Shown: positions 1 to 41,611 of the stretch, piece by piece
Position numbering within the stretch: the stretch's first letter is position 1
How the letters are laid out: the number at the start of each line of letters is the position of its first letter
DNA from: Planctomycetia bacterium
Lineage (GTDB): Bacteria; Planctomycetota; Planctomycetia; Pirellulales; Thermoguttaceae
DNA length: 41,611 nucleotides
Direction of reading: 5' to 3'
Assembly (NCBI GenBank): GCA_026401055.1
Contig: JAPLNP010000119.1
Coordinates: forward strand, 1 to 41,611
The notes under the pieces: generated by a model
Told to the model about the DNA's origin: nothing
Seen by the model: only the letters and a program-made list of their open reading frames with translations
Databases searched by the model: none
Translations under genes and position numbers: made by a program

Positions 1-74
1 CTGCGCTCACTACGCTCCGCAACGCCCCCCAACAGCAACCCTAGAATCCACCTTAAACACTCCGCTTTTCTGTC

Positions 75-893
75 TTGACAACCCCGACCACCTCATTCCC
101 TTCGGGCCTTTCTTCGGGCGCTGACGATCGACTTTCTCAGATCATGAACGCCAAAAGGACCTACGCCGACAAAATTGTCAAGAATCTCCGATGGCGTTTC
201 GACCTCGGTAGCCCGGGAAAAGCGTTTCCAACGGCCCCTGACTTTCTGTGGTCCGAGGATGGGAAGTCATGGACGACTGTACCACGGACGATGTACGGTC
301 ATCCAGAGGTCAGGCGTGACATCATCGCAACAGCGCTGGGCACGGAAGTTATCTCTGACATCCTTTCGGATGAACGTTCGGAACCTATTGCCCACGGACT
401 CTTTCGGGACGCATGGGCCCAGAGGCATCGAGATATCAAAGCGGCACTAACCCAAGGTGTGTCCGCTCTGGAAGTTGCGGTGAAACATTGTATCGTTCAA
501 CTCGTTCCAGATGCCGAGTACCTGATATTGGAAATGCCGTCACCTCCCGTGGTGACGCTGCTTCGCGACTACCTTCCAAGATTGCTCGCCAGCCGTCACT
601 CGGCTGTTCCGGCGATTTCGCCCTCGTACCTTAAACTTGTCTCCAATATGGTTCACCAGCGCAATCTACTGATTCACAAGGGCGAACTCACTGTTGATGG
701 TGAGAAGGTCACTGAATATCTTGAACTAATCCACGACTTACTCTATTTCCTTGATTTCGTCTCAGGCAATGAGTGGGCACTCAAGCTGACAAGCAAGGAG
801 TTCAAGGCTTGGCTGAATCAGGAACTTCCTGGGATTGACTTAGCCGATCCATTGGCAATCGCATCGAACGCTGACAGCTCGGATGCGTCCTAA
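75..893 (+). CDS. Integron cassette protein with HEPN-like C-terminal half
   Basis: Function is not established. The 272-residue product is soluble, with no signal peptide or membrane segment. Its second half is helical. A helix around residues 120-142 contains the stretch GVSALEVAVKHC, and residues 194-203 read HQRNLLIHKG. R196-N-x3-H201 matches the Rx4-6H signature of HEPN domains, which are often RNases in toxin-antitoxin or defence systems. HEPN is therefore the best guess, from the motif only. The start is uncertain: TTG at 75 gives the longest form, while ATG at 144 gives 249 residues; neither has a convincing ribosome-binding site. The gene ends 1 base before the attC-like repeat at 895, as a cassette gene should. 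It is less GC-rich than chromosomal genes to the right. No partner antitoxin is evident beside it. Confidence 0.75.
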   Translation: MTTPTTSFPSGLSSGADDRLSQIMNAKRTYADKIVKNLRWRFDLGSPGKAFPTAPDFLWSEDGKSWTTVPRTMYGHPEVRRDIIATALGTEVISDILSDERSEPIAHGLFRDAWAQRHRDIKAALTQGVSALEVAVKHCIVQLVPDAEYLILEMPSPPVVTLLRDYLPRLLASRHSAVPAISPSYLKLVSNMVHQRNLLIHKGELTVDGEKVTEYLELIHDLLYFLDFVSGNEWALKLTSKEFKAWLNQELPGIDLADPLAIASNADSSDAS

Positions 894-894
894 A

Positions 895-985
895 GGCGAA
901 CAATCGATTGCAACCGAGCGGCGGATCGGGTCGGTCCTGAAGTCAAGCCTTTTTGGCCGCCGCCGGTTGAATCGTGACGTTCTGA
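895..985 (+). repeat. attC-like site 1
   Basis: The left core AAC is at 899-901 and the right core GTTCTGA at 979-985. The left arm CGATTGCAACCG pairs with the right arm CGGTTGAATCG, leaving one G unpaired, and continues into GCGG-type inner arms. Total length of about 91 bp is within the known attC range (roughly 57-141 bp). The extra base sits in the left arm, giving the same polarity as the flanking plus-strand genes. The right core departs from the GTTRRRY consensus (CTGA after GTT), a deviation shared with site 2. Confidence 0.82.
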
Positions 986-1011
986 CAAGTGAATCCTCTA
1001 AGGCCACTCTC

Positions 1012-1461
1012 ATGGGCGCTATCAAGGACCTGGTTGACCTCGTCACGCAACTCGACGCTTCGCGGCTGGAAACACGAACTCGCGAAGCTGTTCTTCCAAT
1101 CAAGCAAGCGGCATTGGAGGTTCAACGCGAGTCGTTCCAACTTGAGCAACAACACAAGGAAGAAATGGACCGCCTTGAGGCGCGACATGCGGAAGAAATG
1201 GAAGAGCTTAAGGCCGAAAATGCGGCACTTTGCGCAAAGGTACACAGCACCCCAGAAGCAGACTTCCTCCCACGAACCGGGACGTGGCTCGAACGGTCGT
1301 CTGGCATTCATTATTGTCCTCGCTGTCGTCAAGATGGTAAATGGTCCCCAATGCAGACCCATGAACATGGGTGGACATGTCCGTCATGCGAGAAGTTCGT
1401 CCCAAATCCGGAGAATCCCCTTCCCAAAAGACCTCCTCGACAAACGAAACCAGATTGGTAG
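1012..1461 (+). CDS. Integron cassette protein: coiled coil plus four-cysteine zinc ribbon
   Basis: The predicted product is 149 residues. Residues 1-45 look helical. Residues about 45-78 are a highly charged heptad-like coiled coil (repeated E, K, R, M and L with the unit EEMDRLEARHAEEMEEL). The C-terminal third has two CxxC knuckles, CPRC at 102-105 and CPSC at 123-126, spaced like a zinc ribbon. The tail is Pro/Lys-rich. The coiled coil suggests oligomerisation and the ribbon suggests nucleic-acid or protein binding; no enzyme function is indicated. An in-frame upstream start at 883 exists, but it would place the N-terminus across the attC crossover at 979/980. The ATG at 1012 is therefore chosen, with a weak AAGG 9 bases upstream. 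The stop is 9 bases before attC-like site 2. Confidence 0.75.
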   Translation: MGAIKDLVDLVTQLDASRLETRTREAVLPIKQAALEVQRESFQLEQQHKEEMDRLEARHAEEMEELKAENAALCAKVHSTPEADFLPRTGTWLERSSGIHYCPRCRQDGKWSPMQTHEHGWTCPSCEKFVPNPENPLPKRPPRQTKPDW

Positions 1462-1470
1462 CCCAAACGG

Positions 1471-1560
1471 TCAGAACCATCGGATGCACGCGAGGCGGGC
1501 TTGCGCGCGAATTCAAGCGGACAATCACGCGTCCCGCCCGCGTGATCCGTAACGTTCTGC
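1471..1560 (+). repeat. attC-like site 2
   Basis: The best of the four sites. The left core TCAGAAC (1471-1477) and right core GTTCTGC (1554-1560) are nearly complementary. The inner left arm CGGATGCACGCGAGGCGGG pairs with CCCGCCCGCGTGATCCG except for an unpaired G (within GGATGCA) and an unpaired A. These extrahelical bases on one arm are the hallmark that sets attC polarity and strand choice for the integrase. The length is 90 bp. Confidence 0.88.
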
Positions 1561-1579
1561 TAACACGAAAGGACACAAC

Positions 1580-1831
1580 ATGTCGAGTTTTCAACCCATC
1601 CGAGATCCCCGCCCGTGGGACGACGATCGATTCCCGATGTGCTTCATGGAATCTGGCAACAACACAACCGTACTGCTGACTGGCGGAAGAATAATCGGGT
1701 CCGAAGACGCTATTACTTCTGCCTATGAATCATCAACATCGCTCAAAGACTTCATTGACAAATGCCGTCAAGCTGGACTCAAGGTTCAGACCAGTGAATT
1801 GTTTGAGTTCGAACTTGATTCTCATTCGTGA
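1580..1831 (+). CDS. Small integron cassette protein, 83 aa, unknown function
   Basis: I do not recognise this protein. It is 83 residues, soluble and acidic, with no signal peptide or cysteine motif. The N-terminus is rich in Pro, Asp and Arg; a central VLLTGGRIIGS strand-turn-strand is followed by a helical stretch (residues about 44-68). The ATG lies 26 bases after the crossover point of attC-like site 2 and has an AAAGGA ribosome-binding site about 7 bases upstream, which fixes the start. It occupies only the first half of its cassette; about 190 bases follow before the next attC. Small orphan proteins of this size are typical cassette cargo. Confidence 0.65.
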   Translation: MSSFQPIRDPRPWDDDRFPMCFMESGNNTTVLLTGGRIIGSEDAITSAYESSTSLKDFIDKCRQAGLKVQTSELFEFELDSHS

Positions 1832-2009
1832 ATGAAATTCGGTCAATCGCTGTCGACTTACCGGCGTCTTTCCTTTTGTCGATCAGTTCCTGGATGCCAC
1901 GCAATAGCAGTTCGATAGCTCTCCAAGCATTATCCGAACACATCGTTTGCATGGTATTGGGACCTCGATTGGTTAGCAGCTTCGGCTTCTCGCTTGTGGA
2001 CGTATCCAT
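1779..2009 (-). CDS. Possible antisense small protein inside cassette 3
   Basis: A 76-codon reading frame runs on the minus strand through the otherwise empty half of the cassette. It overlaps the 3' end of the 83-aa gene by about 50 bases. A GAGG lies about 8 bases before its ATG. The product would be polar and helical (middle segment around AWRAIELLLRGIQELIDKRK). Reverse-oriented genes do occur in cassettes, where they are often self-promoted, but nothing here proves expression. A competing plus-strand frame starts with GTG at 1828 overlapping the upstream stop. Low confidence. Confidence 0.25.
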   Translation of the reverse strand: MDTSTSEKPKLLTNRGPNTMQTMCSDNAWRAIELLLRGIQELIDKRKDAGKSTAIDRISFTNENQVRTQTIHWSEP

Positions 2010-2019
2010 TCAAAACCTC

Positions 2020-2109
2020 GCAGAACAATCGGATGCACGGGAGCGGCGGTCGCCGTGCTGGATTGTGGTAAGGTCACGGGCCGCCGCCCCTTGATCCGTA
2101 ACGTTAACT
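2020..2109 (+). repeat. attC-like site 3
   Basis: The left core GCAGAAC is at 2020-2026 and the right core GTTAACT at 2103-2109. The left arm CGGATGCACGGGAGCGGC pairs with GCCGCCCCTTGATCCG, again with an unpaired G in GGATGCA. Site length is 90 bp, identical to site 2, and the two share the outer motifs ATCGGATGCACG and TGATCCGTAACGTT. They are members of one repeat family with divergent centres. Confidence 0.86.
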
Positions 2110-2119
2110 GGCAAAACCC

Positions 2120-3046
2120 ATGTCACCCGCAACTATCCGAGCAGTCGCGAACGATAAATTCATCGGGTTCAGCATTCGTGGCAAAAAATACGACGAAATC
2201 CAACGGAAGAAGGCGCGTCTGACACGCATAACGTCATCGCAAGAAGACGTAGCGCTTCCCGATTTGCCTTCATCATCGCACCCGCTGTATGACTCAATTC
2301 TCACGCTCCGTGTCGCTAACGACAAACTCGATGAGCTGCGCCGGGACATCGACGGTGTCATCAAATCTGATCTCAACACTATCCGGTTTGAGGATGAGCC
2401 GGGTGGCACGCACAAGCTCATACGCCTCGTCGTCGGCCAGCCTCCCAACCCAAAGTGGGATGTTGAGATTGGCCAGCTTACCGTTTCGCTTAGATCTGTT
2501 CTTGACATCGCCATTACCAAGCTGTCCAGACGGCGACCTGGCAGGCCGAGGAAGCCCCAGTTTCCGATCTTTGTCTATCGAACGTACCGACGACGAAGGT
2601 CCACTTTTGCCAACGGCGGAGCCCGAAGTATTGCCCACCTGCGATCTGGCGATCAAGCAATCATCGAGAGGGCGCAACCATATCATGCTGGGAATCTCCG
2701 TTGGCGTCACCCGCTTTGGATTCTTCACGAGTTGAGCAACACTGCCAAGCACAATGCCCGTACCGAAGCCTCCATGTCGATTGGGGGCTCGACTTATTTG
2801 TTCCCGACCATTCCATTCTGTTACACCAGCGGCATGGAACTCCGGGCAGGCGTTCCGTTTGAAGACGGCGCAATACTCGGCCGCGTTGGTCGCGAAGTGA
2901 ATGTGAAACCACACCACGCCGTCTCGATACGCTTTGTAAAAGGGTGCCCCGCTGCGGGTGATGAAACGATCGACACCCTCACGAGCATTGAAGAACAGGT
3001 CCGAAAGATAGTCACAGAGTTCCTGGTGCTTCATCCGCCCAGATGA
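2120..3046 (+). CDS. Integron cassette protein, 308 aa, conserved-looking but uncharacterised
   Basis: No named function can be assigned. It is a soluble protein. Residues 63-82 are a charged helix; RSVLD (125-129), QFPIF (147-151), QPYH (186-189) and HPLWILHELSNTAKH (197-211) are the most motif-like parts. I recall the arrangement R-S-x-L-D, FPIF, QPYH, H-x-L-x-N-x-x-K-H from uncharacterised bacterial proteins, but cannot name a family. Residues 136-162 are unusually Arg-rich. The ATG is 16 bases after the crossover of attC-like site 3 and has no clear ribosome-binding site, so it may be translated from an external or leaderless-like start. The stop lies 6 bases before attC-like site 4. A long open frame on the opposite strand is judged a shadow. 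Confidence 0.72.
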   Translation: MSPATIRAVANDKFIGFSIRGKKYDEIQRKKARLTRITSSQEDVALPDLPSSSHPLYDSILTLRVANDKLDELRRDIDGVIKSDLNTIRFEDEPGGTHKLIRLVVGQPPNPKWDVEIGQLTVSLRSVLDIAITKLSRRRPGRPRKPQFPIFVYRTYRRRRSTFANGGARSIAHLRSGDQAIIERAQPYHAGNLRWRHPLWILHELSNTAKHNARTEASMSIGGSTYLFPTIPFCYTSGMELRAGVPFEDGAILGRVGREVNVKPHHAVSIRFVKGCPAAGDETIDTLTSIEEQVRKIVTEFLVLHPPR

Positions 3047-3052
3047 AAAGCC

Positions 3053-3183
3053 AGTTAACAAATCGGTGAACCGGAGTCGATTCGATTTCCGGCGATTCAA
3101 GCCGGAATCCTTCGGCAACGGTTCTTGGGAATTCAACGGTTTATTCTGTTGGTCCATCGGCCCGGTTACCTTTAACGTTAGAC
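3053..3183 (+). repeat. attC-like site 4 (long, 131 bp)
   Basis: The left core AGTTAAC (3053-3059) and right core GTTAGAC (3177-3183) fit the RYYYAAC/GTTRRRY scheme; the right core is a perfect match. The left arm CGGTGAACCGG pairs with CCGGTTACC with an unpaired G, as in sites 1-3. The centre contains further short self-complementary segments (for example GATTTCCGGCGATTC and TTGAATTCCC-like parts). At 131 bp it is near the upper limit of known attC lengths and is unlike the 90-bp family of sites 2 and 3, so this cassette probably came from a different source. Confidence 0.75.
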
Positions 3184-3715
3184 CGCCAAGGGAATTTCGT
3201 GCCACTCTTCCGAACCAGAATTGCGCCAGCCGTTGCGCTTGAAAAGGTCTTCGCTGCGGTGACGGATCATCCGGTGCCGACGGCGATTATCGGCGTTCCA
3301 AACGAGCGGGTGGTACGCGAACAGACGCAAACCAGCGCATTGAGGGTTTGCCGCTCCAGCAGCCCATCCACGGTCCCGCTAACCCGGGTGGTTCCACGGT
3401 TGGGGCGGCGTGGCAAGCTGGTGCATTGGTTGCGATGATCGAGTATTCCTCCATGCAGGCGTGTCGCGTGTGCAAACGCCAGTTGAGACGTTTCCGTCTC
3501 ATGTGGTATTGGCATATGCCCCAGTCGCGGGGACTTGTGCAAACGCGCGGGGCACAGTAAGGTGACGGGTTGAATGTCCGCGGTCCGGGAGCGGTCTTGG
3601 ACTCGCGGCGACTGCTGCTTGCTGGGGAAGGACGCCCTTCGCTCGCCACGGAACGGAGCGACCCCGCCTGGGCTTACCCCCGGTTATTTGCTGTCACCCT
3701 CGAGTCACTGTTGCC
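3184..3715. other. Gene-poor stretch after the cassette array
   Basis: No convincing gene is seen. It holds the inverted repeat GCAAACC/GGTTTGC (about 3328-3352), the perfect hairpin TGAGACG-TTTC-CGTCTCA (about 3484-3501), a direct repeat TGTGCAAACGC (about 3468 and 3538), and several short overlapping open frames with no family resemblance. On the minus strand a frame of roughly 65 codons ends with TAA inside the right core of attC-like site 4; it may be the remnant of a gene. A further attC with clear arms was not found. Confidence 0.5.
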
Positions 3716-4723
3716 ATGATTGTCGCTTTATGTTGGTTCTTGTTGGGACTCGTCACGCTGGTCGTGCTGGCGCAGATTGTGGGTTGGTTGGTCTACGTGC
3801 CCGTGGTTGCCCGGCTCATCGGCGAGACGCCATGGTTGCCGGCCGAGTGGCGGGAGCCGCTTGGCGAGGGGGAGGACGTCGAGTTGTTCACGGACGACGG
3901 GGTTCGATTGTCGGGCACGTACCTGGGGACGACCGGCGCGCGCCGCAAGGGCGTGATCGCGTTTTGTCATGAACTGAACGGGGACCGTTGGGCCTCGATT
4001 CCTTATACGGAGGATTTGCGCCGGCGCGGCTACGACATCTTCACGTTCGACTTCCGCAATCACGGCGCCAGCCAGCGGACGCCCGCCTACGAGCCGATGC
4101 CCTGGGTGACCGAGTACGACGTGAGCGACGTTCGCGCGGTGATCGACTATCTCTGCGACCGCCCGGACGCCGAGCCGGGGGGAATCGGACTGCTCGGCGT
4201 GAGCAAGGGCGGCACGGTGGCGTTGTGCGCGACGGCCGCCGATCCGCGGGTGCGGACGCTGGTTCTCGACGGGGCGTGCCCGACCGAGCGGATGCAACTG
4301 CACTACCTTCGCCGGTTCTCGAAAATCTTCGCCCGGTTCTCGTGGCTGATCACGCGATTGCCCGACCCGGCGCTACGGACGACCTGCGCCTTGGCTCGAG
4401 GCGTCGTCGGCCGCCGGCGCCACTGCCGCTTCGTCGGAGTGGATCGGTCCGCGCGGCGGATCCGGCAGCCGGTCCTGATGATCCACGGCCGGCGCGACGG
4501 CCATATTCCCTTGGAAGTGATTCGGGCGTTGCGCGACAGCATGCCGTGCCGGCCGAAACTCTGGGTGACGCCCCGGGCGAAGCACAACGAATCGATCACG
4601 CTGGAGCGGCTCGAGTATCACTGGCGGATCGGGCGATTCTTCGACCGCCACCTGGCCGCCCCCGCCAAACCCGATGCCGACGCCGCGCCGACGTCGCCGC
4701 TGCCGTCGGAATCGTGCGTTTGA
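3716..4723 (+). CDS. Membrane-anchored alpha/beta hydrolase
   Basis: A serine hydrolase of the alpha/beta-hydrolase fold, probably an esterase, lipase or acyl-hydrolase of unknown substrate. Residues 1-33 are a hydrophobic N-terminal membrane anchor without a clear cleavage site. The core follows: the strand-loop GVIAFCHELNG (79-89), where the HG oxyanion region is expected; the nucleophile elbow GVSKGG with Ser163; the acid in IHGRRDG (Asp261); and His290 in the segment RAKHN. Length (335 aa) is normal for the family plus an anchor. The C-terminal 20 residues are Ala/Pro-rich and probably disordered. The ATG at 3716 starts the anchor directly; no strong ribosome-binding site precedes it. It stands alone on its strand, between the cassette region and a convergent acyltransferase-like gene. 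Confidence 0.85.
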   Translation: MIVALCWFLLGLVTLVVLAQIVGWLVYVPVVARLIGETPWLPAEWREPLGEGEDVELFTDDGVRLSGTYLGTTGARRKGVIAFCHELNGDRWASIPYTEDLRRRGYDIFTFDFRNHGASQRTPAYEPMPWVTEYDVSDVRAVIDYLCDRPDAEPGGIGLLGVSKGGTVALCATAADPRVRTLVLDGACPTERMQLHYLRRFSKIFARFSWLITRLPDPALRTTCALARGVVGRRRHCRFVGVDRSARRIRQPVLMIHGRRDGHIPLEVIRALRDSMPCRPKLWVTPRAKHNESITLERLEYHWRIGRFFDRHLAAPAKPDADAAPTSPLPSESCV

Positions 4724-4736
4724 CGAACAACGCGGG

Positions 4737-4801
4737 GTGCCACTGGCTGCTTGTCAGCCCGTGCGATGCGTTGGCACTGCTGGGCAAGCCAGCAGTGGCA
4801 C
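4737..4801. repeat. Palindromic intergenic repeat (GTGCCACTGG type)
   Basis: GTGCCACTGGCTGCTTG faces CAAGCCAGCAGTGGCAC with a 31-base centre, an imperfect hairpin between two convergent genes. The related word GGTGCCAGTGGCAGC recurs after the transporter gene near 37680, and a GTGGCACTGGCGGTGCC variant occurs near 35260. It is a dispersed repeat family that could also act as a bidirectional terminator here; it lacks a T-tract. Confidence 0.6.
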
Positions 4802-4819
4802 TCGACGCACACGCGCCGA

Positions 4820-6196
4820 CTACGAGTCCGCTTCTTGCGACGTTTGCACGAGTCGGTCGACGTAGGCGGCCAGCAGCCCCTCGGCGTGTTCGGGCGCGAA
4901 CCGGCGCGGGTCGCAGCGAAGGCTGACGGTCGTCTCTCCGGCGCAGCGAGAGATCATCACCGCCGCGGACGTCTTGGGCCGGATCGGCGGCGCGCCGGTG
5001 ATCCCTTCCAGCACCAGGTTGCCCGCCATCAACCGGCCCGATCGCCTCGGAAACGTCGCCGTGAACCATCGCGCGGCGTCGCCGACGTTCGACAGCACGG
5101 CGGTGGCGACGCAGCGATCTGAGACCAGTAGCCGCGGCATTCCGCCGCAAAGCCGCTGGGCCCATTCGATCACGTGAATGAATCGCAGTCCCCGCCGCGT
5201 GCGCTTGACGTGGAGCGTCTCGCGGCGGATGCCGTCCAGGAGCCGCCGGGCGTCGTCGCAGGCGCCGGCTCGCCGCGACAGGAAGCTCATGCCGACCACG
5301 TTGGCGGCCGGCGTGGCCCGCTCGCCGACAACGCGCAGGTTCGCCGGCATCAAGACCCGAAGCCACGCGCGTCGCGACCCTCTTCCCCACCGCGCGTTCC
5401 ACGCGGCGATCGTGAGGAACATGTCTCGCAGCAACAGATCGTTCACGGTGGCGCCGCGCCGTCGGGCGACCTCGCGAAGCCGCCCGGACACCTCCTCGCT
5501 CAACTCGCGCCGGCACATGCCCGAAAACGGCTCGGGACGCGACGAAAGCGGCGCGGCCGCCGGGGGCGCCGCCAAGGGCGTCGGGCGCTGGTAACTGAAG
5601 CGAGCCGCGTGACTGAGCGTGCCGAAAAGCCGCGCCAGGCGTCTTCTCCACGGGACTCGCCCACGCCCCAAATCGCCGCGAGCGCGGAGGCGCTCGATCG
5701 CCGACGGTTTCAGCGCGGGAAGGTCGTCGCCCTCGGCGACGCGCATGGCATAGCAGGCCAAAACGTCGCCGAGAAACACCAGACCTCCGATGCCGTCGCA
5801 ACACGCGTGATGGAACTGTCCGGTCACCTCGGCCCTGCCGTCGCCCTGGCGGACCCAAAGACGCAATCCCGGCTCGCGCGCCAGATCGATGGCCTCGCCT
5901 CGCGGGCAGCGAAGCGGCGCGGCGAGGCCGCCCCAGTCCAGCGGCGGTCGCCGCGCGCCGGAGGAGACCCAACGGGGCCGCCGCCGCGAGGAGCCCTCGA
6001 CCAGCGCGACGAGCAACGGATGCCGCGCGAGGGCCTCGTCGACGCCCGCCTCGAATGCCTCGCGATCGACCGTGCCCGCCAACCGCAGCGTCAGCGTGAA
6101 CGTCATCGGATACTCCGGACGATCGTCGGCCAACATGTATCGCTCGAAGGCGACCAGCGGCAAGGGAAAGATCGAGGCGGTCTTCGAGTCGGACAT
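4820..6196 (-). CDS. Condensation-domain-like / wax-ester-synthase-like acyltransferase
   Basis: The protein (458 aa) resembles the chloramphenicol-acetyltransferase-like superfamily that includes NRPS condensation domains, PapA-type and WS/DGAT acyltransferases. Evidence: the catalytic motif HHACCDG at residues 129-135 (HHxxxDG), and an N-terminal half starting with PLPLVAFERYMLADD and GTVDREAFEAGVDEALARHP, the usual substrate-site opening of such proteins. A DG and later SNVGD-like segment sits in the second half. No carrier-protein, adenylation or other NRPS domain adjoins, so a stand-alone acyl transfer to an alcohol or amine is more likely than peptide synthesis. Acyl donor and acceptor are unknown. 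It is divergent from the 6523 gene with about 325 bp between them, and convergent with the hydrolase. Confidence 0.75.
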   Translation of the reverse strand: MSDSKTASIFPLPLVAFERYMLADDRPEYPMTFTLTLRLAGTVDREAFEAGVDEALARHPLLVALVEGSSRRRPRWVSSGARRPPLDWGGLAAPLRCPRGEAIDLAREPGLRLWVRQGDGRAEVTGQFHHACCDGIGGLVFLGDVLACYAMRVAEGDDLPALKPSAIERLRARGDLGRGRVPWRRRLARLFGTLSHAARFSYQRPTPLAAPPAAAPLSSRPEPFSGMCRRELSEEVSGRLREVARRRGATVNDLLLRDMFLTIAAWNARWGRGSRRAWLRVLMPANLRVVGERATPAANVVGMSFLSRRAGACDDARRLLDGIRRETLHVKRTRRGLRFIHVIEWAQRLCGGMPRLLVSDRCVATAVLSNVGDAARWFTATFPRRSGRLMAGNLVLEGITGAPPIRPKTSAAVMISRCAGETTVSLRCDPRRFAPEHAEGLLAAYVDRLVQTSQEADS

Positions 6197-6522
6197 GACG
6201 TCACGCGCCCGGGGGGTGATCGGTTCACCACCATGATAGCCGCGAAGCGGGAGCCACGCAAACCCGAGTGCGACGCCGGGTGTCCATCGGGCGGCGTGAG
6301 AATGCGGCGGCTGGGGCGACTTTGGCGGTCGCGCCGAGCGGGCCAGTCCGTCCGGCGCGGTCGTAGCGGTCCATCCGCCTCCGCGCGCGAGTTGCGGGCG
6401 ACTGGAGTAAAAATAATGCTTCCCAGAAATGGAGATCCTTGTTAGAGTCGAGGTTAAGGCAGGCGCGATTGATGGGCAGGGATGGTTGCATCTGGGTTGT
6501 TCGATCGAAGGGTACCGGGCAC

Positions 6523-7089
6523 ATGGTCGATTCTCGCCGTTCCCGCGATGGGGAAGTGGAAGAACTGATGCTCAACGCCGAGCTGCGCAACGAGCTCGAG
6601 CCGTTCTACGACGAGTCGATCAGCCGGATCGACGTCCGGCACTGGCCCTTGGCCCTCGAGAACGAATTCCTCGCCTCGATGTTGGCCTGGGAGCAGGCCC
6701 CGGTGCTGCCGATCTACCGTTGGTTCGAGCCGGAATTGCGGCCGCCCCGGCCGGGCGTGCTCAACGACGAGTGCCTGCACGAGATCCTCTGGGACGTGAT
6801 CCAGAAGCTTTACGAGAAGCGGATCGTGCTGGACTTCACCGATCATCTCAGCGATCGCGAGCTCTACTGTCTGATCTACCGCGACATCCTGCCCTCGCGC
6901 GAGAAGAAGATCGAGTCCGCCCGAAACTATCTCCACTGGGACTGCGCCGGCGCCAGCGGCGATCCGGAGGTCTGGCTTCGCTACTACGCGACGGAAGAGG
7001 AGCGCGACGCCTGGGCCGAGACGTACCACTTGGCGCTGCCCGAGTCCAGCGAGCCCCCGTTCCCCCGCCAACTGCCGCGCGAACTGTAA
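6523..7089 (+). CDS. Conserved-looking hypothetical protein, 188 aa
   Basis: No function recognised. The protein is soluble, acidic and aromatic-rich. It has several Trp- and Tyr-rich helical stretches (for example DVRHWPLALENEFLAS, DECLHEILWDVIQKLYEKR, DRELYCLIYRDILP, NYLHWDC) but no catalytic signature or membrane segment. The same frame is open back to a TTG at 6439, but the residues before the ATG at 6523 look non-coding; an ATG at 6568 (MLNAELRNEL) is also possible. Strong third-position G/C supports coding. The gene converges on the ankyrin gene, with an 11-base gap. Confidence 0.7.
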   Translation: MVDSRRSRDGEVEELMLNAELRNELEPFYDESISRIDVRHWPLALENEFLASMLAWEQAPVLPIYRWFEPELRPPRPGVLNDECLHEILWDVIQKLYEKRIVLDFTDHLSDRELYCLIYRDILPSREKKIESARNYLHWDCAGASGDPEVWLRYYATEEERDAWAETYHLALPESSEPPFPRQLPREL

Positions 7090-7100
7090 ACCGAGCCGCC

Positions 7101-7769
7101 TCAAGCCTCGCCGCGCATCCGCCGGACGAGCGCGACGATGTCGCGATGCCCATTGGCCAGCGCTAATTCCAGCGGCGTTTGGTTGCCGGCGTTGACGGCG
7201 TGGACGTCGGCGCCGCCGTCGACCAGCGCGCGCATGATTTCGACGTTCCCGTCGCTGGCGGCGAAATGGCAGGCCGTCCAGTTCGATTTGGTCTTGGCGT
7301 CGATCGCCGCGCCGTGTTCGATCAGGATTCGCAGCACGTCCGGTCGATTTTTGATCGCGGCCGTGTGCAGCGGCGTCGAATCGTCCCCCTGGCACGCGGC
7401 GTTGACGTCGGCTCCGTGGGCCAGGAGCATGGCGACCATCTCGGGGCGGTCCTGGGCGGCGGCGTAATGCAGCGGGGTCCAGCCGCGGCCTTCGTTCACC
7501 TCGGCGCCGCGTGCCAGAAGGATTTCGGCCGCCTCGATCTGGCCCCAGTACGCGGCGTACTCCAACGGCAGCAATCCCATCAGGTCCTTGGCGGTCGCGG
7601 CCTGGGGGCTGGCCAGCAGGAGTTGCTCGATACGAGCCACGTCGCCCCGGGACGCCGCCCGGTGGATCGCGCCCATGCCCCGCCGCACGAATCGCCAGGC
7701 CAGATAGAACACGGCCAGAAGCAGCGCCAAAGGCAGCATGACGACGAGCCAGGGAGGCATGGTGGGCAT
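7101..7769 (-). CDS. Membrane-anchored ankyrin-repeat protein
   Basis: A protein-protein interaction scaffold. Residues about 6-28 form a transmembrane segment (LVVMLPLALLLAVFYLAW) followed by an arginine-rich stop-transfer, which suggests that the repeats face the cytoplasm. From residue 34 come about six ankyrin repeats with the usual TPLHxAA and GADVN/GAxI words (TPLHYAAAQ, TPLHTAAIK, ACHFAASDG, TPLELALAN). The ATG at 7769 has AAAGGA upstream at good spacing. The partner is unknown. It lies directly upstream of nothing on its strand; the YggU-type gene ends 55 bases before its start. Confidence 0.85.
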   Translation of the reverse strand: MPTMPPWLVVMLPLALLLAVFYLAWRFVRRGMGAIHRAASRGDVARIEQLLLASPQAATAKDLMGLLPLEYAAYWGQIEAAEILLARGAEVNEGRGWTPLHYAAAQDRPEMVAMLLAHGADVNAACQGDDSTPLHTAAIKNRPDVLRILIEHGAAIDAKTKSNWTACHFAASDGNVEIMRALVDGGADVHAVNAGNQTPLELALANGHRDIVALVRRMRGEA

Positions 7770-7824
7770 GGTCGATTCCTTTGCGCGTTGCGAGGAGGAC
7801 AGTCCCCCGTGAACCGTCAGCGAC

Positions 7825-8124
7825 TCAAGACTCCAGCGTTCGTGCGAGGAGGGAAGCCAACTCGTCGGGCGTAATCGCGCGGACGAGGAACTTCTTCTGC
7901 CTCGACGTCTCTCCCGATACCAGGCTGAACCGCGACTTTCGCAGCCCCAGCCGTTTGCTCAAAACTTCGATCATCGCCTTGTTGGCCTTGCCTTTTTCGG
8001 GCGCCTGGGTGACCGACACGCGGAGCATGCCGTCCTGCTCGCCGCGGATCTCGTTGGAGCGCGCGGCGGCGCTCGCCCGAACCGGCAGGATCGTCCCCTC
8101 GGGATGCGGCTCCAGTTCGATCAC
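7825..8124 (-). CDS. DUF167 / YggU family protein
   Basis: A small basic protein (99 aa) of the DUF167 family, biochemically uncharacterised. Family features are visible: a beta-strand start with LPVRASAAARSNEI, then LRVSVTQAPEKGKANKAMIEVLSKRLGLRKSRF broken into the conserved APxxGKAN core (residues about 50-58), and VSGETSRQKKFLVR near the end. A longer frame upstream exists but lacks family similarity. The GTG at 8124 overlaps the stop of the YggS gene as GTGA, which fixes the start and implies translational coupling. YggS and YggU neighbours are common in bacteria (in several phyla next to yggT/sepF). Confidence 0.88.
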   Translation of the reverse strand: MIELEPHPEGTILPVRASAAARSNEIRGEQDGMLRVSVTQAPEKGKANKAMIEVLSKRLGLRKSRFSLVSGETSRQKKFLVRAITPDELASLLARTLES

Positions 8125-8828
8125 GGCAGGACTCCCTCGAACAGCGCGGAGCCGACGCGGACGATCGTGGCGCCCTCTTCGATGGCCGCTTCGTAGTCGC
8201 CGCTCATGCCCATCGACAGCTCGGACAAATCGACCGCCGCCGGACAGCTTCGCCGGAGCCGGTCCCGGAGTTGGGAAAGGCGGCGAAAATCGCGGCGCGC
8301 GGCGTCCGGCCCTCCCTCGAGCGAAGCCATGGCCATCAGCCCGCGAATCTCGACGTGGCGAAGCTCGGCCGCCGCGGCGAGAAACCCCTCTACGTCCTCC
8401 GGCGCGAAACCGCCCTTGTCGGCCTCGCCCGAAACGTTCACCTCCAATAGCATCGGCATCCGGAGCGACAATTCGCCGGCAATTCGATCGACGGCCTCGA
8501 CGAGCCGCGGGCTGTCGCCGGAGTGGATCATGTCGACCTCGGGCAAGGTTCGCCGGATCTTGTTTCGTTGCAGGTGCCCGATCATGTGCCACCGGATCGG
8601 CTCGTCCCGCAGCAACCGGGCCATGTCGCAAAGGTGCTGCGCGCGGCTTTCGCCCAACACCGTGCAACCGGAGCGAACCAACGCCCGAATCTCCTCGACC
8701 CCGACGTACTTCGTCACGGCCACGAGCCGGACTTCGTCCGCCGAGCGTCCCGCGCGGGCGGCCGCCTCGGCCATTCGCCCGCGGACGCGGCTGACGTTCT
8801 CGGCGATTTTCGCGGTCAACTCAGTCAT
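8121..8828 (-). CDS. yggS: YggS/PLPBP-family pyridoxal-phosphate homeostasis protein
   Basis: A fold-type III PLP-binding protein thought to buffer pyridoxal phosphate and keep amino-acid pools balanced; it has no known catalytic reaction. The product is 235 aa, normal for the family. The PLP lysine is Lys40 in RLVAVTKYV, followed by GESRAQHLCDM, WHMIGHLQRNKIRR (the diagnostic WHxIGxLQxNK), MLLEVNVSGEADKGGF and LSMGMSGDYEAAIEEGATIVRVGSALF. The start at 8828 is preferred over a longer in-frame start at 8855 because the family begins near here; it overlaps the stop of the upstream LarA-like gene by 8 bases. It overlaps the YggU gene downstream by 4 bases, so the three genes are probably one transcript. 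Confidence 0.95.
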   Translation of the reverse strand: MTELTAKIAENVSRVRGRMAEAAARAGRSADEVRLVAVTKYVGVEEIRALVRSGCTVLGESRAQHLCDMARLLRDEPIRWHMIGHLQRNKIRRTLPEVDMIHSGDSPRLVEAVDRIAGELSLRMPMLLEVNVSGEADKGGFAPEDVEGFLAAAAELRHVEIRGLMAMASLEGGPDAARRDFRRLSQLRDRLRRSCPAAVDLSELSMGMSGDYEAAIEEGATIVRVGSALFEGVLP

Positions 8829-10056
8829 GGTTCGACTCGACGGTGACCGACGCATAGGGCGCGTTGGCCAGCAGGATGCACGACCCGTGGCGTGAAAACA
8901 AACGGCTCACCTCGTCCGCGTCGGCCATCGGCGTGATGTCCAAGTCCTCGACGACCGACGGCTCCAGACGGCTGAGCAAGTAGACGCTGCAATGGTCCAA
9001 TGCCTGGGCGAGTTGGATCGCCGGCACGGCGTCCTCGGGGCGCTCGTCGCGAATCCGCGCGACGGCCTCCTCGCGTGTTCGCGAGGTGGTCAAGCATTGC
9101 ACGGCCGGCCCGCGGTCCGCCGCCAACTCGCAGCAGACGGCCAGCGCCCCGCCCTCTTCGACCAGGGCGGCGCCGGCCGCCAAGGCGCGACCGAGGTTCT
9201 CCCAGGTCTGCTGCCCTTGGCCGCCCTCCAAGGAGGCGAGCACCAGTTCCGCGCGGCGTGGAACCGTCCGGTGCCAGGCGGCCCAATACCGCCGCAGCGC
9301 GTAGTGCCGGACCGCGCTGACTTCGCCGGCCAAGACGTCCAAAACCCCCTCGCCGGGGCCGGGAATCACCTGAATCGTGAAAGTCACCCCCAGCAGCCAT
9401 CCCACCTCGTCCGCCTCCTTCACCAGCCGCTTCTGACGCCGGCCACGAGAATCGAGCATCTTGGGCGAGTGGAATCGGGCGAGCGTTCGGGCATCGGAAA
9501 AGGTGGGGTAAACGGGGCTGTGGATGCCGTGGTATCCCGCCGCCCACCCGTCACGCACGCAACCAATCGGCAACACCAGGTCGGCGTCGATCAGCGCGCG
9601 GTTCAACTCGATCTGGTGCCCCTCCTCGGTGGTCGCCAAGTACGCGAGATTCCCCCGGTCGCTCGGGTCGTGGGCGATCGAGGCGACGCGGCTCCGGACT
9701 TCTTCGGGCAGAAGCCGGCAGGGGTCGTCCGGTCCGCCCGATGGGCCGGCGCGGGTGTGTAGCACCCCAATGCCGTCGGGATCGACAGGACCGTCGGTCA
9801 GGCTTCGGACCACCCCGGCGACCATCTCCGCCGCATGGGGTACCGACTCGCCCACGGCAAGGACCACGCGGTCTCCCGGCACGACCGACTGACCCAATGG
9901 GGGGTAGTCCAGCGGTTGCGACAATGCCCGGACGATCGCCGCCGCCGGGTCCTCCAGCGGTTCGATGTTCGGCACCCCACAGTGGCCCAACAGTTCCGTG
10001 CCCGGCGAATCGAGCCGGACGGACTCCTGGGCGCCGTATTTCAAGACGGGGGTCAT
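8821..10056 (-). CDS. LarA-like (DUF2088) protein
   Basis: Resembles the nickel-pincer racemase family founded by lactate racemase LarA. It shows the N-terminal pattern of a beta-rich start, an AL-x-P-L-D-Y-P-P-L segment (about residues 44-53), GDRVVLAVGE, a central YHGIHSPVYPTFSD, and a C-terminal GGxxG-like glycine-rich stretch (LEGGQGQQTWENLG). The D-x-T-R-P motif expected after the second strand in classical LarA is replaced by GESVPHA, so substrate and even activity are uncertain; it may racemise or epimerise another hydroxy-acid, or be catalytically dead. The lar accessory genes (larB, larC, larE) for the cofactor are not in the window. ATG at 10056 is chosen; an in-frame ATG 33 bases upstream is possible. 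It is the first gene of the overlapping cluster with yggS and yggU. Confidence 0.75.
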   Translation of the reverse strand: MTPVLKYGAQESVRLDSPGTELLGHCGVPNIEPLEDPAAAIVRALSQPLDYPPLGQSVVPGDRVVLAVGESVPHAAEMVAGVVRSLTDGPVDPDGIGVLHTRAGPSGGPDDPCRLLPEEVRSRVASIAHDPSDRGNLAYLATTEEGHQIELNRALIDADLVLPIGCVRDGWAAGYHGIHSPVYPTFSDARTLARFHSPKMLDSRGRRQKRLVKEADEVGWLLGVTFTIQVIPGPGEGVLDVLAGEVSAVRHYALRRYWAAWHRTVPRRAELVLASLEGGQGQQTWENLGRALAAGAALVEEGGALAVCCELAADRGPAVQCLTTSRTREEAVARIRDERPEDAVPAIQLAQALDHCSVYLLSRLEPSVVEDLDITPMADADEVSRLFSRHGSCILLANAPYASVTVESNHD

Positions 10057-10235
10057 GACACGGTTTCGCAAGCCGGGACAGATAGGCAATTAAGGGGACG
10101 GACCCTCCCTAAATACTATCAGCCCGGTCTATCGTCGGTCAAGAAGTCGAGCTTTACGCGGAAGGCCGGTTTGCGAATAATTGCGGTTCGCGCGACATGC
10201 TGAACCCATTCTCAGAGAAGGAAGGCAAATAAAGA

Positions 10236-12470
10236 ATGAAATATCTTGAAAAAATCAACAAGCCCGCATGGCACAATGCTCCTCTCTTCGCGTTGGGGCT
10301 GGCGATGTTGGGTTGGCTCGGATGCTCCTCGGCGTCGAACTCGGAGAAGGGGACACCCAAGTCGGAGGCATCCGAGAGCGAGACGGCCTCCACCGCGCAA
10401 CCGCCCGGCGCCGCGGCCGAGCAGATCGACAAGCCGGTCGTCAACGAGCCGGCGGCCCGGGCCGTGCTCGACGCGATGGTCAACGCCTACCGGACGGCGC
10501 GAAGCTATGCCGACGAGGGGCAGGTTCGCATGACCGGCAAGCTCGACCAGGGGCCGATCGACGAGAAGGCCAACCTCGTCGTGGCGATGGTCCGGCCCAA
10601 CAAGATCCGGCTGCAAGCCTACCAGGGCATCGCCATCTCCGACGGCCAGAAGCTTCGGGCGTACGTCGCGATGATTCCCAACCAGGTGTTGGAGGTCCCG
10701 GCGCCGGCCAAAGTGGACATCGGTTCCATCTTCGCCAGCGGCATCCTGGCCGACTCGATGGCCCAGGGGCCCACGCGGGAGTTCTCCTGGGTGCCGTTGC
10801 AGGCGGTCCTCCTGATGGCCGACGACCCGCTCAAGACGCTCCTCCATCAAGTGACGCAAATCCGTCTCTTGCCGCCGGAGAAGATCGACGAGCGGCCTTG
10901 CGATCGGGTGGAGATCGCGCGTCCGGACGGGAAAGGCGTGTTCTGGATCGACCAGAAGACTCGCGTGTTGCTGCGGTTCGAGTATCCGACCGAGGAACTC
11001 AGGAAGACCCTGCCCGGCAGCCGCGCCGAAGGCCTGTCGCTGGTGGCCGATTTCCGAAACGCCCAACTCAACCGCGACGTCGACCCCAAGGCGTTCCAGT
11101 TCGAGCTTCCGCCCGAGACCAAAACGGTCGCGTCCCTGACGCCGCCGGGCCTCGCCTTGCTGGGCAAACCGTCGCCCGATTTCTTCTTCGTCGGGCTCGA
11201 CAACAAGCCGGTCACGATGAAGTCGCTGGCGGGGAAGGTCGTGGTGTTGGATTTCTGGGCGACCTGGTGCGAACCGTGCCGCGAGTCGATGCCGGAACTG
11301 GAACAGGCCTATCAGCACTTCAAAGGCAACGACAAGGTCGCCTTCCTCGCCGTCAATACCGAGCCCGAAAGCGTGCCCCGCGCCGACCTCGAAAAACGTC
11401 TCGGCGAGTGGAACGTCCACGTGCCGGTGTTTCGCGATTTGCAGCATCACTCCGAGACGGCGTTCGGCGTGCCGGGCCCCCCCGCCACGTTGCTCCTCGG
11501 CCCCGACAGCGTCGTCCAAGCCCTCGATCCCGGCATCCCGCCCGGCGGCAGCGCCGGCCTGGTGCGACAGATCGATAAGCTGCTCGCCGGAGGGAACCTC
11601 CATGACGAGACGCTCCAGGTGTACGAGGCCATGCAAAACGACTACAAGCGGATCTTCGACGAGATGCTCAAGCAGGACCTCTACGTCAGCCCCACGGCCA
11701 TCCTCCAGTTGCTACCGCAGTCCGGCATCGCCGAAAAAAGCGAGCCGACGGCCATGAAGCTCGCGCCGCTCTGGGCGAACACCGATCTGAGCGCGCCGGG
11801 CAACGTCCTCGTCGTGCCGGGGCCCGACGCCGCGCCGCGACTGCTGGTGATCCACGGCGGCAAAGCGGTGGTCGAACTGGACGCGGGCGGCAAGATCGTC
11901 GCCAACCACATCCTGGAGATCCCCGAGCGGGAATACGTCACCCTGCTGCGCGCCGGCGTCGGCGCCGACGGCCGGCGCTACTTCGCCGGCACGACGCCCG
12001 GGTTGCAGCAAGTCCACCTGTTCGACGACCAATGGAAGCTTCTCTGGAGCTTCACGCCCGACGCCGACAGCAACCCACACGCCGGCGTGGGCGACGTCCA
12101 GATCGCCGACCTCAACGGCGACGGCGTGCTGGAAATCGCCGTCGGCTACCGCGGACGGCGAGCTGCTCTGGAGCTACGAACTTCCGCCGGGCGCGCCGGG
12201 CCAACTGGTCGAACGGGTATCGGCCGCGAAACTGTTGCCCGACGCTCCGGCCCAATGGCTCCTTGCGGGCACGGACGGCTCGATCCACGTCGTCTCGTTC
12301 GACGGCAAGCCGATCGACCGATTCAACTACGGCACGCTCGTCGGCGGCCTCGCCGCGACGCAAATCAATTCCCGCCCCGCCCTCGTGATCAGCACCCGGC
12401 AGGGCGTCACCGCCTACGCGGTGCAATGGCCCGGGGCGTCGAAGTAGGCCGGGTCGTGACGGCTCGCTGA
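10236..12470 (+). CDS. Lipoprotein with DUF2092-like and thioredoxin domains, frameshifted C-terminus
   Basis: A predicted exported lipoprotein (signal LGWLGC, lipidated Cys30) followed by a Ser/Pro-rich linker. Residues about 70-295 resemble lipid-carrier/outer-membrane lipoprotein sorting-type folds (DUF2092-like). Residues about 308-450 are a TlpA/AhpC-type thioredoxin domain with WCEPC (Cys345 and Cys348). The C-terminal part looks like FG-GAP/propeller blades (DLNGDGVLEIAVGY). The reading frame is then lost: after about 12148 the annotated frame turns into Arg-rich nonsense, while the +1 frame continues sensibly (ADGELLWSYELPPG to QWPGASK, stop at 12447). Either an error or a real small deletion near 12149. 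A thiol-disulphide role in the periplasm, sensing or repairing redox state, is inferred. AAGGAAGG lies about 11 bases before the ATG. Confidence 0.8.
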   Translation: MKYLEKINKPAWHNAPLFALGLAMLGWLGCSSASNSEKGTPKSEASESETASTAQPPGAAAEQIDKPVVNEPAARAVLDAMVNAYRTARSYADEGQVRMTGKLDQGPIDEKANLVVAMVRPNKIRLQAYQGIAISDGQKLRAYVAMIPNQVLEVPAPAKVDIGSIFASGILADSMAQGPTREFSWVPLQAVLLMADDPLKTLLHQVTQIRLLPPEKIDERPCDRVEIARPDGKGVFWIDQKTRVLLRFEYPTEELRKTLPGSRAEGLSLVADFRNAQLNRDVDPKAFQFELPPETKTVASLTPPGLALLGKPSPDFFFVGLDNKPVTMKSLAGKVVVLDFWATWCEPCRESMPELEQAYQHFKGNDKVAFLAVNTEPESVPRADLEKRLGEWNVHVPVFRDLQHHSETAFGVPGPPATLLLGPDSVVQALDPGIPPGGSAGLVRQIDKLLAGGNLHDETLQVYEAMQNDYKRIFDEMLKQDLYVSPTAILQLLPQSGIAEKSEPTAMKLAPLWANTDLSAPGNVLVVPGPDAAPRLLVIHGGKAVVELDAGGKIVANHILEIPEREYVTLLRAGVGADGRRYFAGTTPGLQQVHLFDDQWKLLWSFTPDADSNPHAGVGDVQIADLNGDGVLEIAVGYRGRRAALELRTSAGRAGPTGRTGIGRETVARRSGPMAPCGHGRLDPRRLVRRQADRPIQLRHARRRPRRDANQFPPRPRDQHPAGRHRLRGAMARGVEVGRVVTAR

Positions 12471-12505
12471 AGAGCGTGCTTTGGCCGGGCGTCTTTTTTC
12501 TAGCC

Positions 12506-12521
12506 CAGGCGTTTACGCCTG
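12506..12521. repeat. Short hairpin repeat CAGGCG-TTTA-CGCCTG
   Basis: A perfect 6-bp stem with a 4-base loop, preceded by a run of T. It is the classical planctomycete-style intergenic palindrome around GCGTTTACGCC. Confidence 0.55.
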
Positions 12522-12853
12522 CGGTGACAGGCGAATTGTCCCGAGAGCCTTTTGATCGCGCGCCCCTTTCTACCTGAAAATGGTTGACAAGGCCCCCATG
12601 GTCGCGCAGAATGGTCACAGGGCGCTGGATGACTCAAAACCACTCTTCCAGGCGGGGAATGCATCACGGGCACGCGAAGGCTGGATCGAGCGCGGTCGGC
12701 TCGCTAATCGTTTGGCGACGCATCCGCGAAGCGGTCCCCACATCCGCGCGGCGTTGCCGTAGCTTCGAGTGGCGCGGATCGGTTGTTTCGCTTTTGTGCC
12801 GCTCGGTAACCGTTCACGGGCCGCTGCTGGCTTACTGGGGATGTGGCGTCGAG

Positions 12854-12907
12854 AGTCGCCTTTCGCTCCGCGAAAGCTGCGCTACTTTCGCGGAGCGAAA
12901 GGCGACT
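12854..12907. repeat. Perfect 23-bp inverted repeat, 8-base loop
   Basis: The two arms (12854-12876 and 12885-12907) are exact reverse complements with the loop CTGCGCTA; the inner word is TTTCGCTCCGCGAAAG and the outer ends AGTCGCC/GGCGACT. Such complete symmetry implies recent origin or selection. It has no transposase and lies within 60-110 bases of the next gene's start. It could be a non-autonomous mobile hairpin (REP/MITE-like) or an RNA stem in the 5' leader. Confidence 0.8.
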
Positions 12908-12965
12908 ATGGCGGGCTAGACTTCAACTCTGTTCTGACCAGAGCGTAGTATCCTTGAAGAAGCAG

Positions 12966-15941
12966 ATGGGTTTTTACATGATCTCATCGTCGAAAGAACG
13001 TATCCGCGAAATAGCACTGGTCTTTGGCGCGGCCGTGGCGGCGGTGTTTTGCGGGCCTTCGAACGCCTTCGCCGGCATCTTCACCGCGCCGCGATCGTTG
13101 CAGGTCGGCGCGCTGGTCGATTTCGTGGACGATGCCAGCGGCAGTCCCAACATCGCGGCCTCGCACATCAATGACATGATGGCGAAGCTCAAAACGGCCG
13201 GTGTTTCGGATGTGAGTTGGGGTTACTACGCGGACGCCCAGGGCGGTCAACTGATGCCGAACACCGGCACGACCGGAAACATCCGCACGGTATACAGCCG
13301 GCTGGGCAACCCCTTGGCCGAGGCGGTTCGCGCCGGGCACGACCAGGACCTCGAAGTGTTCGGCTATTTCAAACCCTACGAGATGGGCGTCGATCTGGTC
13401 TACCCCGAAGGATCGGACCAAGCCCGCGACTGGGGGCTCTATGAACGTATCGGAGGAAAGCTCGCCTGGGCGGACCCCTATATGGCCGCGCACCCCGAGC
13501 TCTGCATCCAACACCGTAGCGTGACCTTGCCGGAGCCCGAAAACAACAACCCTATCGCGACCATCAAGCTCTACAAGAGCGACAATGCCTCGACGCGAAT
13601 CACCGGCGGCAATTTGCAGATATGGACCAGCCCGAACAACTATCAGTACCAGCAACAGCCGCTCAGTTTCCAGTTTCAGGAAACGACGGAGACTGCCGCG
13701 GAAGACATCAGGGACATCAACAACACCCTCATCACGCGAGCAGGCGATCAGGTTCGAGTTCTCACGCTAAGCGGCCTCAACCTTTCGGACCCGTACGTGC
13801 TGGTGACAACGGACTTCACGAGCGGCAGCGGCGACTTCGTCAATGCGGCCACCCACATGCTGCGCGCTTACGATGCAAGCAATGCGGCGATCGAGGGCGT
13901 CTATTCAAACGGCTCGGCAATCTACAACGCGGAGCAGGCCAATTTCCGCAACTGGGGGCTGATGTACGACCATGGATACGGCCTCCGAACGGGATCGCTG
14001 GACACTTCGAACGCCTCGGGCAAGACCGGCTTGATCGCTTTCACTCGCGGGAAGGCGGACCACCTCGGGGCGCCCTGCGAGACCGAGCCGCTCGTGCGGC
14101 AGTACTGGCTCGATCAGGTCAAGGCGATCCTCGACACGGGGGCCGACGGCGTCGAGTTTCGCATCGAGAATCACAGCACGCATACCGATTTCCCGGAGGA
14201 ATACGGCTACAACCAGGTGGTCTTGAATCTGCTCGCTGATCCGGCCAATCCGACAACCGCTCAAATCGCCAAAGTGCGCGGCGATGCGTATACCGACTTC
14301 CTCATCGCGGCAAAACAGATGATCGCAAGCCGCGGGAAGAAGATGCGGATCAATTTCGAGTTGGACAAGCTCAGCGGGTCGCTCCCCCCAAGCCGGAATC
14401 TCGCGTATCCGGCCAACATGGAGTTTCAATGGCAGCGCTGGGTCGATGAGGTGTCGCCCGACGAAGCCGTCTTTCGCTCCTATGGAATCCCGTTCAACCA
14501 GATTCTGGCCAACCCGACCACCAACGCCATCGCGGACGCCCTTCATGCGAAGGGGATCCCTCTCTACTACAACCAATACGTCAATCAAGCGAGCGACATT
14601 CAAGCCAACATTGAAACCATTCGACGGGACTCTCGATTTGACGGATTCGTCTTCTATGAAGCCGCGGACTACCTGAGCTACAACGCGGACGGAACGACCA
14701 GCTTCAGCAACGCGAACATCCCCGCCGCGATGACGTCGGCGGCGGCAGCGCCTTCCGGATCCGAAGACGCGACCATATCGATGCTGGCCGACATGGGCCG
14801 GCACGGCTGGAAGGAAGTTGCCACGGGGACCGCGTCGTGGTCGATCGGCGACGAATCGGAATATGGCGAGCCCGCGAACGGCGTATTGCCGTCGCCGGGC
14901 AACGTTGCCCACGGCGATATCTCGGCGGGGAACCGCGGGTATATCTTCAAAGAGCTGAGCGCCCAGGAAGAAGCACACGCCCTGGCCAAGGGCTGGAAAA
15001 TCACCATGCGGGCTCGATTCTACCAATCCTGGAACGCCGGCTATAGTCCGGACGGGCCCGACCACGAAATCGGCTTCGGGTTGAAGACGTCCCAGGGCGA
15101 CGTGATCGTCGGCCATAAGACGCAAAGAGACTTCAATGCCACGCCGAACGACTATGCCACGGTCGTTGTCCTGTTTGGCAGCGATGAAGAGGGCAGCGTC
15201 GACAGGGTGGAAACGCCCCGGATGGGCGAGCCCGGGGCATTGTTTCCCACGTACATGGACTACACGTTGTCCTATGATCCGGCGACGGAGATGGCGACTC
15301 TCACCGTTACCGATGCTCGCACGTTTGATGGCACCAGCCACACGCTGGTCAACAGCATGTCGCCGGCGACCGGCCTGTGGGATGGAGTCGAAGTCGCGGC
15401 AGGCGAGGACCAGAACATGCTCCCCGCCGCGATTTACATCGGTTATCCGGCGGCCGCGGTGGCGGGCGGTCACATCTATATCGACTCCTTCAGCCTCGAG
15501 ATCAACACGCCGATTCCCGGCGACGCCAACGACGACGGCTGCGTCAACGACGCCGACGCGAGCATCCTGGGCGCCAACTGGCAAACGCATGGCGACGCCA
15601 CCTGGGCCATGGGCGATTTCAACGGCGACGGCAAGGTGGACGACGCCGACGCCGCCATCCTCGCCGCCCATTGGCATCCGGGCCTGGGCGACGCCAACGG
15701 CGACGGGCGGGTCGATGACAAAGACGCCTCGATCTTGGGCGCGCACTGGCAACAGCAAGGCGGAGCCCACTGGTTCGACGGCGACTTCAACGGCGACGGC
15801 ATTGTCAACGACGCCGACGCCGCCATCCTCGCCGCCCACTGGTACGAGGGCGTCGAGCAGAACCCGTCCGTCCCCGAGCCCGGCACGCTCGCCCTGCTGG
15901 CCGCCGGACTGACGGCGCTGGCGTTGATCCGCCGCCGGTAA
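12966..15941 (+). CDS. Large secreted protein with dockerin-like repeats and PEP-CTERM tail
   Basis: About 990 residues. An N-terminal signal peptide (hydrophobic stretch IALVFGAAVAAVFC, cleavage near NAFA-GIF) is followed by a roughly 600-residue catalytic-looking region; the segment GADGVEFRIENHSTH and many Asp/Trp-rich loops suggest a TIM-barrel sugar-active or related enzyme, but no family is certain. A beta-sandwich-like region (residues about 640-840) resembles carbohydrate-binding domains. Then come four copies of a calcium loop, GD-[AF]-N-[GD]-D-G-x-V-x-D-x-D-A followed by an IL-(G/A)-A-(N/H)-W helix, the pattern of dockerin type I half-repeats. The C-terminus PEPGTLALLAAGLTALALIRRR is a PEP-CTERM sorting signal for exosortase-type processing. 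Start: ATG at 12966 or 12978, both weakly supported by ribosome-binding sites. Confidence 0.85.
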   Translation: MGFYMISSSKERIREIALVFGAAVAAVFCGPSNAFAGIFTAPRSLQVGALVDFVDDASGSPNIAASHINDMMAKLKTAGVSDVSWGYYADAQGGQLMPNTGTTGNIRTVYSRLGNPLAEAVRAGHDQDLEVFGYFKPYEMGVDLVYPEGSDQARDWGLYERIGGKLAWADPYMAAHPELCIQHRSVTLPEPENNNPIATIKLYKSDNASTRITGGNLQIWTSPNNYQYQQQPLSFQFQETTETAAEDIRDINNTLITRAGDQVRVLTLSGLNLSDPYVLVTTDFTSGSGDFVNAATHMLRAYDASNAAIEGVYSNGSAIYNAEQANFRNWGLMYDHGYGLRTGSLDTSNASGKTGLIAFTRGKADHLGAPCETEPLVRQYWLDQVKAILDTGADGVEFRIENHSTHTDFPEEYGYNQVVLNLLADPANPTTAQIAKVRGDAYTDFLIAAKQMIASRGKKMRINFELDKLSGSLPPSRNLAYPANMEFQWQRWVDEVSPDEAVFRSYGIPFNQILANPTTNAIADALHAKGIPLYYNQYVNQASDIQANIETIRRDSRFDGFVFYEAADYLSYNADGTTSFSNANIPAAMTSAAAAPSGSEDATISMLADMGRHGWKEVATGTASWSIGDESEYGEPANGVLPSPGNVAHGDISAGNRGYIFKELSAQEEAHALAKGWKITMRARFYQSWNAGYSPDGPDHEIGFGLKTSQGDVIVGHKTQRDFNATPNDYATVVVLFGSDEEGSVDRVETPRMGEPGALFPTYMDYTLSYDPATEMATLTVTDARTFDGTSHTLVNSMSPATGLWDGVEVAAGEDQNMLPAAIYIGYPAAAVAGGHIYIDSFSLEINTPIPGDANDDGCVNDADASILGANWQTHGDATWAMGDFNGDGKVDDADAAILAAHWHPGLGDANGDGRVDDKDASILGAHWQQQGGAHWFDGDFNGDGIVNDADAAILAAHWYEGVEQNPSVPEPGTLALLAAGLTALALIRRR

Positions 15942-15959
15942 CCGTTCACTCTGCTCCGT

Positions 15960-17210
15960 CTACTCGATAGTCCAGAGCGTCACCGCGTCTTGATCCTTCA
16001 CGAGGATCCGGTTGCCGGCGACCACGGGGTAGGCGTAGGTCGCGGTTTCGCAGACCTTGTACCGAGCCAACTCGGTGAACTGTTTGCCGTCGGGGGCGTA
16101 GACGATCAACTCGCCGCTGCTCGGCAAGGCCAGGAGGACCGAGCCGGCGTCGACGATCTCGCCGAAGCCGCCGCGGTCCAACGACGCTTGGTCCGTCCAG
16201 AGCGTCTTGCCCGTCGCCGCGTCGAGACAAAACAGGTTTCCTCGGATGGAAAGCCCGAACAGCAGGCCGTCGTGGAGCACCGGGCTGTTGAACTGGGGGG
16301 CGGTGTCCGGGTTGCTCCAAAGCTCCTTGGCGGCGAAGGCGTCGCCTTGCTTCTCGATCTTCACGGCATAGGTGCCCCGGCCCGCGCCCGTGTAGATCGC
16401 CGTCTCGCCACTGACGATCGGCGTGGCGGCGTTGTAGGCCCTTGACTTGGGCACGAACGGGATCTGCCACAGGAGCTTTCCATCGGCCAGGCCGACGCCG
16501 ACGGCGCTCTTGTCCGTGAGCGTGACGAGTTGCTTCGCGCCGTCGGCGGTCAAGACTACCGGGGAAGCGTACTCGGGGCACTGAGCGTCGCATCGCCATT
16601 TCTCCTCGCCGCTGGCCAAATCGTAGGCGATGATCGCTCCCTTGCCGTCGCCGCCGAGTTGCGTGATGGCCATGCCGTCGACGATGATGGGCGAGGTGGA
16701 CGTGAAGAACCTGGGCACGGCCTTGGGGAACGGGTCCTTGCGCCAAACGAGCTTGCCCGAAGCGGCGTCGATGCACGAGAAGACGCCGTTGACGCCCAGC
16801 GTGACGATCTTCCCCTCGGCCACGGCGGGCGAGCTTCGGGGTCCGGGATGCCGGGCGGCCGGTCCGGTGACGGCATCGGCCGCGTACTTTTCGCTCCACA
16901 GTTCCTTCCCGTCGGCAGCGTTGAGGCACAACGTCACTTCATCGTCGCCCTGCCGCGTGAAGACGTAGAGCTTGTCCCCGACCAGCGCCGGCGTCGCATC
17001 GCCCGAGCCGACTGTCACCTTCCACTTCTGGACAAGCGTCTTCGGCCACGTCTGAGGCGCCGTGAAGCCGGTCACCTTTCCATCCCGATTCGCCCCTCGC
17101 CATTGGGGCCAATCCTGCGCCGCAGCGCCGCTGGCGGCGAACAACACCACACCGGCGACGATCGCGCCGAGCGATCGATACGCATTCTTCCACGGACATG
17201 CTGCACTCAT
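15960..17210 (-). CDS. Exported PQQ-type beta-propeller protein
   Basis: A secreted beta-propeller with PQQ-like repeats, 416 aa. Signal peptide: AIVAGVVLFAASGAAAQ with cleavage near AAA-QDW. The mature start DWPQWRGANRDGKV is the typical opening of planctomycete proteins of this type. Repeats of the form LYVFTRQG...CLNAADGKELW, FSCIDAASGKLVW, IIAYDLASGEEKW and FCLDAATGKTLW (A-x-D-G-K-x-x-W) form the blades. No PQQ-binding catalytic residues or heme motif are clear, so it is probably a binding or assembly scaffold (BamB-like) rather than a dehydrogenase. The ATG at 17210 has AGGAG 8 bases upstream, which decides the start. It is convergent with the PEP-CTERM gene, 18 bases apart. Confidence 0.88.
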   Translation of the reverse strand: MSAACPWKNAYRSLGAIVAGVVLFAASGAAAQDWPQWRGANRDGKVTGFTAPQTWPKTLVQKWKVTVGSGDATPALVGDKLYVFTRQGDDEVTLCLNAADGKELWSEKYAADAVTGPAARHPGPRSSPAVAEGKIVTLGVNGVFSCIDAASGKLVWRKDPFPKAVPRFFTSTSPIIVDGMAITQLGGDGKGAIIAYDLASGEEKWRCDAQCPEYASPVVLTADGAKQLVTLTDKSAVGVGLADGKLLWQIPFVPKSRAYNAATPIVSGETAIYTGAGRGTYAVKIEKQGDAFAAKELWSNPDTAPQFNSPVLHDGLLFGLSIRGNLFCLDAATGKTLWTDQASLDRGGFGEIVDAGSVLLALPSSGELIVYAPDGKQFTELARYKVCETATYAYPVVAGNRILVKDQDAVTLWTIE

Positions 17211-17230
17211 GACATCTCCTCCAAAGCGGC

Positions 17231-17305
17231 GTAGGCCGGGTCGTTGACCCGGCATGTTGAAAAGCGTGATTGAACCGCGCGCCGCCGGGTCTCGACCCGG
17301 CCTAC
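17231..17305. repeat. Paired GTAGGCCGGGTC inverted repeats
   Basis: Two hairpins, GCCGGGTC-GTT-GACCCGGC and GCCGGGTC-TC-GACCCGGC, stand at the ends of a 75-bp unit whose outermost 12 bases (GTAGGCCGGGTC and GACCCGGCCTAC) are exact reverse complements. This is a REP/BIME-like arrangement. The same word is found at 12444. Confidence 0.75.
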
Positions 17306-17309
17306 GGTA

Positions 17310-17849
17310 TTACTGGCTCAATTCCTCCAGTGCCGCGGCGAAGGCGGCATAGGCGCCGGCGTCGAACAGGACGAAGCGGACCAGCGACGGACGGCCGTGC
17401 TGGCGCAGAAACTCGATCGCGGTGGAGAGGCCGACCCGGGCGGCCTGGTCGATCGGGTAACGATAGGCCCCGGCGCTCAGCGCGGGCAGCGCGATGCTCT
17501 GGCAGTCGTGCTCGACGGCCAGTTCGAGGCAGCGGCGGTAGGCCCCGGCCAACAATTCCGCCTCGCCGCGACCGCCGCCGCTCCAGACCGGTCCGACCGC
17601 GTGAATGACGTACCGGGCCGCGAGGTCGCCGGCGCCGGTGATGACGGCGGACCCGGTGGGGCAGCCGTCTGGATATTTCTCGGCCGTCTCCTCCATGATG
17701 CTCGGGCCGCCGCGGCGGTGGATCGCGCCGTCGACGCCTCCCCCGCCCGCCAGCCGGCTGTTGGCGGCGTTGACGATGGCGTCGACCTGTTCGAGCGTGA
17801 TGTCGCCCTGGTGCAGCTCGACGGATTGGCCATTGATTTCGACCCGCAT
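17310..17849 (-). CDS. Macrodomain protein (ADP-ribose / O-acetyl-ADP-ribose hydrolase type)
   Basis: A 179-aa single macrodomain, similar to YmdB/MacroD enzymes that remove ADP-ribose or its acetyl ester. Features: GDIT at residues 15-18, VNAAN at 26-30, the catalytic-loop GGGGVDGAIHRRGG (35-48), GSAVITGAGDLAARYVIHAVGP and IALPALSAGAYRYP. These are diagnostic. Strong ribosome-binding site GGAGGGGG about 8 bases before the ATG. It is monocistronic, separated from the PQQ-propeller gene by the GTAGGCC repeats. Confidence 0.93.
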   Translation of the reverse strand: MRVEINGQSVELHQGDITLEQVDAIVNAANSRLAGGGGVDGAIHRRGGPSIMEETAEKYPDGCPTGSAVITGAGDLAARYVIHAVGPVWSGGGRGEAELLAGAYRRCLELAVEHDCQSIALPALSAGAYRYPIDQAARVGLSTAIEFLRQHGRPSLVRFVLFDAGAYAAFAAALEELSQ

Positions 17850-17958
17850 GGACCCCCTCCGTTGTGTGGCGAGACGTGAACGGGCCTAACCGGATATGCT
17901 AGACTTGTAGGCGGACAAAGGGTATCCCCCCACGGTGGTAAGCAACGGGACCATTCGG

Positions 17959-18882
17959 ATGCGATCAGTTCTGTATTTCCTTGTCGTGGCGCTGTCGACG
18001 GCGTCGTCGGGCATGGCACGCGACATCTTTGTGAGCAACACGCGCGGCGACGACGCGGCTACCGGCGAAGGACAACTGGCGGGATCGGGCGGCGTCGGGC
18101 CCGTGCGGTCGATCGCCCGGGCGCTGCGGCTGGCCGGGCATGGCGACCGGATCGTGTTGGAGAAGACGGACGAACCGTACCGCGAGAGCATCAGTCTGGT
18201 GGGCGGCCGGCACAGCGGCGACCCCGGCCACCCGTTTGCGATTGTCGGCAACGGCGCGATCCTGGACGGTTCGGCACCGGTACCGCCGGACGCTTGGGAG
18301 CACCACCGGGACGCGGTGTACCGTTTTCGGCCGTCGCACGCGGGCCATCAGCAGTTGTTTCTCGACGGCCGGCCGGCGCCGCGGGCGAGGACGGAAAACC
18401 AGGCGGCCGCGCCGGGTGAGTTGAAGGAGGGCGAGTGGTGTTTGCACGACGGGTACGTGTACTTCTGCGTCGCCCCGGGCAAGCTGCCCCGGGATTACGC
18501 CCTCTCGTTCACGCGGCAGACGGTGGGCATCACGCTGGCTCACGTCCGCGACGTGGCGATTGGCGATCTGACGGTCCAGGGGTTTCAGCTTGACGGGATC
18601 AACGCGGCGAACGACGCGCGGGCGATTTGGCTGGTGCGCGTGGTCTCGCGGGGCAACGGGCGGAGCGGAGTGACCGTGGGCGGCGCGTCGGTGGTGAACC
18701 TCGAAGACAGCCTGATCGGCGACAACGGCCAGGCCCAGTTGCTCACGTTGCCCTGGTCCGAGACGCACGTGATCAAGACCGAATTGCTCGGGAAGACCGC
18801 CCCGGCATGGGAAGATCGGGGGGGCAAGGTAATCGTTGACGGCAAGGAAGTTAAAGGAGGGCTGGAGAAGGTGGCGCCGTGA
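17959..18882 (+). CDS. Exported beta-helix-like protein
   Basis: A 307-residue secreted protein with signal peptide MRSVLYFLVVALSTASSGMA and mature start RDIFVSNTRGDD. It shows the opening used by right-handed beta-helix proteins (IFVSNTRGDDAATGEGQLAGS, VRSIARALRLAGHGDRIVL, AIVGNGAILDGS) and later short repeated strands (VAIGDLTVQGFQLDGINAAND, RSGVTVGGASVVNLEDSLIGDNG). These point to pectate-lyase-like polysaccharide-active proteins, but at 307 residues it is short and lacks clear catalytic residues, so it may be a binding protein or a truncated copy. Start at 17959 begins the signal peptide; another in-frame ATG-like start is 24 bases upstream. Confidence 0.7.
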   Translation: MRSVLYFLVVALSTASSGMARDIFVSNTRGDDAATGEGQLAGSGGVGPVRSIARALRLAGHGDRIVLEKTDEPYRESISLVGGRHSGDPGHPFAIVGNGAILDGSAPVPPDAWEHHRDAVYRFRPSHAGHQQLFLDGRPAPRARTENQAAAPGELKEGEWCLHDGYVYFCVAPGKLPRDYALSFTRQTVGITLAHVRDVAIGDLTVQGFQLDGINAANDARAIWLVRVVSRGNGRSGVTVGGASVVNLEDSLIGDNGQAQLLTLPWSETHVIKTELLGKTAPAWEDRGGKVIVDGKEVKGGLEKVAP

Positions 18883-19034
18883 GGAGCCTTTAGAACCAAG
18901 GGGGGGTGTCAAAAGTCACGCCGCGCGGATAGACTTCCTTGGCGGCCCGCAGGGAAGGGAACACGCCCGCGTCTTCGGGCAGCGTCAGCGTTCGCTCTTT
19001 TCAATGGGCCGTTGGCCCAGGGGGTTCACCCGTC

Positions 19035-19478
19035 ATGCGTAGCGACACCGTGGGACGACCGATGGAGATTCTCCTGGTCGAAGACGATCTGGAGGACGCC
19101 GGTTTGACGATCGAAGCGCTGGGCCGCGGAGACGTCGCCTGCCGCGTGAGTCTGGTGCGCGACGGGGAAGAGGCATTGGAGTTCATTCGCCGGCAAGGCC
19201 GGTACGCCCGGGCGCCCCGGCCCGATGTGATTCTGCTGGACATGAGCCTGCCCAAGCTTAGCGGGCGGGAGTTTCTGGCCGAGATCAAGAACGACGGGCT
19301 GTTCGACCAGGTTCCGATCGTGGTCCTGACCGCCTCGCGGAGCCACCGCGAGTTCCTCGAGCGCGCCCGGCTGCACGTCGAGGATTATCTGACCAAGCCG
19401 GTCGACGTCGAGCAATTCATCTCGGTGGTCAAGTCGCTGCGGAAATACTTGCTGGCGGACGTGATCCTGCCGCAGTAG
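19035..19478 (+). CDS. Single-domain response regulator
   Basis: A stand-alone receiver domain (CheY/Rcp1 type). Counting from the internal Met at 19062, acidic pocket Glu7-Asp8-Asp9 (ILLVEDDL), phospho-acceptor Asp60 in DVILLDMSLPKLSG, switch Thr90 (PIVVLTASRS) and conserved Lys112 (YLTKPVD) are all present. There is no output domain; it is expected to be controlled by a histidine kinase elsewhere, typical of Rcp1-like regulators paired with phytochrome or hybrid kinases. Start: ATG at 19035 (147 aa) has a weak purine stretch; ATG at 19062 (138 aa) begins the domain exactly. Confidence 0.9.
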   Translation: MRSDTVGRPMEILLVEDDLEDAGLTIEALGRGDVACRVSLVRDGEEALEFIRRQGRYARAPRPDVILLDMSLPKLSGREFLAEIKNDGLFDQVPIVVLTASRSHREFLERARLHVEDYLTKPVDVEQFISVVKSLRKYLLADVILPQ

Positions 19479-19548
19479 TCGGCGGCTTGGCAAGATCGGC
19501 GCAGCGCCGGTCGTGGCGCCGTGAAGTGGATGACCCACGACGTGGGCC

Positions 19549-21027
19549 TCAAACCTTGCCGGCCGGCGGGACGACGAACGGCTCGCGGTAGTCCCGCGTG
19601 AGCATCTTGTTGGCGGCCGGATTGTCGATGAACTCCTCCTTCGCTGGGTCGAAATCGAGGAAGGGGCCCAGGGCCAACTGCGGCTTGTCCATGTCGACGC
19701 CGTTGTCGCGGAGGTACTGACACGCGCGTTCGAGCGTGTCCACCGCGTTCTCGTCGCCGTGATAGTCTTTGGCGAACGTCTTCAACTCCTCCAGCGGGAC
19801 CTTCTTGCCGAGCATCCAGGAGATATTGCCCATGTGGCATAGCGCGGCCGACAGATGGCCTTCGAGGACGTCGGCGTGGAGGTCTTCTCGCTTGCGGCTC
19901 TTGACGGCATTGAGGAAGTTGACGTAGTGGGCGGGGTCGTCGCCGGCATTGAACGTCTTGACGACCTTCATGTCCTTGTCCAACGCCACGCCGGTGGTGT
20001 AACTCTGCAGGACGACGTAGCCGTCGCTGCCGTGGAAGACCACGCCGACGTGGGCGTCCATGAACTTGGGGGTCTTCATGTTGCGAACCTCGAAGACGAG
20101 GGTCTTGTCGCCGAACTCGTGGATCACGACCTGGGAGTTGGCCGTGTCGCCGGCGTCCTCGTCCCAACCCGCCCCCAGACGCCCGCCGTAGCTGATTACC
20201 CGATTGCTCAAGCGATCGAGCTTCAGCCCCCATCGGGCGAGGTCCATCTGGTGCGGGCCCTGGTTGCCAAGGTCGCCGTTGCCGTAGGGCGATTGCCAGT
20301 GCCAATCGTAGTGGAACTGCGGCCGGGTGACCGGGGCCATCTGGGCGGGGCCAAGATACAAATTGTAGTCCACGCTCGCCGGCGGCTCGAACTTGCCCGG
20401 CTTGCCAATCGGACTGCGCGGCCGGTGGCACAGTCCCCGGGCGAGCTTCACTTCGCCGATCTTGCCGGAATGGACGTAGTCGATCGCCTGGATCGAGCCG
20501 AGCATCGAACGGCACTGCGTTCCGGCCTGGCAGATCCGGTTGTACTTCCGCGCGGTTTCGACCATGCGGCGGCCTTCGCTGACGTTGTGGCAGACCGGCT
20601 TCTCGACGTAGACGTCCTTGCCCGCTTGCATCGCCCAAATGGCCGCCAAGGCGTGCCAATAGTTCGGCGCGGCGATCGAGGCGATGTCGATCGACTTGTC
20701 GTCAAACGCTTCGCGCATGTCGCGGACGAACTTGGGCTTGCGACCCTGCTTCCGTTCGATTTGCTCGACGCGCTTCTGGCCGACGGCCTCGTCCGGATCG
20801 CAAATGCACGTGATCTCGGTGTCGGGAAGATCGAGGTAGGCGCCGATGTGGTCTCCGCCGCGGCCGTTGACGCCCACCACCACCACGCTCAACCGGTCAT
20901 TGGGGCCCACGGGCTTCGCCGGCGCTGCTTTCTCCTCGGCGAAACCCCGGCTCGCCGGTCCGACCGCCGCGGCGGCGGTTGCCAGAAGCGTGTCCTGCAA
21001 GAAACGACGTCGCGTGTAGTCGGCCAT
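19549..21027 (-). CDS. Tat-exported Gfo/Idh/MocA oxidoreductase
   Basis: An NAD(P)-dependent oxidoreductase acting on sugars or sugar-like compounds outside the cytoplasm. The N-terminus has the twin-arginine motif TRRRFLQ (residues 5-11) and an Ala-rich hydrophobic stretch (LLATAAAAVG). The Rossmann domain starts SVVVVGVNGRGGDHIGAY; the conserved EKPV segment follows (YVEKPVCHN), then WHWQSPYGNGDLGNQGPHQMDLARWGL, the diagnostic C-terminal-domain opening of this planctomycete group. 492 aa. The ATG at 21027 is fixed by a strong AGGAGG 11 bases upstream; frames further upstream are unrelated noise. Its gene is followed by the response regulator on the opposite strand (70 bases). Confidence 0.92.
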   Translation of the reverse strand: MADYTRRRFLQDTLLATAAAAVGPASRGFAEEKAAPAKPVGPNDRLSVVVVGVNGRGGDHIGAYLDLPDTEITCICDPDEAVGQKRVEQIERKQGRKPKFVRDMREAFDDKSIDIASIAAPNYWHALAAIWAMQAGKDVYVEKPVCHNVSEGRRMVETARKYNRICQAGTQCRSMLGSIQAIDYVHSGKIGEVKLARGLCHRPRSPIGKPGKFEPPASVDYNLYLGPAQMAPVTRPQFHYDWHWQSPYGNGDLGNQGPHQMDLARWGLKLDRLSNRVISYGGRLGAGWDEDAGDTANSQVVIHEFGDKTLVFEVRNMKTPKFMDAHVGVVFHGSDGYVVLQSYTTGVALDKDMKVVKTFNAGDDPAHYVNFLNAVKSRKREDLHADVLEGHLSAALCHMGNISWMLGKKVPLEELKTFAKDYHGDENAVDTLERACQYLRDNGVDMDKPQLALGPFLDFDPAKEEFIDNPAANKMLTRDYREPFVVPPAGKV

Positions 21028-21389
21028 GGTTCTCGATCCTCCTGCGAATTGCGAGGGTAGGTGGTTGGGCGGGCAAGTGGGATGGCTGCGCCACCTTTCC
21101 AGTCTAACCAATCTCCGGTGGCGTTGCCAAGGGGAGAACGCCAATGCGCAAAAGGGGACTGGCTCCATCCCACTCGGTGATACGGCCCTCGAAACCGCGA
21201 ACTGGGTAGAACGTGCTTTGCGTGTGTTGTTCAGTGACTCTCTGCAACTGCGCGCTCGCCATGTACGTCTCTGTCGTGGCGTTTCTCCAAGGCGGAATGA
21301 TCGCGTGGTTGCGGCGAACATCGTTGTCGCGCAAGTGCTGATGACGTAGCACGCCAGGAACCCAGACCGCGGAAGTCGGCCGCCAACCG
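21028..21389. other. Intergenic region, 362 bases
   Basis: No supportable gene. The short open frames on both strands show no protein-like composition. The word GGGGACTGGCTCC near 21152 belongs to a repeated word in such genomes. It probably holds the promoter of the Tat-exported oxidoreductase; no consensus element is clear. Confidence 0.4.
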
Positions 21390-22793
21390 CTACCGAAACC
21401 GGATCGAATACAGATCCGCGTCGCTCATGACGAACCGCAGCCGGATCGGCTTGCCGGCGAGTTTGGCGAGGTCCGGGCCGCCTTTGAAGGCAACCACGCG
21501 CTCCAGGTCGTCGCCGTAAACCTCCTCGCAATCGGCCAGGGCGAAGCCGGGGATCGGCCCTCCGGCGTTGTCTTGGATCTCGACGCGAATCGCGCCGGCG
21601 GCCGACGTGGCGAAGTTGATCACCAGTTCCTTGCCCTGGAAAAGGATCGGCTTGGTGAGCATCTCGCCGCCGCTGCCAGGGGCCTGGACGGACACGAACC
21701 CGTCGATCCGCGACGTGTACCGGCGGATCGAGCAACTGGTGGGCGTGTAGTAGTGCTCGGTCGAGTAGATCGACAGTTCGTCGGGCGTGCCGGGAATGGC
21801 CGACTTGGTGACGAGAATGCCCCAGGCGGTCATGTTGTTGCGGTTGACCCAGCGTTCGGGCTGTGGGCCGGGGCGGACGAGGGCCTCCTGCCAGCGGTGA
21901 AACGTCCGCCCGTCGCGGCTGGTCATGAACAGCCCGTCGGAGAGCCCCGGCTCAAGGTTCTTCGCCGGGTGGCGCGACTCGATAAATCGCTTGGGAAACC
22001 CGAAGTAGATGTGCGGCGCCCGATAGTACGGCGCGATCTGGTTCGTGTAGAGATGCTCCTTGGGCGAGCCGGGATACTCCAGCCAGACCGGGTCGGTCCA
22101 CGTCAGAAAATCGTCCGACGTACAGGTCATGATGTCGCGAACGCCGTCGCGGAACCCGCGGTGGAAGTCGACGTAGCATTTTCGGGCCGGATCCCAAAAC
22201 GCCAGGTTCTGGGAGTCGAACGCCCCCTTGGTGATGACCGGCTTGTCGCTGGAGAGCGACCAGTGGACCGCGTCGGGCGACTGAAATGCGTACAACCCGC
22301 CCTCGCCCGAGGCAATCGCCTTGTACTTCGCCTCCGGCTTCGCGGCCGGATTGCCGTCCTTCATCGGCGCGAAGTTGTGCGACCCGATGCCGTTCCAGAT
22401 GATGTTGTTCTTCTTCGAGCCGTTGAACTCGACGAGCCCCAGTTCGGGCTTGGTCCAGTGGATGCCGTCGGGGCTTTCGGCATAGCAGACCACCTGGTGC
22501 GGAGGTACTTTGTTCTGGGGATCCCAATTGGCCCCGCGGTAGTACATCCGAAACAGGTCGCCGTCGGCAAACACGGTGTGGTAGCACGAGACGCATCCTT
22601 CCCACGGCGCGTCGTGCACCACGGCCACCTCGCGCGGAGTTGGCGGATGCAAAACGAGCCGGGCGCCGTCAAGTTTCTCGATCAGGGCGTCGTCGACCAT
22701 CGGCTCCAGCCGCGCGCCGACGTCGATCGGCTCGGCCGCCCTCGCGGCGGCGGCCAGAAGCATCGTCAGGATTGTCAGGCTCTTGAGTCTCAT
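21390..22793 (-). CDS. Exported five-bladed-propeller glycosidase-like protein
   Basis: A 467-residue secreted protein. Signal peptide MRLKSLTILTMLLAAAARAAE. The mature part has the repeating blade motif of GH32/GH43/GH62-like or sucrose-hydrolase-like proteins: YYRGANWDPQN, VCYAESPDGIHWTKPELGLVEFNGSKKNN broken at the PDGIHW core, FQSPDAVHWSL, TSDDFLTWTDPV, TSRDGRTFHRW. A final beta-sandwich (IRVEIQDNAGGPIPGF) looks like a carbohydrate-binding module. The substrate is unknown. Start at 22793 follows a GGGAG ribosome-binding site; a longer frame with 7 extra residues exists. It lies between two Gfo/Idh/MocA genes, consistent with sugar release and oxidation. Confidence 0.8.
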   Translation of the reverse strand: MRLKSLTILTMLLAAAARAAEPIDVGARLEPMVDDALIEKLDGARLVLHPPTPREVAVVHDAPWEGCVSCYHTVFADGDLFRMYYRGANWDPQNKVPPHQVVCYAESPDGIHWTKPELGLVEFNGSKKNNIIWNGIGSHNFAPMKDGNPAAKPEAKYKAIASGEGGLYAFQSPDAVHWSLSSDKPVITKGAFDSQNLAFWDPARKCYVDFHRGFRDGVRDIMTCTSDDFLTWTDPVWLEYPGSPKEHLYTNQIAPYYRAPHIYFGFPKRFIESRHPAKNLEPGLSDGLFMTSRDGRTFHRWQEALVRPGPQPERWVNRNNMTAWGILVTKSAIPGTPDELSIYSTEHYYTPTSCSIRRYTSRIDGFVSVQAPGSGGEMLTKPILFQGKELVINFATSAAGAIRVEIQDNAGGPIPGFALADCEEVYGDDLERVVAFKGGPDLAKLAGKPIRLRFVMSDADLYSIRFR

Positions 22794-23042
22794 CGTTTGT
22801 CTCCCTTTCGGCAAGGCACGGGCTAACAGACAGCCGGTGGTACGCGGTGTCGAAACATATTCCCTTGGATAGCACGAGTATCGGGGCGGGATCCCAGCCC
22901 GTCAAGAAGACAATCCGTGACGCGAGGAAACGAGCTCGGGGGTTTGCGTCGCCCCGGACGAACTGCTATCCTGGCTGACATTCGCGGGGGCTCCGGGCGT
23001 GCAAAGAAAGCCACGTCCTGTTCATTTGAACGAGTTGAAATC

Positions 23043-24047
23043 ATGTCGAAAACGAGAACGGTCCTGGTCATCGGCGTCGGTTCCATCGGCGAGCGGCACC
23101 TGCGGTGTTTTCAGAGCACCGGTCGCGCGCGGCTGAGTCTGTGCGAGATCAACCCCGCGCTGCGGGAGAAAATCGCCGCGAAGTACGGCATCGACCGGGC
23201 GTACGCCGATCTGGACGCGGCGATGGAGGACCCGCCCGAGGCGGCGGTTGTTGCCACGCCGGCTCACCTGCACATCCCGATGGCCACGCGATTGGCTCGC
23301 GCCGGCGTCCACCTGTTGATCGAGAAGCCGCTGAGCACGAGTCTCGACGGGATCGACACGCTCGGGGAGATCGTCCGCGACAAGGGGCTCGTGGCCGACG
23401 TGGCCTACGTCATGCACGCGCATCCGGCGCTTCGGGCGATGAAGGCGGCGATCGACTCGGGCCGATTCGGTCCGCCCGTCCAGGTCGTGGTCCAATGCGG
23501 CCAGCATTTTCCCACCTACCGGCCCGCCTACCGCGAGATCTACTACAAAGACCGCGCCACCGGCGGCGGCGCGATCCAGGACGCGATGACGCACATTCTC
23601 AACACCGCCGAATGGATGGTCGGGCCGATCGACCGGCTCGTGGCCGACGCCGCCCACCAGGTCCTCGAAGGCGTCGACGTGGAAGACACCGTCCACGTCC
23701 TCGCGCGGCACGGCAACGTCCTGGGCTCGTACAGCTTGAACCAGTACCAGGCCGCGAACGACTGGACGCTCACCGTGGTTTGCCTTGGCGGCACCGTCCG
23801 GTTCGAAGGTCCGAAGATGCGATGGCGATGGATGACCAAGCCCGAGGAGCCCTGGCACGACGAGCCGATCGAGCCCTTCGAGCGCGACGCGATGTTTGTC
23901 ACCCAGGCCCAAGCGTTTCTCGACGCCGTCGAGGGCAAGGCCGAGCCGTGGAGCACGTTGGACGAGGGCCTTCAGACGCTCCGCTGCAATCTGGCCGTTC
24001 TGGCTTCGGCCGACGGCGCGTCGGGCTGGCAGAGGGTCGGGCGCTGA
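23043..24047 (+). CDS. Cytoplasmic Gfo/Idh/MocA oxidoreductase
   Basis: A 334-residue NAD(P)-dependent oxidoreductase without a signal peptide, hence cytoplasmic. Rossmann motif VLVIGVGSIGERHLRCF at the start, nucleotide-binding continuation VVATPAHLHIPMATRL, conserved EKPL (LLIEKPLST), and a C-terminal alpha/beta domain with DAMTHILNTAEWMVG, the position of the catalytic His/Lys region. The substrate, an inositol, glucose or UDP-sugar type compound, cannot be told from sequence. An upstream in-frame start at 22917 lacks family similarity; ATG at 23043 begins the Rossmann strand. It converges with the membrane methyltransferase-like gene, one base separating the stop codons. Confidence 0.92.
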   Translation: MSKTRTVLVIGVGSIGERHLRCFQSTGRARLSLCEINPALREKIAAKYGIDRAYADLDAAMEDPPEAAVVATPAHLHIPMATRLARAGVHLLIEKPLSTSLDGIDTLGEIVRDKGLVADVAYVMHAHPALRAMKAAIDSGRFGPPVQVVVQCGQHFPTYRPAYREIYYKDRATGGGAIQDAMTHILNTAEWMVGPIDRLVADAAHQVLEGVDVEDTVHVLARHGNVLGSYSLNQYQAANDWTLTVVCLGGTVRFEGPKMRWRWMTKPEEPWHDEPIEPFERDAMFVTQAQAFLDAVEGKAEPWSTLDEGLQTLRCNLAVLASADGASGWQRVGR

Positions 24048-24048
24048 A

Positions 24049-24789
24049 TCAGCGGCCGGCGGCTCGCAGCAGCGAGGTCCTTCGCTTGAGCGTTCTGAGG
24101 ACGAGGTAGCTGACAATCCCGACGCCGCCCAGGACGGCCCAGAACACGCCGCCGTAGAAGCGGTGTTCGAAGAAGTAGTGCTCCGAGTATTCGAGGCCGC
24201 AGTGAAGCAGGATGATCACCAGCAGTGTCGTGTGTTCGTGTTTGAGCACCTTGCGCATCGAGAAGGGCAGCGCCGGCGCGCTCCATGCGAGCAGGTTGGG
24301 AATGAAGGCCGGGGTCTTCGCCGCCCAACGCACGAAGGCGTCGTCGAACCTCACGCGGAGGAACGCCTCTTCGGCGCACATGATCCGCTCGTAGTAGAGC
24401 CAGAAGGCGAGCGTGTATAGGACCGGAAACCACCACACCAGCGGCACCAGCGTGACGCCCAGGGCGATCAGGTAGTTGCCGAGATAGATAGGATGCCGAA
24501 CGATCGAATACGCGCCGGTCACGTTAAGTGTCTCGGCGAGTTGGCGCTTCGTGTTGCGGCCCGAGGTCGCCGCCGGCGTACAGCCCACCGTCAGGCACCG
24601 CACGGCCAGTCCCAAGAGCGAAATCCCCAGGCAGAGGAACTCCCAGACTTCGTGGATCGGATAGTCTCCCGACGGCCATCGGGATTCCTGCATCGCCACG
24701 GGCATGAGCACCAGTAGCAGGAACGGCAGTTGGCCGCGCCACCGGAACAGCCAGTTGCCCTGCCTTTCCATCTCCTCGCGCATCGGCAT
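24049..24789 (-). CDS. Isoprenylcysteine-methyltransferase-like (ICMT/PEMT-type) membrane protein
   Basis: A membrane protein of the ICMT/phospholipid-methyltransferase family, about 246 aa, with five or six hydrophobic segments (FLLLVLMPVAM; FLCLGISLLGLAVRCL; NYLIALGVTLVPLVWWF; TTLLVIILLHCGLEY; others). The SAM-binding motif of the family is seen as GAYSIVRHPIYLGNYLIALG (residues about 109-128), and the downstream ERIMCAEEAFLRVRFDDAF is the conserved E/F helix. Substrate could be a prenylated or lipid molecule. Start chosen at the ATG of MPMREEMERQGNW; the longer frame upstream is Arg/Pro-rich noise. It is transcribed towards, and immediately abuts, the oxidoreductase gene. Confidence 0.82.
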   Translation of the reverse strand: MPMREEMERQGNWLFRWRGQLPFLLLVLMPVAMQESRWPSGDYPIHEVWEFLCLGISLLGLAVRCLTVGCTPAATSGRNTKRQLAETLNVTGAYSIVRHPIYLGNYLIALGVTLVPLVWWFPVLYTLAFWLYYERIMCAEEAFLRVRFDDAFVRWAAKTPAFIPNLLAWSAPALPFSMRKVLKHEHTTLLVIILLHCGLEYSEHYFFEHRFYGGVFWAVLGGVGIVSYLVLRTLKRRTSLLRAAGR

Positions 24790-25133
24790 CGTACGAATCT
24801 CCGGAGTCCCCGGCCCGGGGACACTAACGATGGTTGGTCCGCGGCGGCGGGCCGGACATAACACCACGAAAGACGGGGCGATTGGTCCAACGTGTGCGCG
24901 GCAGGTCCGGGCCGCCGGAAGCAAATGGGACCTGTCCCCCCCGTCTTTCCGAAATCACGAAAGGTTGCCTGGTCGGAGGGGCGAATCATAGAGAGTCCGC
25001 CGGGCGAAGTCAATACGAGAAAGGAAGCCTCACAACAACGGCGATATGCCGACCTATCGGAAGAGGGGAAGGAGAGAAGGTTGCGGGAGGAGAAAAGGTT
25101 CCCGAGACCGTCTTCTCATCGGGACGGAAACGG
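24790..25133. other. Intergenic region between leuC and the membrane methyltransferase
   Basis: No leuD or other gene is visible here. It holds small hairpins (GTCCCCG-GCC-CGGGGAC near 24809, GGGAC-CT-GTCCC near 24926) and a purine-rich plus-strand tract (about 25058-25100). One of the hairpins may serve the transcription end of leuC. Confidence 0.4.
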
Positions 25134-26549
25134 CTACCGATACTCCCAGTCGCGAACGTCGACGAAATGTCCGGCCACGGCGGCGGCGGCGGCCATGGCG
25201 GGCGACACGAGGTGGGTGCGTCCGCCCTTGCCCTGGCGGCCCTCGAAGTTGCGGTTGCTGGTGGCCGCGCACCGCTCGCCCGGCTCCAGCCGGTCGGGGT
25301 TCATCGCCAGGCACATGCTGCACCCGGGCTCGCGCCACTCGAGTCCCGCCTCGGTGAAGATCCGGTCCAGACCCTCGGCCTCGGCCTGGCGTTTGACCGG
25401 ACCGCTGCCGGGCACGACCATCGCGCTGACGCCGTCGGCGACCTTTCGCCCCCGAACGACCGCCGCCGCCGCCCGCAGATCCTCGATCCGCCCGTTGGTG
25501 CAGGAGCCGATGAACACGCGGTCGATGCCGATCGAAGTGATCGGCGCGCCGGCCGACAAGCCCATGTACTCCAGCGCCCCGGCGGCGCCCTTGCGGTCGA
25601 TCTCGTCCTCGAAGTCGTCCGGATCGGGGACCTCGCCGGTCACGGCGACGACCTGGCCGGGGTTGGTTCCCCAAGTGACTTGCGGTTCGATCGCGGCGGC
25701 GTCGAGCACTTCCACCCGATCGTAGACGGCGCGGGGGTCGCTGGGCAGCCGGCTCCAGCACTCGACGGCCGCGTCGAAATCGACGGGAACGAAGTCGCGG
25801 CCACGGAGATACTTATACGTCGTTTCATCCGGCGCGATCAGCCCGGCCCGGGCGCCGGCCTCGATCGTCATGTTGCACACGGTCATCCGTTCTTCCATGC
25901 TCAAGGCGCGGATCGCCTCGCCGGTGTACTCGATGCAGTAGCCCGTGCCGCCCTGGGGCGATATCCGGCCGATCACGTAAAGGATCAAGTCCTTGGCGGT
26001 CACGCCGACCGGCAGCCGGCCGCCCGCGCGGACCTCCATGGTCTTGGGCTTGTATTGCAGGAGGGTTTGGGTGGCCAGGACGTGCTCGACTTCGCTCGTG
26101 CCGATCCCAAACGCCAGCGCGCCAAACGCGCCGTGCGTGGCGGTGTGGCTGTCGCCGCAGACGATGGTCATGCCGGGTTGGGTCAGTCCCAGCTCGGGCC
26201 CGATGACGTGGACAATGCCCTGCTCGACGTCGGCTAGGTCGTAAAGCCGGACGCCGAACTCCCGGCAATTCGCCCTGAGCGTGTCGATCTGCCTGCCGGC
26301 GATCGGATCGAGGATCGGCAACGACCGGTCGGTCGTCGGCACGTTGTGGTCCACGGTGGCGACGGTTCGCTCGGGCCGCCGGAGTTGCCGCCCGGCGAGG
26401 CGCAGCCCCTCGAACGCCTGGGGGCTGGTGACCTCGTGGACCAAGTGCAGATCGATATAGAGGATCGTCTGCTTGCCCTCCTCGGCCTGAACGACGTGGT
26501 TATCCCAGATTTTCTCGAACAGCGTTCGAGGATTTTTTTTGTCAGTCAT
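25134..26549 (-). CDS. leuC: 3-isopropylmalate dehydratase large subunit (LeuC)
   Basis: The large subunit of isopropylmalate isomerase, converting 2- to 3-isopropylmalate in leucine synthesis. Length 471 aa is typical. The [4Fe-4S] ligands are visible as Cys350 (GSCTNGR), Cys410 and Cys413 ([13 protein letters not shown]). Other signatures: [57 protein letters not shown] in parts, [17 protein letters not shown]. The small subunit gene leuD, normally next door, is absent from the neighbourhood on either side. It starts 15 bases after the membrane kinase and is probably co-transcribed with it. The start region contains eight consecutive A (codons 4-6), and no clear ribosome-binding site is present. 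Confidence 0.97.
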
Positions 26550-26564
26550 GACGCCATGTTATTC

Positions 26565-28199
26565 CTATTCTTGTACCGCCTCCCACCAGGTTCGGGCGTC
26601 CGCCCGGCTCCAGCGGTCGGCCGACTGGCATCCGGCCAGGGCGTCGGCGAGGCTTGCGGCGTCCTGATAACGGTCCGCCGGCTTCTTCGCCAAGCACCGG
26701 AGGATCACCAGTTCGAGGTCCTCGGGCACGTCGACCCCCCTCTTCGACGGTGGAACAACCTCCTCGTGGACGTGGGCAATCATTACTTTGATCGCCTTAT
26801 CTGCCTCAAACGGCGGGTGGCCGGTCAGGAGGAAATATCCCACCGCCCCTAGTGAATAGATGTCGCTCCGGCCATCGGGTTCACCGTCACCGATGGCTTG
26901 CTCGGGCGACATGAACAGGGGAGAGCCGGTAATGGCTCCCTCGGTCGTCAATTGCACGGGCTGCTCATCGTCCGATCGCGTGACCAGGCCGAAGTCGAGC
27001 AACTTGGCCACATCGTAGACCCCGCCACGGTGGGCCGCGAAGATATTGCCCGGCTTGATGTCCCGATGGATCAACCCGGCCGCGTGGGCTTCACCCAACG
27101 CATCGCACGTCTGCCACAGAAGATGGACCACCCGCGCCGGCGGCATCGGCCCGAAACGCTCGACCAACTCGGCCAGGCTCATGCCGGGCAGGTATTCCAT
27201 CACGTAGTAGAACGTCCCCCGCTCGGTGCTGCCGTAGTCGAAAATCTCGACGGTGTTCCAGTGGCTAAGCTTGGCGGTGGCGCGGACCTCGCGCTGGAAC
27301 CGGGCGAGAGTCCTGGCATCGCCGGCCTTGTCCGGGCGAATCAGCTTGATCACGCAGGGACGCTTCATCAACTGGTGCTCGGCCAGATAGACCTCGCCCA
27401 TCCCGCCGGCGCCGATCCGCCGCTTGAGGCGATATTGGCCCAACTGCCGGGCCTCGAAGGCCTCGCGTCGCAGCGTGCCGATCGTATAAACCCCGAAGAC
27501 GCTGCCCGCCCAGGTCAGCCCCAGCATCAGCGGGAGCCGCGTCCAGGTTTCGATCATCGTCACGTCGGCAACACGGGGGTCTGTCAGAACGATGGCGATC
27601 ACCAGAACGAGCGGCGTGACGGCGATCGCCCCGATCACCACGGCGGCACGCCGCCACGTGTTTGGGATAAACATGGCATAGACGAACATCAGCACCAGCC
27701 ACGGACCGGGCTGAAAATCGAAGTAGCCCAGAGGCAAGTGCCCTTCGATCAGGTAATAGCCCAGGACCATGAAGAAGAGGACCGGCATTCCGAAGATCAC
27801 CAACTCGGACGCCCGGAGCCACCGTAGCGGAATGTCGCAATGGCGGCACATCATCCCGCCAACCGCGGCGAGCATCGCCACGGTCGCCACATGCAGGGAG
27901 AACAGAAACAGGCCGGCGGGCGCGGTGAACTCGGCCCGATAAGCGTGCGCCACGAGAAACACCGCGTAGCCCACGCTCAGAAACAGCGCCGCGGCCCGCA
28001 ATCGGGCACGGAGCAGGACGTTCGTCTCATGCGAGAGTTCCGGGGTGCTCCCCTCGATGACGGCAACCGGGACCCCTTGTACTGACGAGAGGGAATCCTC
28101 GCTGCGTTGCGTGGTAGTGAGATGTTCCGTACCGGCGTCGATGGTCACCGCCAGTGGCGACACGCCGCCGGACGGACGGGGAGCTTCTGAGTCGGCCAT
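26565..28199 (-). CDS. Membrane Ser/Thr protein kinase with N-terminal multi-pass domain
   Basis: A Hanks-type kinase of 544 aa. Unlike the common layout, the membrane part is N-terminal: after a polar 60-residue head, about six hydrophobic segments (for example LFLSVGYAVFLVAHAY, LFSLHVATVAMLAAVGG, LVIFGMPVLFFMVLGYY, WLVLMFVYAMF, AVVIGAIAVTPLVLVIAIV) lead to a C-terminal kinase from residue 255. Kinase motifs: GAGGMGEVY glycine loop (263-271), VIKL with Lys285, Glu in helix C (REVRATAKL), HRDIKPGN (Asp380), DFGL (Asp402), GSPLFMSPEQ, DIYSLGAVGYFLLTGHPPF. The catalytic residues are intact. The membrane module may sense a signal or anchor the kinase. It is directly upstream of leuC. Confidence 0.93.
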   Translation of the reverse strand: MADSEAPRPSGGVSPLAVTIDAGTEHLTTTQRSEDSLSSVQGVPVAVIEGSTPELSHETNVLLRARLRAAALFLSVGYAVFLVAHAYRAEFTAPAGLFLFSLHVATVAMLAAVGGMMCRHCDIPLRWLRASELVIFGMPVLFFMVLGYYLIEGHLPLGYFDFQPGPWLVLMFVYAMFIPNTWRRAAVVIGAIAVTPLVLVIAIVLTDPRVADVTMIETWTRLPLMLGLTWAGSVFGVYTIGTLRREAFEARQLGQYRLKRRIGAGGMGEVYLAEHQLMKRPCVIKLIRPDKAGDARTLARFQREVRATAKLSHWNTVEIFDYGSTERGTFYYVMEYLPGMSLAELVERFGPMPPARVVHLLWQTCDALGEAHAAGLIHRDIKPGNIFAAHRGGVYDVAKLLDFGLVTRSDDEQPVQLTTEGAITGSPLFMSPEQAIGDGEPDGRSDIYSLGAVGYFLLTGHPPFEADKAIKVMIAHVHEEVVPPSKRGVDVPEDLELVILRCLAKKPADRYQDAASLADALAGCQSADRWSRADARTWWEAVQE

Positions 28200-28360
28200 G
28201 GTCGGGATCCGATCGTTGCTTGCTGCCCACGCGGGGGTGCTTCCCGATCAAGACCATCATATACGTCGGCCGGACGTTTGACGACCAGGAAATCCCATCA
28301 GCTACGCCGTTTCTTCCTCGTCGTCCCAGCTTTCCGCCGCTCGAGACCCGGCCCACACCC

Positions 28361-28957
28361 CTACGCCGCCTTCTTTGCGGCGGCGAGCGCGGCGATCTCG
28401 GACGGGGGGATCCGCCGTAGCTCAATTCGGCCCCCGGCGTGGGTCGTCTCCAGCAGGACCCGCGACTCGGGATGGAGAACCCGAGGCAGATAGCACCAGG
28501 CCGCAGCCAGTTCGGGCGTGTTTTGCCGGGCGGAAATCACGACCAAGTCGGTGTTGCTCAGGGAGTTGGCCGCTTGGGCCAGCGCGGTCGTCACGTCGCC
28601 CGGGATCAGCCGGACCGTCGCGTGCGTGCCGGCGAGCAGCCGGTGGGTCATTTTGAGGGTCATTCCCGGCCCGTCCGCGGCCGTGCGGCCCTCGAAACGG
28701 TCGATGCCGGCGTAATGGATTTCGGCGTCCGGCGAGGCCAGTCGCGCGATCTCGATCATCCGCACCGCCCGTTGGCCGATACCGATCCCACATTCGAGGA
28801 TCGAGCAGACCTTCTGCCGGCGAATCGTCTGGTAGATCAGTCGGTCGCTGGCAGGGCTGGAGAAATAAGAAAGATACGCGGTTCTGAGAAACGTGGTGAC
28901 AGGCAACTTCGCCTCCTTGGCGATTCCGTCAAGCTTCGGGAAGAGATTCTCTTCCAT
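28361..28957 (-). CDS. Putative class I SAM methyltransferase-like protein
   Basis: A 198-residue soluble protein. SILECGIGIGQRAVRMIEIA (residues about 51-70 from the start used) is like the glycine-rich SAM motif I; IHYAGIDRFEG resembles motif II with an acidic residue, and TVRLIPGDV is similar to motif III. The remainder (LSNTDLVVISARQNTPELAAAWCYLPRVL) is a Rossmann-like strand/helix. No acceptor is indicated. An in-frame ATG 57 bases upstream would add 19 residues of low-quality sequence. The gene precedes the kinase on the same strand by about 160 bases and is divergent from the subtilase gene. Confidence 0.65.
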   Translation of the reverse strand: MEENLFPKLDGIAKEAKLPVTTFLRTAYLSYFSSPASDRLIYQTIRRQKVCSILECGIGIGQRAVRMIEIARLASPDAEIHYAGIDRFEGRTAADGPGMTLKMTHRLLAGTHATVRLIPGDVTTALAQAANSLSNTDLVVISARQNTPELAAAWCYLPRVLHPESRVLLETTHAGGRIELRRIPPSEIAALAAAKKAA

Positions 28958-29332
28958 TGAGTTTCGGCGTCCGGTCCGCGTCGAGTCGAGCAGAACCGGC
29001 CGCAATTCTCGCATTTCCGCGCGATCCGTTTTCGGGTATCCTTCGTACCGTTGCCTGAATGCGACGTTGTGGCCGAATCGGGCCGCGGACGTTGCCTTCT
29101 CGCATCACAGGCGGCACCGAAACGGATTGTCCACCGTGGCCGCCGGCGCGCGACGGCGTTTTCCCGCCCTGGCCGTCCGCGAAGCGCCGGGAACGTGACC
29201 TATATTAGACTGTTGCACGCCCGGGACGTTGGAGACGCCCGCGGCACGACCTGATCGCCATTGGCTTTCGCCACCTTCGCGGCCGATCTTCCCCTCGCCG
29301 GCCGCGCCTCCACCATCGAGGAGACGCTTCAC
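28958..29332. promoter_or_regulatory. Divergent intergenic region
   Basis: 375 bases between the methyltransferase-like gene (minus) and the subtilase (plus). It should contain two promoters; I see no certain -35/-10 pair. A GAGGAGA ribosome-binding site sits about 9 bases before the subtilase ATG. No gene is supported. Confidence 0.45.
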
Positions 29333-32134
29333 ATGCGCTCATCCCGCCGGCGCGGCCGCCGCGCGCTTCGCGTGACGCGACTGGAACCCATGGAACCGAG
29401 GCTGCTGATGTCGGCCGACCCGACCGGCAGCCTGACGCTCGACGACTTCGTCGAATGCTCAATTGACAGCCAACTGGAAACCTCGTCGGTCGACGCGCTG
29501 GATCTCGCCGGCCCGGCGGCGGTTCGGGCCGACTACGGATTCACCGGCGCCGGGCAAACGGTCGCCGTGATCGACTCGGGCATCGCCTACAGCCACGTCG
29601 CCCTGGGCGGCGGCTTCGGCAGCGAGTATCGCGTGGTCGGCGGCTACGACTTCACCGGCTCGGGGGATGCCGATCCCTACGACGGCGGGCCCCGCGGCTC
29701 CCACGGCACCCACGTCGCCGGCATCATCGGCAGCAGCAACGCGGTCAACACGGGCGTCGCCCCCGAGGTCGACCTGGTCGCCCTGCGGGTGTTCGACGAT
29801 CAGGGCCGAGGCAGTTTCACTTGGGTCGAACAGGCCCTCGAATGGGTCCACGACAACCGTAATGCGTTCGAGAATCCGATTACGACGGTCAACCTGTCGC
29901 TCGGCGGAAGCTGGAACTCCAACTCGCTGCCCAACTGGGCAATCCTCGAGGACGAGTTGGCCCAACTCGAGGCCGACGGCATCTTCATCTCGGTGGCGGC
30001 GGGCAACCAGTTCACCACCCACAACTCGACCGGGCTGGCCTACCCGGCCGCGAGCAGCCACGTCGTACCCGTCGCCTCCGTCGACCCCAACGGCACGTTG
30101 AGCTACTACTCGCAGCGCAACGCGAGGGTGATCGCCGCCCCGGGCCGGGCGATCACCAGCACCGTGCCCGACTATCGCGGAAACGGCAACGGCGTGGACG
30201 ACGATTTCGCGACGTACTCGGGCACGAGCATGGCCGCGCCGTACGTGGCCGGGGCCAGCGTGCTGCTGCGCGAAGCGTATGCGTTTGCCGGCGTCGAGAA
30301 CGTCGATCAGGCGACGCTCTACGAGTTGATGTCGAGCACCGCCGACACGGTCTACGACCCGATCACCAGGCTGAGCTACTACCGGCTGAACCTCGACCGC
30401 GCGATCGCGGCCGTCATGCCGAAGGACGATTTCGGCTCGGTCGCCGCCGACGCCTTCGCCCTGGGGTCGCTCGTCGACACATTGTCGTTGGACGGGGCGA
30501 TTGCCTCGAAGGACGACGCCGACTGGTTCCGATTCACCGCCGCGCGAAGCGGCAAGGTCACCTTCGACGCCGACGTAACACGCGAGATGAAGGCGCAATG
30601 GGACGTGGCCGGCACGGTCGCGGGCCTTGCCATCGACGCCGGCCGGCTCTCGTTCGACGTGGTCGCCGGACAGACCTACCGCGTCGGCCTGGCCACCGCC
30701 GCCGGGCTCGGATACTACACGATCGACGCCTCCCTCGAAGCCAGCTCCACGGTGAACGACTTCGGAGCCATCGAGCAAAAGACGTTCTCCGACAACCGGA
30801 TCACCGCCGCGGGCGAGTGGTTCTCGATGACCGCCACCACCAGCGGCATCTTGACCGTCGAAGCTCTGCTCGCGCAAAACGGTGCGAAGGTGACGCTTGA
30901 ACTGTACGACGCCAACCACCGTCTGCTCGGCCGCAGCCAGGCCGGCGACGGCGAGCCCAGGGTCGACGTTGCCGTCTCGGCCGGCGACCGCGTGTTTCTC
31001 CGCGCGGTCCGCGAGGGTTCCGACACGGGCGCAGCGGTCGATTTCCGGGTCACCAATCTGGTCAGCCGGACCGGCTCGACGGTCAAGGTGCTGGGAACCG
31101 ACGGCGACGATACGTTCGACTTCGCGGCCGGCGGCACCCATCGCGTTGTCGTCAACGGCGTCGGGTACAACTTCGCCGGCTCGCAGGTCACGACGATCCG
31201 GTTCGACGGTCGCGGGGGCACGGACACCGCCGTCCTCGCCGGCACCGCCGCCAACGAAACCGCCGAGATTCGCGTCGGCTCGGCCGAAATGCGAGGCACC
31301 GGCTATCGCGTATCCACCGCCGACGTCGAGAACCTCACCCTGCGGGGCGGCGCGGGCGCCGATACGGCCACATTCTACGACTCCGCCGGAAACGATACCT
31401 TCGTGGCCACGCCCCGCGAGAGCACGCTCCGCGGAGACGGCTTCTCGAATCTCGCGGAGAACTTCGAACAGATCCGCGCCGTGGCGAGCGCCGGCCTCGA
31501 CACTGCCGATTTCTACGACTCGGCCGGCAATGACACGTTCGTCGCCACGCTCCTCTACGGCAAGCTCTACGGCGCCGGGTTCTATCTCCGGGCCGAGGGT
31601 TTCCGTTATCTCTACGGCCACGCCACCGCCGGCGGCGAGGACGTCGCGTACCTCCGCGATTCGGCGGGCGATGATACGTTCATCGCCACGCCCGACGCGG
31701 CGCGGCTCGAGGGCGCCGGCTTCCGCTTCCAGACCGAGGCGTTCGAGCGCGTGTACGCCTACGCCACCGAAGGCGGACGCGACACCGCGCGGCTCTTCGA
31801 TTCCGCCGGAAACGACGCCGTTCTCGTTTGCCCCACCGAAACCCGCATGTCCGGCTCGGGCTTCGACAATCGGGCGAAGTTCTTCGAGCAGGTCTACGCC
31901 GAGAGCGACAAGGGACGCGATAGCGCGACGCTTTACGCCTCGGGCACGACGGACCGGCTCCAGGCTTCGGCGGCCCTTGCCCGGCTGCTCGGCGAAGCGG
32001 CCACCGTCGATCTGAGCGGCTTCGAGCACGTTCGCGCGTACGCCAGGCCGGGCGGCCTTAACACCGCCGAGGTCGCGGTGTTAGACTACGTGCTGGAATT
32101 GCTCGGCGCGTGGGACGCGACTGCAAGATCGTAA
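29333..32134 (+). CDS. Secreted subtilisin-family (S8) peptidase with LEPR-like signature and C-terminal repeats
   Basis: A 933-residue serine peptidase. The N-terminus is basic and carries RLEPMEPRLLMSADP (residues 16-30), a variant of the LEPR-XLL signature of planctomycete surface/secreted proteins. The S8 triad is Asp81 (VAVIDSGIAY), His124 (GSHGTHVAG) and Ser299 (SGTSMAAPYVAGA), with Asn225 (AAGN) as oxyanion. After the catalytic domain come PPC/beta-sandwich-like domains (residues about 365-600) and then five similar 48-52-residue units built on DSAGNDTFVATP. Such repeats may bind ligand or extend the protein through the outer layers. The ATG at 29333 is fixed by GAGGAGA 9 bases upstream and by the LEPR motif. 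The very long open frame on the opposite strand is a shadow. Confidence 0.93.
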   Translation: MRSSRRRGRRALRVTRLEPMEPRLLMSADPTGSLTLDDFVECSIDSQLETSSVDALDLAGPAAVRADYGFTGAGQTVAVIDSGIAYSHVALGGGFGSEYRVVGGYDFTGSGDADPYDGGPRGSHGTHVAGIIGSSNAVNTGVAPEVDLVALRVFDDQGRGSFTWVEQALEWVHDNRNAFENPITTVNLSLGGSWNSNSLPNWAILEDELAQLEADGIFISVAAGNQFTTHNSTGLAYPAASSHVVPVASVDPNGTLSYYSQRNARVIAAPGRAITSTVPDYRGNGNGVDDDFATYSGTSMAAPYVAGASVLLREAYAFAGVENVDQATLYELMSSTADTVYDPITRLSYYRLNLDRAIAAVMPKDDFGSVAADAFALGSLVDTLSLDGAIASKDDADWFRFTAARSGKVTFDADVTREMKAQWDVAGTVAGLAIDAGRLSFDVVAGQTYRVGLATAAGLGYYTIDASLEASSTVNDFGAIEQKTFSDNRITAAGEWFSMTATTSGILTVEALLAQNGAKVTLELYDANHRLLGRSQAGDGEPRVDVAVSAGDRVFLRAVREGSDTGAAVDFRVTNLVSRTGSTVKVLGTDGDDTFDFAAGGTHRVVVNGVGYNFAGSQVTTIRFDGRGGTDTAVLAGTAANETAEIRVGSAEMRGTGYRVSTADVENLTLRGGAGADTATFYDSAGNDTFVATPRESTLRGDGFSNLAENFEQIRAVASAGLDTADFYDSAGNDTFVATLLYGKLYGAGFYLRAEGFRYLYGHATAGGEDVAYLRDSAGDDTFIATPDAARLEGAGFRFQTEAFERVYAYATEGGRDTARLFDSAGNDAVLVCPTETRMSGSGFDNRAKFFEQVYAESDKGRDSATLYASGTTDRLQASAALARLLGEAATVDLSGFEHVRAYARPGGLNTAEVAVLDYVLELLGAWDATARS

Positions 32135-32154
32135 GCCGGGTCGCGACCGGCAAT
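32131..32154. repeat. Palindromic word GTAAGCCGGGTC at the end of the subtilase gene
   Basis: GCCGGGTCGCGACCGGC forms a short hairpin just past (and overlapping) the stop codon. It is a variant of the GTAGGCCGGGTC family at 12444 and 17231 and may act as a transcription end. Confidence 0.5.
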
Positions 32155-32212
32155 CCCACTCGACGTTCCACCGATCGGTGACCCCATGAAAAACCCAGGG
32201 AGGTATCCAACC

Positions 32213-33793
32213 ATGACCAGACTGTCCCCACGGTTCGCGTTTCGCCGGGCGGGCGCGGCGATCCTCTGTCTCGTGCTCGGTCCGCTCGTCCCGAACGCCT
32301 TCGGCGCGGAGGCGGCCCCGGCAGGGCAGCTTTACCACAATGAAGACTGCACCAACTTCTTCTGGTTCAACGACAACCCCGAGGGCAAGGCCGGCGAGAT
32401 CGTCGACCGCTACGTCGACGTCATCGCCGACGCGGGCGTCACCGTGCTCCTGTGCAACACGAACGCGCGGCGAACGAATTACCAAAGCCGTGTGTGGGAA
32501 GCGTTCTGGGACGGCTACGATCCCGCCGGCCCGGACGATCAGCCGTTCCTGGCGCCGATGCGGCGCGACGCGGTGGCGGCCTATCGCAAGGGCCTCGGCA
32601 ACATGCTGGCGGTGCATCGCCGGGGAATCGACTACCCTGCCCGGGTCGCCCAGCGGTGCCGGCAACGCGGCATCTCGCCGTGGATCTCGCTGCGGATGAA
32701 CGACTGCCACGAAAACGACATCGCGGACCATCCCTTCCACGGAAGCTTCTGGAAGAAAAACCCGCAGTTCCGGCGGCAGAACTGCCCGGGCTACTTCGCC
32801 ACGTGCCTCGACTATGCCCATCCGGAGGTCCGCGATCTGTATAAGGCGCTCATCGTCGAGACGCTCGACCGGTACGACATCGACGGGCTGGAACTGGACT
32901 TCATGCGCGAGCCGTACCTGTTCAGCGCGGGCAAGGAGGCCGAGGGGGCGCCGATCCTCACCGCGTGGATTCGCGACGTCCGCAAGCTGACCGAGGCGGC
33001 CGCCGCCCGGCGGGGACACCCCGTGCGACTCGGCGTCCGCGTGCCCTCGCGGCCGGAAACCGCCAAGGCGATGGGCCTGGAGGCGATCGACTGGGCCAAA
33101 GAGGGGCTGATCGACCTGCTGGTCGCGACGCCGCGTTGGGCCACCACCGAGTTCGACATGCCGCTGGAGGAGTGGCGAGAGCTGCTGGGGACGTCGAAAG
33201 TGACGCTGGCCGGCGGGCTCGAGGTGCTCTACCGGCCCTGTCCGGGCGGAGAGGCGAACACCGTTTCGCCCGAGCTTGATCGGGGCGCCGCCGCGGCGGT
33301 TCTCTCGCGGGGCGCGGACACGGTGTACCTGTTCAACCACTTCCAGAACGGCGTTTGGCCGCCGGACGTCTACCGCGACTTGCTCAAGTCGATGCGGTCG
33401 CTCGACACGCTCTTGAAGCTGCCGCGAAGCGTCGGCATCACGTATCGCGACATCACCGGCCCGGGCGAGGCGTACCAACCGCCGCTGCCGGCCGCGGGCA
33501 AGGAACTCGCGTTCCGGATGCGGCCCGGCCCGATCCCCGAAGGCCGCGCGACGAGCGTTCTCTTGGAATTCGCCCCCGGCGAAGGCACGGCGATGAGCGT
33601 GCCCACCGTGACGGTCAACGGCAAGCCGTGCGAGGTCGCCAAGGACGAGACGCCCAAGCCCGGCGTCCGCGTGATCCGCTTCAACGTGCCGGCCGCGGCC
33701 CTAGCGGGCGCCGACGTTCACGAGATCAAGGCCGTGGCCAAGGATGACAACGCCCTGACGATTCGGCGCGTGGAGATGAGGGTTGGCGAATAG
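32213..33793 (+). CDS. Exported TIM-barrel glycosidase-like protein
   Basis: A 526-residue protein with signal peptide (AAILCLVLGPLVPNAFGAE). The first 330 residues of the mature protein look like a (beta/alpha)8 barrel: GVTVLLCNTNARRTNY, GISPWISLRMNDCHEND, YDIDGLELDFMREP (where a catalytic Glu or Asp would be expected on the ELDFMREP strand), and IDLLVATPRWATTEFDM. The last 120 residues form a beta-sandwich (GRATSVLLEFAPGEG, VTVNGKPCEV). No named GH family can be assigned. Start: ATG at 32213 follows the strong AGGGAGG ribosome-binding site; an ATG 27 bases upstream is a worse candidate. It follows the subtilase on the same strand. Confidence 0.8.
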   Translation: MTRLSPRFAFRRAGAAILCLVLGPLVPNAFGAEAAPAGQLYHNEDCTNFFWFNDNPEGKAGEIVDRYVDVIADAGVTVLLCNTNARRTNYQSRVWEAFWDGYDPAGPDDQPFLAPMRRDAVAAYRKGLGNMLAVHRRGIDYPARVAQRCRQRGISPWISLRMNDCHENDIADHPFHGSFWKKNPQFRRQNCPGYFATCLDYAHPEVRDLYKALIVETLDRYDIDGLELDFMREPYLFSAGKEAEGAPILTAWIRDVRKLTEAAAARRGHPVRLGVRVPSRPETAKAMGLEAIDWAKEGLIDLLVATPRWATTEFDMPLEEWRELLGTSKVTLAGGLEVLYRPCPGGEANTVSPELDRGAAAAVLSRGADTVYLFNHFQNGVWPPDVYRDLLKSMRSLDTLLKLPRSVGITYRDITGPGEAYQPPLPAAGKELAFRMRPGPIPEGRATSVLLEFAPGEGTAMSVPTVTVNGKPCEVAKDETPKPGVRVIRFNVPAAALAGADVHEIKAVAKDDNALTIRRVEMRVGE

Positions 33794-34170
33794 GGTGGGC
33801 TATGGACGCGTGTCTAGCGTGGCTCGCCGCTTGCGGGTTTGCGGCGTCCAGATTGATGAAGCGACTATCTCGGACGTCTGACTCCTCACGAGTTGCCGTT
33901 AAGGTCGGTTGACCGGGTAGTCCCGAGAATCGGAGGTTTTCTGGGATAGTGGCGGTGGGATGTTCGCAGTCCGGTTGGCGGTCTGTCTTGGCAGTCCGTT
34001 GCGCGTTAGGCGGAAACTGCCTATCACGCAGAAAAGGCGTTGCAATACAGCAACTTCCTGCTAGAATGCGACTTGCGAAAAGCGTCTATCTGCGCGTTAG
34101 GCCGCATATCTGACGCCTACAGGTTATTGGCAGAGACTCCCTATACACAAAGCAACTGAGGGATCGATTC
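33794..34170. other. Intergenic region with attC-like core repeats
   Basis: Holds a hairpin CGCCGC/GCGGCG (about 33830-33852), the direct repeat GCAGTCCG, two copies of GCGCGTTAGGC (34001-34011 and 34092-34102), and short inverted segments between them. No protein-coding frame is supported. It is the left flank of a foreign-looking methyltransferase gene. Confidence 0.55.
34001..34102 (+). repeat. Duplicated GCGCGTTAGGC cores (probable decayed attC and cassette boundary)
   Basis: Each GTTAGGC is a perfect GTTRRRY core. The second one pairs with GCCTATC at 34019-34025 to give an imperfect 14-bp inverted repeat (GCCTATCACGCAGA against TCTGCGCGTTAGGC, 12 of 14 pairs), with an internal hairpin GTTGC/GCAAC. 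The first copy has no clear left partner upstream. Together these look like a decayed attC of 84 bp. Confidence 0.4.
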
Positions 34171-34995
34171 ATGGATACGTGGAAGTTCTACGACATCACT
34201 CATCGTAAGCACGTGGTATGCAATCCTACGAACGAGGAGAAGCTCGCACGCTTGGTGGACCTCGTGCAGCTTCCGACAGCCGCACGTGTGGTCGACATCG
34301 CCTGCGGGAAGGGCGAATTCCTGATGCGTCTGGCGGAGGCATACGGAGTGCGCGGCGTAGGCGTGGACCTCTCGCCCTTCTTCATCGCCGAGGCAGAACG
34401 AAGGCTCCAAGCGCGCGTGCCACAGGCAGCAGTCACCTTCACCCAAATGGATGGCGCTGATTTCAAACCTGACAAGCCACACAGCCTCACACTGGCTTCG
34501 TGCATTGGGGCGAGCTGGGTTTTCGGCGGGCACGCGCAGACGCTGGACGCGCTCGTCGGCATGGCCGAGCCCGATGGCTGGGTGATCGTGGGGGAGCCGT
34601 ACTGGTTGCAGGAGCCGCCGGACGAGTACTTGCAGGCGATTGGGCTACCAAGAGACGCCTTCGGAAGCCACGCGGAAAACGTTGAAGCAGGCCAGCGGCT
34701 AGGGCTCGACCTCGTGCATACTCTGGTGAGCAGCAAGGACGACCGGGACCGATATGAAGGTCTTCAGTGGCATGCGATGGCGGACTACGCGCGCACCGAC
34801 CGAGATGACGCTGATCTTCCAGAACTGCTTGAGCGCGTGGCGAAGGAGAAATCAGCCTACTTGAGGTGGGGTAGAGATGTCTTGGGCTGGGCGATCTACG
34901 TATTCAGATGTCCACCCGCTCGGGGTGCTGAGGCGGTGTCGGGTGCCTTAAATAGCGGTTGCAGCCGACGGATCGCCCCTGGCGCCCGCGGCTGA
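34171..34995 (+). CDS. Class I SAM-dependent methyltransferase, probable former cassette gene
   Basis: A 274-residue soluble methyltransferase. Motif I is VVDIACGKGEFLMRLAEAYG (residues about 40-59), followed by GVGVDLSPFFIAEAERR (motif II Asp), VTFTQMDGADF and LASCIGASWVFGG. The acceptor is unknown. Base composition is more balanced than in neighbours. The end is unusual: after RCPPARG the last about 20 residues are encoded by an attC-like hairpin (34945-35012), and the sequence GCC-TTA-AAT stands where a cassette would have GCC-TAA-CAA, so the original stop was probably lost. Start: ATG with GAGGGAT about 8 bases upstream. Confidence 0.85.
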   Translation: MDTWKFYDITHRKHVVCNPTNEEKLARLVDLVQLPTAARVVDIACGKGEFLMRLAEAYGVRGVGVDLSPFFIAEAERRLQARVPQAAVTFTQMDGADFKPDKPHSLTLASCIGASWVFGGHAQTLDALVGMAEPDGWVIVGEPYWLQEPPDEYLQAIGLPRDAFGSHAENVEAGQRLGLDLVHTLVSSKDDRDRYEGLQWHAMADYARTDRDDADLPELLERVAKEKSAYLRWGRDVLGWAIYVFRCPPARGAEAVSGALNSGCSRRIAPGARG

Positions 34996-35012
34996 ACCGC
35001 AACACGTTCCGG
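34945..35012 (+). repeat. attC-like site 5 (decayed), overlapping a gene's 3' end
   Basis: Left arm GCGGTTGCAGCCG (34955-34967) pairs with CGGCTGAACCGC (34989-35000) leaving exactly one G unpaired (34961), the same feature as in sites 1-4. The right core is GTTCCGG (35006-35012); the left core reads GCCTTAA instead of GCCTAAC. At 68 bp it is within the normal size range. The degenerate cores suggest that it is no longer active. Confidence 0.55.
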
Positions 35013-35381
35013 CCACTGTCCCATCAAACCACCGTTTTCCGGGACGCGAGTTGCCGCCGACCGCGGCTCATGGGCAGCGCGGCACCTGTGAAAAAGATGG
35101 ACACGCCGTACCGCAGGATCTGCCAGTGCCGTCGGCTTTGTTGACGGAGGATGGGTCCCCTTCGGATGCTGCCGCGACTTGCCTGCCCGACCGCAGCATC
35201 CTGACCTGGCGATGATCTACGGTGTGCCGGAGGGGTCTATCTGCCGAGGTACTCCGAGGTGGCACTGGCGGTGCCATACGGCGACAGTGCCCGGCCCGCC
35301 CCGCCGCTCTTTTCAAGCCTCCCCTGGGCGGGTATGATTGTGCCCGATGTATCATCGGATGTCCTTCCCGAAGGAGAAGCC
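35013..35381. other. Intergenic region upstream of the transporter
   Basis: No supported gene. It contains the inverted repeat GGATGCTGC/GCAGCATCC (about 35165-35205) and a GTGGCACTGGCGGTGCC word (about 35260), related to the repeats at 4737 and 37685. An AAGGAG ribosome-binding site lies just before 35382. Confidence 0.45.
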
Positions 35382-37670
35382 ATGGCCGAGCCGACCAGCA
35401 GCAATGCCGAATCCTCCCCGCCGCCCGCCGGGCACCAGCCTTACGTTCCCGACGGCGCCACAGTGCCCGAGTTCACTTGGCCGGCTGTCCTGGTGGGGGC
35501 ACTGTTGGGGATCATTTTCGGGGCCTCGTCGCTTTACCTGTTGCTCCGGGTCGGCATGACCGTCTCGGCGTCGGTGCCCATCGCGGTGTTGTCGATCACG
35601 CTGTTCCGGGTTTTCTCAAAATCGTTCGGCTTCCGCAACGCTTCGATCCTCGAAAACAACATCGTGCAGACGACCGGCTCGGCGGGCGAGTCGATCGCCT
35701 TCGGCGTGGGCGTGACCATGCCGGCACTGCTGCTGTTGGGCTTCGAGATGGACATCACCCGCGTGATGACGGTCTCGGTCCTGGGCGGCGTGCTGGGCAT
35801 CCTGATGATGATCCCGCTGCGAAGGGCGTTCATCGTCAAACAGCACGGCACGCTGACCTACCCGGAAGGCACCGCCTGCGCGGAGGTGCTCGTGGCCGGC
35901 GAAAAGGGCGGCTCGACCGCGCGGATGGTCTTCATCGGCTTCGGCATCGCCGCGGTCTACAAGTTCCTCGCCGGCGCGTGCAAGCTGTGGTCGGGCGAGC
36001 CGTCGCAACTTCTGTATCGCCAGGCGGCCGACGGGACGACGCACGGCCTCAAGGGGGCCGCCATCAGCGGCGATCTGGCCCCGGAACTGCTCGGCGTCGG
36101 CTACCTCATCGGTCCGCGGATCGGCTCGCTGGTGCTGTCCGGGGCGGTGATCTCGTATTTCGTCCTCGGCCCGCTCATTGCCACGTTCGGCGACAAGCTC
36201 TTGACGCCCGTGTCGCCCGCCGTGTCGAGCATTGACAAAGAGACGGGCGTCGACGCGGGCCTGATACGCAACATGGACCCCGACGCCATCAAGGCCAACT
36301 ATCTGCGCTACATCGGCGCCGGCGCGGTGGCCGCCGGCGGCATCATCAGCATGATGCGGACGCTGCCGTTGATCCTCGCCTCGGTCCTCGCGGGGCTGCG
36401 CGACCTGCGGGCCACCCGCGCCGGCGGCGTCGGAGCGACCGCCCGCACCGAGCGCGATCTGTCGATGCGCGTCGTTCTGTTCGGGAGCCTGGGCCTGGTG
36501 CTTACTCTGATGTTCGTGCCGTCGCTGGGGCTTGGGGTGGGGTTGTGGGGCCTGCTCGGCGCGATGATGATCCTGCTGTTCGGCTTCCTCTTCGTCACGG
36601 TTTCCTCGCGGTTGACCGGCGAGATCGGTTCGTCGTCGAATCCGATCTCGGGCATGACCATCGCCACGCTGCTGTTGACGTGCCTGATCTTCCTGCTGTT
36701 GGGCAGGACCGACCGTCTGGCGATGCTCACGGCCCTGACGGTTTCGGCGGTCGTGTGCATCGCCTCGTCCAACGGCGGCACGACGTCGCAGGACCTGAAG
36801 ACCGGCTACCTCGTCGGCGCGACGCCTCGCAAACAACAGTTGGCCATCGTCGTCGGAGCGGTCACGTCGGCTCTGGTGATCGGCGTGACCATGCTGCTGT
36901 TGAACGCGGCGGGCGTGCATTACACCACCAAAGGCATTGCCCGGCAGAAGCTCGAAGTTCCCGCCGATGCTCCGCTCCAAATGGTCGGCCGGCCGTACGA
37001 CGAGACCGATCCGAACGAATACCGAGTCGTTCACGTGTACCGCAACGAGTACAAGGGCGTCGAGCCCGGCCGCTATCTCGTCGACGATCAGGGTTGGCCC
37101 AAGTACAGGACCGACATACCGATCGCCCAGCAATCGAAGGTCATGGACAACGGCGAGCCGGCCCCGAAGGCGTTCGCCGCGCCGCAGCCGCAACTGTTTG
37201 CGTTGATCATCGAGGGCGTTTTGGGCGGCAACCTGGAATGGGGACTGGTCATCACGGGCGTGCTGATTGCCGTGGCGGTCGAATTGATGGGTGTGGCCGC
37301 GCTGCCGTTCGCCGTCGGGATGTACCTGCCCTTGAGTTCCTCGACCCCGATCTTCCTCGGCGGGGCGATCCGCTGGCTGGCGGACCGGTGGCGGGGCAAG
37401 CCGGCGTCGGAGGCGGAAGCGGAAACGAGCCCCGGCGTGCTGCTTTCGAGCGGTTACATTGCCGGCGGCACGCTGATCGGACTGGTCATTGCGTTCCTGG
37501 CGTTCGCGCCGCGAGTGCGCGACGCGCTCGATCTGAGCCCTTATCTCGGCGACGTGTACAACGCGCCGGGTTCCCCGTACCCGAAGATCGTTGCCGTGGC
37601 AACGTTTGCCGCGATTGCCGCCATACTGTTCTGGATCGCCTCGCGGAAGGATGCCGCGAAGAGCCGCTAA
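35382..37670 (+). CDS. OPT-family oligopeptide transporter
   Basis: A multi-pass inner-membrane protein, 762 aa, of the OPT superfamily (proton-coupled uptake of oligopeptides or metal chelates). About 15 hydrophobic segments are visible, beginning FTWPAVLVGALLGIIFGASSLYLLLRVG, which is the usual first helix. GTLTYPEGTACAEVL (positions about 155-169) and the SNGGTTSQDLKTGYLVGATPRKQQ segments are signatures of the family; ALPFAVGMYLPLSSSTPIFLGGAIRW is a third. A long soluble loop (residues about 510-600) is inserted between helices. Start at 35382 has strong AAGGAG 6 bases before the ATG; the longer upstream frame is unrelated. Substrate cannot be told. Downstream is a secreted dipeptidyl peptidase, a sensible partner. 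Confidence 0.93.
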   Translation: MAEPTSSNAESSPPPAGHQPYVPDGATVPEFTWPAVLVGALLGIIFGASSLYLLLRVGMTVSASVPIAVLSITLFRVFSKSFGFRNASILENNIVQTTGSAGESIAFGVGVTMPALLLLGFEMDITRVMTVSVLGGVLGILMMIPLRRAFIVKQHGTLTYPEGTACAEVLVAGEKGGSTARMVFIGFGIAAVYKFLAGACKLWSGEPSQLLYRQAADGTTHGLKGAAISGDLAPELLGVGYLIGPRIGSLVLSGAVISYFVLGPLIATFGDKLLTPVSPAVSSIDKETGVDAGLIRNMDPDAIKANYLRYIGAGAVAAGGIISMMRTLPLILASVLAGLRDLRATRAGGVGATARTERDLSMRVVLFGSLGLVLTLMFVPSLGLGVGLWGLLGAMMILLFGFLFVTVSSRLTGEIGSSSNPISGMTIATLLLTCLIFLLLGRTDRLAMLTALTVSAVVCIASSNGGTTSQDLKTGYLVGATPRKQQLAIVVGAVTSALVIGVTMLLLNAAGVHYTTKGIARQKLEVPADAPLQMVGRPYDETDPNEYRVVHVYRNEYKGVEPGRYLVDDQGWPKYRTDIPIAQQSKVMDNGEPAPKAFAAPQPQLFALIIEGVLGGNLEWGLVITGVLIAVAVELMGVAALPFAVGMYLPLSSSTPIFLGGAIRWLADRWRGKPASEAEAETSPGVLLSSGYIAGGTLIGLVIAFLAFAPRVRDALDLSPYLGDVYNAPGSPYPKIVAVATFAAIAAILFWIASRKDAAKSR

Positions 37671-37684
37671 AGCGGCGGGTGCCA

Positions 37685-37703
37685 GTGGCAGCTTGTCTGC
37701 CGC
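37685..37703. repeat. Hairpin GTGGCAG-CTTGT-CTGCCGC after the transporter
   Basis: A 7-bp stem (one G-T pair) with a 5-base loop, 14 bases after the stop codon, within the GGTGCCAGTGGCAGC repeat word. It may be a terminator or a dispersed repeat; there is no T-tract. Confidence 0.5.
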
Positions 37704-37812
37704 TGCAGAAGTTGACGTGTGGGAATTCCGAGCTTGCCCCATTTTTGTCCTTTTCGCTAGAGAAAAGGGTTGTGTGCCAACGTCCCGTATGTAACAACAA
37801 AGGAACCGTAAT

Positions 37813-39915
37813 ATGAAACGCATAGCGATCTCGTTCTCTCTGGCCGCCCTCGCCGCGGCGGTCTTCCTCGCGCCCGCGGCCCATGGAGATGAAGGCATGT
37901 GGCTCTTCAACAATCCGCCCAAGAAACTGCTCAAGGACAAGTACGGCTTCGATCCGGGCGATGAGTGGTACCAGCATTTGCAGCGGGCCTCCGTGCGGTT
38001 CAACAGCGGCGGCTCCGGCAGCTTTGTCTCGTCCGACGGCCTCGTCTTGACGAACCACCACGTCGGCGCCGACGCCCTCCAAAAGCTCAGCTCCAAGGAC
38101 AAGGATTACCTGGCCGCCGGCTTCCACGTGAAGACCCGGGCGGAGGAGATCAAGTGCCTGGACCTGGAACTCAACGTGCTCATGAACATCGAAGACGTGA
38201 CCGCCGAGGTCAATGCCGCGGTGAAGCCCGGCATGAGCATGGCCGATGCCGAAAAGGCCCGACGCGCCGCGATGAACACCATCGAGCAGCAATCGCTCGA
38301 GAAAACCGGCCTGCGAAGCGACGTGGTCACGCTCTACCACGGCGGGCTGTACCATCTCTACCGATTCAAGAAGTACACCGACGTGCGGCTGGTGTTCGCC
38401 CCGGAACACGCCATCGCCTTCTTCGGCGGCGACCCGGACAATTTCGAGTACCCGCGCTACGATCTCGACATCTGCTTCTTCCGCGTTTATGAGAACGACA
38501 AGCCGGCCAAGATCGAGCACTTCCTGAAATGGAGCCACACGGGGGCGGGCGACGGCGAGTTGGTGTTTGTGTCCGGCCATCCGGGCAGGACCGACCGGCT
38601 CGACACCGTCGCGCATCTGGAGTTCCTCCGCGACCGCGTGCTGCCGGCGACGCTCCAGCGGATCTTCCGCCGCGAGGTGCTGTTGCGGGCGTACAGCGAA
38701 CGGGGCGTCGAAAACGCCCGGCGCGCATTGGACGACCTGTTCGGCGTCGAGAACGGCCGCAAGGCGCAGCTCGGCCGGCTCGCGGGGCTCCAAGACCCGG
38801 CGGTGATGGACGCGAAGCGGGCCGACGAGAAGGCGTTTCGCGCCGCCGTCGATAAAGACCCCAAGCTCCGCGAAGTATCCGGCGCGGCTTGGGACGACGT
38901 GGCGAAGGCAATCCGTACTTGGGAAAAAGTCTACCGGCGATCGGTGCTCCTGGAACAGGGCGCGGGCTTCAACTGCGAGTTGTTCCACATCGCCCGCACG
39001 CTGACGCGCATGGCCGAGGAGGACAAGAAGCCCAATGCCGACCGGTTGCGCGAGTACCGCCAGTCGAACCGGGAATCGATCGAGCAGGCGGTCTTCTCCG
39101 AGGCCCCGATCTACAACGACCTGGAAATCGTCAAGCTGGCCGATTCACTCTCGTTCTTCATGGAGCAGGCCGGCGCCGACGACGAGTTGGTGCAAAAAGT
39201 GCTCGCCGGCAAGTCGCCCGGCCAGCGCGCCGCGCAATTGATCGAAGGCACGACGCTGGCGGACGTGGCGGCCCGCCGCAAGCTGGCCGAGGGCGGACTG
39301 GCCGCCGTCGAGTCCTCGAAGGATCCGATGATCGAACTGGCCCGGCTGGTGGACGCCCCGGCGCGGGCCGTGCGCAAGATCACCGAGCAGGAGGTCGATG
39401 AGCCGCTCCGCCAGGCCTACGCCAAGCTGGCCACGGCGCGGTTCGCCGTCTCCGGCACCGACGTCTATCCCGACGCCACCTTCACGTTGCGGCTGGCCTT
39501 CGGCACGGTGCGGGGCTACACGGAACTGGGCCACGAGCAACCGCCCTGGACCACGATGGGCGGCACCTTCGAGCACGCCGCCGCGCACGCCAACCGCGAC
39601 CCCTTCGCCCTGCCCCAAAGCTGGATCGACCGCAAGGATCGGCTGAACCCGGGCACGCCCTTCAACTTCGTCTCGACTGCCGACATCATCGGCGGCAACT
39701 CGGGAAGCCCGCTGGTCGACCGCCAAGGCCAGTTCGTCGGCATCATCTTCGACGGCAACCTGCAATCGCTCGTGTGGGACTTTGTCTTCACCGAGAAAGA
39801 AGGCCGCGCGATCTCCGTCCACTCGGCGGCAATCGAAGAGGCGTTGCGAAAGATCTACGACGCGGGGACGCTGGCGGATGAGCTAGGCCTTAACCAAGCG
39901 AACGGTTCACGTTGA
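37813..39915 (+). CDS. S46 family dipeptidyl-peptidase (DPP7-like)
   Basis: A secreted peptidase that removes dipeptides from peptide N-termini. Signal peptide MKRIAISFSLAALAAAVFLA, mature start near AHG-DEG. The motif EGMWLFNNPP (27-36) is the family opening. Catalytic His in LVLTNHHVGADALQ (His82/His83), acid region FGGDPDNFEYPRYDLDICFFRVY, and nucleophile Ser630 in GGNSGSP. Gly648, 18 residues after the nucleophile (VGIIFDGN), is the position that separates DPP7 (Gly; hydrophobic P1) from DPP11 (Arg; acidic P1), so DPP7-type specificity is likely. Length 700 is normal. Start fixed by AAAGGAAC before the ATG. Its neighbour is the OPT transporter, which could import the dipeptides. Confidence 0.95.
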   Translation: MKRIAISFSLAALAAAVFLAPAAHGDEGMWLFNNPPKKLLKDKYGFDPGDEWYQHLQRASVRFNSGGSGSFVSSDGLVLTNHHVGADALQKLSSKDKDYLAAGFHVKTRAEEIKCLDLELNVLMNIEDVTAEVNAAVKPGMSMADAEKARRAAMNTIEQQSLEKTGLRSDVVTLYHGGLYHLYRFKKYTDVRLVFAPEHAIAFFGGDPDNFEYPRYDLDICFFRVYENDKPAKIEHFLKWSHTGAGDGELVFVSGHPGRTDRLDTVAHLEFLRDRVLPATLQRIFRREVLLRAYSERGVENARRALDDLFGVENGRKAQLGRLAGLQDPAVMDAKRADEKAFRAAVDKDPKLREVSGAAWDDVAKAIRTWEKVYRRSVLLEQGAGFNCELFHIARTLTRMAEEDKKPNADRLREYRQSNRESIEQAVFSEAPIYNDLEIVKLADSLSFFMEQAGADDELVQKVLAGKSPGQRAAQLIEGTTLADVAARRKLAEGGLAAVESSKDPMIELARLVDAPARAVRKITEQEVDEPLRQAYAKLATARFAVSGTDVYPDATFTLRLAFGTVRGYTELGHEQPPWTTMGGTFEHAAAHANRDPFALPQSWIDRKDRLNPGTPFNFVSTADIIGGNSGSPLVDRQGQFVGIIFDGNLQSLVWDFVFTEKEGRAISVHSAAIEEALRKIYDAGTLADELGLNQANGSR

Positions 39916-39929
39916 TTGCATGAAAAAAC

Positions 39930-41611
39930 TCGAAACCTTCCGCGTTTTCCGGGGTATAAAGGGTATTCGTGGTAACCTTTGACCCGGGCACAAGGAGGAT
40001 TTCGAGTGAAGGCCACTATACAGAATCGTCTGCGTCGTGCCAAGAGGCGGATCGAGCGGCGGTTGGACGGCGCGAGGGAGGATCGGGGGAAGCCGATGTT
40101 CGGCGCGGCGAGCCTGCGGGTGGAACTGGCCGACAAGGTCCGGGCCATCGGCGCCGGCGGCATCGGGCTGGTCCATCGGCTGGCCCAGGAAACCGGGTTG
40201 GTCGAGGCCATCGACCGGCGGCTGCACCTGCTGAAGATCCATCGGCCCTATCACGAATCGGACCACGTGTTGAACCTGGCTTACAACGCGATGTGCGAGG
40301 GCGTCCGGCTCGAGGACATCGAGTTGCGGCGCAACGACGAGGTCTTCCTCGACGCCCTGGGCGTCGAGCGGATCCCCGACCCCACCACCGAAGGCGACTT
40401 CTGCCGACGCTTCGCCGAGGGCGACGTCCGCGCGTTGATGTACGCCATCGACGACGCGCGGCTCGCGGTCTGGGCGCGGCAGCCCAAAAAGTTCTTCGAC
40501 CGGGCCACGATCGACATGGACGGCACGCTGGTGATCACGACCGGCGAGTGCAAACAGGGGATGGACATCTCCTACAAGGGCACTTGGGGCTATCACCCGC
40601 TGTTGGTCTCGCTGGCCGAGACGGGCGAGGTGCTGCGGCTGGTCAACCGTAGCGGCAATCGTCCCAGCCACGAAGGAGCGGCCGACGAGGCCGACGAGGC
40701 GATTGCCCTGTGCCGCAAGGCGGGCTTCCGCCAGATCGTGCTCCGCGGCGACACGGCCTTCAGCCAGTCGGCCCGGCTCGACGCCTGGGACGCCGACGGC
40801 GCGACCTTCTATTTCGGCTACAAGGCCCTGGCGAACCTGGAAAACATCGCGGACGGCCTGCCGAAAACGGCCTGGCGCAAGATCCTTCGGCCGCCGCGAT
40901 ATGAAATCCAAACCGATCCTCGGCAGAAGCCGGAGAACGTCAAGCAGCGGATCGTCCGCCTTCGCGAGTTCGAGGTGCTGCGGTTGAAGGACGAGGACTA
41001 CGCCGAGTTCGAGTATCAGCCGGGCGAGTGCGAGCAGCCGTACCGCATGGTCGCGCTCCGCAAAAACATCGCGCATGAAAAGGGCCAGCAATGGCTGTTC
41101 GACGAGATCCGCTACTTCTTCTATATCACCAACGACTGGGCGATCGACGCCGAGAACGTGGTGTTCGAGGCCAACGCCCGCTGCGACCAAGAGAATCTGA
41201 TCGCCCAGTTGGCCGGCGGCGTGCGGGCGCTGTCCGCGCCGGTCGACAACCTCCTGAGCAATTGGGCGTACATGGTGATGACGGCCCTGGCGTGGAACCT
41301 CAAGGCGTGGTGGGCCCTGTGGCTGCCCGAGAACGGCCGCTGGCGTCAGAAGCACCAGGCCGAGAAACGCACCGTGCTGCGGATGGAGTTCCGCACGTTC
41401 CTCAACGCCTTCATCAAGATCCCTTGCCAGATCCTCCGCGCCGGCCGCACGCTGACCTACCGCGTGCTCAGCTACAACCCGCACTTGCCCGTGTTCTTCC
41501 GGCTTGCGACCGTGTTGCGATGTTGACGAAACCGGAAACGAAGCCGGAGTCCGGATGCTCCGGTCCGCCGCCACCCCGAACCGCACCGACGTGCAACCGA
41601 AGCCCGAGATG
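39930..41611 (+). mobile_element. IS1380-family insertion sequence, right end not resolved
   Basis: One intact transposase gene with short flanks. The left end is likely somewhere in the AT-richer stretch around 39930-39970, immediately after the peptidase gene; no matching inverted repeat could be recognised in the last 85 bases, so the right end may lie outside the window. Confidence 0.6.
40006..41526 (+). CDS. IS1380-family transposase
   Basis: A DDE transposase, 506 aa, apparently full length. First Asp in RATIDMDGTLVITTGE (the TIDMDGT strand), second in IVLRGDTAFSQSARL (LRGDTAF), and the Y-[2]-R-[3]-[DE]-like region FEANARCDQENLIAQL (C(R)xDQENL), where the Glu completes the triad; all three are visible, in the usual IS1380 order. 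GTG start at 40006 with AAGGAGG 7 bases upstream. The C-terminal about 60 residues are basic (RQKHQAEKRT...). No frameshift or stop, so the element may be functional. Other copies are not in the window. Confidence 0.93.
   Translation: MKATIQNRLRRAKRRIERRLDGAREDRGKPMFGAASLRVELADKVRAIGAGGIGLVHRLAQETGLVEAIDRRLHLLKIHRPYHESDHVLNLAYNAMCEGVRLEDIELRRNDEVFLDALGVERIPDPTTEGDFCRRFAEGDVRALMYAIDDARLAVWARQPKKFFDRATIDMDGTLVITTGECKQGMDISYKGTWGYHPLLVSLAETGEVLRLVNRSGNRPSHEGAADEADEAIALCRKAGFRQIVLRGDTAFSQSARLDAWDADGATFYFGYKALANLENIADGLPKTAWRKILRPPRYEIQTDPRQKPENVKQRIVRLREFEVLRLKDEDYAEFEYQPGECEQPYRMVALRKNIAHEKGQQWLFDEIRYFFYITNDWAIDAENVVFEANARCDQENLIAQLAGGVRALSAPVDNLLSNWAYMVMTALAWNLKAWWALWLPENGRWRQKHQAEKRTVLRMEFRTFLNAFIKIPCQILRAGRTLTYRVLSYNPHLPVFFRLATVLRC

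Follow-up and report, generated by a model that had tools for sequence, protein, structure and literature searches.

The first 3.2 kb of the window (i.e. the whole stretch of 41,611 nucleotides that was analysed, which is the entire contig C83 of its assembly) is almost certainly the distal part of an array of integron cassettes, in which four attC sites close three whole cassettes and one truncated cassette (Table 1), and which stands here as a CALIN. We consider CALIN, or integron fragment, to be the best label for this array, and find the label 'active integron' unsupported; as the integrase (IntI) was not found in the assembly and a repeat truncates the array at its start, we see in it an ordinary cluster of cassettes whose cargo is unfamiliar, and no new kind of system. 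In line with the IntegronFinder usage of the term CALIN (cluster of attC sites lacking an integron-integrase), attC sites of the same orientation, at least two in 4 kb, occur here together with small orphan ORFs, and no IntI was found near them, as far as a fragmented assembly can tell; there is no essential difference from this class, the array being cut upstream by a repeat in an incomplete genome. The array represents one more cassette cluster, with mostly unfamiliar proteins, for an order rich in integrons.

Table 1. Coordinates and properties of the cassettes, attC sites, reading frames and terminal repeat at the left end of the window.
Feature	Position	Strand	Properties
End of multi-copy repeat at contig edge	1-95	+	95 bp, identity of up to 100% at the ends of 13 other contigs
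Cassette 1 (5' end missing)	96-981	+	closed by attC site 1; expected start GTTCGCC absent
Cassette 1 ORF	144-893	+	249 aa; no family assigned; RNLLIH motif, HEPN-like on visual impression only
attC site 1	899-981	+	scanner score 32.5; covariance model 53.6 bits, E 4.7e-9
Cassette 2 (complete, TTCTGAC... to ...CG)	980-1554	+	R'' of site 2 fits own start over 8 nt
Cassette 2 ORF	1012-1461	+	149 aa; coiled coil, C-terminal CPRC/CPSC zinc-ribbon-like part; phrog_1244
attC site 2	1475-1556	+	scanner score 31.9; covariance model 59.8 bits, E 1.7e-10
Cassette 3 (complete)	1555-2103	+	R'' of site 3 fits own start over 7 nt
Cassette 3 ORF	1580-1831	+	83 aa, orphan; no family matched
attC site 3	2024-2105	+	scanner score 32.2; covariance model 51.2 bits, E 1.7e-8
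Cassette 4 (complete)	2104-3177	+	R'' of site 4 fits own start over 10 nt
Cassette 4 ORF	2120-3046	+	308 aa, orphan; no family matched
attC site 4 (last of the array)	3057-3179	+	scanner score 23.2; covariance model 42.4 bits, E 1.9e-6

The ORFs and repeats of the window were catalogued, positions 1-4500 were inspected directly, and attC sites were sought with a structural scanner that followed the plan AAC, spacer, stem, extra base, stem of 5-7 bp, extra base, stem, loop, and mirror arm with GTT. All four repeats between the genes were found to possess AAC...GTT core boxes and paired L''/L' arms, and in each of them the left (R''-L'') arm harbored a G and an A as extrahelical bases, separated by 6 bp, i.e. 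within the 6-8 nt spacing that is characteristic of attC. In the dinucleotide-shuffled window the scanner produced no match at a score of at least 25, and 0.17 matches per strand at a score of at least 23. Furthermore, a covariance model (R1), trained on 36 gaplessly aligned attC sites from IntI-linked arrays of order-mates (the sites of the window being left out), matched sites 1 to 4 (spans 895-985, 1471-1560, 2020-2109 and 3053-3183; E values between 1.7e-10 and 1.9e-6), whilst the rest of the window gave no match at E <0.05. In the 36 order-mate sites the inner stem covaried, with 16 of 16 pairs changed on both sides, against controls; a search of the window with Rfam models at their gathering thresholds returned no match. 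Folded as ssDNA, the bottom strands of sites 1-3 had energy z values between -2.7 and -3.0; the energy was unremarkable for site 4 (z -0.07), which has a longer loop and a larger unpaired spacer. Site 4 was also missed by R1 in filters-off mode and in the whole-genome search, the latter marking it as the weakest of the four; it is backed by its position and by its R'' box. No further R'' for GTTAGAC was present in 3180-8000, and thus no site beyond site 4. The original prediction that the repeats are attC sites with AAC-arm/arm-GTT ends is therefore upheld, both by the scanner (as set against shuffles) and by R1, as is its statement that sites 2 and 3 resemble each other outside but not in the centre (site 1 being close to both as well); of the single unpaired G that it described in the left arm, the G stands but its singularity does not, given the second unpaired base in all four sites. 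An attC-like hairpin with G and A as extra bases was observed at 34954-35003 (R1 E 0.013 with filters off); as the AAC box is absent from its place it was not counted as a fifth site, and it is either a decayed attC site or a product of chance.

If a cassette was inserted from a circle, its R'' box should be complementary to the bases with which the cassette begins, behind the preceding site. The complementarity found in cassettes 2-4 (Table 1) compares with a random mean of 3.8 nt. In a control set of 136 neighbouring site pairs (drawn from arrays of order-mates and from a single Gemmatimonadota array) the match averaged 7.6 nt, as compared to 3.8 nt for shuffled partners and 4.5 nt for the site's own R', and reached at least 7 nt in 74% of the pairs vs 4.8% of random ones. 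These values show, as far as sequence can, that the three complete cassettes were inserted via integron recombination. Judging from integrons studied elsewhere, the attC sites would each fold, as bottom strands, into a hairpin that the tyrosine recombinase IntI would grip via the extrahelical bases, whereupon G^TT would be joined to attI or a further attC; on this basis we propose that the cassettes were once inserted as circles. The array also departs in GC content (51-55%) from the contig past position 3716 (65-68%). Of the four cassettes with four sites that had been predicted, the four sites are real, but only three cassettes are whole, the first one being without its start.

The window lacks this start because its first 95 positions are taken up by the end of a repeat, which also occurs at the ends of contigs C303, C650, C567, C465, C51, C50, C12, C591, C525, C294, C142, C185 and C133. 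All copies diverge at the same base (after ...CCGACCACCTCA), and the repeat is probably the end of a mobile element that truncates cassette 1. Some 56 nt from its sharp end (...CCGACCACCTCA) it contains a long hairpin with perfect pairing (GCTGTTGGGGGGCGTTGC ... GCAACGCCCCCCAACAGC); at the 14 contig ends that carry it (that of the window included) the flanks are unrelated, and the repeat breaks the assembly. Its identification as attI or attC was ruled out, since the other contigs carrying it have no attC sites, and a full copy was sought in 60 relatives and found in none.

From the polarity of the array the integrase had been predicted to lie to the left, and this is the side on which IntI is found in 22 of 22 order-mate arrays (18 with divergent and 4 with same-direction orientation); in the window the contig ends there. 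No IntI adjoins the array, as it would in a complete integron, and the head of the array (the attI position) lies off the contig. A search for intI was made with TIGR02249 across the host assembly (6.68 Mb in 673 contigs, 87% complete), which yielded nothing above the cut-off and nothing even at E 1e-30. The tyrosine recombinases of the genome (C211, C397 and others) scored at most 82 bits per stretch against a cut-off of 265, and lack the part of the profile near positions 172-236, in which IntI is distinct from Xer; owing to this missing part and to the low scores they are taken as Xer/phage-type enzymes and not as IntI. The contig end at the left, the lack of IntI in the assembly and the truncation by the repeat leave the original view of an active or recent integron unsupported.

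In the order as a whole, IntI was detected in 112 of 396 sampled genomes (TIGR02249), and the scanner, applied to 40 regions around order-mate IntI genes, located attC arrays near IntI, nearly always on one strand. Within the family, attC sites are present in 27 of 119 genomes, and about five of these 27 show IntI, which is intact in G149 and G213, partial in G396, broken in G324 and interrupted by two stops in G122; as so few of the attC-bearing genomes do so, attC clusters without detectable IntI are usual in the family, where attC sites persist while IntI is mostly undetected. A further family member (G084) has IntI with stops and no attC match, and G396 contains 22 attC sites, of which some are closely similar in sequence. 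In G221, G362 and G366 we observed 6-7 attC sites each and detected no IntI. Elsewhere in the genome of the window, attC sites occur on at least three other contigs (C512, C608 and C1). On C608 (locus L142, 1813-3043) they belong to another small cluster of cassettes, which comprises up to three attC sites and has ordinary genes on either side. On C512 (locus L141, 2882-3579, minus strand) a lone cassette encodes a 200-aa membrane-like ORF, starts with GTTAGGCCG and closes in one attC with C/A bases, with no attC preceding it; an insertion at a secondary (attG-like) site is possible.

Given that its upstream end is cut by the repeat, the array is either a stranded cluster, movable only by IntI in trans, or the distal end of an integron with an unassembled IntI. 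We regard as fairly probable that it is stranded (a true CALIN), i.e. that the genome lost or never had IntI, and that some lone cassettes perhaps reside at attG-like sites. The scarcity of IntI among the 27 attC-bearing family genomes and the lone cassette on C512 (with its one attC at the end and none ahead) point in this direction, as does the report that CALINs outnumber complete integrons in bacteria (PMC9668308); the incompleteness of the genome weighs against it, since draft MAGs exaggerate the absence of IntI, and attC clusters without IntI are an expected outcome in fragmented MAGs (PMC9668308). It is conceivable, though we hold it only tentatively, that a complete and possibly active chromosomal integron ends in this array, with intI and attI just past the repeat on an unassembled or unbinned contig. 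The uniform polarity of the order-mate arrays, an assembly of 673 contigs at 87% completeness, a contig that terminates in a repeat and the intact IntI of the family members G149 and G213 are consistent with such an arrangement, but not one IntI fragment was encountered in 6.68 Mb, and G221 (98% complete, 7 attC sites) is likewise without IntI, which indicates that its absence is common in the family. That the sites belong to some other palindromic repeat family (REP-like elements or terminators), with the order of the ORFs arising by chance, would suit the folding energy of site 4 but is scarcely credible, in view of the fixed geometry and extrahelical bases, the boxes that fit the cassette starts, the lack of such repeats elsewhere in the window and the refutation by the independent covariance model. 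For the reading as an integron cassette array, the points on the debit side are that neither IntI nor attI is visible with it, that the energy of site 4 is ordinary and that the start of cassette 1 is missing.

Among known systems, the array resembles the sedentary chromosomal integrons of Planctomycetota (e.g. L181 and the order-mate arrays L096-L132), with which it shares attC length (mostly 81-90 nt), geometry and the G/A of the left arm; these have IntI beside the array, whereas the window has none. The best named match of R1 was L181 (a locus of a Planctomycetia MAG, 58.1 bits), which is suggestive, though not proof, of the planctomycete-type host that had been predicted. The attC of class 1 integrons (aadA1) has the same R''-L''...L'-R' plan with two extrahelical bases 6 bp apart, but carries a top-strand C (bottom G), whereas the sites of the window carry a top G (bottom C), as do those of blaVIM-24.

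As control sites, aadA1 gave C + A and blaVIM-24 gave G + A, the latter in agreement with the description of blaVIM-2 (PMC3053210). The bottom-strand G has been termed absolutely conserved, and its replacement had little effect on integration (PMC2727003). In the order-mates, 141 of 159 strong sites have top-strand G + A (i.e. bottom-strand C + T); sampled arrays of Gemmatimonadota, Acidobacteriota and Chloroflexota and of one gammaproteobacterium likewise have a top G, and several proteobacterial arrays have C. In the IntI residues that touch this base the groups are alike: the equivalents of VchIntIA 145/157/209/210/219 are for the most part K, R or H, K, Y and W, whichever the base, and no change of the pocket in step with the extrahelical base was seen in a comparison that included only two arrays with C. 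It is an evenly balanced proposition, in our view, that the order has almost only T-N6-C attC sites (likewise the sampled Gemmatimonadota, Acidobacteriota and Chloroflexota), that the 'conserved G' is a trait of the first-studied proteobacterial sites, and that C is read by IntI with the same pocket residues. Taxon-specific attC models, Planctomycetes among them, exist (PMC8352920), so the bottom-strand C pattern may be implicit there; an explicit statement of it was not found in the literature. The consistency of the bottom-strand C makes it possible to test which features of the hairpin IntI recognises.

None of the four cargo ORFs passed a cut-off in Pfam, NCBIfam or PADLOC, and viral contigs yielded no relatives of the cassette 1 and cassette 4 proteins, for which single-sequence structure prediction was uninformative (pLDDT 37 and 31, respectively). 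The expectation of orphan cargo mostly holds. The 149-aa product of cassette 2 over residues 1-136 matches a PHROG family without known function (phrog_1244, E 8e-9). Moreover, the 308-aa product of cassette 4 has partial homologues only, in 2 of 296 genomes of the order, and distant relatives of the 249-aa product of cassette 1 occur in 1 of these 296 and on two plasmids.

Follow-up and report, generated by a model that had tools for sequence, protein, structure and literature searches.

Integron mobilization units are integron fragments bracketed by inverted repeats, which take the form of two MITE copies, and a short GTT-type motif is needed by the integron integrase (IntI) at its core sites. 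The core motif has been described previously (PMC10127599), as has the term integron mobilization unit or MITE-flanked integron (PMC5444012, PMC3189936). In the reverse-integron layout, which has been reported for Blastopirellula marina (PMC6557892), intI, attI and the cassettes follow one another in one direction. For integron remnants with attC but without intI, the reporting default of IntegronFinder 2.0 is two attC (PMC9024848), so that a locus with a single attC, such as that described here, falls below it.

The DNA analysed (hereafter, the window) comprised positions 1-41,611 of the forward strand of contig JAPLNP010000119.1 from a Planctomycetia bacterium (GCA_026401055.1), the own assembly of which, at 6.68 Mb, is fragmented and 87% complete. 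Judging from the sequence, positions 33920-35045 of the window are very probably the remnant of a reverse integron. The remnant is made up of an attI with a Pc-like promoter, a single locked methyltransferase cassette and an eroded attC (Table 1).

Table 1. Features of the integron remnant and its flanks (window positions).
Feature	Position	Strand	Basis
10-bp direct repeat CGAGTTGCCG, left copy, possible target duplication	33889..33898	.	longest word common to both 60-bp outer flanks, 0/1000 shuffles
Inverted repeat, left arm, 34 bp, imperfect	33920..33953	+	27/34 bases complementary to 35012-35045, 0/1000 shuffles
Putative intI 3'-end relic (frame ..WDVRSPVGGLSWQSVAR*; IntI ends ..GVRSPADGL..)	33945..33993	+	tail profile 8.6 bits, E 0.004
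Predicted attI site	33990..34152	+	homologue immediately follows integron integrase genes; model match 105 bits, E 1.1e-29 in genome
Pc-like promoter TTGCAA-16-TAGAAT, extended -10, inside attI	34040..34067	+	position conserved among attI
attI/cassette junction AAAG|CAACTG, GTT core lost	34150..34154	+	other attI end ACAAG^TT; close cassette copies also lack TT here
Class I SAM-dependent methyltransferase gene, 274 aa	34171..34995	+	Pfam Methyltransf_25, E 1.3e-10; PDB relatives
Eroded attC: R'' GCCTTAAAT, L''/L' stem with one extrahelical G, R' GTTCCGG	34945..35008	+	fold, covariance model; right half common to G403 and L240
CCTTA, site of extra T abolishing stop codon	34946..34950	+	CC-TAA / CC-TGA in aligned close relatives
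15 codons read from attC DNA (LNSGCSRRIAPGARG), then TGA stop in L'	34948..34995	+	comparison with copies
Inverted repeat, right arm, 34 bp	35012..35045	-	sequence ACTGTCCCATCAAA.. recurs after cassette in L239, L240 and G403
10-bp direct repeat CGAGTTGCCG, right copy	35047..35056	.	same flank comparison

The attI element and its promoter

The element upstream of the methyltransferase gene, approximately 160 bp in length, contained both copies of GCGCGTTAGGC (34001-34011 and 34092-34102), which were in direct orientation with a spacing of 91 bp and each of which lay within the 12-mer TGCGCGTTAGGC (34000-34011 and 34091-34102). The 11-mer was noted at only these two sites in the 6.68-Mb assembly, and relatives of the sequence around the two copies were present in the same order. 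With a profile built from six relatives of the element, which was used to locate further copies, the element was found within about 10 bp 3' of intI in at least six genomes of the order (G559, G541, G537, G496, G353 and G495). The adjoining intI genes pass the TIGR02249 cut-off, and gene order at these loci was intI, attI, cassette and attC (attC at 1815 and 2142 in L158). From this position and homology, the upstream element is predicted to function as an attI. The conserved part of attI ended in ACAAG^TT, beyond which the sequences diverged, and this point would be the site of insertion.

The duplicated cores before the gene, to which an earlier note on this DNA had drawn attention, are thus real as sequence copies but are internal repeats of attI and have no role as attC cores. 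The proposal that the cassette had been inserted outside any array was not sustained, since the upstream cores belong to an attI that directly follows intI in relatives; the cassette appears to occupy the canonical place, adjoining attI, of an integron without intI. When the suggested attC at 34019-34102 was searched with a covariance model, the score was that of chance (10.5 bits, E 0.85), and the hairpin in this region, the outer stem of which was without an extrahelical base, barely surpassed shuffles on the + strand (z -1.3); on the chance score it was rejected as an attC. Classification of the upstream element as a REP or MITE, prompted by an inverted copy in G369, was dropped once the element had been located beside intI. 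An Rfam scan gave no match, nor did a search of the own genome with the simple pattern CCTAAC..GTTAGG.

The promoter conserved in the attI family was (G/T)TGACA-17-TACAAT. At least 9 of 12 consensus matches were noted at this position in 25 of 42 attI, compared with 0.47 expected from shuffles, although these attI sequences are related and the cases are therefore not independent. The Pc promoter of a complete integron is thus present in the window at the level of sequence.

The cassette and its attC

The 3' hairpin, formed by pairing of GCGGTT-G-CAGCCG with CGGCTGAACCGC, had one extrahelical G and a DNA fold of -21.5 kcal/mol (z -4.1) that was equalled by none of 200 shuffles; the hairpin with one unpaired G noticed earlier at the 3' end of the gene therefore folds as claimed. 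With an attC covariance model made from 17 planctomycete attC sites, located by their cores, positions 34957-35005 scored 23.9 bits (E 3e-4), which was the top score of the window and the third in the genome, and the fourth attC of the genome, on contig C100, had the same architecture as the window site. Positions 34945-35008 are a genuine but eroded attC, and detection of this site by the covariance model, a check that had been proposed, bore out the reading of the gene as an integron cassette. The locus has the composition of a cassette, i.e., one ORF followed by an attC with an extrahelical base, and, with an attC and no intI nearby, that of a single-attC remnant of the CALIN type.

The GTT/AAC triplets were missing from the junction (AAAGCAAC) and from R'' (GCCTTAAAT), GTT being kept in R' only. 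In copies where the junction was readable it was ACAAG|GCAGCTGAG or similar, without TT, and readable R'' were GCCTAAAT or GCCTGAAT, without AAC. Since relatives also lack GTT at the junction and AAC in R'', the triplets would have been lost before the unit spread, and the cassette appears to have been locked before spreading. Decay of attC, as proposed earlier, is thus seen in R'', from which AAC is gone, but probably did not affect R', since G403 has the same GTTCCGG. The latter is probably attI-derived sequence left by insertion at attI rather than a product of decay. Interpretation of GTTCCGG as the mark of a secondary genomic target was dropped, as G403 has it too and attI-side sequence accounts for it.

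The methyltransferase and its missing stop codon

The gene product matched Methyltransf_25 with 42.3 bits against a cut-off of 27, which places it among class I SAM methyltransferases, and the PDB relatives 5bp7, 5epe and 1nkv (YjhP) aligned over residues 1-245. Approximately 13 planctomycete copies of the methyltransferase cassette were found, mostly 84-96% identical. The whole unit (33929-35030, 1103 bp) was present in G403 (L243) with 88% DNA identity and different neighbouring genes. In the remaining copies the left end stopped at varying points within attI, and in L239, L240 and L244 the match began only at 34143-34147, the end of attI; the same cassette end was thus noted elsewhere in these three, none of which starts at a functional core. 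No match was obtained in a plasmid search with the unit. In L289 (3768-4830), from a chromosome of the Phycisphaerales, a copy of this attI with 94% identity directly followed what looked by eye like an ISAs1-type transposase gene, and the methyltransferase behind it ran into a stretch of N. Methyltransferases of roughly 50-75% identity were seen in MAGs of Chloroflexi, Nitrospirota, cyanobacteria, Acidobacteria and others (L247-L296), and attC were noted near some of the distant homologues (L269, L266 and L291). By its distribution the methyltransferase appears to be a widely transferred gene.

The window carried GCC-TTA-AAT at the position of GCC-TAA-ATA or GCC-TGA-ATA in relatives, i.e., one inserted T, and the ORF ended at the TGA of GGC-TGA-ACC in L'. 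The earlier note, which had expected GCC-TAA-CAA here, was correct in that the stop codon is missing, but the change is a 1-nt insertion of T and no substitution; likewise, the ORF does read into attC to gain a tail, but one of 15 residues (LNSGCSRRIAPGARG) and not about 20. Close copies ended in ..RGAEAVSGA*, seven of them exactly at residue 259 with TGA or TAA in R'', and read-through was seen in none of 11 readable copies. Distant homologues ended 0-13 residues past the conserved ..YVFR, and in the proposed comparison of C-termini the tail was absent from all homologues outside integrons.

Read-through would be due to a 1-nt insertion or to an assembly error. The latter, which concerns the tail only and would put the true C-terminus at residue 259, is possible though not favoured. 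In its favour, the change is a single inserted base in a draft assembly, and all close copies carry a stop codon at or near this position. Against it, a second cassette of the own genome, on contig C100, has likewise lost the R'' stop, with CAA in place of TAA, and terminates at the L' TGA as well. Loss in that cassette was by substitution (GGC-CAA-CAA, with its stop at CGC-TGA), and this second case lowers the likelihood of an assembly error in the window.

Probable loss of intI and distribution of orphan attI

No intI above the TIGR02249 cut-off was found in the own genome, as represented by its fragmented, 87% complete assembly. The locus is thus without the intI of a complete integron and has an attI adjoining the first cassette (R2, 105 bits). 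With a profile of the intI 3' end, strong relics were noted just before attI on the own contigs C100 (36.9 bits) and C440 (27.4 bits). The relic in the window was collinear with attI and abutted it, and the best score in 1040 shuffles of all loci was 5.0 bits; taken alone it would be a weak indication of a former intI. A tblastn search for an intI relic within the window gave no match beside attI, the relic being visible to the tail profile only.

The attI sequence model detected 5 sites in the own genome, 9 in G405 and 7 in G406. Within the family, attI was present in 23 of 119 genomes and intI over the cut-off in three, and the two sets did not overlap. Within the order, a tally by hand from tables gave 130 attI sites in 61 of 246 genomes, and nine of these sites had an intI match (E <= 1e-60) no more than 100 bp away. 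Single-contig genomes (G419, G434, G381, G506, G551 and G485) had 1 to 6 attI sites and no intI among the matches listed, so fragmentation is not the cause. The start of an ORF lay close downstream of most attI sites, and at some (G419, G580 and G406:C643) an attC came right after the gene. The own-genome attI sites that could be aligned were 49-63% identical and showed no grouping in a tree. Separate or ancient acquisition is therefore probable, and recent dispersal of attI inside the own genome was not supported.

Several other arrangements of attI were noted. A second own attI unit (L215, 3181-4938, contig G000:C100) consisted of an intI tail relic, attI and a CAP12/Pycsar-type TIR-domain gene, downstream of which were a partial attI right end and another ORF. 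Three more attI-like sites were present in the own genome (L214 on C440, L216 on C418 and L217 on C461), that on C418 leading a YbjQ-type gene. In L126 (9832-10842, G405:C25) and L215 (4349-4389), a second gene was preceded by a repeat of the attI right half that began at the inner GCGCGTTAGGC or further on, as though a moving gene could take the inner core or the right half along with it. L124 (8824-10040, G419:C1) had attI copies in tandem at a distance of 927 bp; the duplication covered about 240 bp with 93% identity, and the gene enclosed by the two copies ended in a clear attC (58 bits).

Elsewhere in the window, three attC-like sites with conserved GAAC.ATCGGATGCAC..TTGATCCGTAACGTT were noted in a row at 890-2110 (899-981, 1475-1556 and 2024-2105), in the same orientation and 550-576 bp apart. 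This region is a two-cassette array without intI and is probably the first cassette of the earlier note. A macro-domain gene (17310-17890, - strand) had GTTAGGC just upstream and no attC downstream; about two occurrences of GTTAGGC alone are expected in the window. Positions 35122-35275, outside the unit, were 71% identical at the DNA level to part of contig C294 (G000:C294:1975-2128).

Ends of the unit

The 1.1-kb unit has terminal inverted repeats (27/34) of the kind that mark a MITE or integron mobilization unit, and a weaker pair was noted in G403 (6/1000 shuffles). No inverted repeats were found at other orphan attI units, and their interpretation as a general trait of such units was therefore rejected, as they are limited to the window unit and G403. 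The left copy of CGAGTTGCCG lies 21 bp outside the left arm and so is not adjacent to it.

Discussion

Of the other explanations for this locus, that of the earlier note, in which IntI inserted the cassette at a secondary genomic site outside integrons with two attC-type cores upstream, has in its favour that cores of the GTTRRRY type do occur there, unique in the genome, and that the 3' attC is real. It is nevertheless hardly credible, given that the upstream sequence has 160 bp of homology with sites adjoining intI and is at chance with the attC model, and that in three relatives cassette homology begins at the end of attI, at neither GTTAGGC. Scarcely better placed, and very unlikely, is the reading of the element as a promoter or leader repeat that travels with genes and has no role as a recombination site. 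This would agree with the conserved promoter, with the start of an ORF shortly downstream in nearly all copies and with the distance of the majority of copies from intI, but not with the nine places where the element is beside intI, the relics of intI tails at others, the ACAAG^TT junction or the attC-bearing cassettes downstream of the element.

Doubtful, although appreciably more probable than either of these, is the view of the 1.1-kb unit as non-autonomous and transposable (of MITE or integron-mobilization-unit type), carrying the integron remnant and spreading by transposition. Such a unit is compatible with the integron remnant as best explanation and would replace vertical descent plus erosion as the mode of spread. 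The 34-bp inverted repeat at both ends, with its weaker counterpart in G403, the occurrence of the whole G403 unit between different genes, the right-end block found again downstream of the cassette in L239 and L240 and the 10-bp direct repeat in the flanks are what would be expected of transposition. Against this, most other copies are without the left end and have different stopping points, other orphan attI units are without such repeats, the direct repeat is 21 bp from the left arm, and a partner transposase was not identified.

In the preferred reading, that of a reverse integron remnant, the cassette would have been captured at attI by IntI, after which all of intI but a short piece of its 3' end would have been lost. 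Fixation, or locking, of the cassette would have followed, with transcription from Pc inside attI, and attI may still be recognisable because of this transcription. After locking, the whole unit would have reached unrelated loci among planctomycetes by horizontal transfer, possibly as an inverted-repeat unit. Finally, in the own genome an extra T would have removed the R'' stop codon, so that the enzyme would run 15 residues into the attC stem and terminate at a TGA that happens to stand in L'.

Integron surveys target intI and attC, and an attI family that is recognisable by sequence even where intI is absent reveals integron history that these miss. The locus also suggests how captured cassettes could turn into ordinary genes of the chromosome, through loss of intI and of the core triplets with Pc kept, and its stop codon lost inside attC is a case, readable through close copies, of a recombination site turned protein. 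The orphan attI family is the more interesting result, the single locus being a modest curiosity. Tentatively, and with less than even confidence, it may be proposed that within the order dispersed attI with Pc outlive and outnumber the integrases, each locking one gene under a ready promoter, and that the methyltransferase unit at least travels as a discrete inverted-repeat element. If so, integrons would be a source of portable promoter-gene units as well as of arrays.

Among described systems, the window resembles the reverse (unusual) integrons of, for example, Blastopirellula marina and Treponema denticola (PMC6557892), in which intI, attI and cassettes are co-oriented and attI carries or adjoins Pc, but differs in that intI is gone but for a scrap, the cassette is single and its cores are locked. 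With CALIN and single-attC remnants (IntegronFinder 2.0, PMC9024848) it has in common an attC without intI, whereas the window remnant has an attI. Pseudo-integrons with intI pseudogenes (PMC2426708) are similar in having a decayed intI beside integron parts; their intI is interrupted, whereas that of the window is nearly all missing and attI is the surviving part. Like integron mobilization units, the window unit holds an integron fragment between inverted repeats, but as a single element with terminal inverted repeats and with the transposase partner not identified. Its protein, in turn, is homologous over residues 1-245 to the full length of YjhP-type class I SAM methyltransferases (1nkv, 5bp7 and 5epe), from which it differs in being 29 residues longer, the final 15 of these being from attC DNA.
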